A DNA stretch of 64,000 nt. It comes from Candidatus Saganbacteria bacterium. Its GTDB lineage: Bacteria; Margulisbacteria; WOR-1; O2-12-FULL-45-9. The number at the start of each line of letters is the position of its first letter. The stretch's first letter is position 1. Positions 1 to 64,000 of the stretch are shown in pieces. Made by a program: the position numbers and the translations under genes. Where the stretch lies: contig JAFGDE010000009.1 of the NCBI GenBank assembly GCA_016932255.1, positions 1-64,000 of the forward strand, written 5' to 3'. Below the pieces are notes generated by a model that was given only the letters and a program-made list of their open reading frames with translations, did no database searches and was not told where the DNA came from.

Positions 1-87
1 CGGAGGAGGGAGGATTCGAACCCCCGATACCGTTGCCGGTATAGTCGCTTTCGAGGCGACCGCGATCAACCACTCTGCCACTCCTCC
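1..87 (-). tRNA. tRNA-Ser (anticodon CGA)
   Basis: Read on the minus strand this folds as a class II tRNA with a long variable arm. The acceptor stem GGAGGAG pairs with CTCCTCC, and the discriminator is G73, as expected for serine tRNAs. The anticodon loop CTCGAAA gives CGA. The window starts at the discriminator, so whether CCA is encoded cannot be seen. A second tRNA-Ser follows 88 bases away on the same strand. Confidence 0.93.
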
Positions 88-100
88 GTGATCGACAATC

Positions 101-169
101 GATAATCGAAAATCGAGAATAGGAGTTAAGGAATTATCAGGTTTTTCCTATTTTCGATTATCGACTATC
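101..169. repeat. Imperfect inverted repeat between two tRNA-Ser genes
   Basis: Two 24-base arms (101-124 and 146-169) are complementary at 21 of 24 positions around a 21-base loop. The arms are built from repeated ATCGA/AATCG units, a simple-sequence style also seen at other intergenic sites in this window. There is no clear T-run, so it does not look like a classic terminator. Its role is unknown. Confidence 0.6.
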
Positions 170-175
170 TAAGAT

Positions 176-262
176 CGGAGGGAGGAGGATTCGAACCCCC
201 GATACCCTTGCGGGTATGCCTGTTTTCAAGACAGGTGCCATCAACCACTCGGCCATCCCTCC
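176..262 (-). tRNA. tRNA-Ser (anticodon TGA)
   Basis: Class II tRNA on the minus strand. The acceptor stem GGAGGGA pairs with TCCCTCC, the discriminator is G, and there is a long variable arm. The anticodon loop CTTGAAA gives TGA. CCA is not encoded. It resembles the neighbouring tRNA-Ser(CGA) in its T and D arms, which suggests an old tandem duplication. Confidence 0.93.
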
Positions 263-366
263 GCACGCGAAGCGTGCCCTTATCCTTAGCCTGTGCCTTT
301 AGGGAAAGGAACAGGATTAGGCATAGGATTAGGATCTATTTTGAATTATATCATCGAGAATTATCC

Positions 367-396
367 TTGTCTAACTTCACGGCATTATGTTATAAT
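367..396 (+). promoter_or_regulatory. Sigma-70 type promoter of the HNH gene
   Basis: A TTGTCT -35 box (367-372) and a TATAAT -10 box (391-396) are separated by 18 bases. The predicted transcription start lies about 13 bases before the HNH start codon at 416. Confidence 0.5.
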
Positions 397-415
397 CGTT
401 GCCGGTGAACAGGAG

Positions 416-931
416 ATGAGCGAGGACGGCCCAAGCTATCACAAGGTCCTGGTGTTAAACTCGACGTATGCGCCGATCAACATCACTTCCTGGCGTCGGG
501 CCATGGTCCTGCTCTACAAAGGCAAAGCCAACGGAGTGGCTTTCAATGGTTGCATGATCAATGGTAGATTGCGTTTGCCGGAGGTCATCAAGCTGAGCAA
601 TTATGTGCCGCTGCCTTTTGCTGAGATAGTCCTGTCGCGCAAGAACCTGTATCTCAGGGACAACCATGCCTGCCAGTATTGCGGCAGAACGACCGGGCAG
701 ATGACGATCGATCATGTCATTCCCAGAAGCCGCGGAGGAAAAGATACCTGGGATAATCTGGTGGTTTGCTGCGCCCGTTGCAATAACCGCAAGGGCGACC
801 GAAATTTAGAAGAAGCGGGTATGCGATTGTCTGGCGTGCCGTACAGACCGCCGTCAAATCTGTACCTGCAGATGACCCGACTGGCCAATGTGCCACAGAG
901 CTGGTTCGAATACTTTTTTAAAAATAACTAA
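416..931 (+). CDS. HNH endonuclease family protein
   Basis: Predicted 171-residue HNH nuclease-fold protein. The core contains a CQYCG zinc knuckle, an IDHVIPRSRGG motif holding the catalytic His, and a CARCNNRKG second knuckle, so all ligands of the HNH/treble-clef fold are present. The N-terminal part (VLNSTYAPINITSWRRAM) is typical of the small free-standing HNH proteins found in many bacteria, including Cyanobacteria. The frame is open upstream, but ATG 416 is preferred: it follows the promoter and an AGGAG that directly abuts the ATG, and the homologous region begins there. It stands alone between tRNA genes. The substrate is unknown; there is no restriction methylase or intron nearby. 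Confidence 0.85.
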   Translation: MSEDGPSYHKVLVLNSTYAPINITSWRRAMVLLYKGKANGVAFNGCMINGRLRLPEVIKLSNYVPLPFAEIVLSRKNLYLRDNHACQYCGRTTGQMTIDHVIPRSRGGKDTWDNLVVCCARCNNRKGDRNLEEAGMRLSGVPYRPPSNLYLQMTRLANVPQSWFEYFFKNN

Positions 932-986
932 GATAAGAATCATTATTTTGGTTATTGTATCTTGGTTATTGAAAATTGAATATCGG

Positions 987-1065
987 GGGCCCGTGGTGTA
1001 GCCTGGTTTAACACGCCTGCCTGTCACGCAGGAGACCGCGAGTTCAAATCTCGTCGGGCCCGCCA
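987..1065 (+). tRNA. tRNA-Asp (anticodon GTC), CCA encoded
   Basis: The acceptor GGGCCCG pairs with CGGGCCC, the discriminator is G, and the anticodon loop CTGTCAC gives GTC. The 3' CCA is encoded at 1063-1065. It is the only one of the six tRNAs with visible 3' ends here that encodes CCA. Confidence 0.95.
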
Positions 1066-1111
1066 TATACTTTGCGGTACATGGACTGGATTTATCAACC
1101 GCTGCTATTAT

Positions 1112-2551
1112 CTATTTTAAAAGCCCCTTGCCGAATGTGTCCAGCAGTTCATAGATATCTTTCTTAAAACCATTGATGGCCAGCAGTGTCTCGCGGTAAT
1201 CCGATCTGAAAGCTTTTTCCGGATCGACCGCGGCCGAAACTTCCGGCATGCTGAAGGAATGCCGTTTGACAGAGCGTTTGGCATATTCAAGCGCGTTAGC
1301 TTTATCCCCGGCTTCGTGGTAGACCTCGCTCATTATTGAATCGGCGTCCTGGAATTCAGAAACGACCAGGTTGCGCATGCCGGGAATGAATATCCTGACG
1401 ACCGGGATGCCGATCTGCGGGTGGGTCTTGTTCATGTAAACGACCTCATAGCGATGTTGCTTCAATGTTTTCAGGATGGCCTTGATCTCATCTTTGATGT
1501 CTTTGCGGCTCCAATCGGGCAGATCGGATATTTTAATAACCTTTTTACGCTGGTTTAGTATATCGGGATTATATAATGTGAGGAAACCGAAATTGCGTCT
1601 GGGCACTTTGCTGAGCAGTTTGGCCCAGTTTATCTCGGCTTTTTTCTGCCGTTCTTTAAGCAGCGAGTAACTCTCGAAATATTCCGAGAGGGCCCTGATG
1701 CAGGCTTTTTCCGGGTTCGGGTGGGTGCCGTAACCGCAGCCCTTGTGGGTCAAGCCAAAGCGGTCGTTATGGCAGATGCCGTAGACCAGGATGGTCGGCA
1801 CTTTAAGATCAAAGGAAATATCCTTGATGACCAGGCTGATGCCCTGTTTTTTCGCGTTGGTCAAGACTTGCTTGATAAGTGGATTGTTAAAGCTTTGTTC
1901 GTCGATATCATTAGCGATCCGGTTGTCGCCGAACAGGCGAAAAATGTTCTCGCGTTCGATCACTTCACACATGGCCTGCAAAATGGCCTCTTCCAGGGCG
2001 TTGCCTGTGGCCAGGCCGTTCGAAGTGAAAATATAGTTGTACCAGTTAAGCGGATAGTAGAATTTGCTGTAGTCATGCAATGAAACCCCCTTGAGCCATT
2101 TCATGGGGATATCGACAACAGCTTTTTCCAGATCAACTCTTTCTCTCAGGTCGATGAAATTGCTGAAAAAGAAATCGAGGCCGACTGTCGGCACAGGACC
2201 GGCTTTTATCTGATCGAACGAACTGACAGTATAGCCGTCATAGTCCTGATAATCGAAATGAAGCCAGGAGTAGCGTTCAAGGAACTCCATTATCGCGCTG
2301 GCCTGTGACTGCTCGGCTGTTAGGCCTTTGCCGCTGGCCTGGAGCTGGTCGCTCAGGCTGGAAAAGGAGTAGGCGCCTGAAATCTCGTCATGCCGCGGTT
2401 CGATCCTTAAATGGGAGATATCATAGCACTGGCTGAGACGCTCCAGGGCTTTCTTGACCGTGCTCATGGGGTCGATCGTCTTGTCCTGGTCCAGGATATA
2501 GGTTTTAGGGCAGCTCTGCAGCCTGAAGTCGGACATTTCTTTATGAACCAT
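1112..2551 (-). CDS. YcaO-domain protein (orphan)
   Basis: 479 residues matching the YcaO ATP-dependent cyclodehydratase/thioamidation fold. Visible elements are the nucleotide-binding signature SAIMEFLER (about residues 85-93), a second helix with CEVIERE, and GYGTHPNPEKACIRALSE. YcaO enzymes phosphorylate a backbone amide to form azolines or thioamides in RiPP peptides, or act on ribosomal protein S12 or methyl-CoM reductase. No TfuA, dehydrogenase, E1-like partner or peptide exporter is nearby, so the substrate is unknown. It is transcribed divergently from the DUF134 regulator. The start MVHKEM has no Shine-Dalgarno and lies 7 bases after a TATAAT, so the mRNA may be leaderless. MSDF, five codons further in, is an alternative start. 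Confidence 0.85.
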   Translation of the reverse strand: MVHKEMSDFRLQSCPKTYILDQDKTIDPMSTVKKALERLSQCYDISHLRIEPRHDEISGAYSFSSLSDQLQASGKGLTAEQSQASAIMEFLERYSWLHFDYQDYDGYTVSSFDQIKAGPVPTVGLDFFFSNFIDLRERVDLEKAVVDIPMKWLKGVSLHDYSKFYYPLNWYNYIFTSNGLATGNALEEAILQAMCEVIERENIFRLFGDNRIANDIDEQSFNNPLIKQVLTNAKKQGISLVIKDISFDLKVPTILVYGICHNDRFGLTHKGCGYGTHPNPEKACIRALSEYFESYSLLKERQKKAEINWAKLLSKVPRRNFGFLTLYNPDILNQRKKVIKISDLPDWSRKDIKDEIKAILKTLKQHRYEVVYMNKTHPQIGIPVVRIFIPGMRNLVVSEFQDADSIMSEVYHEAGDKANALEYAKRSVKRHSFSMPEVSAAVDPEKAFRSDYRETLLAINGFKKDIYELLDTFGKGLLK

Positions 2552-2558
2552 CGTCTTG

Positions 2559-2564
2559 ATTATA
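2559..2564 (-). promoter_or_regulatory. -10 box of the YcaO gene
   Basis: TATAAT on the minus strand, separated from the YcaO ATG by only 7 bases, with no Shine-Dalgarno between. No good -35 box is visible at 16-18 bases. The position implies a transcript starting at or next to the ATG. Confidence 0.45.
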
Positions 2565-2583
2565 GCACATTTTTAAAAAGCGC

Positions 2584-2612
2584 TTGACAATCAGCCGGGC
2601 CTGCCTTAATAT
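2584..2612 (+). promoter_or_regulatory. Promoter of the DUF134 gene
   Basis: A perfect TTGACA -35 box (2584-2589) lies 17 bases before TAATAT (2607-2612); an overlapping TATAAT is at 2610-2615. The -10 region abuts a perfect palindrome. Confidence 0.6.
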
Positions 2613-2613
2613 A

Positions 2614-2629
2614 ATGAGCATATGCTCAT
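2614..2629. promoter_or_regulatory. 16-bp perfect palindrome, likely operator
   Basis: ATGAGCATATGCTCAT is a perfect palindrome that overlaps the end of the -10 region and the predicted start site of the DUF134 gene. DUF134 proteins carry a sigma-like helix-turn-helix, so autoregulation through this site is a reasonable inference. It could also influence the divergent YcaO promoter 50 bases away. Confidence 0.55.
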
Positions 2630-2680
2630 AACAAAGTATCGAGGTATCAGCGGATCAGAATATCAGAGGGGATTAGCGGC

Positions 2681-3037
2681 ATGGTAAGACCGAAGAAGTG
2701 GCGTTATCTTAGCCATGTTATCAGGGACTTTGTTTTCCGGCCGGCTGGTGTTTCTACTGCCGCGCTCAAGTTCGTGGACCTGAAAGGTGACGAAGTCGAA
2801 GCCATGCGTCTCTGCGACAGCGAAGCGCTGGAGCAGGACGCAGCCGGTCAGCGTATGGGGATCTCACGGCCGACCGTTCAGCGGCTGCTCTATTCAGGGA
2901 GAAAGAAAGTCGTCAATGCTCTGGTCAACGGACAAGGCATCCAAATAACGTTCCCTTCATATATACATATTATATCCGGCGCGTCTCAAGTCGGAGCGAA
3001 GTCTTTCATCAATATTAAAAAGAAAAAGAGGGGGTGA
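2681..3037 (+). CDS. DUF134 (UPF0251) helix-turn-helix protein
   Basis: 118 residues. The start MVRPKKWR, the block GDEVEAMRLCDSEALEQ and the helix-turn-helix AGQRMGISRPTVQRLLYSGRKKV are typical of the UPF0251/DUF134 family of small putative DNA-binding proteins. About 30 residues after ALVNGQ do not resemble the usual short tail and end in a run of lysines (IKKKKRG). A GAGGGG Shine-Dalgarno precedes the ATG. The upstream palindrome is a plausible autoregulatory site. The stop overlaps the GTG of the next gene, so the two are probably translationally coupled. Confidence 0.8.
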   Translation: MVRPKKWRYLSHVIRDFVFRPAGVSTAALKFVDLKGDEVEAMRLCDSEALEQDAAGQRMGISRPTVQRLLYSGRKKVVNALVNGQGIQITFPSYIHIISGASQVGAKSFINIKKKKRG

Positions 3038-3258
3038 ATATTTTGGTCAAATTGGATCATCAGGAAATATTGAAACAAGAAATGATGGCTAGCGGGTACT
3101 GTGCGCAGCGCGGTGGCGTGGAGGAAGCTTATGATGCTGCAACGGCTGTTGTCTACTACCGGCCGTTCCTGTATGGCAATCAGCCGAAGATAAAACGCTG
3201 GAGCAGACGTTTCGGCCTTATCCCGTTCTGGCGTCTCAGTCGCTGGTTCAAAAATTAA
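3034..3258 (+). CDS. Hypothetical 74-residue basic protein
   Basis: A GTG start overlaps the TGA of the DUF134 gene (GTGA), with an AGAGGGGG Shine-Dalgarno just before. The first half is acidic to neutral with one Cys; the last 25 residues are strongly basic and aromatic (KIKRWSRRFGL, then FWRLSRWFKN). No family is recognised. The coupling to the DUF134 regulator suggests a real gene. A DNA- or membrane-binding tail is possible, and so is a YcaO substrate peptide, though nothing in the sequence proves either. Confidence 0.5.
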   Translation: MNILVKLDHQEILKQEMMASGYCAQRGGVEEAYDAATAVVYYRPFLYGNQPKIKRWSRRFGLIPFWRLSRWFKN

Positions 3259-3285
3259 TAGGATAGACAAAAACTGGATTTTTTT

Positions 3286-3311
3286 CGCGCAATCAGTTAT
3301 GATTATGCGCG
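3286..3311. promoter_or_regulatory. Inverted repeat covering the pdaD start region
   Basis: CGCGCAATCA (3286-3295) is matched by TGATTATGCGCG (3300-3311), with two extra bases in the right arm. The repeat ends exactly at the pdaD ATG and contains a TATGAT -10-like box (3298-3303) 8 bases from the ATG. It could be an operator or an mRNA hairpin. Confidence 0.4.
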
Positions 3312-3929
3312 ATGAGCTTGTTTGTTCCTAATAAATTGTTCCTGACCAAGGGCGTTGGCCGCCACCGAGAGAAATTAGCCAGTTTTGAGATGGCGTTGCG
3401 TGATGCCGGCATCATGGCGGTCAATTATGTCCATGTTTCCAGTATCTTTCCGCCAGGTGCCAAACTAATCTCCAAGGACCAGGGCCTTAAACTGCTCAGG
3501 CCCGGTGAGATCACCTTTATCGTCATGGCCCGTAACCAGACGGATGAATCGCACCGGCTCATCTCGGCTTCGGTCGGCATGGCCATCCCTTCTGATCCGG
3601 CCTCATACGGTTATTTAAGCGAACACCACGCCTGCGGTGCGACCGATGAAGAGGCGGGGGACTATGCCGAAGATCTGGCAGCGCAAATGCTGGCAACGAC
3701 CTTGGGCATCACTTTTGATGAATCATCGAGCTGGGATGAGCGGCAGGAACAGTGGAAATTGTCAAATGAGATCGTTAAAACAACGAATATAACTCAGAGC
3801 GCCATCGGCCAGCGCGGGGTTTGGACCACGGTGATCGCAGCCGCCGTCCTCCTGATGGATAACGATCCGGCTAAAAATGCCCCGCAGCCCGCGCCCCCCT
3901 CAGCCGCCGACAAGGAAACCGGTAAATAG
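3312..3929 (+). CDS. pdaD: Pyruvoyl-dependent arginine decarboxylase
   Basis: 205 residues. The enzyme converts arginine to agmatine and CO2 for polyamine synthesis or acid resistance. The self-processing site is visible as HVSSIFPPG, with Ser43-Ser44: cleavage there turns Ser44 into the pyruvoyl cofactor and splits the chain into beta and alpha subunits. The region [14 protein letters not shown] matches the conserved alpha-subunit core. The C-terminal tail (about residue 180 on) is Pro/Ala-rich and runs past the family core. One base separates it from the radical SAM gene. No agmatinase or agmatine deiminase is in the window, so the fate of agmatine is unclear. Confidence 0.9.
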
Positions 3930-3930
3930 G

Positions 3931-4647
3931 ATGCCAGATCAACTCCAGGTCAAGGGCTTTTTAGAGACTTCTTTTCTTGACTGGGACGGCAAAGTCGTTT
4001 CGACAATTTTTCTGCCGCTGTGCAATTTCCGTTGCCCCTTTTGCCATAATTCCGGTCTGATCGAAACCCCGGAGAACTACGATACTGTTCCGCTTGAGCG
4101 CATCTACGCCTATCTGCTTGAACACAGATCATTTGTCGACGGTGTTTGCGTGACCGGCGGCGAACCATGCCTGCATATGAACAGGGGACTGGTCGAATTC
4201 CTGCGGCAGTTGAAAGATAACGGTTTCCTGGTCAAGCTTGATACCAACGGCAGTTTTCCGGCGGCGTTGCAGCGCTTGCTCGATGAAAACTTGGTCGATT
4301 ACGTGGCAATGGACATCAAGGGGCCACTGGATGAGCGCTACGACCGCCTGACCGGGATCAAGACCAATCTTGATAAAGTAAAACAAAGCATAGCTTTGCT
4401 TGGATCGAAGAAAATCCCGTATGAATTTCGCACAACGATCGTGCCCACATTATTGGCTGAGGCCGATGTCGCTGATATATTTGAACAGCTCAAGGGGACG
4501 CCCAAGCTGATCTTGCAGCAATTCGTGGCAGAGAACTGCTGGGATGAAAGCCTGCGTTCGCTCAAGCCTTACGCTAAGGAGAAACTGGAAGCAATGGCCA
4601 GGCAGGCTACAGCTCATATCAGAGAGGTCAAGATCCGCGGTGTTTAG
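3931..4647 (+). CDS. Radical SAM protein, anaerobic NTP reductase activase type
   Basis: 238 residues. The iron-sulfur motif CNFRCPFC (CxxxCxxC) and the SAM-binding TGGEP place it in the radical SAM superfamily. Overall form matches the short anaerobic ribonucleoside-triphosphate reductase activating proteins (NrdG2-like), which install a glycyl radical on a partner. No NrdD or other glycyl-radical enzyme is in this window. ATG 3931 is chosen because it sits one base after the pdaD stop and the family domain starts at once (GFLETSFLDWDGKV). The gene overlaps the next by 8 bases. Confidence 0.8.
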   Translation: MPDQLQVKGFLETSFLDWDGKVVSTIFLPLCNFRCPFCHNSGLIETPENYDTVPLERIYAYLLEHRSFVDGVCVTGGEPCLHMNRGLVEFLRQLKDNGFLVKLDTNGSFPAALQRLLDENLVDYVAMDIKGPLDERYDRLTGIKTNLDKVKQSIALLGSKKIPYEFRTTIVPTLLAEADVADIFEQLKGTPKLILQQFVAENCWDESLRSLKPYAKEKLEAMARQATAHIREVKIRGV

Positions 4648-5758
4648 GAAGGTCTTTGTTCCTATAGTCCTTTTTTGCCTTTCAGCCGTGCCTGTTCTGG
4701 CCGAGCAGGCGCCGGCCAGACCCGACTATGTTAAGGCCAGAGTGCTGGCGGTTGAATTATTCAACAATGAATTGGCCGGGGCCCAGTTCAATGAAATATC
4801 CCAGCAGGTCCGCCTCAGGATCGAGAGCGGGAAGTTCTCCGGCGGAGAAATAACTGTCGATCATATGGCTTCGGGAATGATGGGGCCGGATATGATGCTC
4901 AAGCCCGGTGACCGCGTCATGCTTTATGTGGATGAATACCCTTTGCCGGCTGAGAGTCCGGACGGCGCGCCGATCTTTCATGTGGCTGATTATTACAGGG
5001 CCGCGCCGGTCTACTGGCTGGCCTTTCTCTACGCTGTTCTTCTGGTAATACTGGGCGGGCGTAAGGGGATCAAATCGCTGATCAGTCTGGTGCTGACGAT
5101 CGCGCTGATCTTTTTAGTGCTTTTTCCTCTGACCCTGAAAGGGTTCAACCCGTTGCTGGTCTCGGTCAGCCTGGCTGCTTTTCTCTCGCTCATGGTTTTT
5201 CGCATTATCGGCGGCCGCAGCATAAAAAGTCTTAGCGCCGCGTTAGGCACGCTGATCGGCGTGACCTTTGCCGGCATATTGTCATATATTTTTGGGCGGG
5301 CGGCCCACCTGACCGGTTTGAGTTCAGAGGAATCAAGGATACTATTATATTCGCTGGACTTGAAGATGGATTACCAGGGACTGCTTTTCGGCAGCATCCT
5401 GATCGGCGCGCTGGGCGCCATCATGGACGTTGGCATGTCCATTGCTTCGGCGATCGCTGAGGTCAAGCGGGTGCATCCTGAGGCGGACATGAAGCTCCTC
5501 TTTACTTCGGGCATCAATGTCGGCCGTGATGTCATGGGGACGATGTCCAATACGCTGATCCTGGCCTATACAGGATCTGCGTTACCTCTCTTGCTCCTGC
5601 TGATGGCGAACCAGGTCGGGCTGAGCAAGATCATCAATCTGGAAATGATCACGGTCGAAGCGGTCAGGGCGCTGGCCGGCAGCATCGGCTTGATCCTTTG
5701 CATCCCTCTGACAGCGATGATCTCAGCCTACCTTTATACCAGAGGCCAGCGGGACTGA
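4640..5758 (+). CDS. YibE/F family membrane protein
   Basis: 372 residues from a GTG start whose GTGTTTAG overlaps the upstream stop codon by 8 bases. There is an N-terminal signal sequence (VFVPIVLFCLSAVPVLAEQ), an extracytoplasmic domain of about 110 residues ending KPGDRVMLYVDEYP, then about seven membrane helices with the family block GALGAIMDVGMSIASAIAE and TSGINVGRDVMGTMSNTL. YibE/F proteins are predicted multipass transporters of unknown substrate. The alternative upstream start would add residues with no signal peptide, so GTG 4640 is preferred. Confidence 0.85.
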   Translation: MFRKVFVPIVLFCLSAVPVLAEQAPARPDYVKARVLAVELFNNELAGAQFNEISQQVRLRIESGKFSGGEITVDHMASGMMGPDMMLKPGDRVMLYVDEYPLPAESPDGAPIFHVADYYRAAPVYWLAFLYAVLLVILGGRKGIKSLISLVLTIALIFLVLFPLTLKGFNPLLVSVSLAAFLSLMVFRIIGGRSIKSLSAALGTLIGVTFAGILSYIFGRAAHLTGLSSEESRILLYSLDLKMDYQGLLFGSILIGALGAIMDVGMSIASAIAEVKRVHPEADMKLLFTSGINVGRDVMGTMSNTLILAYTGSALPLLLLLMANQVGLSKIINLEMITVEAVRALAGSIGLILCIPLTAMISAYLYTRGQRD

Positions 5759-5803
5759 TTTGCTTTAACCAAACAAATATTCTACAATGAAAGTCGAGAT
5801 AAG

Positions 5804-7360
5804 ATGAAATTAGAGGCCAAGGACCTGGAAAAAATAAAAGAGATCGCGGTCGAATGCCAAGCGGCCGCGGAAGTACCGTTCTTTCTGTTCGCTTTCAAAA
5901 AAGAAGATACGCCCCAATTCGAGATAAAATTTGTTCATCCAGCCCATTATGACAAGATCTGCAAGGACCTGTTTCTTTTTTCGGTCAATCCGCTGATGGA
6001 AAAGGTCTATCAGACCCAGAAGCCGGAGCAGTCTACCAACGTGCTTCAGGGGCTGAAGAACTTGATGGACCGGATGGATATCGAGGGGGCGGTCAAGGAA
6101 TTCGCGGCCAAGACGATCGGTGTCATACCGTTGGTCCTGGAACAGGACGTGGCCGGTTTCGCCTTGTTCCTGTCTGCTCAGACGTCTGACAGGCATCTCA
6201 GACTGGTCAACGCTTTTATCGCGCAGATGAAGTTCTATCTCATGTCGCGTGCAGGCCAGCGGCAGGCCAGGGATGCGAACTCGCGCGCCCGGATGTTTTT
6301 AGAAGCTTCGCCCTTTGCTTTTTTCACTATTGATACCCAAGGCAATCATGTCTATGTTTCACCGGGTATCGAGCAGCTTTCCGGTTATTCAGCCGATGAA
6401 TTCCTGCGCGGACTGGTCAAGCCGGAAAAATACATCCATGAGGAAGATCTTCAAAAGTTCATGAAATTCTACAGCGAGGCTTTGAGCGGGCAGAAGGGCG
6501 AGGTCGATTTCCGCCTAATCCGTAAGGACGGCAATATTATCTGGGTAGCGCTCTATTCAAAGCCGCTTTACGATGTGGAGGGCAAACTGGTGGGCGTGCA
6601 GGCGATCGAGCGCGACATTACGGAACGCAAAAAGGCTGAGATGGAACTAGAAACAAATATCGAGAAAGACCAGCTCAGGACGGAATTCATGTCCCTGATC
6701 TCGCACGAACTGCGTACTCCCGTCACGCCGATCCAGGGTTACACGGATATGCTGGTGTCAGAAAAGGTCGGTCCGCTTAATGCGCAGCAGAAGGATTGCC
6801 TTCATGTGATCAAAAGCAACAGCAAGCGGTTGCTTGACCTGATCGATAGCGTGCTTGATATTTCCAGGGTCGAATACGGCAAGCCGATCGAAGTCAAAAA
6901 GGAGCCGGTATCGCTCAACGGGATAATTTCCGAGGTCATTGATTCGGTCAAGTTCATGTATGACCAAAAACAGGTCAAACTGGAACTGGATCTCTCGCCG
7001 GAGATCGAGACGATCATGGCTGATGAGGCAAAACTGTCCAGGGTCATTGTTAACCTGGCAGGCAACGCCCTAAAGTTCACGCCTAAAAAAGGCAAGGTGT
7101 TCATTCGTACCAGCAAGATCGGTGATGACCTGCAGTTCGAGATCGAGGACAGCGGCATCGGTATTGATAAGGAGAACCTAAGCAAGATCTTTGAGAAATT
7201 TTATCAGGTAGACAGCTCTTATACGCGCGAAGCCGGCGGCATAGGCATGGGGCTGACCATCATCAAAGAGATCATTGAAGCCCACGGCGGCAAGGTCTGG
7301 GCAGAATCAGAAGGCCTGGGAAAAGGTTCGCGTTTTATCTTCACTATTCCTCTTGAATAA
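5804..7360 (+). CDS. PAS sensor histidine kinase
   Basis: 518 residues with no membrane segment. Order: a GAF-like N-terminal domain (about 10-150), a PAS domain with PAC (about 160-280, ending VQAIERDITERKKAE), a HisKA dimerisation helix with the phosphoacceptor SHELRTP (His301), then an HATPase domain with N-box NLAGNALKFTP (about 417-427), DSGIGI (449-454) and GIGMGLTI (479-486). All kinase motifs are intact. It is cytoplasmic, so it senses an internal signal. No response regulator is adjacent. A weak promoter (TTGCTT, 16 bases, TACAAT at 5782-5787) precedes it. Confidence 0.9.
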   Translation: MKLEAKDLEKIKEIAVECQAAAEVPFFLFAFKKEDTPQFEIKFVHPAHYDKICKDLFLFSVNPLMEKVYQTQKPEQSTNVLQGLKNLMDRMDIEGAVKEFAAKTIGVIPLVLEQDVAGFALFLSAQTSDRHLRLVNAFIAQMKFYLMSRAGQRQARDANSRARMFLEASPFAFFTIDTQGNHVYVSPGIEQLSGYSADEFLRGLVKPEKYIHEEDLQKFMKFYSEALSGQKGEVDFRLIRKDGNIIWVALYSKPLYDVEGKLVGVQAIERDITERKKAEMELETNIEKDQLRTEFMSLISHELRTPVTPIQGYTDMLVSEKVGPLNAQQKDCLHVIKSNSKRLLDLIDSVLDISRVEYGKPIEVKKEPVSLNGIISEVIDSVKFMYDQKQVKLELDLSPEIETIMADEAKLSRVIVNLAGNALKFTPKKGKVFIRTSKIGDDLQFEIEDSGIGIDKENLSKIFEKFYQVDSSYTREAGGIGMGLTIIKEIIEAHGGKVWAESEGLGKGSRFIFTIPLE

Positions 7361-7381
7361 ATACCGTCGTGAAAATCAGGC

Positions 7382-7410
7382 TTGAAAAGCGCTCGTTTTT
7401 TCGCTATGAT
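7382..7410 (+). promoter_or_regulatory. Promoter of tRNA-Lys/tRNA-Phe
   Basis: TTGAAA (7382-7387), 17 bases, then TATGAT (7405-7410); the first tRNA begins 17 bases downstream of the -10 box. Confidence 0.55.
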
Positions 7411-7426
7411 TTCATTCTAAAGACAT

Positions 7427-7499
7427 GACCTGGTAGCTCAGGTGGTAGAGCATCTGCCTTTTAAGCAGAGGGTCCTGGGTTCGAATCCCAGCCAGGTCA
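7427..7499 (+). tRNA. tRNA-Lys (anticodon TTT)
   Basis: Acceptor GACCTGG pairs with CCAGGTC, discriminator A, anticodon loop CTTTTAA. CCA is not encoded. It is followed after 13 bases by tRNA-Phe, probably in the same transcript. Confidence 0.95.
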
Positions 7500-7512
7500 A
7501 TCTGGGGATAAT

Positions 7513-7585
<73 letters not shown>

Positions 7586-7624
7586 TTCTCTAGAATACTA
7601 ACAGTAAGAGAAAGGGGCTAAGAG

Positions 7625-8269
7625 ATGAAAGATGCGCTGAAGAAGTTGGTGTCCGTAAAGTTCATGGTCGTTTGGTTCTCTCTGCTGGTGCTGCTCATTG
7701 TCGTTCTGACAGGCCGTGTTTGGTTGGTGGGGCAGCAGCCGCCAACGCTGGAACAGGTCCTGGCCCGTCAAACCGAGTCAACTTCTCCTGATCTATCCGC
7801 TTTACTGGCCTCCCTTTTAGCCCTGTCTCTGGCCACGATGTCAGCGGCTAAAGGTTATGAGATATTTAAACGCAATCGAAGCCTGACCTGCGTTCTGCCG
7901 GAAGCGCCGGCTCGACCAGACGCTAGTGAGAAGAGCGGTGGTGAGATCGAAACGCTGCGCGGCGATGTTGATGAGCTGAGCCGGCTCAAAGAATGGCTGC
8001 AGCAGGAAAATAGCGAACTAAAAGAACGTTTTGGCAATCTTTCTTCCGAGGTCGAAGAGATCACCCGGGCCGAGAAGATGCTGCGTAAAAGCAATATTTC
8101 CCTAAGCAAGGAATGTGAGCGGCTCAAGGCGGAGAATGAGATGCTGCTGCTCAAGATCAGCTCGATCAGCCTTAAACCGAAAGGTTCCAAGAACAAAGCC
8201 AAGGCCGGCATAAAGGCCAAATCTAAGGGCTTAACAAGGAGGAAACGGAAGACTTCCCGTAAAAAATGA
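7625..8269 (+). CDS. Hypothetical membrane coiled-coil protein
   Basis: 214 residues, no family recognised. Two hydrophobic segments (about 12-35 and 57-75) are followed by a long charged coiled coil (about 100-175) and a very basic tail rich in Lys/Arg (KPKGSKNKAKAG, RRKRKTSRKK). An AAGGGG Shine-Dalgarno precedes the ATG. The stop overlaps the next start (ATGA). Both ends of the hairpin-like membrane anchor may face the cytoplasm, with the basic tail touching nucleic acid or phospholipid; that is inference. Confidence 0.65.
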   Translation: MKDALKKLVSVKFMVVWFSLLVLLIVVLTGRVWLVGQQPPTLEQVLARQTESTSPDLSALLASLLALSLATMSAAKGYEIFKRNRSLTCVLPEAPARPDASEKSGGEIETLRGDVDELSRLKEWLQQENSELKERFGNLSSEVEEITRAEKMLRKSNISLSKECERLKAENEMLLLKISSISLKPKGSKNKAKAGIKAKSKGLTRRKRKTSRKK

Positions 8270-8913
8270 AGCGAATTTTCTTGACCCTGACCCTGATAAC
8301 CTTATATGCATCAGTCGCCATGGCACAATTTTCTTTTTATTTAATAGATAATTTTGAGAGCGGCGAGTTCAAGGAAGGCCCCAAATGGTGGCGCTTCGGT
8401 GATCTAAAAGTCGAATTGATAAGTAATCCCACGCTGGAAGGCCGGGATCTGATCGCTGAATCATGCGGTCAATATGCTTTGAGGTTCTCCGGAGGTACTG
8501 ATGACTGGTATATAGGCGGCATCGGCACTGAGCTGGCGATCGACGCTTCGGACTATTCGCGTTTTCAGATCGATATGACCGGAGACCAGAAGCTCAGCGG
8601 CAAGCTGATCATAGAGTTCTTCGATGATGATAACCAGAATTATATGATCGAGCAGGACGCCAACAATAATTACCTGCCGGTCAATGATGATAAATGGGTG
8701 GCTGAGGTCTATGTTCAGGGAGAGGGCTTCACTCGGACCTCCATCCCGTTCACAGCTTTTAAGGACGTGAACCCCGGTGTCGGCGATGACATCTGGAATC
8801 CAGATCAGAAGGACGGTTCAGGTGGTCTGCTGAAAATGCAGCTGGTCGCTATTTCCAAAGAGCAGAAAGGCGCTGTCGATTTTGCCATTGACAACCTGCT
8901 GCTGACCTATTAG
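8266..8913 (+). CDS. Secreted CBM11/CIA30-like beta-sandwich protein
   Basis: 215 residues with a clear signal peptide (LTLTLITLYASVAMAQ). The mature part starts YLIDNFESGEFKEGPKWW and contains alternating hydrophobic strands ending VDFAIDNLLLTY, a layout like CBM11/CIA30 carbohydrate-binding jelly rolls. This assignment is by shape and two short motifs only. It is translationally coupled to the preceding coiled-coil gene through an ATGA overlap. Likely periplasmic or outer-surface; ligand unknown. Confidence 0.6.
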   Translation: MKRIFLTLTLITLYASVAMAQFSFYLIDNFESGEFKEGPKWWRFGDLKVELISNPTLEGRDLIAESCGQYALRFSGGTDDWYIGGIGTELAIDASDYSRFQIDMTGDQKLSGKLIIEFFDDDNQNYMIEQDANNNYLPVNDDKWVAEVYVQGEGFTRTSIPFTAFKDVNPGVGDDIWNPDQKDGSGGLLKMQLVAISKEQKGAVDFAIDNLLLTY

Positions 8914-8926
8914 GTCTGAGGAAAGA

Positions 8927-8943
8927 ACGGCGTATAACGCCGT
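8927..8943 (+). other. Hairpin before the SH3/TPR gene
   Basis: ACGGCGT and ACGCCGT form a 7-bp stem with a 3-base loop. There is no T-run, and an AAAGGAG Shine-Dalgarno follows 4 bases later. It may modulate stability or translation between the two genes. Confidence 0.4.
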
Positions 8944-8960
8944 CATGAAAGGAGCGGATG

Positions 8961-10454
8961 ATGAAAAAGGTAGCAGTTATTGTTTCCGTGATTCTTTTGG
9001 CTTCGCTGGCTTGGGGCATTGACCATTCGATCATTGACCGGGAGGATCTCAGCCTCAAGGCCGGGCCGACAGAACCAGGGGAGCCCATCTCTCTGGTCTG
9101 GCTGGAATCTTATGTCTACCCAAAGAATGTTAAGGAAGAGAAGATCATCTCTCTTGGGGTCAGGACAACGTCAAAAGTTGACACAGTGACCGCTTCCTTT
9201 GATTTCAGCGGGGAAAAAATGGTCCTCAACTCCAATGACGAGATGTATTGGAGCGGCGCCTTCAAGATCCCCGACAATGTCGCGCCGGGCCTGCATGTCG
9301 TGCGCTATGATATTCAAAGCGGCAACGCTGCGATCCGCCGCACTGTCGAGTTCTTTGTTGAAAAACCGATGGAAACGGCTGCTGAGGGCGAGCGCGTCAC
9401 ACAGGGAGAGGCCATTTATGTCCAGAGCTGGCCGCTGACAGTCACCTCGACCTGTCCGGCCCTGGTCGGAGCATCTTCACGGATACTTTATAAGGGCGAG
9501 AAGGTCATCGGTGTTTCTAAAGTGCCGTGGTATAAAGTGATCTTCTCCGATGGCGAAGAAGGCTGGGTCTCGGCCGCCAAGGTCAAAGAACCGCTGGATG
9601 AATATTATCAGCTGGGTTATGAGGCCTATCGCAATAAACAATACGATGCAGCGGCAGAATACTACCGCAATACAGTGGCGATCAAGCCTGATTTTGTTAA
9701 GGGTTATTTCTGGCTGGCCAAGAGCCTGTACCGCAAGGGAGATCTGAACGGCGCGTACAGTGCGATCACGGAAGCCCTGCGGCTTGATGAACGCAATATT
9801 GATGCCCGGGTGCTGGCGGCGAGCATGTCAAAGAATTATTATGATGAGGCTCATGCCAAGCTGGGCCAACGCCGCTACAACGAAGCCGTGGCGATCTATC
9901 AGAAAGTCCTGGCGCTCAAGCCTAATTCAGCTGTTTCCTGGATCGAGCTGGGCCGCTGTTACAATGAGCTAGGCCTGCCCCTGGAAGCCCGGAGCGCTTG
10001 GCGCGAAGCCCTGAAGGTCGAGCCGCAGAACGGGGAAGTGCTGGCTTTGCTTAATATCAAGAGCGCGCCGGCCGCACTGGCCCAATCTGCGGAAAAGAAG
10101 ATCATTCTGCCGCTGGTGTATAACCCGGCGGCCAAAGTGATGGCCAAACCTTCACCGGATGTCCCGGCGGTGCTGGCTGATGATTCGCTGGAGATCGTCA
10201 GAGAGACCAAAACAGGTAAAGGGACCAAGATCGAATCCGCGCTCAGATCTGTCATTGCTCTGACCAAGTCACTGGGCACGCCTGTGGTTGAAAAAGGCTG
10301 GCAGGCGGAGAAACAGGGAGAGAAATTCCTGGTCAGCTATCTATGCGAACAAGGTAATGGCGTGCTTGAGGCGTTTGAGTGGCTGGTTGATGTTGATACG
10401 AAGAAAGTTTCAGCAGTCAACGCCAATTCCAAGCTGTTGATGAACCGCTGGTAA
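8961..10454 (+). CDS. Secreted SH3-domain and TPR protein
   Basis: 497 residues. A signal peptide (VAVIVSVILLASLAWG) is followed by a beta-rich domain (about 20-130), an SH3-like domain (about 150-210, with GEKVIGVSKVPWYKVIF and GEEGWVSAAKV), then tandem TPR repeats (about 212-370; YEAYRNKQYDAAAEYYRN, then YNEAVAIYQKVLALKP, then EARSAWREALKVEP) and a C-terminal beta domain. ATG 8961 is preferred over ATG 8958 because GGAG lies 6 bases from it. Bacterial SH3 domains often bind peptidoglycan and TPRs bind proteins, so a periplasmic scaffold role is likely. Confidence 0.75.
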   Translation: MKKVAVIVSVILLASLAWGIDHSIIDREDLSLKAGPTEPGEPISLVWLESYVYPKNVKEEKIISLGVRTTSKVDTVTASFDFSGEKMVLNSNDEMYWSGAFKIPDNVAPGLHVVRYDIQSGNAAIRRTVEFFVEKPMETAAEGERVTQGEAIYVQSWPLTVTSTCPALVGASSRILYKGEKVIGVSKVPWYKVIFSDGEEGWVSAAKVKEPLDEYYQLGYEAYRNKQYDAAAEYYRNTVAIKPDFVKGYFWLAKSLYRKGDLNGAYSAITEALRLDERNIDARVLAASMSKNYYDEAHAKLGQRRYNEAVAIYQKVLALKPNSAVSWIELGRCYNELGLPLEARSAWREALKVEPQNGEVLALLNIKSAPAALAQSAEKKIILPLVYNPAAKVMAKPSPDVPAVLADDSLEIVRETKTGKGTKIESALRSVIALTKSLGTPVVEKGWQAEKQGEKFLVSYLCEQGNGVLEAFEWLVDVDTKKVSAVNANSKLLMNRW

Positions 10455-10471
10455 GCACTGAGGGGATCTGG

Positions 10472-10543
10472 GCCGCTGTAGCTCAACGGTAGAGCAACTG
10501 ATTTGTAATCAGTAGGTTGGAGGTTCAAATCCTCTCGGCGGCT
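10472..10543 (+). tRNA. tRNA-Thr (anticodon TGT)
   Basis: Acceptor GCCGCTG pairs with CGGCGGC (one G-U pair), discriminator T, anticodon loop TTTGTAA. CCA is not encoded. A second tRNA-Thr lies 1.2 kb downstream. Confidence 0.93.
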
Positions 10544-10572
10544 TGTTCGTTTTTGTTGTTAAGGGGGCAGTC

Positions 10573-10848
10573 ATGGTAGCTTTAGTCATAGTTCTTTCGC
10601 TCTTCTGGCCGCGTTTGACCACTATGGGATTGTGGTTCTTATCCAGTTGGTTCCAGGGTGTTTTTCAGACATGGTATTGGCCGGCCCTTGGTATTGTCTT
10701 CCTGCCGCACACGACCCTCTGGTACAGCGCGGTCGTTAACTGGTACGATGGGCAATGGGGATTTCTCCAGGTATTTCTTCTGGTGCTATCTGTGCTGGTG
10801 GATCTGGGCGTTGTGTCTGTCTTTGGCCACAGGCAGTACCGCCGCTGA
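10573..10848 (+). CDS. Small membrane protein
   Basis: 91 residues with two or three hydrophobic segments (MVALVIVLSLFW, then PALGIVFLPHTTLWY, then VFLLVLSVLVDLGVV) and a basic C-terminus (HRQYRR). The reading frame extends to 10543, inside the tRNA, so ATG 10573, preceded by AAGGGGG, is the credible start. It has no recognised family. Its last 113 bases overlap, on the opposite strand, the tail of the FabD-like gene. Confidence 0.5.
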   Translation: MVALVIVLSLFWPRLTTMGLWFLSSWFQGVFQTWYWPALGIVFLPHTTLWYSAVVNWYDGQWGFLQVFLLVLSVLVDLGVVSVFGHRQYRR

Positions 10849-11692
10849 CCGCAGGTTTTTTCCGTCCTTGCCCGAACGCCTTGGCTGAATGGCCCCTTGT
10901 TTCCATATGAACAACGGTCTTGATTTCAAGCCGCATCATCAGTCTAACCGCTTCTTCCATCATGTTCCGCGTGCTCAAGCTGGTCCTCATGGCATTTCCC
11001 AGTTCCTCGCCCCGGTTAATGAACCTGCCGCAGGCGGTGGAGAGGAAAGGGATTGACGGTTGTCTAAAACGTGCCTGCGCGAAATTTGGCCAGGTCAGTT
11101 GCTCGACCTGACGCATCAGAACAGTATGATAATTCAAGCGCAAAGGGATACTGGTAATGTTCCCGCCGAGATTGGCGACCATTTTCCGGATGATGCTGGC
11201 GGCGCTGCGATGGGCGGTGATGCTCATGCCGTCGCTGTAATTTATCACTGCCCCTGCCCAGGGCAGTCTGGCGGCCAGAAAGGCCAGCTGCTCACGCTCC
11301 AGCCCGTTCACTAAGTAGCTGTGCTGGCCTGCAAAATGACGGTCGATTAAACGTCCGTTCTTGCCGGCCAGTTTTAGTGCGTCCAGATAATCAAGCGAAC
11401 GCGCCATGACCAATGCGGCGTAATGGCCGAAGCTGCTGGCCAGGAGGATGTCCGGACCGTCACCCTGGCGGAGGTGATCTTCGGCGACCGTTACCTCAGC
11501 GGCCAGTGTCGTGACAAAGCATTCTTCTGTGGAACGGAACAAGGTTTTACTGGCGCAGAGCCGCCTGACATCCCTGCCAAGCAGGCGGCTGGCCGGGGAG
11601 AATCTTGTTGCTGCCGCACGGCTGGACAGGATGCGCTGGTCCATCGGAGAGGACCTGTAGCGCAAACCGGGATAGAAATGTGCCGTCCTCAT
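10736..11692 (-). CDS. Divergent FabD-like acyltransferase-domain protein
   Basis: 318 residues resembling malonyl-CoA:ACP transacylases. FYPGLRYRSSPM aligns with the N-terminal FPGQGSQ block but lacks the Gln. LASSFGHYAALV aligns with GHSLGEYAALV, so the nucleophile Ser is kept while the preceding GH is AS. LNYHTVLM keeps the catalytic His (about 189). The last 45 residues go beyond the domain and are read antisense to the small membrane gene. No other fatty-acid gene is nearby. It could be an altered transacylase or a non-catalytic relative. Confidence 0.6.
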   Translation of the reverse strand: MRTAHFYPGLRYRSSPMDQRILSSRAAATRFSPASRLLGRDVRRLCASKTLFRSTEECFVTTLAAEVTVAEDHLRQGDGPDILLASSFGHYAALVMARSLDYLDALKLAGKNGRLIDRHFAGQHSYLVNGLEREQLAFLAARLPWAGAVINYSDGMSITAHRSAASIIRKMVANLGGNITSIPLRLNYHTVLMRQVEQLTWPNFAQARFRQPSIPFLSTACGRFINRGEELGNAMRTSLSTRNMMEEAVRLMMRLEIKTVVHMETRGHSAKAFGQGRKKPAVSGGTACGQRQTQRPDPPAQIAPEEIPGEIPIAHRTS

Positions 11693-11739
11693 GGCCTATT
11701 TTCGCCCAGGGCGGCCTGATATTTCAGTTGGGACACAGG

Positions 11740-11768
11740 TTGTCAGCAACCGTTATATCTAATATAAT
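11740..11768 (+). promoter_or_regulatory. Promoter of tRNA-Thr(CGT)
   Basis: TTGTCA (11740-11745), 17 bases, TATAAT (11763-11768). The tRNA starts 10 bases after the -10 box. Confidence 0.7.
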
Positions 11769-11778
11769 TAGTCTGCCG

Positions 11779-11851
11779 GCCGGGATAGCTCAACTGGTAG
11801 AGCGGCGCATTCGTAATGCGTAGGTTGTGGGTTCGAGTCCCATTCCCGGCT
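11779..11851 (+). tRNA. tRNA-Thr (anticodon CGT)
   Basis: Acceptor GCCGGGA pairs with TCCCGGC, discriminator T, anticodon loop TTCGTAA. CCA is not encoded. The operon of the metallo-beta-lactamase protein starts 14 bases downstream and may share this promoter. Confidence 0.95.
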
Positions 11852-11865
11852 GATCAATCTAGCCA

Positions 11866-12420
11866 ATGATCATTAAGTCCATCAAAGTCGGCAGCCTCCA
11901 GACGAACTGCTACGTCGTTGTCGATGGCAAGACCAACCAAGCCATGGTCATCGATCCGGGCGATGAAGCGGTCCGCATCGTGCCGCTGATCAGGGACCTG
12001 GAGGTCAGATATATCGTGGTCACCCACGGCCACCCCGACCATTTCGGCGCCCTTGAAGAAATCAAACGCCTGACCGGCGCGCCTCTGTTGGCCAGTCCCT
12101 GGGACAGCTGGTTCTATCAGGCCGACAGGCCGATCAATGACGGCGAAAAGATCGAACTGGGCAGTTTGACTTTTACCGTGCTGGTCACGGCCGGCCATTC
12201 CAAAGGTTGTATCTGCCTCTATTCGCCGGGGCATCTTTTCAGCGGCGATACGCTGTTCGCCGGCACCTGCGGCCGGATGGACCTGCCCGGCGGGTCCGAG
12301 GATGATATGCGCGCTTCACTGCGCCGCCTGAGCCAGCTGCCGCCTGAGACTAAGGTCTATCCCGGACACGGGGAATTTACCACGATCGGCCGGGAAAAGG
12401 AGCTGGGAACGCTTGGCTAA
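11866..12420 (+). CDS. Metallo-beta-lactamase fold hydrolase (glyoxalase II-like)
   Basis: 184 residues. The metal site THGHPDH (about residues 53-59) is followed by the downstream ligands TAGHSKGCICLY, FSGDTLF and YPGHGEFT. The short form without a C-terminal glutathione-binding domain matches the YcbL/Rv2260-like hydroxyacylglutathione-hydrolase family found across bacteria. The natural thioester substrate is not predictable here. It heads the holA-PBP-trpS-scpAB-queE gene run and overlaps holA by 8 bases. Confidence 0.88.
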   Translation: MIIKSIKVGSLQTNCYVVVDGKTNQAMVIDPGDEAVRIVPLIRDLEVRYIVVTHGHPDHFGALEEIKRLTGAPLLASPWDSWFYQADRPINDGEKIELGSLTFTVLVTAGHSKGCICLYSPGHLFSGDTLFAGTCGRMDLPGGSEDDMRASLRRLSQLPPETKVYPGHGEFTTIGREKELGTLG

Positions 12421-13345
12421 ACGGATATATCTGTTCTATGGCGAAGAGGAATTCCTGCTCAAGGAGCGGATCTTTGAGCTGCGTACTTCTTTCGGCGATG
12501 CCGGTCTTAATCTTGAGAAGATCGATGCCGCTGATCTTGATCAGGAAAAGATCATCGGCGCGCTTCAAACCCAGGGGCTGCTTTTCGGGCCCCGGCTGGT
12601 CCTGATCCATGACGCTGATCTGCGCGGCAAGGAATGGGAAAGCGTTATTCCGGCCCTGGAACAGCTGGCGGACGGCATCACGGTCGTTTTTCAAGCTAGA
12701 GCGCTTGATAAACGTTCGAAAATATTTAAAACGCTCAGCCGGCTGGGCGAAACTTGTGAGTTCAGGCCTTTTGCCGACTGGGAACAGGACCAGGTGGTAG
12801 CCTGGATCCAGCGGCGCTCAAAAGCTTCGGGCAAGAAAATGGGGCGTGAGGCGGCGGTCGTGTTGCAGGAGACCTGCGGCAGCAATCTGATGAAGCTTGC
12901 CTCGGAAATAAGCAAGCTGGCCGCTTATAGCGGCTCCCGCGGGGAAATAAACGGCAGGGATGTTGAGGAACTGGCCTCGCCGGGCGAGACAAGCGTCTTT
13001 GCCTTGGCCGATGCCCTGGCAGCCAAGAATGCTGGGGCAGCGCTCTCGGCTTTTCGCGGTCTGGAGCGCAACAAGGTCGAGCTGGTGCCGCTCATAGCCA
13101 TGCTGACGAACCGTTACCGCATCATGCTGCTGGGCAAAAGCCTGAGGGACCCTTTTCGGATCGCCCAAGAGGTTGGGACATCGCCGTCATATGTTAAACG
13201 TTGTCTGCGTTCGCTCGATCGTTTTCAGCTGCCTGAGCTGAAGCGTTGTTTGGCTTTGCTTTTGGACACCGATATCAAGATAAAGACCGGACAGCAGGGC
13301 GGGGCGGCTTTTGAACTCCTGCTGGCCTCGCTCTGCGGTAACTGA
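12413..13345 (+). CDS. holA: DNA polymerase III delta subunit
   Basis: 310 residues. HolA is the clamp-loader subunit that opens the beta clamp. The start IYLFYGEEEFLLKERIFELR, followed by a RecA-like fold and KRSKIFKTLSRLGE, EFRPFADWEQDQV and MGREAAVVL, match the family, and the C-terminal helical domain ends AFELLLASLC. Initiation uses TTG 12413, which overlaps the upstream stop by 8 bases (TTGGCTAA), with AAGGAG at about 12398 as Shine-Dalgarno. No in-frame ATG lies near the family's N-terminus. Confidence 0.88.
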   Translation: MAKRIYLFYGEEEFLLKERIFELRTSFGDAGLNLEKIDAADLDQEKIIGALQTQGLLFGPRLVLIHDADLRGKEWESVIPALEQLADGITVVFQARALDKRSKIFKTLSRLGETCEFRPFADWEQDQVVAWIQRRSKASGKKMGREAAVVLQETCGSNLMKLASEISKLAAYSGSRGEINGRDVEELASPGETSVFALADALAAKNAGAALSAFRGLERNKVELVPLIAMLTNRYRIMLLGKSLRDPFRIAQEVGTSPSYVKRCLRSLDRFQLPELKRCLALLLDTDIKIKTGQQGGAAFELLLASLCGN

Positions 13346-13347
13346 AG

Positions 13348-14925
13348 ATGAGGCACAGGCTTTTTCTGCTTTTAACGGTCTTTATTCTGCTCTTTCTGCT
13401 CGTGCTGTTGCGCCTGGCCGACATACAGATCCTGCGGCACGGTTTCTACCAGAAAAAATCGCTTGACCAGCGCACGCGTCTGATCAAGCGGGCGGCGCAT
13501 CGCGGCGATATTCTTGACCGCAATGGGAACCTGCTGGCCACATCGATCGACGCTGTTTCGGTTTATCAGCACAAGAAAGGCTGGCTGGCCAGGAAACTTG
13601 ACCAGGCCTCGGCTGAAAAGCTCCAGGCCGGGGGCGCCGCAGGCGTCAGTCTGGTCAAAGAAAAGAAGCGCATCTACCCTAAAGGCCGGCTGGCGGCTCA
13701 GGTCATCGGCTTTGCTGGCGTTGACAATCAGGGCCTGTCAGGGATCGAACTAGCTTTTGATGCGTACCTCAAAGGCAAGAACGGACAGCTGATCATTGAA
13801 GGCGACCCCAGCGGCCGCCAGCTTTACGGCGCCTTGCGGGAGATCCAGCCCGGTTCCAACGGCATGGACGTTACCTTGACCATTGACGAAAATATCCAGT
13901 ATGTGGCTGAGCGTGAGCTGAAGTGTGCGATCCGGGAGTTCAAGGCGGCTTCCGGCATGTGCCTGGTCATGGATGTCAAGACCGGCGAACTCCTGGCGCT
14001 GGCCTCGGAACCGGGTTTTGACCCCAACGATTATCAGCAGGCCAGCCATTTATTCTGGCATCCGAGCTTCCTGGACCCGTTCGAACCGGGCTCGACCTTT
14101 AAAATAGTGACTGTGGCTGCGGGGCTGGCCGAGGGGGTAGTGACGACCGGCACAAGGCTGAAGTCAATGGACAGGATAGTCGTCGGCGGCAAGACCATCG
14201 AGAATTCCCAGCCGATCGATTGGCCCGGGCCGACGATCTCGCTCTCAAAGATGCTAGAAAGATCGGTCAATACCGGCTCGGTCCAGATCGGTCTTAAGCT
14301 CGGTCCGGAGAAGTTCTACCGGCAGATCAGGAAATTCGGTTTTGGCCAGTATACTGATTTTGGCCTCCAGGGTGAATCGCGCGGCATTTTACGGCACTGG
14401 CAGCATTGGTACAAGCCTGATGTTGGGATGATAACTTTCGGCCAGGGCATTGCCGTGACGCCGCTCCAGCTGCTGGCAGCGGTCTCGGTCTTTGCCAATG
14501 ACGGGGAGATGGTCAAGCCCTATCTGGTCAAGAGTATTGAGAGCGACGACGGCCGTTTTCTCAAGGTCTTCTCTCCCTGCCGGCAGACCGTTGTTTCGCC
14601 TGAAGTGGCTAAAAATGTCAAGGAGATGATGCGTAACGTGGTGGTACAGGGCAGCGGCAAGACCGCGGCTTTAAAAGATTTTGCGGTATGCGGCAAGACC
14701 GGCACCGCCCAAAAAGCCTTGCCTGACGGCCGCGGCTACATGAAGGACCGTTATATCGCTTCTTTTATCGGCTTTGCCCCTGCGGCCGATCCTCGGCTGG
14801 CGTGTCTGGTCATTGTCAACGATCCGCGCACGACGATCTGGGGCGGCCGGGTCTGCGGGCCGGTCTTTCGTGATGTCGTCGAATACTCGCTGCGTTATAT
14901 GAATGCCAGGCCTGATATGTTATAA
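13348..14925 (+). CDS. Class B penicillin-binding protein (FtsI/PBP2 type)
   Basis: 525 residues. An N-terminal membrane anchor (about 5-25) precedes the PBP dimerisation domain (RGDILDRNGNLLA) and a transpeptidase domain with all three motifs: STFK (Ser249-Lys252), SVN (306-308) and KTGT (450-453). It cross-links peptidoglycan in the periplasm. Form and size fit the FtsI/SpoVD group, with no PASTA domain. It does not lie in a dcw cluster, which is unusual for ftsI, so a second class B PBP elsewhere cannot be excluded. It begins 2 bases after holA. Confidence 0.9.
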   Translation: MRHRLFLLLTVFILLFLLVLLRLADIQILRHGFYQKKSLDQRTRLIKRAAHRGDILDRNGNLLATSIDAVSVYQHKKGWLARKLDQASAEKLQAGGAAGVSLVKEKKRIYPKGRLAAQVIGFAGVDNQGLSGIELAFDAYLKGKNGQLIIEGDPSGRQLYGALREIQPGSNGMDVTLTIDENIQYVAERELKCAIREFKAASGMCLVMDVKTGELLALASEPGFDPNDYQQASHLFWHPSFLDPFEPGSTFKIVTVAAGLAEGVVTTGTRLKSMDRIVVGGKTIENSQPIDWPGPTISLSKMLERSVNTGSVQIGLKLGPEKFYRQIRKFGFGQYTDFGLQGESRGILRHWQHWYKPDVGMITFGQGIAVTPLQLLAAVSVFANDGEMVKPYLVKSIESDDGRFLKVFSPCRQTVVSPEVAKNVKEMMRNVVVQGSGKTAALKDFAVCGKTGTAQKALPDGRGYMKDRYIASFIGFAPAADPRLACLVIVNDPRTTIWGGRVCGPVFRDVVEYSLRYMNARPDML

Positions 14926-14965
14926 TCGAATAGCGTAACGCTGAACGCGTAGCGCGCAAATAGTT

Positions 14966-15946
14966 ATGAAAAAACGCGTATTATCAGGAATTCAACCCAC
15001 CGGTCGGCTCCACCTGGGGAATCTGATCGGTGCGATCGAGAACTGGGTCAAATTACAGGATAAATACGACTGTTATTTCTTCATTGCCGATCTGCACGCC
15101 CTGACCACGATCTATGATGACCCAAAGAACCTGAGAGATGATATCCAGCAGGCTACGATCGATCTATTGTCTTCAGGTCTTGACCCGAAGAAGTGCGTTA
15201 TCTTCAAGCAGTCCGATATGCCGGAACATTCTGAGCTCCATTTACTGTTCTCAATGGTCATTCCCGTGCCCTGGCTGGAGAGGGTCCCAACCTACAAGAG
15301 TAAGATCGATGAATTAAAAGGCAAGGACCTCGGCACTTACGGCTTCCTGGGCTATCCTGTGCTGCAGGCAGCTGATATCCTTATCTATAAGGCTGATCTG
15401 GTCCCGGTCGGCAAAGATCAGCTGCCGCATATAGAATTGACCAGGGAAGTGGCCCGCCGCTTTAATCAGTTTTACGGTGAGGTCTTGCCCGAGCCCGATG
15501 ACCTGCTGACCAAATTCCCGGTCCTGCCGGGGCTGGACGGCCGCAAGATGAGCAAATCGTACGGCAATACTATAGCCATTTCAGACAAGCCCGAGGTCAT
15601 TATCAAGAAGGTCTCGACCATGGTGACCGATCCGGCCCGTGTCAAGAAAACCGACAAAGGCCATCCCGAGGTCTGTTCGGTCCACCAGTTCTATAAGGTC
15701 TTTGCCCAGGACCGGACTGACCGGGTGGCCAAAGAGTGCCGCGCCGCGGAGCGCGGCTGTGTGGCCTGCAAAAAGGAGCTGGGCCAGCTGTTGGTCGATT
15801 ACCTGGGCCCGATCCATCAGCGCCGGCTTGAGTTCGAGCGCGACCCGGCAAAGATCAAAAAGATCCTGTCCGACGGCGCTGAAAGGGCCAGGCTGGTCGC
15901 CGGCAAGACGCTGAAAGAAGCTAAACAGGCGATGGGGCTGATATGA
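14966..15946 (+). CDS. trpS: Tryptophanyl-tRNA synthetase
   Basis: 326 residues, a normal length for bacterial TrpRS. Class I signatures are present: PTGRLHLGN (11-19, HIGH-equivalent) and KMSKS (194-198). It charges tRNA-Trp. The 40-base gap before it holds short GC-rich self-complementary runs (AGCGTAACGCT), and a TATAAT overlaps the upstream stop codon (14921-14926), so an internal promoter is possible. Its TGA overlaps the scpA ATG (ATGA). Confidence 0.97.
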   Translation: MKKRVLSGIQPTGRLHLGNLIGAIENWVKLQDKYDCYFFIADLHALTTIYDDPKNLRDDIQQATIDLLSSGLDPKKCVIFKQSDMPEHSELHLLFSMVIPVPWLERVPTYKSKIDELKGKDLGTYGFLGYPVLQAADILIYKADLVPVGKDQLPHIELTREVARRFNQFYGEVLPEPDDLLTKFPVLPGLDGRKMSKSYGNTIAISDKPEVIIKKVSTMVTDPARVKKTDKGHPEVCSVHQFYKVFAQDRTDRVAKECRAAERGCVACKKELGQLLVDYLGPIHQRRLEFERDPAKIKKILSDGAERARLVAGKTLKEAKQAMGLI

Positions 15947-16797
15947 GCAATGATGCGGCCTATAAGGTGAGCCAGGAGGCCTTTACTGGACCGTTCGATG
16001 TCCTGATAAAGGCCATTGATGAAGGTCAGATCGATGTTTACCAGGTCTCCCTTAGCCAGATCACGGCTTCATATTTTGAATACTGGAGAATGGAATCGCC
16101 TGATCTGGTCCTGGCCTCTGATTTCCTGATCATGGCTGCTTATCTGATCGAGCTCAAGTCAAAATCCCTCTTGCCGGCCAAAGAAGAAGCAGTGGAAGAA
16201 GACTTGCTGGAAAATATCGAGGAATCACTGGTCGCTCATATCCAGGAATATGAGGTCTATAAGAACCTGGCCCAGACACTGCGGGAACGCAAAGAGATCT
16301 TTGAGAAGGTTTATGGGCGCCATGAGGGGGAACCCCAGGAAAAAGAGATCGAATTGGTCGATGTTTCGCTGAAGGATCTGGTCCTGGCGTTCAAACGCGT
16401 TTATGATGAAGCGGTCAAGCGAGAGAAGGTCGTGCCGATCAGGGCCGAAGAGGTCACGCTCGACCAGAGGGTCGAAGAGGTCAGACGGCTGATCAGCGGT
16501 AAACGGGGCGGAGTGCAGTTCGTCGATATCTTTATCCGCAAGACCCGGATCGAGATCGTGGTCACCTTCCTGGCGGTGCTTGAGCTGGCTAAACAGCGCT
16601 GTATCAAGATCGTCCAGGACAGACGCTACGGTTCGATCATAATTTTTGACAGGCAGGTGTATGAACAAGATCATGGAGAACACAGAATCACAGATGAAGG
16701 AACAACCGACGGGGTCGCCGCAGATCCATGGCTCACAGGTTCAGGAGCCGCGGGACCAGGAACGATCGAACCGGACACTGTCGCTGAACGGCCTTAG
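15943..16797 (+). CDS. scpA: Segregation and condensation protein A
   Basis: 284 residues. This kleisin subunit of the SMC-ScpAB condensin starts QEAFTGPFDVLIKAIDEGQIDVYQV and contains DFLIMAAYLIELKSKSLLPA, the SMC-binding N-domain. The winged-helix C-domain ends at about GSIIIFD (residue 232). The last 50 residues are low-complexity (Thr/Gly/Asp/Pro) and are not part of the family domain; they overlap the scpB N-terminus in another frame. Coupled to trpS by an ATGA overlap. Confidence 0.93.
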   Translation: MSNDAAYKVSQEAFTGPFDVLIKAIDEGQIDVYQVSLSQITASYFEYWRMESPDLVLASDFLIMAAYLIELKSKSLLPAKEEAVEEDLLENIEESLVAHIQEYEVYKNLAQTLRERKEIFEKVYGRHEGEPQEKEIELVDVSLKDLVLAFKRVYDEAVKREKVVPIRAEEVTLDQRVEEVRRLISGKRGGVQFVDIFIRKTRIEIVVTFLAVLELAKQRCIKIVQDRRYGSIIIFDRQVYEQDHGEHRITDEGTTDGVAADPWLTGSGAAGPGTIEPDTVAERP

Positions 16798-17326
16798 AAC
16801 GATCCTGGAGTCGATCCTGTTCATTGCCAGAAAACCCCTGGCGGCCAAGGACCTGGAAGAGACCGTGGGACAGCCGGCCGAAGCTATCACGGCAGCGCTT
16901 GAGGAACTGGTCCAGGAATATGCGGCCAGGGGCATCAATGTCGTTAAGGTGGCCGGCGGTTATCTGATGGGAACCAATCCGGCTAACGCCGACTATGTTC
17001 ATACGCACCTGCACGCCAAGGTGCAGACGATCCTGTCGCGCCAGGCGCTGGAAGTACTGGCGATCATCGCATATAAACAGCCTGTTACACGGGCCGAAAT
17101 GGAACGGATACGCGGGGTTAACTCCGATGGCCCGATCGATACCCTGTTGCAGAAGAAGCTGATCGAAGAGCTGGGCCGCAGTGAAGCTGTGGGCCGGCCC
17201 TTTCTTTACGGTACGACACAGGAATTCCTGCGCCATTTCGGGCTTAAGGACCTGTCCAGCCTGCCGCCGTTGCCGGTTTCCGAAGCCGAGCAGGATGAGC
17301 TGTTCAAGACAGCCCTGCATGAATGA
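16661..17326 (+). CDS. scpB: Segregation and condensation protein B
   Basis: 221 residues from ATG 16661 (an AGGCAGG lies just upstream; TTG 16646 and ATGs at 16673 and 16694 are alternatives). The tandem winged-helix domain starts LNGLRTILESILFIARKPL, exactly where scpA ends, and contains VLAIIAYKQPVTRAEMERIRGVNSD, the family signature. ScpB dimers bind the ScpA linker in the SMC complex. The first 45 residues are low-complexity and are encoded inside scpA, giving an overlap of about 137 bases. Confidence 0.9.
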   Translation: MNKIMENTESQMKEQPTGSPQIHGSQVQEPRDQERSNRTLSLNGLRTILESILFIARKPLAAKDLEETVGQPAEAITAALEELVQEYAARGINVVKVAGGYLMGTNPANADYVHTHLHAKVQTILSRQALEVLAIIAYKQPVTRAEMERIRGVNSDGPIDTLLQKKLIEELGRSEAVGRPFLYGTTQEFLRHFGLKDLSSLPPLPVSEAEQDELFKTALHE

Positions 17327-18084
17327 GCACGACTGAAGCTCAGCTGGCCGAGGTCTTTTGTTCGATCCAGGGCGAAGGACTTTATCTGGGTGAGCGCCAG
17401 ATATTCGTGCGTTTCGCCGGCTGCAATCTTAACTGCCAGTACTGCGATTCACCCCAGGCGCTCTCCGTGCCAAAAGAGTTTAAGGTCGAGGTCACACCGG
17501 GTAAGAAGGACCTTAAGCAGCTGCCCAATCCTGTGACCGCTGATCAGCTAATCGAGCTTGTCAGCGGTCTGCAAAAGCCGAAGGGAGTGACGCAGGCCGT
17601 TGTCTTGACCGGCGGGGAGCCGCTGCTCCAGGTCGACTTCCTCAAGAATTTCCTGCCTGCCTTAAAACAAGTCGTGCCTTTGCCTGTTTATCTGGAAACG
17701 AACGGTGTTCTGCCGGGCCACCTGGCCGAGATCATCGATCTGGTCGACATCATCGCCTTTGATATCAAGCTGCCCAGCGCCACCGGGCTTTCAGAGTACT
17801 GGCGGGAGCATGAAAAGGCTCTGGCCACGGCCTATCATAAAGAGGTTTTCGTTAAGATCGTTTTCAGCAGGGAATCAAAGGTCACGGAAATGGACCAGGC
17901 CGTTTCATTGATCGCGGCGGTTGATGAGAAGATCCCGCTTGTGCTCCAGCCGGTCAGTCCCCACGGACCGGTCAAGCACAGGCCCAATCCGGATCAGATA
18001 CTGGCTATGCAGGCAGTGGCAAGGAGAAAGCTCTCTACGGTCAGGGTAATACCTCAGACGCACAAATTATTGGGGATGAATTGA
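17323..18084 (+). CDS. queE: 7-carboxy-7-deazaguanine synthase (radical SAM)
   Basis: 253 residues. QueE makes CDG from 6-carboxytetrahydropterin, a step toward queuosine and other deazapurines. AEVFCSIQGEGLYLGERQIFVRFAGC is followed by the cluster motif CNLNCQYC and the SAM-binding TGGEPLLQ. Asp/Lys-rich FDIKLPS and the C-terminal LQPVSPHGPV are typical. No queC, queD or queF is in the window. It overlaps scpB by 4 bases and converges on the next gene with no spacer. Confidence 0.9.
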   Translation: MSTTEAQLAEVFCSIQGEGLYLGERQIFVRFAGCNLNCQYCDSPQALSVPKEFKVEVTPGKKDLKQLPNPVTADQLIELVSGLQKPKGVTQAVVLTGGEPLLQVDFLKNFLPALKQVVPLPVYLETNGVLPGHLAEIIDLVDIIAFDIKLPSATGLSEYWREHEKALATAYHKEVFVKIVFSRESKVTEMDQAVSLIAAVDEKIPLVLQPVSPHGPVKHRPNPDQILAMQAVARRKLSTVRVIPQTHKLLGMN

Positions 18085-18891
18085 TCAGCCTTGCTCGAGC
18101 TGTTTAATTAACTCTTGCAGCCACTTGATGGTCTTTTTATGCTGTTCATCCAGGGCCAGCTCTTCCAGAGAGTTCAGGAGATTGAGCTTGTACTGAGCTG
18201 AGCCGAGGGTGACCTTGACTAGCTGGGCTTCGAGCCATTTTCGACCGGCCGGCCGGACGGCTGCCAGTGATTCCTGTTTGATCTTTTCCGACAGTTCATT
18301 GAACTCTTTCTGGCTGTCGGTAAAGAGCCGTTTTAAGTGATATTCCTTGACCCGAGATTTAACGGTGTTGAGCCTGGCCTGCTCCTCTGAGATCGCTTCA
18401 TAGACAGTTTCGCCGTCAGCCTTTGTTTCTTTTCCGTTCTGTCTTGTTTCCGGGATGGCTTCGGCCTTTTGCTCGATCATTGCCGGCGGCGCGACCGTTT
18501 CGCCGATGGCCGGGGCAGGAGCCACGTTCTTTTCTGTGACCGGCGCTTCGCCTTCAGCGAACTCGTCAGGCAGCTGGTTCCTGATCTCAACGCGCTCATG
18601 GGGATTGAAGACATTGGCGTGCTTGAGCATGCGGCGGTGTTCCTTGCGCCGGCCTTCGAGTTCCTTAAGATTAAGTTCCGGTTTGACGTTCGTTTGCTCG
18701 TTCTCGACTTCGGGGGTCAAGGGGCGCTTTTTAAGGATCTCAAGGAATGACTGGTTCTTATCAATAGTGCCGCCGCGCTCTTCGATCAGCTTGCGATCGG
18801 TCGCGGTAAAGATAACAGCCTGGGAGCCGGCGACTGCTGCTTCCTGTCCGCCCATATTCGGATTAACTGTTAGTACTGCTGCTTCAGCCAT
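18085..18891 (-). CDS. Hypothetical soluble protein with helical C-terminus
   Basis: 268 residues, no family recognised and no signal peptide or membrane segment. The N-terminal 65 residues are followed by a charged region, a Pro/Ala/Glu-rich disordered stretch (about 110-165), and a helical, coiled-coil-like domain (about 165-265) ending KTIKWLQELIKQLEQG. GGAGTGAT upstream is a possible Shine-Dalgarno. Its stop abuts the queE stop on the other strand. The middle looks like a linker joining two functional ends. Confidence 0.6.
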   Translation of the reverse strand: MAEAAVLTVNPNMGGQEAAVAGSQAVIFTATDRKLIEERGGTIDKNQSFLEILKKRPLTPEVENEQTNVKPELNLKELEGRRKEHRRMLKHANVFNPHERVEIRNQLPDEFAEGEAPVTEKNVAPAPAIGETVAPPAMIEQKAEAIPETRQNGKETKADGETVYEAISEEQARLNTVKSRVKEYHLKRLFTDSQKEFNELSEKIKQESLAAVRPAGRKWLEAQLVKVTLGSAQYKLNLLNSLEELALDEQHKKTIKWLQELIKQLEQG

Positions 18892-19008
18892 TTTATCTTA
18901 TATCACTCCAATAGGAGTTTGCGACTCCCTTACATTATTTATATCGGATTTTATAGGGAAAAACTTGCATTAAAAAGGCCCGTTTGCCGGCTAGGTAAAT
19001 AAATCAGC

Positions 19009-19038
19009 TTGACAAATAAGAGAAATAGGGGCTAAAAT
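19009..19038 (+). promoter_or_regulatory. Promoter of the DUF5679 gene
   Basis: TTGACA (19009-19014), 18 bases, TAAAAT (19033-19038). With the terminator downstream this makes the small gene a monocistronic unit. Confidence 0.65.
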
Positions 19039-19074
19039 CAAAAACAAGAAAGAACCTCACAAAGGAGGTGCGAT

Positions 19075-19215
19075 ATGACCCAGGCCTATTGTGTTAAATG
19101 CAAAGCCAAACGGGAGATGAAGAACGAGAAGGACGTCACAATGAAGAACGGCCGTAAGGCGAAAAAAGGCGAATGCCCGAAGTGCGGCACCAAGATGTTC
19201 AAGATCGGCGGTTAA
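19075..19215 (+). CDS. DUF5679 small zinc-ribbon protein
   Basis: 46 residues starting MTQAYCVKCKAKREMKN. Two CxxC pairs (CVKC and CPKCG) predict one zinc ribbon, and the pattern KNGRKAKKGECPKCGTKMF matches the DUF5679 family. An AAAGGAGGTG Shine-Dalgarno precedes the ATG. It has its own promoter and terminator, which implies strong, independent expression. The function is unknown; such small zinc ribbons often bind RNA or ribosomes. Confidence 0.85.
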   Translation: MTQAYCVKCKAKREMKNEKDVTMKNGRKAKKGECPKCGTKMFKIGG

Positions 19216-19237
19216 CAACCCGGATCAATTGTTGCTC

Positions 19238-19284
19238 AAGGCCATAGGCTGCAGGCGTTATCTTGCGGCTTATGGCCTTTTTTG
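19238..19284 (+). terminator. Rho-independent terminator after DUF5679
   Basis: AAGGCCATA (19238-19246) pairs with TATGGCCTT (19271-19279), followed by a T-run. The 24-base loop holds a further short GC stem. The likely dnaE promoter overlaps the right arm. Confidence 0.75.
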
Positions 19285-19291
19285 TTAGAAT
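19263..19291 (+). promoter_or_regulatory. Candidate promoter of dnaE
   Basis: TTGCGG (19263-19268), 17 bases, TAGAAT (19286-19291); the dnaE ATG is 8 bases further on with no Shine-Dalgarno, so the mRNA would be leaderless. The alternative -10 TAAAAT (19291-19296) is even closer to the ATG. Confidence 0.45.
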
Positions 19292-19299
19292 AAAATGTT

Positions 19300-22200
19300 A
19301 TGCCCCACAGAGATAAATTCGTTCATTTGCATTGTCATTCAGAATACAGCCTGCTGGACGGCGCTGGCCGTATCCCTGATCTGATTAAAGCAGCGAAAGA
19401 ACACGGCATGCCAGCCCTGGCCCTGACCGATCACGGCAATATGTACGCGGCGGTCAATTTCTTCCAACAGGCCAAGACAGCGGGTATCAAGCCGATCCTG
19501 GGCTGTGAAATGTACATTGCCCCGCGCACCAGATTCGATAAAGAGACCAAAGAAGACCGCTCTCCCCATCATCTAACAGTTTTGGCCAGCAATGAGGCCG
19601 GCTATCGCAATCTGCTCAAGCTGGTGACGCTGGCTTCGACCGAGGGCTTCTATTCCCGGCCGAGGATCGATCGGGAATTGCTGGAGAAATATTACCAGGG
19701 TTTGATCGTGCTTTCCGGCTGCCCCAAAGGTGAGATACCTGGCCTGATCATGGCCGGCAAACTTGAGCAGGCCAGGGAGGTCGCGGCCTGGTATCAGGCA
19801 TTGCTGGGTGATGACTACTATATCGAACTTCAAGACCTGCGTCTGCCGCAGTTTGAGCTGCTGGTGCCGGAGCTTGTCCATCTGGCCAAGGACCTCAGCA
19901 TCAAGACGGTTGCGACTAATGACGTGCATTATGTGCGCAGGGAGGATGCCTATGCCCAGGACGTCCTGATCTGCGTGCAGACCGGCGCCTTTCTTGAAGA
20001 AAAGGACAGAATGAAGCTGGAAACGGAAGAGTTCTATCTCAAGTCAGCCGCGGAAATGGCCGCGTTGTTCCCTGACCAGCCTGAGGCTTTGCGCCATACC
20101 CTGGAGATAGCGGAAAAATGCCGGTTCGAGCTGGAGACCGGCAAGCTCCATCTGCCGCATTTCCCTGTGCCACAAGGGGAAACGGCCGACACCTATCTTG
20201 AGAACCTGGTCTGGGATGGAGTTAAAGAGAAATATGCCATTGCTTCGAACAAAGAGAACGGCTCAGATGTGCAGTCCCTGCTGCCGCCCGAGATAATCGA
20301 CCGTGTTAAATACGAGTTGTATACCATTGAGAAAATGGGCTATGCCGCATACTTCCTAATCGTGCAGGACTTCATTAACTATGCTAAAAAGCAGGGCATC
20401 CAGGTGGGGCCGGGCAGGGGATCTGCGGCAGGCAGTATCGTTTCCTATGCCCTGGGCATCACCAATGTCGATCCCCTGCGCTATGGCCTGATCTTTGAAC
20501 GCTTCCTCAATATTGAGCGCATCTCCATGCCTGACATCGATGTGGACTTTTGTTTTGAACGGCGCAATGAGGTCATTGACTATGTTTCCAAGAAATATGG
20601 CCAGGACCATGTGGCCCAGATCGTGACTTTCGGCACCATGGCGGCGCGCGGCGCGATCAGGGATGTCGGCCGGGTCCAGCGCGTACCTTTGAACGAGGTC
20701 GATAAAGTGGCCAAGCTGGTGCCTTTCGGTCCGGACATGAGCCTGGACAAGGCGTTGGAAGGCGTTAAAGAACTGCGCGCTCTCTATGATAACGACGAAA
20801 GGGTCAAGAACCTGATCGATACCGCTAAAAAGCTCGAGGGTCTAGTCCGGCATGCTTCGGTCCATGCGGCCGGCGTGGTCATTTCCGAAGCGCCCCTGAC
20901 AGAATATGTTCCGTTGCAGAAACTTGATGAGAATGTGGTTGTCACCCAATTCCCCATGGGTGACCTGGAAAAGATTGGTCTGCTCAAGATGGACTTCCTG
21001 GGCCTGCGCAACCTGACGATGATCGCTCATGCGATTGAGATCATCAAACGCACCCAGGGTCTTGAGATCGATATTAATACACTGCCGATGGACGATACCA
21101 AGACTTATGCCTTATTGAGCGGCGGAGAAACTGTCGGCGTTTTTCAGCTGGAAAGCCGCGGCATGCGCGCTTTGATCCGTGATCTGCGGCCGAGCAACTT
21201 TGAGGAGATCATCGCCCTGCTGGCGCTTTATCGCCCCGGCCCGCTGGAAAGCGGCATGGTCGATGATTATGTCAAGCGCAAGCACCGGTTGATCCCGGTC
21301 AAATATATGCTGCCGCAGCTTCAGCCGATCCTGCGTGAGACCCACGGCACCATCCTCTATCAGGAACAGGTCATGGAGATCGCCAGCAAGGTCGCTGGTT
21401 TCAGCTACGGTCAGGCGGACTTGATGCGGCGCGCCATGGGCAAGAAAAAGGCTAAGGAAATGCAGCAGCAGAAAGAATTTTTTGTCGAAGGTGCGGTCAA
21501 GCGAGGGGTCTCCCGGCACAAAGCGACCGAACTATTCAATCTCTGCGCCAAGTTTGCCGGTTACGGCTTCAATAAATCTCACTCGACCGCTTATGGCGTC
21601 ATCTCGTATCAGACGGCTTATCTTAAGGCCAACTATCCAACCGAGTTCATGGCTGCGCTGTTAACCTCCGTGGTCGGCAACACCGATAAAGTGACCGGTT
21701 ATATCACGGAAAGCCGCCATCTTGGCATCAAGGTCTTAGCGCCTGACATCAATGAAAGCGATCGCAATTTCACCGTGACCAGGGATGGGATCCGCTTTGG
21801 TCTGTCGGCGATCAAGAACGTGGGGCAATCGGCCATAGATTCGATAATCGAAGCCAGGCGCGAGAAAGGGCCTTTCAGTTCGCTGGCTGATCTTTGCCGG
21901 CGCATCGATACACGGGCGGTCAATAAGAAGGTCATCGAAAGCTTGATCAAGGCTGGTACTTTTGATTCCCTGGGCCAGGGCCGGGCCTACCAGCTTTCGA
22001 TCTTGGGTCGTTTGCTCAGCCGGGCGGCTGCGGACAATAAAGAAAAGGCCAAAGGCCAGGCCGCATTATTCGATCTCGGCTCGCATGTTGCTGAGTCCCA
22101 GCCCGAGCCCGGCAGGAACGCTCAGGTCGATGAGTTCCCTCCGGAGGAATTGCTGCGGCTGGAAAAAGAGATGCTGGGCCAGTATATTTCCTCGCACCCG

Positions 22201-22809
22201 TTAGAATTTATCAAGGATTCTTTGGAAGCTCAGACCACGGTCAGGATCGCTGACATTGCCGACCTGCGCGAAGGTGATGCCCTGACCATCGGCGGTTTTA
22301 TTTCAGACAGCCGGCGACTGACCACTAAAAAGGGTGACATGATGCTGGTCGGCAAGATCGAGGACCTTTCCGGTAGCATCGGTCTGGTCGTATTCCCGAA
22401 GACCTACCGCAAATATACAGAATTGCTCAATAATGACCAGGTGGTCCTGGTCAAGGGCAAGGTCAACCGGGATATGCGCAGCGATGAATTTAATGTTGCC
22501 GCTGATTCGGTCGAGCCGCTGGCACAGATGGAAAAGGTCCGCTCCCTGCATATCGAGCTGGTCGGGGTCAAGGACCAGCAGATATTGAACGAGATGAAGG
22601 ATATCCTGCAGTCCCACCGCGGCGCTGACCCTGTCTTTATCCGCCTGGACGGTAAAAGCGTTGCCCTAGGCAGGGATTTTCACGTAGAGATCGAACCGGA
22701 ACTGGTCAACCGGCTGGAAACACTGCTGGGCTCCGGTTCGGTCAATGTCGATTTCCGGGCGATAAAAAAGCCCAAAAAGATAGAGAAACCTGAGGAGGTG
22801 AGCTTTTAA
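19300..22809 (+). CDS. dnaE: DNA polymerase III alpha subunit
   Basis: 1169 residues, the usual length of DnaE-type replicative polymerase. An N-terminal PHP domain begins with [17 protein letters not shown]. The palm contains [12 protein letters not shown] (catalytic Asp near residue 411), preceded by [18 protein letters not shown]. The helix-hairpin-helix region ([11 protein letters not shown]) is followed by an OB fold ([20 protein letters not shown]). It heads a dnaE-hisI-uvrA run; the stop overlaps the hisI ATG by one base (TAATG). Confidence 0.98.
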
Positions 22810-23129
22810 TGGATATAAGCAAGTTGAAGTTCGATGAAAAAGGGCTGATCCCGGTCATAGCTCAGGATTACAAGGACGGGACAGTTCTGATGCTGGCCTA
22901 TATGAACAAAGAGTCGCTGCAAAAGACCCTGGAGACCAAAGAAATGGTCTACTGGTCGCGCTCCCGCAAGGTGCTCTGGCACAAGGGAGATACTTCCGGC
23001 CACATCCAGAAGGTCAAAGAGATGTATTATGACTGCGATGCTGACGCTATCCTGGCCAAGATCGAACAAGTCGGCGATATTGCCTGTCATACCGGGCAGC
23101 GGAGCTGTTTTTTTAATAAACTGGCATGA
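22809..23129 (+). CDS. hisI: Phosphoribosyl-AMP cyclohydrolase
   Basis: 106 residues, the stand-alone HisI form without a HisE domain. It opens the ring of PR-AMP in histidine synthesis. [35 protein letters not shown] and the metal ligands in YYDCDADA and [11 protein letters not shown] are intact. An AGGAGGTG Shine-Dalgarno lies at the end of dnaE. No other his gene is in the window, so histidine genes are scattered in this genome. Confidence 0.95.
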
Positions 23130-25945
23130 AACAGAGCGAACACAGGATCCATATCAAAGGCGCGCGAGAGCATAATCTGAAAAATGTCACGCTGGATCTG
23201 CCGCGCGATAAGTTTATTGTTTTTACCGGACTCTCAGGTTCGGGCAAATCCTCTTTGGCCTTTGATACTATCTATGCTGAAGGCCAACGGCGCTATGTTG
23301 AATCGCTGTCCGCTTATGCTAGGCAGTTCCTGGAGCAAATGCAAAAGCCTGACGTTGACCAGATCGACGGCCTGTCCCCCGCGATCTCGATTGACCAGAA
23401 GACGCCATCGCGCAATCCCAGATCGACCGTCGGCACAGTCACGGAGATCTATGACTATCTCAGGCTGCTTTATGCCAATATTGGAATACCGCATTGTCCC
23501 AAATGCCGCCGCTTGATCCAGCGCCAGACACCCCAGCAGATCGTTGACCAGATAATGGGATTGCCCCGGGGCCAGCGCCTGATGGTCTTGGCACCGGTTA
23601 TCCGCAGCCGCAAGGGCGAGTATAAGGGACTGTTCGGCGATATCCAGAAAGACGGCTTTATCCGCGTCAGGGTGGATGGCAATATCTACGAGATAGCTGA
23701 AGTGCCGCCGCTCAATAAAAAACTCAAGCACGATATTGAGATCGTCATCGATCGCTTGAGTGCCAAGACGGCCAACAGCAAGCGGCTAAATGAGTCTGTC
23801 GAAACAGCCCTGCGATACGGCAACGGCGTGGTTATAGTACTGGAGGAAAAGGACAAGGCCAAACCAAAAGTCTTCAGTGAAAAATTCGCCTGCGCGCACT
23901 GCGGCATCAGTCTGGATGAGATCACCCCGCGGATATTCTCATTCAACAGTCCTTACGGCGCCTGCCCGACCTGCAGCGGACTAGGGGACAAGCTTGAGTT
24001 CGATCCCGACCTGGTCATACCTGATATGAGCCTGTCCATCTCAGATGGGGCGATCGTGCCCTGGGGTGAGGCGGGCAGCTATTTTGTTTCACGCTTGGCC
24101 GCGGTCGGCGAAGCCTTTGGCTTTGATGTCGATCAGCCGGTCAGAAAATTGAACAAATCCCAGATCAAGGTCGTGCTTTATGGTACGGATAAACCGGTCA
24201 AGTTCAGGTATACCGGGGTCAACAGCTACTGGGAGCATGAAGGCAAGTTCGAAGGCGTGATCAACTGGCTCAAACGGCGTTATTATGAAACAAAATCAGA
24301 GCATGTGCGTTACAACCTTTACCGGTATATGAGCTCGGTCAAATGCCCGGCCTGCCAGGGCCAGCGGCTGCGTCCGGAAAGTCTGGGCGTGACGATAGCC
24401 GATACTTCCATTGCTCAGCTCTCGGCCAAGGCCATCAAGGATGTGATCACCTTCCTTGACGGCCTCAAACTCAGCGAGAGGGAGGAGACGATCGCTCGGA
24501 GGGTGATCAAGGAACTGAAAGCCAGGCTCAACTTCCTGATGGACGTAGGCCTGGATTACCTGACGCTTGACCGTGAATCATCGACACTGTCCGGCGGTGA
24601 AGCGCAGCGCACCAGACTGGCGACGCAGGTCGGCTCAGGCCTGGTCGGGGTGCTTTATATACTTGATGAACCTTCGATCGGCCTGCACCAGCGCGATAAT
24701 AAACGGCTGATCGATACCCTGCACCGCCTGCGTGACCTGGACAACACGATCATCGTGGTCGAACATGATGAAGAGACCATGCGCGCGGCCGACCACCTGG
24801 TCGATATCGGTCCGGGTGCTGGAGTGCACGGCGGCGAGATCGTGGCCATCGGTAAAGTGGCCGATCTGATCAAGGAAAAGCGCTCGATCACCGGCAAATA
24901 CCTTTCCGGCAAATGGCGGATCGAAGTGCCCGCTGAAAGACGGCAGGGCAACGGCAAGTATCTCAGTGTGGTCAAAGCCAAACACAACAACCTGAAAAAT
25001 ATCACTGTTGATTTTCCGCTGGGCGTTTTTACGTGTGTGACCGGGGTCTCCGGCTCCGGGAAAAGCTCCCTGGTCAATGATATTCTTTACCGCGCGCTGG
25101 CCAAGTATTTTTACCGGGCCATTGATAAGGCAGGGGAGCATCAGAAGATCAAAGGCCTGGAGCATATCGACAAGGTCGTGATCATCGACCAGACGCCGAT
25201 CGGCCGCACGCCGCGCTCCAATCCGGCGACTTATACCGGTGTTTTTACTCATATCCGCGATCTCTTTGCCATGACCCAGGAAGCCAAAGTGCGCGGCTAT
25301 AAACCGGGCCGTTTTTCATTCAACGTCAAAGGCGGCCGCTGCGAGGCTTGCCGCGGCGACGGCCTGGTCAAGATCGAGATGCACTTTTTGCCGGATGTCT
25401 ACGTGCCTTGCGACGTCTGTAAAGGGCACCGCTATAACCGGGAAACGCTTGAGGTCCATTACAAAGGCAAGAGCATCTATGAAGTGCTCGATATGACGGT
25501 GGAAGAGGCCTTGGAGCTGTTCGAGAACATACCTCAGATCAGAAAAAAGCTGGAAACCCTGCGCGACGTCGGTCTGGGTTACGTTAAGTTGGGCCAATCG
25601 GCTACAACCCTGTCCGGCGGCGAGGCACAGCGCGTCAAGCTGGCCACGGAACTGGCGACGCGCTCGACCGGACGCACCCTTTATCTGCTGGACGAACCGA
25701 CCACGGGCCTGCATTTTGATGATATCAAGAAATTGCTGGCCGTGCTGCAGCGGTTAGTGGCCACCGGCAATACTTTGATTGTGATCGAGCACAATATGGA
25801 CGTGATCAAAACAGCCGACCATGTCATCGATCTCGGTCCCGAGGGTGGGGATGCGGGCGGCGAGATCGTGGCTCAGGGAACGCCGGAAGCTGTAGCCAAG
25901 AACAGCCACAGCTATACCGGTAAGTATCTGCGTAAGATATTATGA
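23126..25945 (+). CDS. uvrA: Excinuclease ABC subunit A
   Basis: 939 residues, full-length UvrA for nucleotide excision repair. Two ABC ATPase modules are visible: Walker [17 protein letters not shown] near residue 35 and [15 protein letters not shown] in the second half, with signatures [13 protein letters not shown] and [13 protein letters not shown]. Zinc modules CAHCG/CPTCSG and [14 protein letters not shown] are present. It overlaps hisI by 4 bases and the following peptide gene by 4 bases. Confidence 0.98.
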
Positions 25946-26055
25946 GCATCTCGCAGGCTATCTTTGTGCTGCTGATATTCCTGGTGATCGTGGTCTTTAT
26001 CATCATTTACCGCGGGCAGTATCAGCCGCCGAACTATCCGGGATTTGGCCTCTGA
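25942..26055 (+). CDS. 37-residue single-pass membrane peptide
   Basis: The start ATG overlaps the uvrA TGA (ATGA). The product is [13 protein letters not shown], more hydrophobic residues to IIIY, then a short polar tail [14 protein letters not shown]. One transmembrane helix (about 5-23) with a Pro/Tyr-rich C-terminus. No family is recognised. The exact ATGA coupling and membrane-helix composition favour a real small protein, but there is no Shine-Dalgarno of its own and translation is unproven. Confidence 0.45.
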
Positions 26056-26060
26056 GCCTA

Positions 26061-26089
26061 TTTACATCGACTGGTTACCTCGCTATAAT
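26061..26089 (+). promoter_or_regulatory. Promoter before the tRNA-binding domain gene
   Basis: TTTACA (26061-26066), 17 bases, TATAAT (26084-26089), followed by AAGGAGG ahead of the ATG at 26119. Confidence 0.6.
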
Positions 26090-26118
26090 GCCCCAAAACA
26101 GCTAAGGAGGATCCTTGA

Positions 26119-26451
26119 ATGGATAATATCAGTTTTAGCGAGTTTCAAAAAATGGATATCCGGGTCGCTGAGATCAAGAGCGCTGAAATGATCGAAGGCG
26201 CGGATAAATTGTATAAGCTGACCATTGATCTGGGCGGAGAGGAGCGCACCCTGGTCGCAGGGATCAAACAATTCTATCCCCTTGAGGAACTGCCGGGCAA
26301 GAAAGTCCTGGTCCTGGCCAATCTCGAGCCCAGGATCATCAGAGGAGTGGAAAGCCGCGGCATGGTGCTCTGCGCCCATACTGATGACCGCAGCCAGCTA
26401 GTCTTCACTACCGTGGAAAAGGATATCAATTCCGGAGCAAAAGTATCTTAG
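26119..26451 (+). CDS. Stand-alone tRNA-binding (EMAP/MetRS-beta) domain protein
   Basis: 110 residues forming one OB-fold tRNA-binding domain: FQKMDIRVAEIKSAEMIEGADKLYKL, LVAGIKQFYPLEELPGKKV and NLEPRIIRGVESRGMVL. This domain is normally fused to the C-terminus of methionyl-tRNA synthetase or exists alone as a MetRS beta subunit or CsaA-like protein. It probably helps tRNA binding in trans; a CsaA-type chaperone role is the alternative. A strong AAGGAGG precedes it, and it is followed 8 bases later by the transaldolase-like gene. Confidence 0.88.
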   Translation: MDNISFSEFQKMDIRVAEIKSAEMIEGADKLYKLTIDLGGEERTLVAGIKQFYPLEELPGKKVLVLANLEPRIIRGVESRGMVLCAHTDDRSQLVFTTVEKDINSGAKVS

Positions 26452-26459
26452 GAGCGGGG

Positions 26460-27596
26460 ATGGCAAGGCTTAAAGAACTGCATAGATTCGGTCAGAGCCC
26501 CTGGCTGGACGGTGTTGAGCGTGATTTATTGCTTTCCGGCAGGCTTAAACAGCTGATCGATGAGGCCGGCATTACTGGTGTGGCGATCGAGCCTGCTGTG
26601 CTGGAAAAATCAGTCTCAAACAATAGTACCTATGACGCGGAGATAGAGCGCTTGGCCAAGCAGGGATTGGCCGCGCAGCAGATATATGAAGAACTGGCCG
26701 TTTGGGACGCGGTCAAGGCGGCCGATCTGCTGCTTGAAACATACCAGAGTAATGCTGGGCATGATGGTTTTGTCAGTATCGGGATCCGGCCGGATCTGGC
26801 CAATGATGCGGAACAGACCGTGGCAGAAGCAAAACGGCTTTATACCAAGATCGGCCGTGCCAATATAATGATCAAAGTGCCGGCGACCAGCGCCGGGATA
26901 GAGGCCACGCGCCGGCTGACAGAACTCGGCCTTAATGTCAATGTGACGCTGATCTTCTCTCAAGCCCAGTACACGGCCAGCGCTGAAGCTTATATCCGGG
27001 GCATCGAAGAGCGGCTGGAAAGAGGCGCGGTTGTTGACCGGATCAATTCAGCGGCCGGTTTTTTCATCAGTTTTATTGATTTATACATCGACAGGAATCT
27101 TAATGATCTTATGATCAGGGAATCGGATGAGACCAGGCGGCAGGAGCAGGAGCGCCTGCTCGGCCGGGCTGCGGTTGCCCAGGCCAAGGTCATTTATGCC
27201 CAATATAAGACGCTGTTCCATGCTCCTCAATTTCTCAGGCTCAGGGATAAAGGAGCAAATATACAGCGGATGATGTTGAGCAGTACCAGCACCAAGAATC
27301 CGGAGTATAGTGATGTTAAATATGTCGAAGAGTTGATCGGCAACGGCACGGTCAGCGTTATGTCCCAGAAGACAATGACGGCATTCAATGACCATGGCCG
27401 GGTCGCCGAAACGCTGAATCAGGATTTTAGTGAAGCTAAAAGGATCCTGGCCAGCCTGAAGGAATTTGGCATCTCAAGCGAGGATATCTGCCAGAGGGTG
27501 GGAGAAGCGGTATATGCTATCCAGGATGACGCGTTACAGGCCCTGATCGGATCCTATAATCGCACTGTTAGGTCGATCGATAAAAAGTGCCAGTAA
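26460..27596 (+). CDS. Transaldolase-family protein with altered active site
   Basis: 378 residues aligned end to end with the long actinobacterial/cyanobacterial transaldolases (SPWLDGVERD, IKVPATSAGIEATRRL, VNVTLIFSQAQY, STSTKNPEYSDVKYVEELI). The Schiff-base Lys139 and Asp17 are kept. The catalytic Asn of TTNPS is Glu44 (VAIEPAVLEKS), and the catalytic Glu of VSIEVDPRL is Gly108 (VSIGIRPDL). These residues act in proton transfer in TalB, so classical transaldolase activity is doubtful. It may be a different aldolase or a degenerate paralogue. The frame is intact. Confidence 0.8.
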   Translation: MARLKELHRFGQSPWLDGVERDLLLSGRLKQLIDEAGITGVAIEPAVLEKSVSNNSTYDAEIERLAKQGLAAQQIYEELAVWDAVKAADLLLETYQSNAGHDGFVSIGIRPDLANDAEQTVAEAKRLYTKIGRANIMIKVPATSAGIEATRRLTELGLNVNVTLIFSQAQYTASAEAYIRGIEERLERGAVVDRINSAAGFFISFIDLYIDRNLNDLMIRESDETRRQEQERLLGRAAVAQAKVIYAQYKTLFHAPQFLRLRDKGANIQRMMLSSTSTKNPEYSDVKYVEELIGNGTVSVMSQKTMTAFNDHGRVAETLNQDFSEAKRILASLKEFGISSEDICQRVGEAVYAIQDDALQALIGSYNRTVRSIDKKCQ

Positions 27597-27626
27597 TTCT
27601 CTGTTGTTCAATAAGCCGGTACTATC

Positions 27627-28340
27627 CTATTTTTCTTTAGCCTCATAGACCACGGTTAGGGAGCCGCGAACTTCAACCTTGCCTAAAGATATCGGTGTTT
27701 CGCTGCGGCCTCCGCCCCGGCCATCAGCCGCAAAAGCGATCGACCGGTTGACCTGGGGCACGACCTGGGCGCCGGTTTCCCTGATCGATTTAATACCTAT
27801 GATGGTCAGTCCGGCGGCCGCGGCAATGATCTCAGCTTTACCTTTAGCCTCGGTAAAGGCCTGCTGCAGCGCGGCTTTTTTGACCGGCGCGTCTGACTTG
27901 AGGCCAAAAGTCACATGATTGATATTGGTGGCACCGGCGGAAATGGCCGTGTCGATCGTTTTGCCCAGTTCGGTCAGTTCGGTAACGGTCACATCGATCT
28001 CGTTGCGGGCCGTATAGCCGATCAGGTCGCGCTCACCGCGATCATACTTGTATTGCGGATAAAGGCTGGCCTGGGAAGTTTTTATCTCGTCCCGGTTCAG
28101 GCCGAGTTTTTCAAGGCTTGACAGGATAGCGCTCATCTTGGAGGCGACAGTTTGCTGGGCTTCGACCGCGGTCTTTTCAGTGCGCTCAACACCGATGGAA
28201 ATATGGGCGATGTCCGGCGGCACTTTGATCTCACCCTGGCCTGTGATGGTCAGGTCTGTTGCCTCGCCTTTCAGGGGCGCGGCCTGGCCCGATCCGGCCA
28301 GGAACAAGAGGCAGAGAAGGGCTGCAACTGTTTTTTGCAT
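27627..28340 (-). CDS. SIMPL-domain (DUF541) periplasmic protein
   Basis: 237 residues. A signal peptide (MQKTVAALLCLLFLAGSGQAA) leads into the SIMPL fold: TDLTITGQGEIKVPPDIAHI, IGVERTEKTAVEAQQTVASKM, FGLKSDAPVKKAALQQAFTEA and KVEVRGSLTVVYE. The frame is open 31 codons upstream, but ATG 28340 directly starts the signal peptide and has AAAGGAG at the right distance. SIMPL proteins are exported to the periplasm or outer surface. Their role is poorly defined. It is transcribed away from dnaB. Confidence 0.85.
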   Translation of the reverse strand: MQKTVAALLCLLFLAGSGQAAPLKGEATDLTITGQGEIKVPPDIAHISIGVERTEKTAVEAQQTVASKMSAILSSLEKLGLNRDEIKTSQASLYPQYKYDRGERDLIGYTARNEIDVTVTELTELGKTIDTAISAGATNINHVTFGLKSDAPVKKAALQQAFTEAKGKAEIIAAAAGLTIIGIKSIRETGAQVVPQVNRSIAFAADGRGGGRSETPISLGKVEVRGSLTVVYEAKEK

Positions 28341-28394
28341 GGCGTATAACTCCTTTATCCTTGATCTTAAGGGCAATTTTAACACAGCGCAACC

Positions 28395-28423
28395 TTGAAT
28401 CAAAGGCGCTGATAGGGTAGAAT
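28395..28423 (+). promoter_or_regulatory. Promoter of the dnaB operon
   Basis: TTGAAT (28395-28400), 17 bases, TAGAAT (28418-28423). The dnaB ATG is 9 bases after the -10 box and no Shine-Dalgarno is present, so the mRNA is likely leaderless or nearly so. Confidence 0.55.
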
Positions 28424-28432
28424 TATCATACA

Positions 28433-29770
28433 ATGGCTGAGGAACGCATTCCCCCCCAGGACCTGATAGCTGAACAATCCGTCATCGGTTCGATGCTGCT
28501 GGATAAGAACGCGATCGTCCGTGTGGTCGAATTGCTGACGCCGGAAAGCTTCTATCGCGATGCCCACCGTTTTATCTATGAGACCATCCTGGAACTTTTT
28601 GATAAGGGCGAGCCAATCGACCTGGTCACGGTCACCGATTGCCTGCGCAAGAACGGCAGGCTTGAGCTGGTTGGCGGTTCGGTCTATGTCGCTGACCTGT
28701 TGAACTCAGTGCCCACTTCAGCCAACGTTGATTATTACGCCAAGATCGTGGAAGAAAAGGCCGTGCTGCGGCGATTGATCGAAGCCGGCACGCAGATCGT
28801 AGCTGAGGCTTTTGAGGGCTCGGATGATGTTGATCAGGTGCTGGACCGGGCCGAGAAGTCGGTCTTTGATATCGCGCTTAAGCGGGTGCGCCAGGGTTTC
28901 TGCAAGATCGACACGGTCATTAAGAATGTGCTGGACAAGATCGACAGCCTCTATGATAAGAAGGATGCGCTGACCGGTGTGCCGACGGGATATCCTGATT
29001 TGGATAAAATGACCGCCGGTTTCCAGAACGCTGATCTGATCATTATCGCGGCGCGGCCGTCGGTCGGTAAGACCGCTTTTGCCCTGAACATCGCCCAGAA
29101 CGCGGCCATTAAATATAAACTGCCGGTGGCGGTCTTCTCCCTGGAAATGAGCAAGGACCAGTTGGCTCAGCGTATGCTCTGTTCCGAGGCGGAGGTTGAC
29201 GCTCAAAAGCTCAAGACAGCTTCGCTCTCTGACACAGGCTGGAAAAAATTGACCCGGGCCCTGGGCCGGTTGTCCGAAGCGCCTATCTTTATCGATGATA
29301 CTCCGGCGATGACCGCGACAGAAGTCAGGGCTAAAGCCAGACGCTTGAAGATCGAACGCGGCCTGGGCCTGATAATAATAGATTATATGCAATTAATGCG
29401 GGGCCGCGCCCGTGTTGAGAACCGCGTCCAGGAGATATCTGAGATTGCCCGTTCGCTTAAGACCTTGGCCAGGGAGCTCGATGTCCCTGTCGTTGCCCTG
29501 TCGCAGCTGTCGCGTGCTGTTGAGCAGCGCACCGATCGTATTCCGCGCCTGTCTGACCTGCGTGAATCGGGAGAGATCGAGCAGACCGCCGACCTGGTCA
29601 TGTTCATCCATCGCGAGGATTATTATAATCCACAGTCCGACCGCGGCAACATCGCTGAGATTATTATTGCCAAACAGCGAAACGGTCCGGTCGGCACGAT
29701 TGAACTGGTCTTTCGTAAGGAGATCGCCAAGTTCAACAGCAAAGAAAGCAGGTACGAGCAAGTTGCCTAG
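28433..29770 (+). CDS. dnaB: Replicative DNA helicase
   Basis: 445 residues. DnaB is the hexameric fork helicase. The N-terminal domain (AEQSVIGSMLLDKNAI) is followed by a RecA-type ATPase with Walker A ARPSVGKTAF (GKT at 212-214), Walker B LIIIDYMQL, the loop [21 protein letters not shown], and the arginine-finger region SDLRESGEIEQTADLV. No intein is present. It overlaps the LptD-like gene by 8 bases. Confidence 0.98.
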   Translation: MAEERIPPQDLIAEQSVIGSMLLDKNAIVRVVELLTPESFYRDAHRFIYETILELFDKGEPIDLVTVTDCLRKNGRLELVGGSVYVADLLNSVPTSANVDYYAKIVEEKAVLRRLIEAGTQIVAEAFEGSDDVDQVLDRAEKSVFDIALKRVRQGFCKIDTVIKNVLDKIDSLYDKKDALTGVPTGYPDLDKMTAGFQNADLIIIAARPSVGKTAFALNIAQNAAIKYKLPVAVFSLEMSKDQLAQRMLCSEAEVDAQKLKTASLSDTGWKKLTRALGRLSEAPIFIDDTPAMTATEVRAKARRLKIERGLGLIIIDYMQLMRGRARVENRVQEISEIARSLKTLARELDVPVVALSQLSRAVEQRTDRIPRLSDLRESGEIEQTADLVMFIHREDYYNPQSDRGNIAEIIIAKQRNGPVGTIELVFRKEIAKFNSKESRYEQVA

Positions 29771-31292
29771 GCGGTCGCTACTGCTTTTGGCCTGCCTTTG
29801 CCTGGCCCTGCACCTTCCGGTACTGGCCGAAACACCGGAGACTACCGGTGAGGCCGGCGAAATTACCATCAACGCGGACAATGTCATTTTTGACCGTGAG
29901 AACGAGCGCGTCCAGGCCGCCGGGTCCGTTGAGGTCAAGTACCGCGGCGTGACCATTACCGGTAACAGTATCGTTTATAATACTAAACTGAGCCGAGCCT
30001 GGGCTGATAATGGTTTTGTTCTCACTTACGGTGACGTGACGATCGAAGGCCGCACTCTTGACTATAACGTCAAGACCCGTTCAGGCACTGCCACGGACAT
30101 CGATTTTGAGTACCAGGGCATTGAGATGACGGGTAAAAGGGTAGAGCTGAGCCTGGAACGCTTTAAGCTCCGGGACGCAAGTTTTTCCACCTGCAATATC
30201 GAGCCGCCGCACTATCGCGTCACGGCTTCAGAGATAATTTTTTATCCGGAACATGGCTGGCTGGTGGCTTACTGGGGTTATTTCTGGCTGGGTCCTCTGC
30301 CGGTAGTGCCCATGCCGACCTATATCTATGACATGCTGGCAGCTGAGCGCGATCGCCGCAATATCCCGCCCTTTCCGGAGTTTGGCAGCAATGATGAGGA
30401 CGGCACTTACCTGAATGAACGCCTGGCCTGGCATGTCCAAAGGGAGCTCTCCGGTTCCTACAGTATCACTTACGCGACTAAAAAAGGCCTGGGTGCCGGT
30501 ATCGAGGCTGATTATATATTTGATGGTGATTCACGGGGCAATGCCCGGCTCTATTACAACGGCGTGGACGGCCCTTTTGGCGGCGTGACCCATAGTTTAT
30601 TCTTTGGCAAAGAGATCGAAACGGAGGATAAAGGCGCCTTTGCTTTTGTCCAGCTGCCCAAGCGCAAACAGCTTCAACTGGATACGACACTGGCCTATCA
30701 TGAGCGGATAAATTATCAGAGGATCAGTTATTATCCCGACTTCAACTTCAAAGCCCGCAAGCTCGAACTGGGCCGGGACGAGCTGGAACTCGATCTTGAC
30801 CTGATGGCCGGTCTGGTGGCGGAACAGTATAATATCAGGCTGGCGCGCGGCGGCGGGCAGGCTGAGCTCAGCTGGGACCTGCCGGAAAGCGCCTGGGGAG
30901 ATCTGACGCCCGCCCTGGGTGTGGACGGCCGCTATTATTCAAACGGCCAGTCCTGGGAAAAGACGACCGGCGCCCTGCGGCTTGACGAGCGCTGGGCCGG
31001 GGACGTGACCCTGAGCATCGGTTATCAGCATTATTTTTCGATTAACGGCACCAGCCCGTTCAATTACGAGCTTTACCGTTTCCGGCCGGCGGACAAGCTG
31101 ACCTCGGACCTGGGCTTTATGGTCGGAGAGACCGGGGTCGGGATCTCGACATCTTATTATCTCGATACCTGGGATCCCGAGGATATTGATTACTCTTTAC
31201 TCTTCAGGATGCATTGCTATAATCTAATGGTCAAATATCGTTCGCTGAGGAACGAATTTGAGCTCGGCTTCAGTTTAACGGAGGTCAAATAA
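29763..31292 (+). CDS. lptD: LptD/OstA-like outer-membrane protein (short)
   Basis: 509 residues from TTG 29763, which overlaps the dnaB stop (TTGCCTAG). A signal peptide (LLLLACLCLALHLPVLAE) precedes an OstA/LptA jelly-roll (EITINADNVIFDRENERVQAAGS, about 25-130) and a beta-barrel with FKLRDASFSTCNIEPPHYRV and WLGPLPVVPMPTYIYD. LptD inserts lipopolysaccharide in the outer membrane. The usual E. coli protein is about 780 residues, so the barrel here is shorter, as in many deep-branching didermal bacteria. No lptA, lptB or lptE is nearby. Confidence 0.75.
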   Translation: MPRRSLLLLACLCLALHLPVLAETPETTGEAGEITINADNVIFDRENERVQAAGSVEVKYRGVTITGNSIVYNTKLSRAWADNGFVLTYGDVTIEGRTLDYNVKTRSGTATDIDFEYQGIEMTGKRVELSLERFKLRDASFSTCNIEPPHYRVTASEIIFYPEHGWLVAYWGYFWLGPLPVVPMPTYIYDMLAAERDRRNIPPFPEFGSNDEDGTYLNERLAWHVQRELSGSYSITYATKKGLGAGIEADYIFDGDSRGNARLYYNGVDGPFGGVTHSLFFGKEIETEDKGAFAFVQLPKRKQLQLDTTLAYHERINYQRISYYPDFNFKARKLELGRDELELDLDLMAGLVAEQYNIRLARGGGQAELSWDLPESAWGDLTPALGVDGRYYSNGQSWEKTTGALRLDERWAGDVTLSIGYQHYFSINGTSPFNYELYRFRPADKLTSDLGFMVGETGVGISTSYYLDTWDPEDIDYSLLFRMHCYNLMVKYRSLRNEFELGFSLTEVK

Positions 31293-31912
31293 TGTTTATA
31301 ACGTTCGAAGGGCCGGAAGGCTGCGGCAAGTCGACCCAGTCCAAAAAATTGAAGAACCATCTTGAAGCCAGGGGGCATAAGGTACTACTGACCATAGAGC
31401 CAGGCGGCACACAGGTCGGCAAACAGATCCGCGAGGTCCTGCTCGATCCGACCAGCGTGCTTGATGACGCTTCCGAGGTCTATCTTTTTGCCGCCGACCG
31501 CAGCGAACATGTCAGCAAGATCATCCGGCCGGCCCTGGACCAGGGCAAGATCGTGCTGTGCGATCGCTACGTTGATTCGACCCTGGCTTATCAGATTGGC
31601 GGACGCCAATTGCCCGAGGACTTGGTCCGCTATCTCTGCATGGTCTCGTCAAAGGGCCTGGTCCCGGACCTGACCATCCTGCTTGACGTGCCGCCGGAGA
31701 TCGGTCTGAAGCGGGCGCTCAAGGACGGCGAGGCAGACCGTTTTGAAAAAGAGAAACAACTTTTTCATGAGCGCGTTCGGGCAAAATATTTGCAGCTCGC
31801 TAATGATGATCCTGAGCGGATCAAAATAATCGATTCCAGCCAGCGCACGATCGATGATATCCAGGAAGAGATCAGAAAGATCGTTGAAGGAAAATTGAAT
31901 GAAAAGCAGTGA
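31292..31912 (+). CDS. tmk: Thymidylate kinase
   Basis: 206 residues. It phosphorylates dTMP to dTDP. The P-loop FEGPEGCGKSTQSKKL, the DRY-like motif CDRYVDSTLAYQ and the lid region GEADRFEKEKQLFHERVRAKY are intact. In place of the usual TREPGGT there is TIEPGGT, so the Arg of the TMP site is Ile. The ATG overlaps the upstream stop (TAATG). It overlaps alaS by 14 bases. Confidence 0.95.
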   Translation: MFITFEGPEGCGKSTQSKKLKNHLEARGHKVLLTIEPGGTQVGKQIREVLLDPTSVLDDASEVYLFAADRSEHVSKIIRPALDQGKIVLCDRYVDSTLAYQIGGRQLPEDLVRYLCMVSSKGLVPDLTILLDVPPEIGLKRALKDGEADRFEKEKQLFHERVRAKYLQLANDDPERIKIIDSSQRTIDDIQEEIRKIVEGKLNEKQ

Positions 31913-34598
31913 GATCCGGGAAAAGTTCCTGAAATACTTCGAGAGCCAGGGGCACAAGCGGCTGCCGGGCTCATCTCTGGTGCCCAAGGACCCGACAGTC
32001 CTCTTAACCCTGGCGGGAATGCTTCAGTTCAAGCCGATCTTCCTGGGCCAGGAAAAACCCAGGCATAAACGGGCCGCGACCGTGCAAAAATGTCTGCGGA
32101 CAAATGATATCGAACAGGTAGGCCGCACGGCCAGGCACCATACTTTTTTCGAGATGCTGGGCAACTTCTCTTTTGGCGACTATTTCAAGCGAGAAGCAAT
32201 CAAGTTCGCCTGGGAATTGCTGACCGAGGTATTCAAACTGCCCCGGAACCGGCTGTTGATCGCTGTTTTTGAGAAAGATGACGAGGCCTATGACATCTGG
32301 CAAAAAGAAATGAAGGTCCCGGCTGAGCGCATTTTCCGGCTGGACGAAGAGAATAATTTTTGGGCGGTCGGTCCGACCGGTCCCTGCGGACCGTGTTCTG
32401 AGATCTATTATGACCAGGGCCCGGTCCGGGGCTGCGGCAAGACTGGCTGCGCGCCGGGCTGCGACTGCGATCGCTTCCTCGAGGTCTGGAACCTGGTCTT
32501 CATCCAGTATAACCGCAACGAAAATGGCGAGCTGGTCTTGCTCAAGCAGAAGGGGATCGATACGGGCATGGGCCTGGAGCGGATTGCTTCGGTCCTCCAG
32601 GGCGTTGAATCAAATTTCGATACTGACCTGTTCGTGCCGTTGATCGATAAGATCAAACAAATATCAGGGCAAAAGAAGCTTAATCAGACCTCTTTGCGTA
32701 TAATTGCCGACCATGTCAGGGCGGCGACCAACCTCATCAGTGACGGCGTTATCCCTGAGAACACCGGCCGCGGTTATATCCTGAGGCGCTTGCTCCGCCG
32801 GGCGATCAGGCATGGCAGGCTGCTGGGGATCGAGCGGCAGTTTCTTGCTGAGATAGCCGCTGACGTGATCGAGCAGATGCGCTCTGTTTATCCGGTGCTG
32901 GAGCAGAAGCGCGCCACCGTGCTTTCGGCGATCAAAACAGAAGAGACCAATTTCCTAGCGACGCTGGAGCAGGGGCTGGCCCTGTTCAAAGAGGTCATGC
33001 AGCAGCACGCCAAGGATAAGGTCGTGCCTGGGGCTTCGGCGTTCAAACTGCACGATACGTTCGGCTTTCCTGTTGAGCTGTCCTGCGAGATCGCGGCTGA
33101 GTCAGGTTATAATTTAGACGAAGCTGGTTTTGAGCGCGAAATGGAACAGCAGCGGGAGCGGGCCCGCGCCGCTGGTATCCCGGCCGAGAAAAAGAAATTG
33201 CTGGGCCTTAACCTGGATAAGTTCGGCCGTTCCGAATTCCTGGGCTATGAGAAAAGCTCAAGTCAGGCCAAGATCGAGGCTGTTTTTCCTGATGAGAAGT
33301 TCATTGTCCTGGACCGCACGCCGTTTTACGGCGAGAGCGGCGGCCAGGTCGGTGATACGGGCCTGCTTAAGGTGGGCGGCAAAGAGATCAGGGTGCTTGA
33401 TGCTTTATTAACGCCTAAAGGCACGATCGTGCATGAGGTCGATGAGATTGACGGTCTAAAACCAGAGGTCACGGTCGATGCCAGGATCGATATTTCTAAA
33501 CGCGCGGCCACGCAGGCGCATCATACGGCGACCCATCTGCTCCATAAGGCCCTGCGCGAAGTGCTGGGCGACCACGTTAAACAAGCCGGCTCGTATGTCG
33601 GTCCGGATAAACTGCGTTTTGACTTCAGCCACTTTGCCGCGCCGACAAAACAGGAGCTGGAACAGGTCGAGGCTATGGTCAACCAGAAGATCGGCGAGAA
33701 GATCAAGGTTGAGGTCCTGCAAAAGTCCTATAAAGAGGCGGTAAAGATGGGTGCCATGGCATTGTTCGGCGAGAAATACGGCGAACAGGTCAGAGTGCTT
33801 AAAATCGGCAATTACAGCCTGGAACTGTGCGGCGGTACCCATGTTAAGAACACGTCTGAGATTGGTTTTTTTAAGATAGCCCATGAAAGCGCTCTGGGCG
33901 CGGGGGTTCGGCGCATTGAAGCGGTGGCCGGACAGGTAGCCAAGCTTCAGGTCACTTATAAGGCTAAAGCGCTCAACGATCAGCTTGAAGAGCTGATGCG
34001 TAAGTACAGGCTGCTCCAGATCGAAAAAAGCAATTTGAGCGGCGAAAAGATCTCTGACGTTGAGGTCTTCAAGGTCGAGCTGGCCGAACTGGACCAGCTG
34101 ATGAAGGCGGCTGATCAGCAGGGCTCAGCCAGAGTCAATGCTTTGTTCGATCATCTGCAAGGCAGGCTGGACTGGCTGCGCGACCGTACGATCCGCGTGG
34201 AAAAAGAGATCCGCGAGCAAAAGCTCAAGCAGGCTTCCAGCCAGGCCGCTGAATACGTTAATAATATCAAAGAAGTCAATGGCATCAAGGTGCTGACCCA
34301 GGAATTCGGCCAATATTCAATGGATATGCTGCGTTCTGTTTCGGATACCGTGCGCAATCAAGCCGGCTCATGCGTTATTGTGCTGGCCGCGGTCTTTCCC
34401 GGCAACCTGCGTTTTCTTATCACGGTGACCGATGATCTTGTGGCAAAAGGTGTTTCTGCCAGAGAGCTAGCCGGTATTTTCGGTCGATTGGTCCAGGGCA
34501 AAGGCGGCGGCAAGGATGTCAAGGCCGAGGGCGGGGGCAAGGACCCGACCCAGGTCAATGCGGCTTTCGAGGCCGTGCTGGCCGCTTTAAGCAAATGA
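31899..34598 (+). CDS. alaS: Alanyl-tRNA synthetase
   Basis: 899 residues, full length. The class II catalytic domain begins SSEIREKFLKYFESQGHKRLPGSS and includes RHHTFFEMLGNFSFGDYFK. The editing domain has the HHTATHLLH zinc/hydrolytic site and CGGTHVKNTSEIG. The C-terminal DHHA1-type domain carries GKGGGKDVKAEGGGKDPTQV. It sits between tmk and ruvX; alaS-ruvX-mltG is a widely conserved order. Confidence 0.98.
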   Translation: MKSSEIREKFLKYFESQGHKRLPGSSLVPKDPTVLLTLAGMLQFKPIFLGQEKPRHKRAATVQKCLRTNDIEQVGRTARHHTFFEMLGNFSFGDYFKREAIKFAWELLTEVFKLPRNRLLIAVFEKDDEAYDIWQKEMKVPAERIFRLDEENNFWAVGPTGPCGPCSEIYYDQGPVRGCGKTGCAPGCDCDRFLEVWNLVFIQYNRNENGELVLLKQKGIDTGMGLERIASVLQGVESNFDTDLFVPLIDKIKQISGQKKLNQTSLRIIADHVRAATNLISDGVIPENTGRGYILRRLLRRAIRHGRLLGIERQFLAEIAADVIEQMRSVYPVLEQKRATVLSAIKTEETNFLATLEQGLALFKEVMQQHAKDKVVPGASAFKLHDTFGFPVELSCEIAAESGYNLDEAGFEREMEQQRERARAAGIPAEKKKLLGLNLDKFGRSEFLGYEKSSSQAKIEAVFPDEKFIVLDRTPFYGESGGQVGDTGLLKVGGKEIRVLDALLTPKGTIVHEVDEIDGLKPEVTVDARIDISKRAATQAHHTATHLLHKALREVLGDHVKQAGSYVGPDKLRFDFSHFAAPTKQELEQVEAMVNQKIGEKIKVEVLQKSYKEAVKMGAMALFGEKYGEQVRVLKIGNYSLELCGGTHVKNTSEIGFFKIAHESALGAGVRRIEAVAGQVAKLQVTYKAKALNDQLEELMRKYRLLQIEKSNLSGEKISDVEVFKVELAELDQLMKAADQQGSARVNALFDHLQGRLDWLRDRTIRVEKEIREQKLKQASSQAAEYVNNIKEVNGIKVLTQEFGQYSMDMLRSVSDTVRNQAGSCVIVLAAVFPGNLRFLITVTDDLVAKGVSARELAGIFGRLVQGKGGGKDVKAEGGGKDPTQVNAAFEAVLAALSK

Positions 34599-35014
34599 TA
34601 CGCATCCTGGGCATTGATTTTGGCGAAAAAAGGATCGGCCTGGCCATCTCGGACCCGCTCGGCATCACGGCCCAGCCGCTGGCAGTTGTGGCTAAATCGG
34701 CTGATTTTGCCGCTGATATCAAAGCGATATTAACACTGACCGAGCGTTTTGAGAAGCTCGATGAGATCATTGTCGGCCTGCCCAGGACCATGAAAGGCGA
34801 GATCGGGCAGCAGGCGCGCAAGGTCATGGAATTCGTCGAGGCGCTAAAAAGGAGCCAGCCGGCACCGGTCAGGACCTGGGATGAACGCCTGACAACGGTC
34901 GAGGCTGAGCGCACATTGATCTTTGCCGGGCTGTCGCGCCAGAAGCGCAAGCAGGTCATTGACCGTTCAGCCGCCAGCTATATTCTCCAATCTTATCTGG
35001 ACAGCAGAAAATGA
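34595..35014 (+). CDS. ruvX: RuvX/YqgF family nuclease
   Basis: 139 residues, RNase H-like fold. RILGIDFGEKRIGLAISDP holds the first catalytic Asp, EIIVGLPRTMKGEIG the second strand and TWDERLTTVEAERTL the family box, with DRSAASYILQSYLD at the end. YqgF acts in 16S rRNA 5' end processing or as a putative Holliday junction resolvase. It overlaps alaS and mltG by 4 bases each. Confidence 0.95.
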   Translation: MIRILGIDFGEKRIGLAISDPLGITAQPLAVVAKSADFAADIKAILTLTERFEKLDEIIVGLPRTMKGEIGQQARKVMEFVEALKRSQPAPVRTWDERLTTVEAERTLIFAGLSRQKRKQVIDRSAASYILQSYLDSRK

Positions 35015-36039
35015 ACATCAAACGAATAATATTCTGGATAGTGACGCTTTTAGTCGTTATCGCGGCCCTCTTCTTGGGCTCGCTCTTTCAGGCTGGCAAT
35101 TCCTTTGATAATCAGTACTGCCGGGTGACAATTGATCGGGGCGATTCGACGTTCGATGTGCAAAAGAAACTGGAACATCAGGGCATACTTAAACCTTACA
35201 GCACATTTGCCTTTGCCGCCCGGCTGCTGGGTCTCAGCCGTCAACTCCAGGCCGGCGAGTACGAATTTTCGCCGTCCGAGAAGCTCTTAACGGTATTGCT
35301 CCGCTTGAAGCGCGGGGATGTTGTTGAGCCGGAGATCCGACGGGTCAAGATCACATTTCCGGAAGGGACCTCAATATATAAGATGGGGGAGATCCTGCGC
35401 AAGAATAATGTTAGCGATCCGGATAAGTTCCAGCAGCTGGTCAAGGAGGGGATCACCGAGGGCCTGCGTAAAGAGCATTGGGTGATTTTTAAATATCTGC
35501 CGACGGAATCACTGGAAGGTTTTCTCTATCCTGACACTTACTGGTTCTATGAGAATGCCACGGTCGATCAGATAGTCGAGGCCATGGTCTCGCGCTTTGA
35601 GGAAATGGTCCTGCCGTTCTGGGACAAGGCCAAAGCCGATACCAAATATACACTCTTTGAGATCCTGACCCTGGCTTCGATCGTTGAAAAAGAAGCGGCT
35701 GATCCCAAGGAGCGGCCGATCATCTCCTCGGTCTTTCATAACCGGTTGAACATAAAGATGGCGCTGGATTCCTGCTCCACGATCAAATACGCGCTGGAGC
35801 GGCCGACCAAGATAGTTTATTATGACCAGCTTGAGGTCGATTCTCCTTATAATACTTACAAGAACCGCGGCCTGCCGCCGGGCCCGATCTGCAATCCGGG
35901 CATTGATTCCATCAAGGCGGCTGTTTATCCGGCTAAGACGAAATATTTTTATTTTGTGGCCAAGAATGACGGCAGCCACATCTTCTCCAAGACCTTTGCC
36001 GAGCACCAGCGCGCCCGGGCCAAAGCCCTGGGCAGATAA
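35011..36039 (+). CDS. mltG: Endolytic murein transglycosylase MltG
   Basis: 342 residues. An N-terminal membrane helix (IIFWIVTLLVVIAALFLGSL) precedes LysM-like and YceG domains: LEGFLYPDTYWF, LASIVEKEAADPKERPIISSVFHNRL with the catalytic Glu, and YNTYKNRGLPPGPICNPG. MltG cuts nascent glycan strands in the periplasm next to the membrane. It closes the dnaB-to-mltG run. The ATG overlaps the ruvX stop. Confidence 0.96.
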   Translation: MNIKRIIFWIVTLLVVIAALFLGSLFQAGNSFDNQYCRVTIDRGDSTFDVQKKLEHQGILKPYSTFAFAARLLGLSRQLQAGEYEFSPSEKLLTVLLRLKRGDVVEPEIRRVKITFPEGTSIYKMGEILRKNNVSDPDKFQQLVKEGITEGLRKEHWVIFKYLPTESLEGFLYPDTYWFYENATVDQIVEAMVSRFEEMVLPFWDKAKADTKYTLFEILTLASIVEKEAADPKERPIISSVFHNRLNIKMALDSCSTIKYALERPTKIVYYDQLEVDSPYNTYKNRGLPPGPICNPGIDSIKAAVYPAKTKYFYFVAKNDGSHIFSKTFAEHQRARAKALGR

Positions 36040-36218
36040 TGCATAAAATACTGCAATTTATGGCCAGACCAGGTATCTCAGCAGAGTGGCAGCCGGTTGG
36101 AAGGGAACTGGTACGAACCGAAGTGGGAGCGGTCGCTAAAGAGAAGCAGCCTCAACTCGCTGGTCTGCTGCAACGCTTGAAGAATTATTTTCTGCAACCT
36201 CAGGCGCTGGAAGTATAA
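36039..36218 (+). CDS. Possible 59-residue protein after mltG
   Basis: The ATG overlaps the mltG stop (TAATG) and the frame stays open for 59 codons: MHKILQFMARPGISAEWQ, then a charged, Gln/Leu-rich stretch ending LQPQALEV. The final 83 bases lie antisense to the end of the next gene on the minus strand. There is no Shine-Dalgarno and no recognised family, so this may be chance. Confidence 0.25.
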   Translation: MHKILQFMARPGISAEWQPVGRELVRTEVGAVAKEKQPQLAGLLQRLKNYFLQPQALEV

Positions 36219-36672
36219 TTTTAGGGACCGGCAACTCAATGAACCGGTCATTGGTCGCGCTCATGAAGAATGTTCCGGTATCTTTTTCCTGTGATAACCT
36301 CAATGAGTATATCCCGGAAGGGTCCCAGACGATCTCCCTTACCCCCTGAAAGAATAACCGATAAAAAACAATCTTGAATTCCCTGAATATCTCGGTCTTG
36401 ATCTGCTGGGGGAGTTTGTTGACCGGGTCGTTCGCTCGGCCGTTGATCTGTAAGTGTGAGTCGAGCATGTTGCGATAATAGCGCGGCGGCACCAGGAAAG
36501 CCAGCGGTTTTTCAATGCCAGCCCCGATTTTATCCTTGCTCAGGCGTAGCGGCCGGTGCTGGCCGCTCTTGTCGCGGTAAAAGATGGTCCGCCGGCCGGC
36601 CGGATATTTCGGTCCGGCCAAAGTGCCCAGGCGTAAAGGGACCAAAGCTTTTATCCTGGAAGTAAGATTCAT
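36136..36672 (-). CDS. Hypothetical protein
   Basis: 178 residues, no family recognised, no signal peptide. Basic N-terminal half (LTSRIKALVPLRLG, DKSGQHRPLRLSKDK), then mixed beta segments (FREFKIVFYRLFFQGVREIV, TGTFFMSATNDRFIELPVPKI). A short hairpin (GCCGA/TCGGC, 36673-36689) sits immediately before the ATG in place of a Shine-Dalgarno. It lies downstream of guaA on the same strand with a 50-base gap and may be co-transcribed. Confidence 0.5.
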   Translation of the reverse strand: MNLTSRIKALVPLRLGTLAGPKYPAGRRTIFYRDKSGQHRPLRLSKDKIGAGIEKPLAFLVPPRYYRNMLDSHLQINGRANDPVNKLPQQIKTEIFREFKIVFYRLFFQGVREIVWDPSGIYSLRLSQEKDTGTFFMSATNDRFIELPVPKIILPAPEVAENNSSSVAADQRVEAASL

Positions 36673-36722
36673 GCCGAGAATATGTCGGCTTATTGCGCGG
36701 CTGATTTCAGGTGCGCCTTAAT

Positions 36723-38279
36723 TTATTCCCACTCGATGGTCGACGGCGGCTTGGAAGAGATATCATAGACCACGCGGTTGACTTCAGGTATCTCATTGAC
36801 CACGCGGTTACTGATCTTTTCCAGGAGATCGTAGGGCAGACGGGCCCAGTCGGCGGTCATTGCGTCAGTTGACGTGACCGCGCGGATGGCGATCGTGTTC
36901 AGATAGGTCCGTTTATCTCCCATTACGCCGACAGTTCTGATCGGCAGCAGCACGGCGAACGATTGCCAGACCTTCTTGTAGAAACCAGCGGTCTTGATCT
37001 CCCCGACCACTATATCATCGACTTCCTGAAGTATCTTGACCCGTTCTGGCGTGACTTCGCCGATGATGCGGATAGCCAGTCCCGGACCGGGGAAAGGCTG
37101 TCTGCTGATGATATCTTCGGGTACTCCCAGATCTGTTCCCAGTCTTCTGACCTCATCCTTGAACAGGAGCCTTAATGGCTCGATCAGTTTGAAACCCATT
37201 TTTTCCGGCAAGCCGCCGACGTTATGATGGGTCTTGATCTTCTTCGCGACCTTTCCTGTGGTCGTGCCAGGCACCGCGCTTTCAATTACGTCAGGATAGA
37301 GGGTTCCCTGGGCCAGGTAGGGGATCTTGCCCAGCTTCTTTGTTTCTTCCTCAAAGGTCCTGATAAAATTCTCGCCGATGATCTTTCTTTTCTTTTCCGG
37401 ATCGACCACGCCTTTGAGCTGGCCAAAGAACCGTTCTGACGCGTCGATGCTGATGAAGTTGACCTTGAAGCGACGGGTGAACAGGTCGTTGATCTTCACG
37501 CCCTCGTTCTTGCGCATAAAGCCCTGGTCAATGAACATGCAAGTTAGCTGATCGCCGATCGCTTTATTGACCAGCGCGGCCACGGTTGTTGAGTCAACGC
37601 CGCCGGACAGAGCCAGCAGGACGCGGTCCTTGCCGACCTTTTCCCTGATAAGTTTGACCTGTTCCTCAATAAAATTGGCCGTGGTCCAGGTCGGTTTGCA
37701 TTGGCAGATGATGTAAACGAAATTTTTAAGGATCTCAATGCCTTTGGGTGTGTGGACGACCTCGGGATGGAACTGCACGCCGAAAAGCTTTTTCTCGGGA
37801 TCGCCGATCGAGGCGAATTTTGTGTTGTCGGTATGGGCCAACTGCTTGAACCCTGGAGGCAGTTTGACGACCGTGTCGCCATGGCTCATCCAGCTGAGCA
37901 TGGTGTGGTCAAGCCCGGCAAAGATGCTGGTCTCATCGTCAATAAAGAGATCGGCTTTGCCGTACTCGCGCTTCTTGCCTTGTTTGACCTCGCCGCCAAG
38001 GTCCTTGGCCATGAGCTGGAGGCCGTAGCAGATGCCCAGGATCGGAATGCCGCAGGTCCAGAGTTTTGGGTCCGGTTTCGGCGCGCCTTCCTCATAGACC
38101 GAGGCCGGGCCGCCGGAAACGATAACGCCTTTGACATTGCGCTTTTTAAGCTCTTCAACAGGGATGTCGTGGGGCAGGACTTCGCAGTAAACATTGGCTT
38201 CGCGCACACGCCGGGCGATCAGCATGGAGTACTGAGCGCCGAAATCTAGGACAACAACTAGGTCGTGTGACTGTGGCAT
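36723..38279 (-). CDS. guaA: GMP synthase (glutamine-hydrolysing)
   Basis: 518 residues. It converts XMP to GMP. The class I amidotransferase half has [17 protein letters not shown] (Cys nucleophile) and [11 protein letters not shown]. The ATP-pyrophosphatase half has [16 protein letters not shown] and the dimerisation tail ends [13 protein letters not shown] 38279 (MPQSHDL) is chosen over ATG 38294, because a TATACT -10 box lies between them and transcription is expected to begin at 38279. Confidence 0.97.
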
Positions 38280-38284
38280 AGCAG

Positions 38285-38314
38285 AGTATATCATGACTTT
38301 ATTGAAATTATCAA
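38285..38314 (-). promoter_or_regulatory. Promoter of guaA
   Basis: TTGATA -35 (38314-38309), 18 bases, TATACT -10 (38290-38285). The guaA ATG at 38279 is 5 bases after the -10 box with no Shine-Dalgarno, indicating a leaderless mRNA. Confidence 0.6.
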
Positions 38315-38349
38315 TAAGATAAATAGATAAATAGTCGAGGAAAACAAAT

Positions 38350-39108
38350 ATGTCCGGCGTTACGCTAGTGGCTCATTATGGGCTAAAATCTGAAGGTTTT
38401 CACGGCTATATCCGCCGCCTGCAAAGCGCTGTCCGGCAGAACCTGGGGCCTGGATTAAGCAGGGCCTTCCAGCCTTATGTCATCGATCAGGTGCACCTCA
38501 CCTTAGTTGGTTTGGAAGGAGAACGGGTCGGCAACCGGGTCTTTGGCAGTAATTACCTCAACAGTGAAGCAAATATCCAGAGCATGGACTTAAGGAAGTT
38601 CCTTCGCTTTGTTCGAAGAACCGATCTTTTGCCTTTTGAGTTACAATTAGGCGGTTTTCAGCCGGACCGTGACTATAATTTCCGTTGTTTTGGCGAGGAT
38701 CCTTATACCATGTCATTTTCTTTCCGCGGAGATCTGGCAGTGGCGATTGGCTGGCAGATGCAGGGGGAGGAGGTCCGGCATTCTTTGCTTGGCTTCCGGG
38801 AAGCGATGGCCGAGTTCCGGATTATCCACAAATATCCGGACGACAACGATGGTTTCTTTGTCCTGGGGAGATTGGACCGAAGCGGTCTTGACAATGTTCA
38901 GCAAGCTGAACTGGCGGCCAGGTTGCAGACCATTGAAGGATATATCCGGGCGGCTTTAGCAGCTGACCAGCCGTTCATACTGCCGATCGACAGGGAAAAT
39001 ATTTCAGTGGTCCAATATCAGGACTCGACCTTACCCCGGGGTGGGACAAGGTTTTTTCCGCTGCTATCCCGCCGCTTGACGCCTGGGTTCCTGCGCAGTC
39101 TTTACTAA
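38350..39108 (+). CDS. Putative 2H phosphoesterase-like protein
   Basis: 252 residues. [10 protein letters not shown] (near residue 49) resembles the first HxT motif of 2H phosphoesterases (2'-5' RNA ligase fold). Near the end, [14 protein letters not shown] resembles the second motif context, but the His is Asn, so catalysis is doubtful. No signal peptide. A GAGGA Shine-Dalgarno precedes the ATG. It sits between divergent guaA and convergent guaB3, with 3 bases to the latter's stop. The family call rests on short motifs. Confidence 0.5.
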
Positions 39109-39111
39109 GGC

Positions 39112-40272
39112 TTACTTATACATCCCCAGCGACTGGGCTTTCTGATAGACCTTACCTTCGGTTAAGATCGAGGGCGCGATGACCACTTCGACCTGTTGCA
39201 TCTCTTTCAGGTTAGCCGCTCCCAATGTTCCCATTGAGGTCTTCAGCGCGCCGACGAAGTTCATTGAACCGTCGTCATACTTGGCCGGGCCGAGCAGTAT
39301 CTCCTTGAGCGCCCCGATGGTGCCGACCTTGATCCTGGAACCTCTGGGCAGGATAGGGGAAGGCGTGGCCATGCCCCAGTGATAATCGCCGCCAGGCGAT
39401 TCTTCGGCTCTGGCAATGGGCGAGCCGATCATGACCGCGTCAGCGCCGCAGGCAATGGCCTTGCAGATGTCGCCGCCAACGACCATGCCGCCGTCGCCGA
39501 TGATCGGGACATAGACATTGTTCTCCTTAAAATAAGCGTCGCGAGCAGCGGCGCAGTCAGCGATCGAGGTCGCCATAGGCACGCCAACGCCCAGAACGCC
39601 GCGTGAAGTACAGGCCGCGCCTGGTCCGATGCCGACCAGAACGCCGGCTACGCCTGTGCCCATCAAGCTCAACGCGACTTCATAAGTGACACAATTGCCG
39701 ACCAGCACCGGCACTTTCATTTCCTGGCAGAATTCTTTGATGTCCAGGGCCTTAGAGGTCGACGATTTATGCTTGGTCGAGATAACGGTTGACTGCAGCA
39801 CGAACATGTCCACGCCGGCGTCGCGGGCTACTGGGCCCAGTTCCAGCGCGTCCTGCGGGATGGAAGAGACCGCGGCAATAGCGCCGGCTTTCTTGATCTC
39901 CTTGATGCGTTTTGTGATTAATTCTTTCTTGATCGGCTCCAGATAGATCTTCTGCATCAGGGGCACGTATTCTTCTTTGCTGACCGAAGCGATCTTCTTG
40001 AGAACTTCTTCTGCGTTCTCATAGCGCGCCCAAACACCCTGCAGGTTGAGCACGCCCAGTCCACCGTACTTGCTCATTAAGATGGCTGTCTTGGGGCTGA
40101 CCACGCCGTCCATTGCTGAAGCGATGATCGGGATGGCCAGTTTCTTTCCCCCGATCTCGACTGAAACATCGGTATCGTCCGGGTTGACGGTCACGATGGA
40201 CGGGACCAGCGATATTTCATCGAAGCCGTAAACCCTCCTGGTCTTTTTAGCCTTGCCTAACACGATCTCCAT
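39112..40272 (-). CDS. guaB3: GuaB3-type IMP dehydrogenase-related protein
   Basis: 386 residues, an IMPDH barrel without CBS domains. GFDEISLVPS, PIIASAMDGVVSPKTAILMSKYGGLGVLNLQG, the active loop GIGPGAACTSRGVLGVGVP with the Cys, and GDGGMVVGGDICKAIACGADAVMIG match the GuaB3 subfamily of Actinobacteria and Cyanobacteria. It likely acts at the IMP/GMP branch point, near guaA, but whether this one oxidises IMP or reduces GMP is not decided by sequence. AAAGGGGTAG is the Shine-Dalgarno. Confidence 0.88.
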   Translation of the reverse strand: MEIVLGKAKKTRRVYGFDEISLVPSIVTVNPDDTDVSVEIGGKKLAIPIIASAMDGVVSPKTAILMSKYGGLGVLNLQGVWARYENAEEVLKKIASVSKEEYVPLMQKIYLEPIKKELITKRIKEIKKAGAIAAVSSIPQDALELGPVARDAGVDMFVLQSTVISTKHKSSTSKALDIKEFCQEMKVPVLVGNCVTYEVALSLMGTGVAGVLVGIGPGAACTSRGVLGVGVPMATSIADCAAARDAYFKENNVYVPIIGDGGMVVGGDICKAIACGADAVMIGSPIARAEESPGGDYHWGMATPSPILPRGSRIKVGTIGALKEILLGPAKYDDGSMNFVGALKTSMGTLGAANLKEMQQVEVVIAPSILTEGKVYQKAQSLGMYK

Positions 40273-40288
40273 TTTAACTACCCCTTTC

Positions 40289-41458
40289 TTACGGTCTTTC
40301 CGTTAACTTGCCTTTAAGCGTTTTGCGTTTTCCGTCACGGTAGATCTCAAGCGAGATGCTTGTGCCAGGTTTGAACTTGGCTACCTGCTCGACGATCTCT
40401 GAACTGCTTTCAACAGGCTTATCGTTCAGTTTACGGATAACATCGTATTTCTGCAAGCCCATCTTTTCTGCCGGGCTGTCCTTGGCCACTTCTGTGACGA
40501 TGACGCCTTCGGCCAGCGGCAGGTCAAGATATGAGGCGATCTTTTCGTCAACGTCCCTCATATAAACGCCGAGCCAGGGCCTAATGACCTTGCCTTTTTC
40601 GATCAGTTCCTTGAGCACGTCCTTGGCTGAATTTATCGGGATGGCAAAGCCGATGCTCTGAGCACCCGCCACGATCGCTACGTTGATGCCGATGACCTGG
40701 CCGTTGAGATCGAGCAGCGGGCCGCCTGAATTGCCGGGATTGATCGGCGCATCGGTCTGGATCAGATTGTCCTTGCCCAGATCCCTGAGACTACGGCCTG
40801 TGGCGCTGATAATGCCTGCCGTTACCGTGTTGGCGAAACCGTAAGGATTGCCAATGGCGATAACCCATTCGCCCGGCCGGATCCTTGAAGAGTCGCCGAG
40901 TTTAATGCTGGGCAAATCCTTGGCCTCGACCTTGATCACGGCCAGGTCGAGCGTATCGTCTTTGCCGATGACCTTGCCGTCAAGTTTTCTGCCGTCCTTG
41001 AGTGTGATCTTGATCTCATCCGCGCCTTTGATCACGTGTGTGTTGGTCAGGATATGGCCGTCCTTATCGATAATGAAGCCGGAGCCAGCGCCTTTCTGCG
41101 GGATGACGCGGCCGCTGAAAAAATCCTTGAACTCAGGGGCCAGGTCAAAGCCGAACGAACCGAAATCGCGTTCGAATGTCCGGAAAGGCGAAGTGACGCG
41201 GACATTTTTTACCACGTCGATATTGACCACGGCGTCGCCGATGTCCTCGACGATATCAGCGATGGTATTGGGACCGAACGCGCCGGCCGGCAGTCTGGCT
41301 GGCGCCTGTGCTTCTTTGGGCGGGAGAGTGTTAGTCGCGTCCCCGGTCTTTGCCGGCTCGGGCGGGCGACCGGCGGCAAAACTTTGGGAAATGGCCATAC
41401 CGATGAAAAAGCAGAAACTGATGGTGAGCAGAGCAAGCAAAAAGTTCTTTGATCTCAT
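40289..41458 (-). CDS. htrA: HtrA/Deg-family serine protease with one PDZ domain
   Basis: 389 residues. A signal or anchor sequence (FLLALLTISFCFFIGMAIS) is followed by a Pro/Ala linker and a trypsin-like domain with LTNTHVIKG (His), DTLDLAVIKV (Asp) and INPGNSGGPLLD (Ser). One PDZ domain (about 300-385, RPWLGVYMRDVDEK, GVIVTEVAKDSPAEKMGL) completes it. It degrades or refolds damaged envelope proteins. Its ATG overlaps the stop of the upstream zinc-ribbon gene, so the two are co-translated. Confidence 0.95.
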   Translation of the reverse strand: MRSKNFLLALLTISFCFFIGMAISQSFAAGRPPEPAKTGDATNTLPPKEAQAPARLPAGAFGPNTIADIVEDIGDAVVNIDVVKNVRVTSPFRTFERDFGSFGFDLAPEFKDFFSGRVIPQKGAGSGFIIDKDGHILTNTHVIKGADEIKITLKDGRKLDGKVIGKDDTLDLAVIKVEAKDLPSIKLGDSSRIRPGEWVIAIGNPYGFANTVTAGIISATGRSLRDLGKDNLIQTDAPINPGNSGGPLLDLNGQVIGINVAIVAGAQSIGFAIPINSAKDVLKELIEKGKVIRPWLGVYMRDVDEKIASYLDLPLAEGVIVTEVAKDSPAEKMGLQKYDVIRKLNDKPVESSSEIVEQVAKFKPGTSISLEIYRDGKRKTLKGKLTERP

Positions 41459-41787
41459 TTTTTCTTTGGCCTCCTTTTAGAACTTTTTTGAACCGTACTC
41501 TTTTTAGTCAATGTTTTGCTTTTTCTGGTTCCCTTGGCCGTTCTGCGGTTTTTAACCGTCTGGATCATGCGTTCAAACTCGATCATGATGGGCTCCGGGA
41601 CCCAGATCTCGCCGCAGTTCTCGCAAACGTAGGCCGGAACCTGTTCCATCATGTAGAGTTTGCCGCCCTGATAATCTTCAAGATTGACTTTTTCCAGCGT
41701 CAGAGGTCCGCCGCAGGCCTGGCATTCGCTCGGTCCGTTATCTCCCAGGATCTCTTTATATCTTTCGAATTCTCCGTGGTTAGCCAT
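41455..41787 (-). CDS. YgiT-type zinc-finger protein
   Basis: 110 residues. Two Cys pairs (CQAC at 22-25, CENC at 55-58) spaced as in YgiT/MqsA N-terminal zinc domains (VPAYVCENCGEIWV, EPIMIEFERMIQ). The usual helix-turn-helix is absent and is replaced by a tail of about 30 residues very rich in Lys/Arg/Ser/Thr. No MqsR-like toxin lies next to it; it is coupled to htrA instead. A basic tail suggests nucleic acid binding. Confidence 0.7.
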   Translation of the reverse strand: MANHGEFERYKEILGDNGPSECQACGGPLTLEKVNLEDYQGGKLYMMEQVPAYVCENCGEIWVPEPIMIEFERMIQTVKNRRTAKGTRKSKTLTKKSTVQKSSKRRPKKK

Positions 41788-41806
41788 GAAATTGAATTAA
41801 ACGGCC

Positions 41807-41857
41807 ATTATACACTCAAATGTTTTTCTTGACAAGGTTATTCATTATATATAATAT
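41807..41857. promoter_or_regulatory. Back-to-back promoters sharing one -35 region
   Basis: TTGACAA (41829-41835) serves both directions. On the plus strand TTGACA is followed by TAATAT (41852-41857, 17 bases) or TATAAT (15 bases). On the minus strand TTGTCA (41835-41830) is followed by TATAAT (41812-41807) after 17 bases. They drive the barrel-like gene and the zinc-ribbon/htrA pair. Confidence 0.6.
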
Positions 41858-41878
41858 AGCGTCTGAGAGGGGGAGGGT

Positions 41879-42598
41879 ATGAGAAAATTTACGGTTGTTC
41901 TTTTATCGTTCGTGTTTTTTATTTCGTTGGCTGGATCGGCTTTGGCCCAACTGGTTGAGAAGCAGGCGGAACTGGCCAAGGTCAAGCAATATCTGGTCCT
42001 GCTTGATAAGAAGATCGAGGAGGCCAGGACGACCAGAAAGATCAATAAACTGGCCGAATTAAAGGAACTAAAACGCAGGGAATTGGCGAGGGCAAAATTA
42101 CTTAAAGCCCAGGTCGAAGCTTTAAAAAAACAGGGCGGCAGTGTCCAGCCGTCATTGGTCCAGCCGGAGGCACCGGCCGAACAGCCGTTAGTAAAACCGG
42201 CAGCTAAGCCAGTACTTGAGCCGGCACGGCAAAGAGGTCTCGCGCTCCTTGGCGGATTCGGGGCCGGTGCCGGCTTGCTTAAAATCGGCTATATCATTCC
42301 GAACAGGAACCTTGACCTTGGCATCAGCGGCGGTTTCGCTGTTGGCAATAGTTTTAGTGTGGTAACTGCTGATGTTTCGGCTGCGATGCTGTTCGGCCAT
42401 AATTTTGCCGGATTGGAGCTCGGCCTGGCGAGCTATTCAAAGACAGTGCAGAACGTGCCGGGTATTTCCGGCACTATCGGCGGCAGTAATTTCGGCTTGG
42501 GCGCTTTTGGCGGCACCAATTTAACTGATAATATCAGTGTCAGGGTGGGGTATAATACCGCTTTGGGCTTGACCGCTCTGGCAGGCATTAAATTCTGA
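41879..42598 (+). CDS. Putative outer-membrane barrel protein with coiled-coil stalk
   Basis: 239 residues. A signal peptide (VVLLSFVFFISLAGSALAQ) is followed by a charged coiled coil (about 23-88), a Pro-rich linker (about 89-122), and a glycine-rich, alternating-hydrophobic C-terminal region (about 123-239) ending LTALAGIKF, with a terminal Phe as in outer-membrane barrels. No family recognised. The coiled coil may span the periplasm or bind the wall. A GGGGGAGGG Shine-Dalgarno precedes the ATG. Confidence 0.6.
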   Translation: MRKFTVVLLSFVFFISLAGSALAQLVEKQAELAKVKQYLVLLDKKIEEARTTRKINKLAELKELKRRELARAKLLKAQVEALKKQGGSVQPSLVQPEAPAEQPLVKPAAKPVLEPARQRGLALLGGFGAGAGLLKIGYIIPNRNLDLGISGGFAVGNSFSVVTADVSAAMLFGHNFAGLELGLASYSKTVQNVPGISGTIGGSNFGLGAFGGTNLTDNISVRVGYNTALGLTALAGIKF

Positions 42599-42621
42599 AA
42601 ATTGAATATATTTTTAACTAC

Positions 42622-42649
42622 TTGACAAAACGATCTGGTGTCATATAAT
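42622..42649 (+). promoter_or_regulatory. Strong promoter of the VWA lipoprotein
   Basis: Consensus boxes TTGACA (42622-42627) and TATAAT (42644-42649), 16 bases apart, followed by AAGGAGG ahead of the ATG. Probably the strongest promoter in the window. Confidence 0.75.
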
Positions 42650-42677
42650 TAGTGCAAATTTGTTAAGGAGGTAAAAA

Positions 42678-43694
42678 ATGAGTAAGAAAGTGTTCTTGTC
42701 CCTGTTCCTGCTTTTGGCCGTGGCCTTGTTTGCTATCAGCGGCTGCAACGTGACTAAAAGCGACTCCAATTCCCCGGCTCCGGCTCCTTCATCGCTGACC
42801 GGCACCCCTGAAGTTGGATCAGGCGGCAGCATCTCCGGTACCGCTGGTTCTAACGCAGGCGCGTTATCGCTGGTCGTTCTGGACTCCAGCGGCAATCCTA
42901 TTTCTACGGAAGCTTATTTAAAAGTAGGCAATATCTCATTTGAGGTCTGGTCGACCACTACGACAGTGGCTCAGCCTGGTTCGGTCATTTCCCTGACCGC
43001 TCCGGCTGCTGGCACGGCCCAGAACTTCAGTTTGGCCATGACCTTTGATACCAGCGGCAGCATGGGTTATGACGGCTCCAACCCGGTGCAGCCATTGACC
43101 AATGCGGTCACCGCTGCGGCAACGTTCGTTGACCTTATGGCAGCGGCTGATGAGCTGGCCCTGATCGAGTTCAATTCCTATGTCTATCCGCGCACCGCGT
43201 TGCTGCCTATGTTGGCTGCTAACAAGACAGCGGTAAAGAACTTTCTGTACGGTTTCAGCCCCTCAGGCGGCACGCAGTTGTATGATGCTATCGTTACTGC
43301 TGTCAGCACACTGAGCGCTGCGACCAACCCCAGAAAAGCTGTTATGGCCATGACAGATGGTGTCAGTTCAGGCACCCTGTCCACAGCCGTGACCGCTGCC
43401 AACAACGCCAACATCCCGATCTATTCGGTTGGCTTTGGCACCGGGGTCAACGATACGGACCTGCAGGCACTGGCTGATCAGACCGGCGGTTTTTATTACT
43501 ATGCGCCGAACTCAGCCGATCTGACCGCTCTGTATACCAGGATATCCCAGGCTCTGACGAATTCCTGGACCGTCAATTTCCAGATCCCTGGAACTTTTGT
43601 TACCAGCACCACCTACTATATCAAGGTCTATGTTACCTATACGATTGGTGGGGTGGAGTACACAGGGAGCGCCTTGTTCACTCTTACTATCTAA
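42678..43694 (+). CDS. VWA-domain lipoprotein
   Basis: 338 residues. A lipoprotein signal ends at the lipobox AISGC (Cys24), followed by a Ser/Pro/Gly linker. A von Willebrand A domain (about 115-295) has MIDAS residues in DTSGSMG, SPSGGTQLYDA and MTDGVSS. A final beta domain follows. VWA domains bind protein ligands through a divalent metal. It has a strong promoter and its own terminator, so it is an abundant, independently controlled envelope protein. Confidence 0.85.
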   Translation: MSKKVFLSLFLLLAVALFAISGCNVTKSDSNSPAPAPSSLTGTPEVGSGGSISGTAGSNAGALSLVVLDSSGNPISTEAYLKVGNISFEVWSTTTTVAQPGSVISLTAPAAGTAQNFSLAMTFDTSGSMGYDGSNPVQPLTNAVTAAATFVDLMAAADELALIEFNSYVYPRTALLPMLAANKTAVKNFLYGFSPSGGTQLYDAIVTAVSTLSAATNPRKAVMAMTDGVSSGTLSTAVTAANNANIPIYSVGFGTGVNDTDLQALADQTGGFYYYAPNSADLTALYTRISQALTNSWTVNFQIPGTFVTSTTYYIKVYVTYTIGGVEYTGSALFTLTI

Positions 43695-43716
43695 GTTAAT
43701 ACTTAGACATGTAGAG

Positions 43717-43748
43717 AAGCCCCCCGGTTTTACCGGGGGGCTTTTTCT
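43717..43748 (+). terminator. Rho-independent terminator of the VWA gene
   Basis: AAGCCCCCCGGT pairs with ACCGGGGGGCTT around a TTT loop, followed by a T-run. A textbook intrinsic terminator. Confidence 0.92.
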
Positions 43749-43780
43749 TTAGCCTCACACCATTATTCCTGCGGCGGGTT

Positions 43781-43826
43781 CCTCCTCTCCATTTTTGATG
43801 GAGAGGGGGATAAAAGGGGGTGAGGA
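43781..43826 (+). repeat. Interspersed repeat, copy 1 (upstream of glyA)
   Basis: Contains CTCTCCAT and ATGGAGAG arms around a short loop, then GGGGGATAAAAGGGGGTGAGG. The same arrangement, same orientation, occurs after glyA at 45119-45193. A GCGGCGGG run precedes both copies. Confidence 0.75.
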
Positions 43827-43832
43827 ATATGA

Positions 43833-43838
43833 TATAAT
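43833..43838 (+). promoter_or_regulatory. -10 box of glyA
   Basis: TATAAT right after the repeat; glyA ATG follows 31 bases later with a GGAAAGGAG Shine-Dalgarno. A -35 box is not clear, and would fall inside the repeat. Confidence 0.4.
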
Positions 43839-43869
43839 ATTAACAAATCATGGAAAGGAGCCCCGGCCA

Positions 43870-45117
43870 ATGCACTTCAATATCGACCACATAAGAAAAG
43901 AGGACCCGGAGATCGCCAAGGCGATCGATGATGAGCTGAACCGTCAGCAAAACAATCTGGAGATGATAGCGTCGGAAAATTTCACTTCCCGGGCGGTCTT
44001 GGAAGCCTGCGGATCTGTCCTGACCAATAAGTACGCTGAAGGCTATCCAGGCAAGCGTTATTATGGCGGCTGTCATATGGTCGATATATCCGAATCCCTG
44101 GCCATTGAACGGGCCAAGAAGCTTTTCGGTGCTGATCATGCTAATGTCCAGCCTCATTCGGGTTCGCAGGCCAATATTGCGGCTTATATGGCCTTTCTCA
44201 AGCCTGGCGACCATGTCATGGGCCTGGACCTGTCGCACGGCGGCCATTTGACCCACGGCAGTCCGGTCAACGCATCTGGCATCTTGTTCAAATTCAGCTC
44301 TTACGGCGTGACCAGGGATACAGAAACGATCGATTTTGACGCTCTGCGCAGGGCGGCCAAGGAACACAAGCCCAAGATAATCGTGACCGGCGCGACCGCT
44401 TATCCCAGGATCATTGATTTTAATAAATTCCGCGAGATCTGCGATGAAGTCGGGGCCATACTAATGGTCGATATCGCCCATATAGCCGGCTTGGTCGCGG
44501 CCGGCAAGCATCCTTCGCCTGTGCCGGTCTCTGAAGTGGTCACCTCGACAACACATAAAACTCTGCGCGGCCCGCGCGCCGGGTTGATCTTGTGCAAAGA
44601 GCCCTATGCCAAACAGATCGATAAAGCGATCTTTCCGGGCAACCAGGGCGGGCCATTGGAACATATTATCGCGGCTAAAGCGATCTGCTTTAAGCAGGCG
44701 ATGCAGCCGGAATTCAAAAAGTATGCCGGGCAGATCATCAGGAACGCCCAGACTCTGGCCGAGGGATTGCTCAAGAACGGCTTCCGTCTGGTTTCCGGCG
44801 GCACTGACAATCATCTAATGCTGGTTGATCTACGGCCGAAAAAGATCACCGGAAAAGTGGCGGAAAAGGTCATGGATGAAGTCGGCATTACCGTTAACAA
44901 GAATACTATTCCTTTTGATCCGGAAAAACCGTTTGTTACGTCTGGCGTTAGGATCGGCACACCAGCACTGACTACCCGCGGGATGAAAGAAGAACAGATG
45001 AAGCTGATCGCCGATTTGATTGGTCAAGTCCTGTCCCATGTGGAGGACGAGAAAGTTAAGCAGGCCGTTAAAGGTAAGGTAAAAGATCTTTGTAAAGCAT
45101 TTCCTCTTTACAATTAA
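43870..45117 (+). CDS. glyA: Serine hydroxymethyltransferase
   Basis: 415 residues. It interconverts serine and glycine with tetrahydrofolate, feeding one-carbon units. [38 protein letters not shown], the PLP lysine motif [16 protein letters not shown] and [14 protein letters not shown] are intact. ATG 43870 ([15 protein letters not shown]) has AAAGGAG 7 bases upstream; the longer frame would read through the promoter. It is flanked by two directly repeated elements. fhs and folE downstream belong to the same folate economy. Confidence 0.97.
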
Positions 45118-45118
45118 G

Positions 45119-45193
45119 CACTCACCCCCTCCCGCCTGCGGCGGGCCTCCCACTCTCCATCTTAGATGGAGAGTGGGATAAAAGGGGCTGAGG
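45119..45193 (+). repeat. Interspersed repeat, copy 2 (downstream of glyA)
   Basis: Three nested palindromes: CCCGCC/GGCGGG, the arms CACTCTCCATC/GATGGAGAGTG around TTA, and outer arms CTCACCCC/GGGGCTGAG. It ends GGGATAAAAGGGGCTGAGG, matching copy 1. It begins 1 base after the glyA stop and could also serve as its transcription end. Confidence 0.75.
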
Positions 45194-45200
45194 TCCATGT

Positions 45201-45229
45201 TCGACAAGACTTTCCTTTTCTGCTAAAAT
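45201..45229 (+). promoter_or_regulatory. Promoter of ftsE
   Basis: TCGACA (45201-45206), 17 bases, TAAAAT (45224-45229). The ftsE ATG follows after only 6 bases and no Shine-Dalgarno exists, so the transcript is likely leaderless. Confidence 0.55.
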
Positions 45230-45235
45230 ATATCC

Positions 45236-45916
45236 ATGATCGAGCTGGTCAATGTTTCTAAATCATTCAGTAACGGCGTAGATGTCCTGTTCAATATTTC
45301 CCTCAATATAGGCAAAGAAGAATTCGTTTTTATTGTAGGGCCATCCGGCGCAGGCAAGACCACCATGATGAAGTTGCTTTACCGCGAGGAAATGCCCTCC
45401 AGCGGCAAGGTGATTGTTGACCGGGTCAATGTGGCGGAGCTAGACTATAAACAGGTGCCTTATCTTCGCCGTAATATCGGAGTGGTCTTTCAGGACTATA
45501 AGTTGCTGCCAAAGAGGACGGTGCTTGAGAACGTGGCCTTTGCCCTGCGGGTGACCGGAGCGCCGCGCTCAACGATCAGGCGCAAGGTGATGCAGGCGCT
45601 GGAACTGGTTGGCATGCTGCGGCGGGTCAACGCTTTCCCGGACGAGCTCTCCGGCGGAGAAAAGCAGCGGGCTTGTATCGCTAGGGCGATCGTTAACAAC
45701 CCACCGATACTGCTGGCTGATGAGCCGACCGGCAACCTTGATCCGACCACTTCCTGGGACATAATCCAACTGCTTGACAAGATCAATCGCCGCAACACGA
45801 CCGTTCTGGTCGCCACGCATAATAAAAGCATCGTTGATAGCATGAAACGCCGCGTTGTGGCGCTGGAGAACGGCCGCATCGTACGCGACCAGCTCCTGGG
45901 AGGCTACGGTGTTTAG
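45236..45916 (+). CDS. ftsE: Cell-division ATP-binding protein FtsE
   Basis: 226 residues. ABC ATPase with Walker A GPSGAGKTTMMKLL, Q-loop VVFQDYKLL, signature ELSGGEKQRACIARAIV and Walker B PILLADEPTGNLD. The N-terminal MIELVNVSKSFSNGV is typical of FtsE. With FtsX it controls peptidoglycan hydrolases at the septum. It overlaps ftsX by 8 bases. Confidence 0.97.
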   Translation: MIELVNVSKSFSNGVDVLFNISLNIGKEEFVFIVGPSGAGKTTMMKLLYREEMPSSGKVIVDRVNVAELDYKQVPYLRRNIGVVFQDYKLLPKRTVLENVAFALRVTGAPRSTIRRKVMQALELVGMLRRVNAFPDELSGGEKQRACIARAIVNNPPILLADEPTGNLDPTTSWDIIQLLDKINRRNTTVLVATHNKSIVDSMKRRVVALENGRIVRDQLLGGYGV

Positions 45917-46796
45917 CAATCTTGAATTCTTTCTGATTGAGGCCCTGCGTTCGTTCCGCCGCGGCGCACTGATGAGCCTGGTGGCGATCGCCACCATCAG
46001 TGTTTCCCTGGTCATTTTCGGGTTGTTCCTTCTTTTGGTGATCAATCTCGGCAACATAGTCGGGACCGTTTCTTCCCGAATGGATATCGCGGCTTATGTG
46101 GAAAAAGATATTTCCCTTGAAGAGGCAGGGGAGCTTCAGCTGAAATTGGGCAAGTTGCCCGGCGTGGAAAAGGTCGAGTTCATTTCCAAGACCGAAGCCT
46201 GGCGCAATTTCAAACAGGAATTCGGAACCAAGCTGGAGCTGGATGATATCATGACCAGCAATCCTTTGCCGCACACGTTCAGCGTTAAGGTCAGGACACC
46301 CGATCTCCTGCCGGCCGTGGCCAAACAGGTTTCGAATTTCCAGTTGATCGACGAGGTGCGCTACAGCGGCAAGTTCATTGACCAGATCAGGACGCTGGTC
46401 GACGCGGTAAGGCTGGGCGGGGCCGCCCTGGTGGTCCTGATCTCGTTCGCCACGCTGCTTATTGTCGTCAATACAATCAGGCTGACGGTCCTGGCGCGTG
46501 AAACAGATATCTCTATCATGAAACTGGTCGGAGCGACGGATACTTTCATAAAATGGCCGTTCATCATCGAGGGCGTGATCCTGGGTGTTTTGGGCGGTCT
46601 GGTCTCATTTATAGTGCTGAAGTTCTCTTATGATGCTATCATTCTGAGGGTGGCGGCGGCCCTGCCGTTCCTGCCGCTGGTGGCCGATCAGAGGTTACTG
46701 GCGGTGATCCATCTGGTCATGATCGTTGGCGGTACGGCACTGGGCATGCTGGGTGCCTATATTTCTGTTTCCCGAGTGCTTAAATCGGAGGTTTAA
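45909..46796 (+). CDS. ftsX: Cell-division permease-like protein FtsX
   Basis: 295 residues from GTG 45909, inside the last codons of ftsE (GTGTTTAG). First membrane helix at about 20-47 (RRGALMSLVAIATISVSLVI), a periplasmic domain (about 48-165) beginning VEKDISLEEAGELQ, then three further helices with the family segment LMKLVGATDTFIKWPFIIEGV in its ISIMKLVG form. FtsX relays FtsE ATPase activity to murein hydrolases. Confidence 0.95.
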   Translation: MFSNLEFFLIEALRSFRRGALMSLVAIATISVSLVIFGLFLLLVINLGNIVGTVSSRMDIAAYVEKDISLEEAGELQLKLGKLPGVEKVEFISKTEAWRNFKQEFGTKLELDDIMTSNPLPHTFSVKVRTPDLLPAVAKQVSNFQLIDEVRYSGKFIDQIRTLVDAVRLGGAALVVLISFATLLIVVNTIRLTVLARETDISIMKLVGATDTFIKWPFIIEGVILGVLGGLVSFIVLKFSYDAIILRVAAALPFLPLVADQRLLAVIHLVMIVGGTALGMLGAYISVSRVLKSEV

Positions 46797-46798
46797 CG

Positions 46799-48148
46799 AT
46801 GTTAAGGTTTTTAAGAAAACACATGAAGAAGATAATAATCGCGGTGGCGGTCTTGTTCCTGGCCTCATTGCTCTATGGCATTGGAGCGTCCAGATTCAGC
46901 GGTGCCGGACGCTCCCGCGGCAAGGATAACAGGATTGCCAGGGTTAACGGCAGGGAAATAGATTCTTACCGTTACGGTGAGATGATGAACCGCATGATCC
47001 GTCAGATTGGCCAGAACATCGCTCCTTCTGACATGGCTTTTGTCCAGAACCTGGCCCTGGGCCAGGCGGTTGATTTTATGCTGATCCTTGAGGAAGCCAA
47101 GCGCAATGTCAAGATCTCCGGCCGGGAGGTTGATGCATCCATCGACGCGATGATCAAGCGGGAAAAGATTGGTTCGCGGCAGGACCTGGAGCAAGCGCTT
47201 AAACGCATGGGCTTGAACTGGAAGCAGTTCGAGCAAATGATCAGGGAAGAGATCCTGGTCCAGAAGATGATCAACAGCATCCGCGGTTCGGTCATTGTCA
47301 CGCCTGACGATCTGCGTGAGATCAAGGCCCGCCATATACTAGTTTCAACAGAAGCGAGAGCAAAAACGCTAAGGTCAAAGCTGGGAAAAGGTGAACAGTT
47401 CGCTGCTCTGGCAAGAGAATATTCGCTTGATCCCGGCTCAGCGAAAAAAGGCGGCGATCTGGGCTATTTCCCGACCGGAAAAATGGTCGAGCCGTTTGAA
47501 AAGATCGCTTTTTCGCTCAAGATCAATGAGGTAAGCCAGCCGGTCAAGACACCGTTCGGCTATCATATTATCCAGGTGCTTGATTCACGGCTGCGCCAGT
47601 TTGGTGATGATGTCAAGGATATTGATCAAGCCGCGCTCCAGGAAAAACAGGATGTGGCCTTCCGGAAATGGTTCGGCGGGGTCAAAGGCAAAGCAAAGAT
47701 CGAGATACTAAACCCGGTGCTCAAGGCGCATGACCAGCGTTTCAAAGGCCAGATCGGCAAGGCGATAACCGAGTACAAGGAAGCGATCAAGGCCGATCCG
47801 GCCAATCCCTATCTTCATGTTTATCTTGGCGACACGTATAATACCATCGGCCAGAGTGATCTGGCTCTGTCCGAGTATGAGGAAGCGATAGCGGTCGAGG
47901 GCGGCAATCCCTTGCTCTACCTGATCCTGGCCCGAGCTTACGAGCTGGCAGGCAGGAAAGAGGATGCAGTGAAGCAGTATAAGCGCGCCTCGCTGGTCGC
48001 TGCTGATGACAAGGCCATGCATGAACAATTGCTCAAGAAATTCAAGGAGCTTTCGGCCTGGTCGGAATACGAAAGGGAGAAACGGGAAATAGAGCGGATC
48101 GAGAAGAAGGAGAAGTTCGAACAGGAACTTCAAGGAGGAGGGAAATAA
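46799..48148 (+). CDS. PpiC/SurA-like isomerase with C-terminal TPRs
   Basis: 449 residues. N-terminal membrane anchor (KKIIIAVAVLFLASLLYGIG), a SurA/PrsA-type N-domain (RIARVNGREIDSYRYGEMMN), a parvulin domain (about 177-275: IKARHILVSTEARAKTL, FAALAREYSLDPGSAKKGGDLGYF, PVKTPFGYHIIQV), then TPR repeats (about 310-405) and a very charged tail. It folds exported proteins in the periplasm. The fused TPRs are unusual and suggest docking to a partner. It begins 2 bases after ftsX. Confidence 0.88.
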   Translation: MLRFLRKHMKKIIIAVAVLFLASLLYGIGASRFSGAGRSRGKDNRIARVNGREIDSYRYGEMMNRMIRQIGQNIAPSDMAFVQNLALGQAVDFMLILEEAKRNVKISGREVDASIDAMIKREKIGSRQDLEQALKRMGLNWKQFEQMIREEILVQKMINSIRGSVIVTPDDLREIKARHILVSTEARAKTLRSKLGKGEQFAALAREYSLDPGSAKKGGDLGYFPTGKMVEPFEKIAFSLKINEVSQPVKTPFGYHIIQVLDSRLRQFGDDVKDIDQAALQEKQDVAFRKWFGGVKGKAKIEILNPVLKAHDQRFKGQIGKAITEYKEAIKADPANPYLHVYLGDTYNTIGQSDLALSEYEEAIAVEGGNPLLYLILARAYELAGRKEDAVKQYKRASLVAADDKAMHEQLLKKFKELSAWSEYEREKREIERIEKKEKFEQELQGGGK

Positions 48149-48150
48149 CA

Positions 48151-49581
48151 ATGTCTAGCAAGAATTTGCCATTGACCGCGGCTCTAGTGGCTCTTCTTTT
48201 AATAGGTTTGAGCTGGCTGATCATTTCAGGCGGTATGTGCGCTTCCCCGGCAACCACGACCCTGGCGCCGGTTGTTTCAAGCACAACAACGACCGCGACT
48301 ACAGCAACGACTTCAACTACAGCGGCCAGTTCGACCACCACGTCCAGCACGACCACCACGACCCTGGCTGAGGCCCAGGGAGTGATCGATCCCAGCTTTG
48401 GCGCCAGCGGCATTGTCGAAGAGAGCGGGACTGGAGGCGGGGATACCGATGCCGGCGCTGATCTTCTGGTCGACGGCAACGGCCGGATCGTCGTGGCCGG
48501 AACTTGCACCGGCCCGAATGACGAATTTTATATGACAGTCTGGGCCTATGATAGCAGCGGCGCGCGCGATAGCAGTTTTGGCAGCAACGGGGTGCTCTTG
48601 ACCAATAGCGCTTCCCCGGGCGTTAATGCCTATTACGGTTGCGCGATAACGCGCGATGCCGCAAACAATTATTATATTGCCGGTTACGCACAACCGGATG
48701 ATTCAACAAGGGCTATCGTTGTTTGGAAGGTCAGCCCGAACGGCGCCTTGGACAGCAGCTTTGGCAACAACGGCGCGCTCTATATTGATTCGGGTACGCC
48801 TGGAGCTATGGCTTACGGCATTGCTTTAGATGCTTCAGATAATATTTATGTTGCTGGTCTTAAATACGGGCCTGAAGATGCTGCCTTGTTGATGAAACTG
48901 GACAGCACCGGCCAGATTGATACGTCCTTTGGCGCGAATGGTTATGCTAATTATCAGAGAAAAGGCTTTGATAATCTGGCGTATGATGTTGTGGTCGATT
49001 CATCCGGCCGCATCTATATTGTGGGACATTATGTGAGGGACAATAATCTTAAAGCTGGTGCTATCTGGCGCATCAATTCAAATGGAACTTACGATGCCTC
49101 CTTTGGCAGTTCAGGCGTGGTCATTTTGGAGACCACTTACAATTCGGCCTGGTCTGATATAGATATTGATGCTTCAGGAAAATTGGTCGTTGCCGGCTAT
49201 GAGGCTCCGCCCAGCAGCCGTATAATGTATCTGGCCAGGTATACCACCACTGGCGTGCTTGATACCAGCTTTAATAGCATTGGTTACGCAACGTATTCAG
49301 GTCGTTCCTATTCCGTGGGCTCATCGCTGGCCTTTAACAGCCTGAATAAGATCGTCGTGGGCGGCTATGCTGGTTCAACTCAAGATTTGTACGATTATTC
49401 GATCTGGCGTTTCACCAACAGCGGGGCATTGGACACCAGCTTTAGCACCGCGGGCCTCTTTACTGCCGATCTGGGCGGATCGGACCGGGCCCTGTCTATA
49501 GTCATTGACGGATCGAACCGGTTGCTCGTGACCGGCGTGGTAGAGGACGGAACGAAAATGGACTTGCTCAGGGTCAAGTAG
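48151..49581 (+). CDS. Exported delta-60 repeat protein with Thr/Ser-rich linker
   Basis: 476 residues. An N-terminal hydrophobic segment (LTAALVALLLIGLSWLIISGG), a Thr/Ser tract of about 40 residues (33-73), then at least seven delta-60 type repeats marked DPSFGASG, DSSFGSNG, DSSFGNNG, DTSFGANG, DASFGSSG, DTSFNSIG and DTSFSTAG, each followed by a VAGY/IVVGG-like strand. These form a beta-propeller on the cell surface or in the periplasm. The Thr/Ser linker resembles a glycosylated stalk. An AAGGAGGAGGG Shine-Dalgarno precedes it. It meets the phosphomutase gene tail to tail with 8 bases overlap. Confidence 0.8.
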   Translation: MSSKNLPLTAALVALLLIGLSWLIISGGMCASPATTTLAPVVSSTTTTATTATTSTTAASSTTTSSTTTTTLAEAQGVIDPSFGASGIVEESGTGGGDTDAGADLLVDGNGRIVVAGTCTGPNDEFYMTVWAYDSSGARDSSFGSNGVLLTNSASPGVNAYYGCAITRDAANNYYIAGYAQPDDSTRAIVVWKVSPNGALDSSFGNNGALYIDSGTPGAMAYGIALDASDNIYVAGLKYGPEDAALLMKLDSTGQIDTSFGANGYANYQRKGFDNLAYDVVVDSSGRIYIVGHYVRDNNLKAGAIWRINSNGTYDASFGSSGVVILETTYNSAWSDIDIDASGKLVVAGYEAPPSSRIMYLARYTTTGVLDTSFNSIGYATYSGRSYSVGSSLAFNSLNKIVVGGYAGSTQDLYDYSIWRFTNSGALDTSFSTAGLFTADLGGSDRALSIVIDGSNRLLVTGVVEDGTKMDLLRVK

Positions 49582-50992
49582 AAGAACAGGTCACCAGTTC
49601 ATCGCCTGCAGCCAGGATCAACTTGACGTCCTGATCAGAGCGGCCTTCAACGTAGACGCGCAGCAGCGGCTCTGTGCCTGAGGCGCGGAAGAGGATCCAG
49701 CTTTCATCCTCAAAGATGAGCTTATAGCCGTCCAGGGTCTCGATCCTGGCGACCGGTTTGCCGGCAAATTCCTTGGGCGGCGATTTTTTCAGCTCTTCTA
49801 CCAGGCTTTTCGCTTTTTCTGTGTGGATATCCGCGCGATTATAGTAAAAGTAGCCATGTTCAGACATCATCTCGTCAAGTATCTGTCCCATTGTTTTCTT
49901 CTCATAAGCCATCAGCTCGAACAGGTTCAGGCCGGCCAGCACGCCGTCGCGCTCCGGGATAAAGCCCTTGATGCCCATGCCGCCTGATTCCTCGCCGCCC
50001 AGCAGGATGTCCTGTTTTAACATTAGATCTGCCACGTGCTTAAAGCCGATCGGTGTGACCTGCAATTTTCTTTCGTACAGGCGGCAAAGCTTGTCGATCA
50101 GCTGGCTCATATTAAAAGTCTTGACCACGTTGCCGCCCATGCCGCGGTGGACTACCAGGTGCCTGAGCAGCAGGCAGAAGACATTGTGTGTGTTAATGAA
50201 GCGGCCGGAGCCGTCGATCGCCGCCACGCGGTCAGCGTCGCCGTCCAGCACGATGCAGCCGGTCAGCTCGGAAGAATATTTCAAGGCGGTTTCCTTGACC
50301 GCTGAGATCGATTCTTCCAGGTTGACGGGCAGGGGCTCGGGATTTACGCCGCCGAAGAGCGGATCGCGCCAGCCCCTGATCTCCTCGATCGGCAGGCCCA
50401 GGGCCGCGAAATAGCCAGCTCCGCTGCCATGCATCGGATCGACCATAAGTTTCAGTTTTGAAGCCTTGATCAATTCCAGGTCGACCAGGGAAGCGATCTT
50501 CTTAATATATTCCGGCTGGGGATCGAAGACCTCGATGTTCTTTTCTGATAGAGAGCCTGGGTTCTGGGGGATCAATGCTTCAACAGCTTTGGTGGTTTCA
50601 GGGAAAGCTGAGCCGCCGAACGATTCCTTGATCTTGAAGCCGTTCCAGTCAGGCGGGTTGTGTGAGGCGGTGATCATGATACCGGCGGCCAGCCCCATGT
50701 TCTTGACCGAATAGGAGACTACAGGCGAAGGGACCGATGATTTGGTCAGAAAGACCTTCAGGCCAGCTCCTGAGCAGACCTCGGCTGCCACCCGGGCGAA
50801 GTCTTCCGACTGGAACCGGTTGTCGTAGCCCACGGCTATGCCTTTTTTGTCCAGGCCTTGTTCTTTGAGATAAGCGATGAACCCTTCGGTCACCAGGCGC
50901 AGGTTATCAAAGGTGAAATCATCGGCTATCCTGGCGCGCCAGCCGTCAGTGCCGAACTTAAAAATAGAAAGGCTCTTCTTTTTTGGGTTCAT
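49574..50992 (-). CDS. Phosphoglucomutase/phosphomannomutase family protein
   Basis: 472 residues. Alpha-D-phosphohexomutase with all four site motifs: TASHNPPDWNGFKIK (phosphoserine), DGDADRVAAID (metal), GGEESGGMG (sugar) and FRASGTEPLLRVY (phosphate). The start FGTDGWRARIADDFT is typical of one bacterial PMM/PGM clade. Sugar specificity cannot be read from motifs. ATG 50992 is chosen because the longer frame lies wholly inside the PBP1A gene; a 35-base overlap with it remains. Confidence 0.93.
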   Translation of the reverse strand: MNPKKKSLSIFKFGTDGWRARIADDFTFDNLRLVTEGFIAYLKEQGLDKKGIAVGYDNRFQSEDFARVAAEVCSGAGLKVFLTKSSVPSPVVSYSVKNMGLAAGIMITASHNPPDWNGFKIKESFGGSAFPETTKAVEALIPQNPGSLSEKNIEVFDPQPEYIKKIASLVDLELIKASKLKLMVDPMHGSGAGYFAALGLPIEEIRGWRDPLFGGVNPEPLPVNLEESISAVKETALKYSSELTGCIVLDGDADRVAAIDGSGRFINTHNVFCLLLRHLVVHRGMGGNVVKTFNMSQLIDKLCRLYERKLQVTPIGFKHVADLMLKQDILLGGEESGGMGIKGFIPERDGVLAGLNLFELMAYEKKTMGQILDEMMSEHGYFYYNRADIHTEKAKSLVEELKKSPPKEFAGKPVARIETLDGYKLIFEDESWILFRASGTEPLLRVYVEGRSDQDVKLILAAGDELVTCSST

Positions 50993-53027
50993 CTTTTTTC
51001 CATATTCTTTCGCTTTCCGGCGGAGCTTCTCCTTCAAACCCCATGAAGTGATCCCAGCCGGTATGCACATCGCATTTATCCTTGGGTACGTCCTTTTCCC
51101 AAAGAGTAACTGACAGCCTTTTTTCCTCGGGGCAGTTATCGCCGACCAATTTGCCTGACTCTTCACAGATCTCGACCCTGACCAGGCCGGCCGGCTTGGG
51201 AAAGGCAATGATCGGCTCGTTTTCCAGGGCGATCTTATTATATTCGCGCCAGATGCGCGGGCAGACAGCTACCTCGGCCACGCCTTCCATTGACTTGTTG
51301 TCGTCATTGCCGACCCAGACACCGGTCACCAGCTGAGGCACAAAGCCGATGAACCAGGCATCGCGATACTCTTCAGTCGTGCCTGTCTTGGCCGCGGCCG
51401 GCCGTGACAGCCGGGCGTGGACCCCTGTGCCCCTGGCGATGACTCCCTGCATCATGTCGATCATCACGGCGGCGACGTTGGTGTCCAGAGCTCTTTTCTC
51501 AGTTATCGCATGTTTGTAGATCAAGACCCCGTCACGGTTATCGATCCTGGTAATCGCTGCCGGCTCGACCCTGATGCCTGAGTTAGCGAATACGCCATAA
51601 GCAGAGGTAATCTCCAGTAGATTGACCTCTGAAACTCCCAGGGTCAGGGCCAGGCCGGGTTCCAGATGGCTCTTGATACCCATGCGCCGAGCAACGTCAA
51701 TGGCCGGACCAATGCCGACCCGTTCGAGCAGTTTTATCGACGGGATATTAAGGGATTTTTCCAGGGCATGGCGCAGTGTGACGCTGCCGTGGAACTTTTT
51801 ATCGAAGTTCTTGGGTTCCCAGGTGCCGTCCGGGTTCCATTCGTTCGGGAAAACGTTGAAGGTAGTGGGTGAGTCGTCGATAATCGTGCCGGGCGAGATG
51901 CCTTGTTCCATGGCCGCTGTATAGACGAAGGGCTTGAACGATGAGCCCGGCTGGCGCTGGGCCTGGGTCACACGATTGAATTTGCTTTCAAAGAAATCTA
52001 TGCCGCCGACCATGGCCTTGATATAACCGGTGCGCGGATCAAGCGAGACCAAGGCCGCCTGGCTGAACTGGTACTTTTCGCCCTCTTCTGTTACGAACCG
52101 TGTGATGACATCTTCGGCAGCGGCCTGCTTGGCCGTGTCCAGTGTGGTATAGACCCGCAGGCCGCCGTGATAGACCATGTCCTCGCCGTAGCGTTCGATC
52201 AGGTCCTGTAAGACGTAGCTGATGAAGTAGGGCGCGACCTCGCTGTAGCGTTTAAGGTTCTTGGGGGAGAACTCAAGCTCTTCGATCGCCGCCAGTTTGG
52301 CTTCCCGTTCATCGACCAGCCGGTGTTCCAGCATGTTGTTCAATACTGTTATCTGGCGCAGTTTGGCTCCGCGGAAATTGCGGTAAGGCGAATACAGCTC
52401 AGGGCCGCGGATAATGCCGGCCAGCATGGCCGATTCGGCCAGGTCAAGGTCGGCCGCACTTTTACCGAAATAAAGGCTGGCGGCCGATTCAATGCCGTAT
52501 GAATTATGCCCAAGATAGACCTGATTAAGGTACATTTCCAGGATCTCTTCTTTGGTATAACGCCGCTCGATCTGCATGGCCAGGATAGCTTCGGCCAGTT
52601 TGCGGATATAGGTCTTGCGGCGGCTCAGGAACAGGTTGCGCGCCAGCTGCTGGGTGACGGTGCTGGCCCCTTCCACGATGCGGCCGTAGACCAGGTTCTT
52701 AACCGTAGCGCGGAAAATGCCGTAAAAATCCAGGCCATGGTGCCGGTAAAAGTTCGGGTCTTCGGTGGCGATGACGGCGTTCTGGAAATAGATGGAGATC
52801 TTGGACAGGGGTACGACCTGGCGGTTCTCTTCCCGGTGTAGCCTGGCCAGGACCTTGCCGTCGCTGGAAAAGATCAAGGTGGTCTCGCTCGGGATATAGG
52901 CGTCGAGGCCTTCGACCTCAGGCAGCTGCTTGACGATCTGAAGGAAAATGCCCGCGCCGGCGGCCAGCAGGACAAAAAAGACGATCAGTGATAGCTTTAT
53001 CAGGAATATGCGTTTCTTTTTAACCAT
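50958..53027 (-). CDS. Class A penicillin-binding protein (PBP1A type)
   Basis: 689 residues. Membrane anchor (IFLIKLSLIVFFVLLAAGAGIF), then a GT51 glycosyltransferase with EDPNFYRHHGLDFYGI and EGASTVTQQLARNLFLS, then a transpeptidase with PGSSFKPFVYTA (SxxK), KSLNIPS (SxN) and AKTGTTEEYRDAWF (KTG). It polymerises and cross-links peptidoglycan. ATG 53027 is preferred over TTG 53033 because a TATAAT lies 10 bases upstream. The acidic tail ends KKEEPFYF, inside the next gene's start. Confidence 0.96.
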   Translation of the reverse strand: MVKKKRIFLIKLSLIVFFVLLAAGAGIFLQIVKQLPEVEGLDAYIPSETTLIFSSDGKVLARLHREENRQVVPLSKISIYFQNAVIATEDPNFYRHHGLDFYGIFRATVKNLVYGRIVEGASTVTQQLARNLFLSRRKTYIRKLAEAILAMQIERRYTKEEILEMYLNQVYLGHNSYGIESAASLYFGKSAADLDLAESAMLAGIIRGPELYSPYRNFRGAKLRQITVLNNMLEHRLVDEREAKLAAIEELEFSPKNLKRYSEVAPYFISYVLQDLIERYGEDMVYHGGLRVYTTLDTAKQAAAEDVITRFVTEEGEKYQFSQAALVSLDPRTGYIKAMVGGIDFFESKFNRVTQAQRQPGSSFKPFVYTAAMEQGISPGTIIDDSPTTFNVFPNEWNPDGTWEPKNFDKKFHGSVTLRHALEKSLNIPSIKLLERVGIGPAIDVARRMGIKSHLEPGLALTLGVSEVNLLEITSAYGVFANSGIRVEPAAITRIDNRDGVLIYKHAITEKRALDTNVAAVMIDMMQGVIARGTGVHARLSRPAAAKTGTTEEYRDAWFIGFVPQLVTGVWVGNDDNKSMEGVAEVAVCPRIWREYNKIALENEPIIAFPKPAGLVRVEICEESGKLVGDNCPEEKRLSVTLWEKDVPKDKCDVHTGWDHFMGFEGEAPPESERIWKKDEPKKEEPFYF

Positions 53028-53037
53028 AAACAAAAGG

Positions 53038-53066
53038 ATTATATCATTTTTTACCCGCCTTGATAA
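53038..53066 (-). promoter_or_regulatory. Promoter of PBP1A, sharing its -35 with aroQ
   Basis: Minus strand: TTATCA (53066-53061), 17 bases, TATAAT (53043-53038), with the ATG 10 bases on and no Shine-Dalgarno. The same TTGATAA on the plus strand (53060-53065) lies 18 bases before TAAAAT (53084-53089), the aroQ -10. Confidence 0.5.
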
Positions 53067-53120
53067 GCGGTCTTGCGCTGTGGTAAAATCAGATATTACG
53101 ACGAATCAAGGAGGCAGGGA

Positions 53121-53555
53121 ATGAAGGTTCTGGTTATCCACGGGCCCAATCTCAATCTGTTGGGCGATCGTGAAGTCGAAACTTACGGCAGGCTTTCTCT
53201 TGAGGACATCAATCAGGCGTTAAAGACCCTGGCCAGGGAACTCAAGGTCGACCTGGAAGAGTATCAAAGCAATGTCGAGGGCGAGATCGTCAATGCCATC
53301 CAGTCGGCCAAAGGCAGATTCGATGTCATTATCATCAATCCCGGCGGTTATACCCATTACAGTGTGGCGATCCGCGACGCGATCGCTGCGGTGAAACTGC
53401 CGGCGGTCGAGGTCCATCTTTCCAATATATATAGTCGTGAGGAATTCAGGCATAAATCCGTCATCGCCCCGGTCGCGGCCGGCCAGATCGCCGGTTTCGG
53501 CCTGAACAGCTATCTGCTGGGGTTGCGGGCCGCTGTTGCTCTGCTCAAGAAGTGA
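53121..53555 (+). CDS. aroQ: 3-dehydroquinate dehydratase, type II
   Basis: 144 residues. Shikimate pathway step 3. [23 protein letters not shown], the catalytic loop with Arg/Tyr (LNLLG...YG), [36 protein letters not shown] and the final [11 protein letters not shown] are family hallmarks. The ATG has AAGGAGG 9 bases upstream; the longer frame reads into the promoter. It starts the aroQ-pepQ-ispD-PAP2-dxs run. Confidence 0.96.
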
Positions 53556-54196
53556 ACGCTGCTCAGAAAAAAGCCGTTCTCATCGCTGACAGGATAATGT
53601 CGCGGCTGAAGCTTCGGGCTGGGCGGCGCGAAAGCGAGATCGCCGACTGGATAAAGGCCCAACTTAAAGCCGCCGGGGCTAAGCCGGCTTTCCGCATCAT
53701 CGTCGGCTCGGGCCCAAGATCGGCCCGGCCCCATTGTTTTGCCAGCAACAAGAAATTAAAGCGCGGCGAGCTGGTTGTCGTTGATTTCGGGGCATTGTAT
53801 AATGGTTACAGGTCGGATATCACCCGCACCTATATTATAGGCAAACCCGCTCCGAAACAGAAAAAGATCTACGGGCTTGTAAAAAAAGCTCAGGCCAGGG
53901 CGGTCAGATTGGTAAGGGCGGGGCAAAAATGCTCTGAGGTGGACCGAGCGGCCAGGCGCTTGATCGATCGTCACGGTTTTGGCGGGAATTTCCGGCATTC
54001 GACCGGCCATGGAGTGGGCCAGCGGATACATGAGGCGCCCAAGATCTCTCCCAGGAACTATCATCGGCTTAAAGCTGGCGCGGTCATAACCATTGAACCG
54101 GGCATATATATCAAAGGCTGGGGCGGCGTCAGGATCGAGGACATGTTCCTGGTGACCAGGCAGGGCTGCCGCCGGCTGACCAAGGCAAAAAAATGA
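53552..54196 (+). CDS. M24-family metallopeptidase, single domain
   Basis: 214 residues from GTG 53552, overlapping aroQ by 4 bases (GTGA). The five metal ligands of the pita-bread fold are present: [27 protein letters not shown] and VRIEDM. Xaa-Pro peptidases normally carry an N-terminal creatinase domain of about 130 residues, which is missing here, so this is a minimal catalytic form closer in size to methionine aminopeptidase. Substrate unknown; aminopeptidase P-like is my best guess. Confidence 0.82.
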
Positions 54197-54879
54197 GAAC
54201 AGCAGCGATCATTACGGCGGGGGGCAGCGGCAAGCGCATGGGCCGGCCCAAACAATTTTTGGATATAACTGGTCAGCCAATGCTTTGGAGGACAGCCGCT
54301 GTTTTTGAGGCCTGCGGGATCATTAATGAGATAATTGTCGTGGTCAACCAGGAAGATGTCGAGAAGGTCAAGGCATTCGGGCTTAAGAAGATCAAGGCGG
54401 TCGTGGCCGGAGGGTTGAAGCGGCAGGATTCGGTCGCCAACGGCCTGAGAGCGGTTGCACAAGATATGGATCTCGTGGCGATCCATGACGGCGCCAGACC
54501 GTTCATTGAGCAGGAGATAATTGAGCGGGCGGTAAAAGAGGCGGCAGTTCATGGCGCGGTGGTGGTGGGTGTGCCGGTAGTGGATACTATAAAAATGACG
54601 AATGACGAATGCCGAATGTCGAATGGTGGAGCTATTATTAATAAGACTGTTGATAGAAGTCGTTTATGGGCGGCGCAGACACCTCAGGTCTTCAAAAAAG
54701 ATATTATTTTGCGGGCTTATAGCGCTGGAAGCAGCAATGATGTCACCGATGATGCTATGCTGGTTGAAAAAATGGGCGTAAAGGTTAAAATGGTGATGGG
54801 GAGCTATAACAATATCAAGATCACATCGCCGGCCGATCTGAAGCTGGCAAGAGCCATACTGGCAAAAGGAGAAGAATGA
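54193..54879 (+). CDS. ispD: 2-C-methyl-D-erythritol 4-phosphate cytidylyltransferase
   Basis: 228 residues. Third step of the MEP isoprenoid pathway. AAIITAGGSGKRMGRPKQFL (CTP-binding loop), VAIHDGARPF and TVDRSRLWAAQTPQVFK are intact. Between PVVDTIK and KTVDRS the protein has an extra stretch (MTNDECRMSNGG, about residues 134-145) encoded by an interspersed DNA repeat; homologues have a short loop there. The enzyme should still fold. The gene lies two genes before dxs. Confidence 0.95.
   Translation: MRTAAIITAGGSGKRMGRPKQFLDITGQPMLWRTAAVFEACGIINEIIVVVNQEDVEKVKAFGLKKIKAVVAGGLKRQDSVANGLRAVAQDMDLVAIHDGARPFIEQEIIERAVKEAAVHGAVVVGVPVVDTIKMTNDECRMSNGGAIINKTVDRSRLWAAQTPQVFKKDIILRAYSAGSSNDVTDDAMLVEKMGVKVKMVMGSYNNIKITSPADLKLARAILAKGEE
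54594..54627. repeat. Interspersed repeat inside ispD
   Basis: Tandem units of about 8 bases: AATGACG AATGACG AATGCCG AATGTCG. It keeps the ispD frame open and encodes about 11 extra residues. Confidence 0.75.
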
Positions 54880-55346
54880 TCATGACCGCATTCATTAACG
54901 ACCTTTTATCAAATTTTACCTTGATGGCTGTTGGCATCTCCTGGTTCCTGGCCCAGGCGATCAAGGTGGTCATCTATCGTTTTGAGGAAAAACACTGGAA
55001 TCTCTGGCATTTCTTTGAAGCGGGCGGCATGCCCTCGGCCCATTCCGCGTCGGTCACTTCGCTGACACTGGGAGTCGGTCTGGTCATCGGCTGGCATAAC
55101 GCGCTCTTTACTACCTGCCTGGTCTTTGCCTTGATCGTCATGTATGATGCTACAGGCGTGCGCCGGGCCGCCGGCAAACAAGCCGAGATCCTCAACAAGA
55201 TCGTTGATGATATCTACTCCTCCGGCAAGATCAGGATCGAGAAGCTCAAAGAGATCCTGGGCCATGATCCCATTGAAGTGGTGGCCGGGGCCAGCCTCTC
55301 GGTAGCGGTGACCATTATCCTCTATTATGTCTACTTTGTTAGATAA
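54876..55346 (+). CDS. Divergent PAP2 (DUF212) membrane protein
   Basis: 156 residues with four to five hydrophobic segments. FEAGGMPSAHSASVTSL and YDATGVRRAAGKQAEILN are the signature of the divergent PAP2 family. These are membrane phosphatase-like proteins, perhaps acting on polyprenyl or phospholipid phosphates, which suits the neighbouring isoprenoid genes. The ATG overlaps the ispD stop (ATGATC); a second ATG lies two codons further. It overlaps dxs by 20 bases. Confidence 0.9.
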   Translation: MIMTAFINDLLSNFTLMAVGISWFLAQAIKVVIYRFEEKHWNLWHFFEAGGMPSAHSASVTSLTLGVGLVIGWHNALFTTCLVFALIVMYDATGVRRAAGKQAEILNKIVDDIYSSGKIRIEKLKEILGHDPIEVVAGASLSVAVTIILYYVYFVR

Positions 55347-57210
55347 GATCAAACTGCCGGAAACCCTCAGGGAACTGTCGGGCAAGCAGCTCGATCAGGT
55401 CGCGAGCGAAGTCCGTGCCAGGATCATCGAAACGACCGCCCGGACCGGCGGCCATGTCGCGCCCAGTTTGGGAGCAGTCGAACTGGCCGTGGCGCTGCAT
55501 GCCAGTTTTGAGAGCCCCAGGGATAAGATAATCTGGGATGTTGGGCATCAGGCTTACGCGCACAAGATCCTGACAGGCCGGCTGGACCGCTTTAGTACGC
55601 TCAGGACGATGAACGGGCTGTCCGGTTTCCCCAAGCCCGCTGAAAGCCCTCATGATGCTTTTGCCGTGGGCCACGCCTCGACCTCAATTTCCGCGGCCTT
55701 GGGCATGGCGAAGGTCAGGGAACTGAACAAGGAGAACTATGCCATCGTTGCGGTCATTGGTGACGGTTCCATGTCAGGCGGCCTGGCCTGGGAGGGCGTT
55801 AACAATATCGACGGCATGAAGAGCAACCTGATAATTATCCTGAATGATAATGAGATGTCTATCTCAAAGAATGTCGGTGCTTATGCCGCTTACCTGACCA
55901 AGGTATCGACTTCCGACCTTTATATTGACCTGCGCAACCGGATTGAACGGGTGGTCAAACGTATCCCCAAGGTCGGCGTGCCGCTGTTCGAAGCGGCCAA
56001 GAAGCTCAAGGACCGCACTAAGCATATTGTGGTCAGTTTCAAGGTCGATGTCATGTTCGAGGAACTGGGCTTCAAGTATTTCGGTCCGATCGACGGGCAT
56101 AATATCCCGCTGATCATGAGCACTCTGCACCATGCCAGGGAGATCGAAGGCCCGGTGCTGGTCCATGTCATTACCAAGAAAGGCAAGGGTTATCCTCCGG
56201 CGGAGAAGGACCCCAGCCGGTTCCACGGCACCGGTCCTTTTAATATCAAGACCGGCGCGGCGCTCAACGGCCAAAAAGGCCTGACATATACGAAAGTCTT
56301 CGGCCAGACCCTGGCCAGGATCGGCGAGAGGAACGATAAGGTCATCGGGATAACCGCGGCGATGATCGACGGGACCGGCCTGGAAGAATTCGCCACCAAA
56401 TTCCCCCGGAGGTTCTTTGATGTGGGGATAGCTGAAGAGCATGCCGTGACCTTTGCGGCCGGCCTGGCGATCTCGGGTTATCGGCCGGTAGCTGCGATCT
56501 ATTCGACCTTTCTGCAGCGGGCTTATGATCAGATAGTTCATGATGTTTGCTTGCAGAATTTGCCTGTTACGTTTTGCCTGGATCGGGCAGGCATTGTTGG
56601 TGAGGACGGGCCGACCCATCACGGCGTCTTCGATCTGGCGTTCTTGCGTTCCATTCCCAACATGACCGTTATGGCGCCCAAGGACGAGAACGAGCTTCAG
56701 CACATGCTTAACACGGCTCTGAAAATTAACGGGCCGGTCTCGATCCGTTATCCCAGAGGCAAAGGGCCGGGAGCTGAGCTTGATGCAGAGTTAAAGGAGT
56801 TGGAAGTTGGCAAAGGGGAGGTTGTTTTCGATAGCCCAGAACCCAGAATTTTGATTGTCGCTATCGGTTCAATGGTGCAGCCTTCGGTCGAAGCGGCGAA
56901 ATTGCTGGAACAGGCTGGCGTGGCCGCTACTGTCATAAACGCCAGGTTCGCCAAGCCGCTGGATAAAGAACTGATTCTTGAACAGGCTAAGAAGGCCAAA
57001 CAGGTCGTTACTGTTGAAGAAGGAGTTCTGGACGGCGGATTCGGATCAGCGTTGCTAGAATTGTTGGCTGAAACAGGTTTAAATATTCCAGTTCAAAGAA
57101 TAGGCCTGCCGGATAAATTCGTTGAGCAAGGGAAAATAGCTGAATTGCATGATAGCTATGGTTTGACCGCGAAAAAGATATATCAAACTGTTAAAAGCCG
57201 CTTTTTTTGA
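55327..57210 (+). CDS. dxs: 1-deoxy-D-xylulose-5-phosphate synthase
   Basis: 627 residues. First step of the MEP pathway, thiamine-dependent. GGHVAPSLGAVELAVALH, DVGHQAYAHKILTGR, the ThDP motif GDGSMSGGLAWEG...NDNEMSISKNVG, and the transketolase half with GIAEEHAVTFAAGLA and DRAGIVGEDGPTHHGVFD are all intact. Its start lies inside the preceding gene. The last 300 bases seem a little richer in A and T than the rest. Confidence 0.97.
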   Translation: MSTLLDKIKLPETLRELSGKQLDQVASEVRARIIETTARTGGHVAPSLGAVELAVALHASFESPRDKIIWDVGHQAYAHKILTGRLDRFSTLRTMNGLSGFPKPAESPHDAFAVGHASTSISAALGMAKVRELNKENYAIVAVIGDGSMSGGLAWEGVNNIDGMKSNLIIILNDNEMSISKNVGAYAAYLTKVSTSDLYIDLRNRIERVVKRIPKVGVPLFEAAKKLKDRTKHIVVSFKVDVMFEELGFKYFGPIDGHNIPLIMSTLHHAREIEGPVLVHVITKKGKGYPPAEKDPSRFHGTGPFNIKTGAALNGQKGLTYTKVFGQTLARIGERNDKVIGITAAMIDGTGLEEFATKFPRRFFDVGIAEEHAVTFAAGLAISGYRPVAAIYSTFLQRAYDQIVHDVCLQNLPVTFCLDRAGIVGEDGPTHHGVFDLAFLRSIPNMTVMAPKDENELQHMLNTALKINGPVSIRYPRGKGPGAELDAELKELEVGKGEVVFDSPEPRILIVAIGSMVQPSVEAAKLLEQAGVAATVINARFAKPLDKELILEQAKKAKQVVTVEEGVLDGGFGSALLELLAETGLNIPVQRIGLPDKFVEQGKIAELHDSYGLTAKKIYQTVKSRFF

Positions 57211-57252
57211 AATTTCCCCCAAAAAGTAACGATAATATATGGGAGATGAACA

Positions 57253-57717
57253 ATGATTCACACAACAAGAGCAATTAATACGACAGGTTTTGTTGCCAGT
57301 ATTGCCCGTATTTTACCTCGTGACCATCTAAGAATAAATTCCCGCAATGTCCGACAGCTCTATAACTCGGCAGAACGATCTGGCAACTCCTATAAATTCC
57401 TTTATCATTATGGCAGACAAGAATTTGTGGTCCTAGGCATTGACCTCGATCATAAATTTAGTGCGAGCCGGCTTTTAGGCCAGGCAAGCGGCAATTTGGT
57501 CGGCGGCGGCTATTTAGAGGTCCGTCGAATAACGGAAAACGAGATAGAGATTTTTGTTTCTGCCATATCTGGCGGTTGGGGCGGGATCGATCAGGCCAGG
57601 CTGGCAGATGTTGTTCAGCATTTGGCCAGGGTTTTGGGCAATAATAATCCCGACCTTAATATTGAGATTGAACAAGCTATAATGCCGGGCTGTATGTTAA
57701 TTGTGATCACCAGCTAA
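57253..57717 (+). CDS. Hypothetical protein
   Basis: 154 residues, no family recognised, no signal peptide or membrane segment. The composition suggests a compact alpha/beta fold: FVVLGIDLDHKFSASRLLG, GGGYLEVRRITENEIEIFV, then SGGWGGIDQARLADVVQHLAR and a final strand CMLIVITS. GGGAGATGAAC upstream is a weak Shine-Dalgarno. It stands alone between dxs and fhs. Confidence 0.5.
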   Translation: MIHTTRAINTTGFVASIARILPRDHLRINSRNVRQLYNSAERSGNSYKFLYHYGRQEFVVLGIDLDHKFSASRLLGQASGNLVGGGYLEVRRITENEIEIFVSAISGGWGGIDQARLADVVQHLARVLGNNNPDLNIEIEQAIMPGCMLIVITS

Positions 57718-57742
57718 GCCGATCCCCTTATTTTCATTTCTA

Positions 57743-57771
57743 TTTCACTTCATCTCTATTTATGGTATATT
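57743..57771 (+). promoter_or_regulatory. Promoter of fhs
   Basis: TTTCAC (57743-57748), 17 bases, TATATT (57766-57771). The fhs ATG is 6 bases on, without Shine-Dalgarno, suggesting a leaderless mRNA. Confidence 0.5.
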
Positions 57772-57777
57772 TGACCC

Positions 57778-59343
57778 ATGCTTTCTGATATCGAGATCGC
57801 CCAAAAAGCAAAGATGAAACTGATCGCTGATGTAGCGAAAAAAGCCGGGATCAAGCCGGAAGAGATAGATCTTAACGGCTGTTACAAGGCCAAGATCAGT
57901 TTGTCAGCGCTTAAGCGCCTTAAAGCCAGGCGGGATGGCAAGCTGATCCTGGTCTCGACCATGACGCCGACGCAGCAAGGCGAGGGCAAGACAACGATCA
58001 CCATCGGCCTGACCCAGGCCCTGCGCCAGGCAGGCAAGAACGCCATTGTCTGCATTCGCGAGCCATCGCTCGGGCCGGTCATGGGCATGAAGGGCGGCGC
58101 GGCCGGTGGCGGGTATTCTCAAGTATTACCCATGGACGACATTAACCTGCACCTGACCGGCGACATGCACATGATCACTTCGGCCCATAACCTGCTGACC
58201 GCCATGCTTTATAATCATATCCATCAGGGCAATGAATTAGGCATTGATGACAGCCGCATAGTCTGGAAGCGGGTCATGGACATGAACGACCGGGCCCTGC
58301 GCGGCACCTTCGATATCACCGCGTCTTCAGAGGTCATGGCGATCCTCTGCTTGTCCAGGAACATCACTGACATGAAAAAGCGGCTGGGCAATATTATCAT
58401 CGCTTACAACAAAAGCGGCGAGCCGGTCCGGGCCCGCGACATCAAGGCTGAAGGGGCGATGGCCCTGCTGATGTGGCACGCGCTCAAGCCCAACCTGGTC
58501 CAGACACTGGAGAACGGCCCGGCTTTCATTCACGGCGGACCGTTCGCCAATATTGCCCATGGCTGCAACAGCCTGGTGGCGACTCAGCTGTCGCTTAAGC
58601 TGGCTGACTATGTGGTGACTGAGGCCGGCTTTGGCAGCGATCTTGGGGCCGAGAAATTTTTTAATATCAAATGCCGTGTCGGCAAGTTGAAACCGGCGGC
58701 CGCGGTGCTGGTCGTAACCAGTCAGGCGATCGAGCGCCATGGCTATGAGAACCTGGAAAAACATATCAAGAACATCAGGCTGTTCGGTGTGCCGGCAGTT
58801 GTCGCGGTCAACCGCAAGACAGCCGACACAAAACAACAGCTGGACCAGATCGTGGACCGCTGTTCAAAATTCGGGGTCGATTGCGTCATCGCCGATGTCT
58901 GGGCCAAAGGTGGCAAGGGCGGGCAGGCCCTGGTTAAAACGGTCATCGAACTCTGCAGGAAGAGATCCGGCTTCAAGACGCTTTATGAACTTAATTCGCC
59001 GGTCAAGTACAAGATCGAAGTGATCGCCCGTGATATTTACGGAGCTGATGGTGTTGAATTTACTGAAGAGGCCCGGCGCGACCTGGAACTGCTGGAGAAG
59101 CATGAGCTAACCGACCTGCCGGTCTGCGTGGCCAAGACGCAGTATTCGCTGTCTGATGATCCAAAAGTATTTGGCCGGCCGACCAACTTCCGCATCACGG
59201 TCAGAAGCCTTAAGCCTTCGGCCGGCGCCGGCTTTATCGTCGCTTATACCGGTACGATCATGACCATGCCGGGCCTGCCCAGGCATCCGGCGGCCGAGAA
59301 CATGGATGTGAACGAAAATGGGAAGATCAAGGGGTTGTTTTGA
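57778..59343 (+). CDS. fhs: Formate-tetrahydrofolate ligase
   Basis: 521 residues, slightly shorter than the usual 550-560. It makes 10-formyl-THF from formate, THF and ATP, a step of the Wood-Ljungdahl methyl branch and of purine-related one-carbon supply. [17 protein letters not shown] (P-loop), [36 protein letters not shown] and [21 protein letters not shown] are conserved. It is followed one base later by folE. With glyA it feeds the folate pool. Confidence 0.97.
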
Positions 59344-59344
59344 G

Positions 59345-59902
59345 ATGGACCTGAAGATAATAGAAAAAGCGGTCAGGGATATATTGAAAGCGATAGGCGA
59401 GGATCCGGGGCGTGCCGGCATCAAGGATACACCAAAGCGAGTGGCCCGCATGTACACCGAAATATTTGCCGGCATGGAAAAGGATCCAGGCAAAGAGATC
59501 TCTGTTTTTCATGAAGAGGACCATGAGGAAATGGTCATGGTCAAGAACATCCCGTTCTATTCCATGTGTGAACATCATCTGGTCCCCTTCATTGGCAAAG
59601 CCCACGTTGTTTATATACCAAACAAAGGCCGGGTGACCGGCCTGTCTAAATTGGTCCGGGCGGTTGAAGGCTTTGCCAAACGGCCTCAGGTCCAGGAGCG
59701 GTTCACCAGCCAGATAGCCGACTGCCTGATGGACAGGATTAAGCCCCAGGGTGTTATGGTCATCATTGAGGCCGAACACCTGTGCATGTCCATGCGCGGG
59801 GTCAAAAAACCCGGTGCGGTAACTACCACGTCTGCGGTGCGCGGGGTCTTTTCCAGGGACGCTAAAACCAGGTCAGAGGCGCTTTCATTGATCAAGTCTT
59901 GA
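59345..59902 (+). CDS. folE: GTP cyclohydrolase I
   Basis: 185 residues. It makes dihydroneopterin triphosphate, the entry to folate and, through QueD, to the QueE substrate. [16 protein letters not shown], the zinc site [43 protein letters not shown] and [11 protein letters not shown] are intact. ATG 59345 is chosen because it follows the fhs stop by one base. Confidence 0.97.
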
Positions 59903-59905
59903 TCT

Positions 59906-60018
59906 GCTGTCGGGATCGCGACAGCCATGGGTTCTAGGTGCTGGGTACTGGATTCCGGGATATTCTATATAATTGCTTCAAATATAATAAAAATCATAGA
60001 ACCTAGAACCTAGAACCC
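59906..60018. repeat. Hairpin and inverted repeat between folE and dprA
   Basis: GCTGTCG/CGACAGC (59906-59925) makes a 7-bp hairpin with no T-run. Then GGGTTCTAGGT (59929-59939) is matched exactly by ACCTAGAACCC (60008-60018), inside a run of tandem AGAACCT units (from about 59997). It is related to the repeat inside dprA. Confidence 0.65.
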
Positions 60019-60051
60019 AATTATTGGCAATACAATTGCTGCATAGATCAT

Positions 60052-61149
60052 ATGCCCTCAGAGATCAATTATTGGTTAGCCATAAACAAACTCCCTAAAG
60101 TTGGCCCTGTGACCATCAAGAAGTTATGGGAGCGATTTGGTTCGCTCGAGAAAGCCTGGCAGGCCGGTGAAAAAGAGCTGTTAAGTCTTGAAGGGCTCAG
60201 CAGGGCCCCGCTGACGGCATTCCTTTCCGGCCGCAGAACGATCGATCTTGAAGAAGAGTTCGAAAAGACCAGGCAGGCGGGGTTTCAGGTAATTACCCTG
60301 GCCGCTGAAGCTTATCCGGCTTTGCTCAAAGAGATCTATGATCCTCCTCCGGTAATTTATCTCAAGGGCGCGGATCTGCTTTATGATAAGGCCATAGCGA
60401 TCGTCGGCACCAGGAACGCGACTAGATATGGCCAGGAAACGGCCAGGCGGCTGGCTTATGAGCTGGCCTGCTGCGGCCTGACCATTGTCTCGGGCATGGC
60501 CCTGGGCATTGATACTGCGGCGCACGAGGGCGCCTTGGCAGCCAAAGGCAGAACAATCGCTGTTCTTGGCACGAGCCTCGATATCATCTACCCTCCGGCC
60601 AACCAGCCATTGGCCGCTGAGATCGCTGGCTCAGGCGCGATTATATCAGAGTTCCCGCTCGGGACCGACTATGAAAGAGGCCATTTTCCCAGGCGCAACC
60701 GGATAATAGCCGGGCTTTGCCTGGGCACAATAGTGGTCGAAGGCCACCATGACAGCGGCGCTTTGATCACGGCCAAGCAGGCACTGGACCAGGGCAGGGA
60801 GGTTTTTGCCGTGCCCGGCCAGGTCTGTTTTGACCAAGCTAAAGGGCCGCACTGGCTGATCAAGAATGGAGCTAAGCTGGTGGAATCGGTCGATGATGTT
60901 CTCGAAGAGTTAGGTTATTTTGGGCAATTTCCCAGAACCCAAAACCAAGAACCCAGAACCCAAACAATGCCGGAATTATCTGATGATGAAAAAAAACTGC
61001 TAAGAACCCTGAGCCTAGAGCCCAAATCCCTTGACCATATTGCGCTCGAGTCCGGATTATCGATTCCTCGAGTCTCCAGCCTATTGATGATGCTGGAGAT
61101 CAAGAACGTTGTCAGACAGCTGCCGGGGAAAATGTTCACCATCGCTTGA
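60052..61149 (+). CDS. dprA: DNA processing protein DprA
   Basis: 365 residues. It loads RecA on incoming single-stranded DNA in transformation. An N-terminal SAM-like helical domain (LPKVGPVTIKKLWERFGSLE) precedes the Rossmann core (IAIVGTRNATRYGQETARRL, VSGMALGIDTAAHEGAL, FPRRNRIIAGL, QALDQGREVFAVPGQ) and a winged-helix C-domain (about 305-365). Between them lies an 11-residue stretch (RTQNQEPRTQ, about 294-304) encoded by an interspersed repeat. No competence genes are adjacent. Confidence 0.95.
   Translation: MPSEINYWLAINKLPKVGPVTIKKLWERFGSLEKAWQAGEKELLSLEGLSRAPLTAFLSGRRTIDLEEEFEKTRQAGFQVITLAAEAYPALLKEIYDPPPVIYLKGADLLYDKAIAIVGTRNATRYGQETARRLAYELACCGLTIVSGMALGIDTAAHEGALAAKGRTIAVLGTSLDIIYPPANQPLAAEIAGSGAIISEFPLGTDYERGHFPRRNRIIAGLCLGTIVVEGHHDSGALITAKQALDQGREVFAVPGQVCFDQAKGPHWLIKNGAKLVESVDDVLEELGYFGQFPRTQNQEPRTQTMPELSDDEKKLLRTLSLEPKSLDHIALESGLSIPRVSSLLMMLEIKNVVRQLPGKMFTIA
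60931..60965. repeat. Interspersed repeat inside dprA
   Basis: Tandem CCCAGAACCC/AAAACCAAGAACCC units, kept in frame with dprA in the linker before the winged helix. Sequence kin to the AACCTAGAACC element 900 bases upstream. Confidence 0.7.
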
Positions 61150-61290
61150 TACGGCAAAAAGATCGGCTGAAAGTGATATTTTACCGCGATTTTATCGATA
61201 TATATTAAGAGAAATTCAGGAAAAAGGGGCAAGACTATTAAAATAAAAGGCATAATAAATAGGATATTCCGTCGCTGGACGAGGCCGACA

Positions 61291-62187
61291 ATGCCGGTAC
61301 AAAGAGGCAACCCCAAGGCAGCACCGGTCCCCAGCAAGATCGTTCTGGACAATAGCAGCGGCGCACGGGCCGTAGCTATTGCGCCGGGTAGCAAATGCAG
61401 TGTTGCTGACCTGCGCCTCCCCGGCATCAGCTATGCCATTTCCCGCAGTTCGGATGGAGAATTATATTATGTGGGGCACGAAAGGATCGGCAATATCTTG
61501 ATATTAATGAAAACCGCAGATAAGGTTGTTGATTGCGACAGCATTCGAGTCTCAAAGAACGAGAATGGCAGTATCCAGGTCTTATTATTGCCTATTAAGC
61601 CGCCGGCCAGACCAGCGGTCAGGACAGATAAACAACCGGCTGTGCCGTCGTATCAGAGAAAGTTCGATCCTGCGGCTGCCCCTACTATAGTAGCTGTCCG
61701 ACCCGCTGAACCATCCTTTGCGAGATCAGATAAGGCAGAAGAGATCGTGAATGGGAATTATCAGGGATTAATGAAGGAATTGATCGGATATAATGCAGAG
61801 CTTGCTTCAGGCGCGCTCTCAACTATTTATCTGCGACTTGACCCTACCGGCGGGGAGCTGAAATTTGTTTCAGCCAACCCGTCCGGAGCGAACATCAGGT
61901 TGTTGTTCTCTAAAATAAGTGATGCCATGGTCATACGCGAGGCACAGGCCAAGCCGGAGATCTACGATCATAACGAGCTGTTGGACATTCTTACGGCCAC
62001 TGTTCGGCGGACGAATCAATGGATAGGCGAAGGCCTGATAATGTCCCTGAAAGATATCTCTTGCAGCGGCAAGGACCGCGGAGAGGAAGACGAGGCTTTC
62101 TATCGTCCGATCCGCGAATTGATGCAGAGGTTCGAAGAGATGCGTTGCAGGCTTCTTATTTCCCGCCTTGAAGAATTTGACCGCTAG
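61291..62187 (+). CDS. Hypothetical protein
   Basis: 298 residues, no family recognised, no signal peptide or membrane segment. An N-terminal beta-rich domain (about 15-100, with ISRSSDGELYYVGHERIGN, possibly FHA- or YopD-like in layout) is joined by a Pro/Ala linker (about 104-145) to a mixed domain ending in long helices (RELMQRFEEMRCRLLISRLEEF). The frame is open at least 87 bases upstream of ATG 61291 and an AAAAAGGGG lies before an in-frame ATT at 61237, so the true start could be earlier. Confidence 0.5.
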   Translation: MPVQRGNPKAAPVPSKIVLDNSSGARAVAIAPGSKCSVADLRLPGISYAISRSSDGELYYVGHERIGNILILMKTADKVVDCDSIRVSKNENGSIQVLLLPIKPPARPAVRTDKQPAVPSYQRKFDPAAAPTIVAVRPAEPSFARSDKAEEIVNGNYQGLMKELIGYNAELASGALSTIYLRLDPTGGELKFVSANPSGANIRLLFSKISDAMVIREAQAKPEIYDHNELLDILTATVRRTNQWIGEGLIMSLKDISCSGKDRGEEDEAFYRPIRELMQRFEEMRCRLLISRLEEFDR

Positions 62188-62209
62188 CTCGGCCGCTTAG
62201 CTTAATGTT

Positions 62210-62237
62210 TTGTTTTTTACCGTCCTCGTGTTAAAAT
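62210..62237 (+). promoter_or_regulatory. Promoter of the MgtE-sensor gene
   Basis: TTGTTT (62210-62215), 16 bases, TAAAAT (62232-62237); ATG 9 bases on with no Shine-Dalgarno. Confidence 0.45.
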
Positions 62238-62246
62238 AATCTCATT

Positions 62247-63518
62247 ATGGTCCTCTTTTCTGAAATGTTCGTTTCCGAGCTCCGTGGGGTTCCTGTGGTC
62301 GACCGGCTGCAGGACCCGATAGGCGAGGTGCGCGATTTTGTCCTGACCGTGGGGGATGTTTTCCCCAAGGTGACAGGGCTTTTGGTCCGTGTCCTGGGCA
62401 AGAAAGAGGACCTGATCATCCTGATGGGAGAGATCGACCTGATCGGCAAGCAGTTCGTGGTCACCAAATCGGTCAGGGACAGGATCTGCTTTACCAGGCC
62501 GCATAACGGCGAGCTGATGCTCTGGCGCGACCTGATGGACAAGCAGATCGTTGATACTGAAGGAGCCAGGGTCATCCGCGTCAATGACCTCAAGTTGGGC
62601 AAGATCGACCAGGACGTCCGCTTGATCGCAGCGGATGTCGGTTTCCGCGGGCTGTTAAGAAGACTGGGAGTGCTTGGCCTGGTCGATCTTTTCTTGAGGA
62701 TATTCAGCCGCCAGGTCCCTGATACGCTGATCGGCTGGGACCATGTGGAACAATTGAAGACCGGCAAGGCAAAGGGCATGATCACTGTGCCGACCAAGCA
62801 TATCTCGGAAATGCACCCGGCCGATATCGCCAATATCATTTCCCAGGTCCATTCAGAGGAAAAGACCGCTATTTTCGCTTCTTTGGCCGACAAGACCGCG
62901 GCCGAAGCCTTGCACGAGCTGGAACCCAAGATCCAGGCGCTGTTGTTGCTGACCCTTGATACTAAAAAAGCTCTTGGGGTGCTGGAAAAGATGCCGGTAG
63001 ACGAGGTGGCCGATGTCCTGGGAGATATCCCTGATGAGAAGGCCGATGAGTTCCTGCGTTTGCTCAAGCCCCGCAAGGCCGCTCAGGCGCAGAAGCTGAT
63101 GAGACATCCTGAAGAGACCGCCGGAGGCTTGATGACCACTGAATTTATCGCCATTCCCAGGAACCTGACAGCCCAGCAGACGATCGATAAGATGCGCCAG
63201 CTGGCGCCTGATGCCGAGACCGTCTATTATGTCTATGTTGCCAATGAGGACGGCAAACTGGCCGGAGTGCTTTCCCTGCGCAGTCTGATCATCTCGCCGC
63301 CGGAGACCCTGGTCTCGCAGATCATGGTCAAAGACCCTGTTACTGTCACGCCGGATGCCAGGCAGCGGCAGGTGGCTGAGGTCATCTCAAAATACAATCT
63401 CCTGGCCGTTCCGGTCGTGGACGAACAGGAGAACATGCTAGGCATCGTCACGGTCGATGACGTGGTCGATTTCATCCTGCCGCCGGTCTCACGGCGGATC
63501 AGGCATATGCTGGGGTAA
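62247..63518 (+). CDS. PRC-barrel/MgtE N-domain/CBS regulatory protein
   Basis: 423 residues with no transmembrane helices. Order: PRC-barrel-like domains (about 5-165, PIGEVRDFVLTVGDVFPKVTGLL), an MgtE intracellular N-domain (about 185-295, HPADIANIISQVHSEEKTAIFASL, VADVLGDIPDEKADEFLRLL), the ETAGGLMTTEF link, and paired CBS domains (about 300-420). In MgtE these domains bind Mg2+ and gate the channel, but the channel half is absent. It is followed 4 bases later by an Nramp-family transporter, so it probably regulates that protein in trans. Confidence 0.85.
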   Translation: MVLFSEMFVSELRGVPVVDRLQDPIGEVRDFVLTVGDVFPKVTGLLVRVLGKKEDLIILMGEIDLIGKQFVVTKSVRDRICFTRPHNGELMLWRDLMDKQIVDTEGARVIRVNDLKLGKIDQDVRLIAADVGFRGLLRRLGVLGLVDLFLRIFSRQVPDTLIGWDHVEQLKTGKAKGMITVPTKHISEMHPADIANIISQVHSEEKTAIFASLADKTAAEALHELEPKIQALLLLTLDTKKALGVLEKMPVDEVADVLGDIPDEKADEFLRLLKPRKAAQAQKLMRHPEETAGGLMTTEFIAIPRNLTAQQTIDKMRQLAPDAETVYYVYVANEDGKLAGVLSLRSLIISPPETLVSQIMVKDPVTVTPDARQRQVAEVISKYNLLAVPVVDEQENMLGIVTVDDVVDFILPPVSRRIRHMLG

Positions 63519-63522
63519 GGCT

Positions 63523-64000
63523 ATGCACCTGCCGCGCCGGAGAAGGATCATGCTTTTCCTGGTCATTCTGGGACCGGGTGTTATTTCTGCGCTGGCCGGC
63601 AATGATGCCGGCGGCACGGCAACCTATTCGATCGTCGGCGCGCGTTTCGGTTATCATATGCTCTGGATGCTTATCCTGGTGGGTGTTTCCCTGGTCGTGA
63701 TACAGGAGATGTGCGCCCGGATGGGTGTTGTCACAGGCAAGGGGCTTTCTGACCTGATCAGAGAAGAGTTCGGTTTACGCTGGACCTTCTTTGCCATGCT
63801 TATCCTGCTGATCGCCAATGTGGCCGTGACCATTTCCGAGTTTGCCGGCATTGCTGCCAGCCTTGAGATCTTTGGCCTGACCAGGTTCATTTCAGTGCCG
63901 CTGATGGTCGTAGTCATCTGGTTCCTGATGACGCGGGGCAGTTACAAAGGCGTCGAACGGATCTTTTTTGCCATGTGTTTTGTCTATTTCGCCTATATTT
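63523..64000 (+). CDS. Nramp-family divalent metal transporter (partial)
   Basis: The first 159 residues are seen; the gene runs off the window. Membrane helices start at MLFLVILGPGVISALAGND. The region GPGVISALAGNDAGGTATY corresponds to TM1 of Nramp proteins, whose canonical metal motif is DPGN; here it reads NDAGG. Further helices (MLWMLILVGVSLVVIQEM, FFAMLILLIANVAVTISEF) follow. Nramp proteins import Mn2+, Fe2+ or, in one branch, Mg2+. Pairing with an MgtE-type sensor makes Mg2+ a plausible cargo. Confidence 0.85.
   Translation, partial: MHLPRRRRIMLFLVILGPGVISALAGNDAGGTATYSIVGARFGYHMLWMLILVGVSLVVIQEMCARMGVVTGKGLSDLIREEFGLRWTFFAMLILLIANVAVTISEFAGIAASLEIFGLTRFISVPLMVVVIWFLMTRGSYKGVERIFFAMCFVYFAYI

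Follow-up and report, generated by a model that had tools for sequence, protein, structure and literature searches.

Can a transaldolase homologue that has lost its catalytic asparagine and glutamate still be an enzyme, and if so, of what kind? The question is raised by an open reading frame in a stretch of 64,000 nucleotides (the window) from a Candidatus Saganbacteria genome. An initial annotation had pointed out both losses and suggested that a new aldolase-type activity is possible. We refer to the gene product as altered Tal.

Identity of the protein

The reading frame was confirmed in the window:

26460..27596, forward strand: altered long-form transaldolase homologue of 378 aa (PF00923, NF002881 and TIGR00876 profile scores, model pLDDT, structural superposition)

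Altered Tal scores above the curated cut-offs of NF002881 (390.3 against 367 bits), TIGR00876 (246.3 against 233.75 bits) and PF00923 (200.6 against 27 bits). Its AlphaFold2 model has a mean pLDDT of 94.2 and superposes on the Neisseria transaldolase 7oey_A with a Z-score of 53.7 and an rmsd of 1.1 Å over 350 residues; Z-scores are 53.4 for 3clm (Neisseria gonorrhoeae) and 52.9 for 3r5e (Corynebacterium). Profiles and superposition support the earlier claim of transaldolase homology along the whole length, and the model confidently predicts a transaldolase (beta/alpha)8 barrel over the full protein. Among the matches listed by Foldseek and VIA-align for the model, no protein other than a transaldolase scored better.

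The score stays below the cut-off of TIGR00875 (fructose-6-phosphate aldolase/TalC, the short form; 42.6 against 245.95 bits) and of NF007080 (bifunctional transaldolase/phosphoglucose isomerase; 406.9 against 712 bits, covering positions 3 to 367 of 949). A bifunctional Tal-Pgi is ruled out: altered Tal ends at 378 aa without the C-terminal phosphoglucose isomerase domain. A single scan of the contig collection genome_contigs yielded one relative, a canonical Tal-Pgi-like fusion.

The genome (1,668,633 bases, 89.86% complete) is a draft of 31 contigs, and unusual residues in a draft could be due to an assembly or sequencing artefact. However, the contig carrying tal counts 132,873 bases, the frame is intact, and many codons differ by two or three base changes from those in G003, a genome of the same GTDB family. 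We regard an artefact as extremely improbable.

Active-site substitutions

Alignments to solved long-form transaldolases are gapless round both motifs, where TSNP reads AIEP and VSLEVSP reads VSIGIRP in altered Tal. The Neisseria (3clm) and Corynebacterium (3r5e) enzymes keep both the TSNP Asn and the catalytic Glu. The positions concerned are given below, with counts among homologues.

26508..26510, forward strand: codon of the catalytic Asp17, kept (Asp in 61/61)
26583..26591, forward strand: codons of Ala42-Ile43-Glu44, replacing Thr-Ser-Asn (Thr42 and Asn44 in 61/61)
26781..26789, forward strand: codons of Gly108-Ile109-Arg110, replacing Glu-Val-Ser (Glu108 in 61/61; position 110 variable, never Arg)
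26874..26876, forward strand: codon of the Schiff-base Lys139, kept (Lys in 61/61)
27057..27059, forward strand: codon of Gly200, replacing the Ser that binds the donor (aligned with TalB Ser176; Ser in 61/61)
27072..27074, forward strand: codon of Phe205, replacing the Arg that binds phosphate (aligned with TalB Arg181; Arg in 61/61)
27498..27518, forward strand: insertion of about 7 codons, in frame, interrupting the helix at the C terminus (from the alignment, on which its exact edges depend)

Counts refer to 61 distinct other long-form proteins; the epimerase locus L071 and the short forms L030-L035 had been set aside beforehand. Two of the rows are gapped towards their ends, one after roughly position 272 and the other after roughly 358. 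Thr42, Asn44, Glu108, Val198, Ser200 and Arg205 each occur in all 61 and are all changed in altered Tal; Asp17, Lys139, Asn161 and Thr163 also occur in all 61 and are kept in altered Tal too. The initial annotation was right about the lost Asn and Glu and the retained Lys139 and Asp17, and it understated the case: the replacement of Ser by Gly200, Arg by Phe205, Thr by Ala42, Thr by Val300 and Pro by Ser302 had been missed. In the motifs concerned, VASFFVSRID reads AAGFFISFID (with Gly200 and Phe205), and INTMP reads VSVMS. On a minor point it was mistaken, namely that Arg110 stands in place of Asp: most of the 61 homologues have Ser at this position (41), the others including Asn (8), Pro (7) and Asp (5), and Arg110, though unusual, does not mark a lost Asp.

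Misalignment was rejected as the source of the losses. Since the model superposes on the Neisseria enzyme so closely and over such a length (1.1 Å, 350 residues), the loss of Asn and Glu is real and no alignment slip. The extent of the change becomes apparent from the 41 columns that are invariant among 24 homologues. Altered Tal changes 13 of them (T42A, N44E, I47V, F48L, E108G, V198A, S200G, R205F, L272M, T300V, P302S, G358A and F362L), against 0 to 3 for each of the 24 other rows in a leave-one-out count. At the C terminus, the control model has one continuous helix (341-375); in altered Tal it is split into 340-345 and 353-377, with pLDDT below 50 at 349-351.

A subfamily sharing the substitutions was also looked for and rejected: none of the 61 other long-form proteins has them, even within the same GTDB family. 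The substitutions thus represent a change of one lineage and not a new subfamily.

Because the TIGR00876/NCBIfam equivalog cut-off is passed, automatic annotation would give altered Tal an activity that is probably absent. With four catalytic or binding residues lost, its passing TIGR00876 is a case of profile-based over-annotation.

Gene neighbourhood and evolutionary rate

Three features flank the reading frame:

26119..26451, forward strand: csaA-like tRNA-binding-domain gene, 8 bp upstream of tal (PF01588, 99 bits; same neighbour in G002, G003 and G008)
26450..26459, forward strand: AGGAG resembling a Shine-Dalgarno sequence, with spacer; overlaps the stop codon of csaA (read from the sequence)
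27627..28433, reverse strand: SIMPL (DUF541) gene, convergent with tal (PF04402, 173.1 bits; same place in G003 and G008)

This arrangement suggests that translation of csaA and tal may be coupled. The order uvrA-csaA-tal-SIMPL-dnaB recurs in G008 and, in part, in G003 and G002; these three genomes belong to the same GTDB family as the present one. The syntenic transaldolases of these three genomes are 50-54% identical to altered Tal and carry the full canonical site; by gene order, altered Tal is the orthologue of these intact enzymes. As a side observation, positions 1112-2551 of the window (reverse strand) encode a YcaO-domain protein (PF02624, 212.3 bits).

In the tree, altered Tal is sister to the G003 protein (99/96), and its end branch measures 0.89, against 0.34 for G003, 0.29 for G008 and 0.37 for G002. 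Relative-rate tests with G029 as outgroup gave unique changes of 62 v 32, 79 v 27 and 81 v 28 (p 0.003, 4e-7 and 4e-7). All six tests with G008 and G002 as outgroups were significant, and none of the three with G003 (p 0.05-0.86). For uvrA, csaA, dnaB and SIMPL, p was above 0.1 in 11 of the 12 tests, the exception being uvrA against G002 with outgroup G003 (p 0.005). The acceleration thus concerns mainly this gene in this lineage. In the csaA and dnaB trees G000 joins G007, which lacks tal (87/80).

Selection or decay

Accelerated change might simply mean that transaldolase has become unneeded and that its copy is decaying. Such a gene on its way out would fit with tal alone evolving faster, and with the situation in two other members of the family, G004 and G007, where csaA, SIMPL and dnaB are neighbours but tal is missing between them. 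It would also fit with invariant columns (13/41) having changed about as often as variable ones (10/29), which makes the catalytic constraint look lifted while the fold constraint is kept. The conservation bins as a whole (13/41, 5/39, 9/44, 10/29 and 0/1) cannot by themselves tell relaxation from a shift.

The nature of the changes, however, argues against decay. Four relatives agree on 63 hydrophobic positions. Altered Tal departs from them at 14 and has a non-hydrophobic residue at only one of the 14, against 49% of such changes in a neutral simulation. The mean BLOSUM62 score of the 38 changes is 0.55, compared to -0.53 (s.d. 0.26) when simulated. Neutral mutation (point mutations only, with G003 or G008 as stand-in for the ancestor) was also run until 13 of the 41 invariant columns had changed. 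On average, this should bring 4.0-7.1 stops and 9.3-10.2 non-hydrophobic changes, whereas 0 and 1 are observed. Over 12 settings of 400 runs each, 0-2% of the runs had no stop and 0-0.5% had so few non-hydrophobic changes. The G+C contents at the three codon positions of tal (0.573/0.391/0.599) are similar to those of the neighbouring genes. Simple neutral decay is ruled out by the open frame without stops and the single non-hydrophobic change, and we consider a gene on its way out quite unlikely. The earlier impression that frame and fold are under selection holds, given the open frame, the conservative hydrophobic changes and the confident model. The hydrophobic constraint seems somewhat looser than in relatives: in columns that are hydrophobic in all 24 others, altered Tal has 3 of 59 non-hydrophobic residues, against 0-1 of 56-57 in seven other rows listed.

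Transaldolase elsewhere in the genome and class

A second, normal tal gene had been proposed as something to look for. None was found by a PF00923 search of the genome, although at 89.86% completeness one may be missing. The search gave two matches, altered tal and the following:

L005:1111-2133 (= L054:9755-10777), reverse strand, contig C14: short transaldolase/fructose-6-phosphate aldolase form fused to CBS domains (PF00923)

Aligned to the B. subtilis transaldolase, the CBS fusion keeps the Lys, Glu and Arg. Its TTNP motif reads TTTP, the Thr of NVTL is replaced by His, and Cys and Leu stand for the Ser and Phe of SPF. It lies among genes that, judged from their sequences, resemble those for KDO-type (surface-sugar) synthesis, so that it is no obvious housekeeping replacement for transaldolase. 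The standard site is absent from both PF00923 proteins found in this genome.

PF00923 occurs in 6 of the 30 genomes of the class that were searched (24 have none), and a transketolase N-domain match in 28 of the same 30. Together with the tal-less G004 and G007, this makes transaldolase look dispensable in this lineage. According to PMC7029132, the pentose pathway can run through sedoheptulose bisphosphate when transaldolase is absent, as was shown in cellulolytic clostridia.

Two other loci deserve mention. In G019, a divergent PF00923 protein of 372 aa (L053:4424-5542; TIGR00875 62.5 bits, cut-off 245.95) is located upstream of phosphoglycerate kinase-, triosephosphate isomerase- and class II aldolase-like genes. 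In G029 (L052:9188-11012), an intact long-form tal overlaps a ribulose-phosphate-epimerase-like gene by 8 bp; this setting is a pentose-pathway operon, unlike the csaA setting in the family of altered Tal.

Possible function

The TalB residues that we take to be equivalent to Gln59, Thr109 and Tyr131 of fructose-6-phosphate aldolase are Glu96, Thr156 and Phe178, and TalB Arg181 presumably corresponds, by the same spacing, to Arg134 of that enzyme. The three former positions hold Gly108, Thr163 and Phe202 in altered Tal. In fructose-6-phosphate aldolase they hold the catalytic water (PMC13259622). One of the two polar ligands of the transaldolase water site is thus left, namely Thr163. TalB Arg181 binds phosphate; in the donor pocket, the counterpart of TalB Ser176 is Ala129 of fructose-6-phosphate aldolase (PMC3962226). 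With ligands of water, donor and phosphate lost, ordinary transaldolase turnover by altered Tal is unlikely. Judging from its sequence, altered Tal is most likely no longer a transaldolase, and we think it quite probable that it is both kept by selection and not a transaldolase.

A weak transaldolase might nevertheless persist if the catalytic Glu and Arg had moved to neighbouring strands, Glu44 serving for Glu108 and Arg110 for Arg205. The pocket does keep its charge inventory, a Glu and an Arg having been lost and one of each gained; in addition, the curated transaldolase cut-offs are passed, and the genome also has genes for a transketolase (N-domain) and for ribulose-phosphate epimerase. 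Yet the donor Ser is lost too, the Asn itself is consumed by the new Glu, and most class members manage without any transaldolase. This makes residual transaldolase activity very unlikely.

Our preferred reading, which we put forward tentatively, is that selection maintains altered Tal as a Schiff-base enzyme with altered chemistry, which no longer acts as a transaldolase. In this view one genome has rebuilt, for another job, a transaldolase that the family inherited vertically. The predicted barrel is retained, as are the Schiff-base Lys139, Asp17, Asn161 and Thr163; the Glu holding the catalytic water, the Asn and Ser holding the ketose donor and the Arg holding the phosphate are lost. The new Glu44 and Arg110 appear where the adjacent strands 2 and 3 end. 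A Schiff base might still be formed, with Glu44 as a possible new acid/base; the donor could be less polar and its partner hydrophobic or without phosphate, chemistry and substrates both being guesses. It seems rather unlikely that altered Tal would be a natural class I aldolase in a single lineage, with its carboxylate moved from strand 3 (Glu108) to strand 2 (Glu44), its anion-binding Arg moved from helix 6 (Arg205) to strand 3 (Arg110), and another, probably non-phosphorylated, substrate.

The new aldolase activity suggested at the outset is thus possible, because Lys139, Asp17, Asn161 and Thr163 remain, but unproven, and a non-catalytic role would fit the sequence nearly as well. If 13 of the 41 invariant columns had changed at random, these four residues would all be retained by luck with a probability of about 0.20 (hand arithmetic), which makes their retention weak evidence for catalysis and not significant by itself. 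Most of the other changes (T42A, S43I, E108G, S200G and T300V) look like a plain loss of polar groups, which speaks against the Schiff-base reading. The barrel might instead serve, without any catalysis, in binding or as a structural component, with the CsaA-like protein or a sugar phosphate as possible partners. Five classical catalytic or binding residues are lost while hydrophobic core and frame are kept, tal follows csaA closely (8 bp apart, its ribosome site overlapping the csaA stop), and transaldolase looks dispensable in the class. A mere scaffold, however, would not need the gained pocket charges Glu44 and Arg110, nor does it account for Lys139, Asp17, Asn161 and Thr163 all being kept. 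A pseudoenzyme of this kind appears somewhat doubtful, though far from remote.

Overall, altered Tal is probably still useful to the cell, for another job. The locus amounts to a natural experiment, in which one orthologue swaps its catalytic set within a conserved neighbourhood. Because close relatives keep theirs, proteins from before and after the change can be compared directly, and with the intact orthologues as ready control altered Tal is worth an assay. If catalytic, it would show natural re-tooling of the transaldolase barrel along lines that protein engineers have tried.

Comparison with known systems

Among the papers listed by searches of the open-licence PMC literature, we found no described transaldolase pseudoenzyme, catalytically inactive paralogue or neofunctionalization in this family. 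Altered Tal is best described, from its sequence, as a lineage-specific variant within a known family. It resembles the long-form transaldolases of Corynebacterium glutamicum (3r5e; subfamily III according to PMC7092467) and Neisseria gonorrhoeae (3clm) in whole length, fold, Lys, Asp, Asn161 and Thr163, but differs in Glu44, Gly108, Gly200, Phe205 and the 7-residue C-terminal insertion. With the syntenic transaldolases of G002, G003 and G008 it shares gene order and about half of its residues, whereas the canonical site is kept only in those.

A further parallel is the loss of activity in Bacillus methanolicus MGA3, where a transaldolase was likewise inactivated in one lineage in which it is dispensable (PMC7092467), although for altered Tal the loss is inferred. 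In MGA3 a truncation removes the Asp (same source), whereas altered Tal carries point changes on an intact predicted fold. The engineered fructose-6-phosphate aldolase 8s7i (L107C/A129G/R134V/L163C/S166G) has Gly in the place of the donor Ser and a hydrophobic residue in that of the phosphate Arg, matching Gly200 and Phe205 of altered Tal by position; this parallel counts in favour of the Schiff-base reading. It differs in being short, decameric and man-made, and in keeping Asn28, Gln59 and Tyr131 (PMC13259622).
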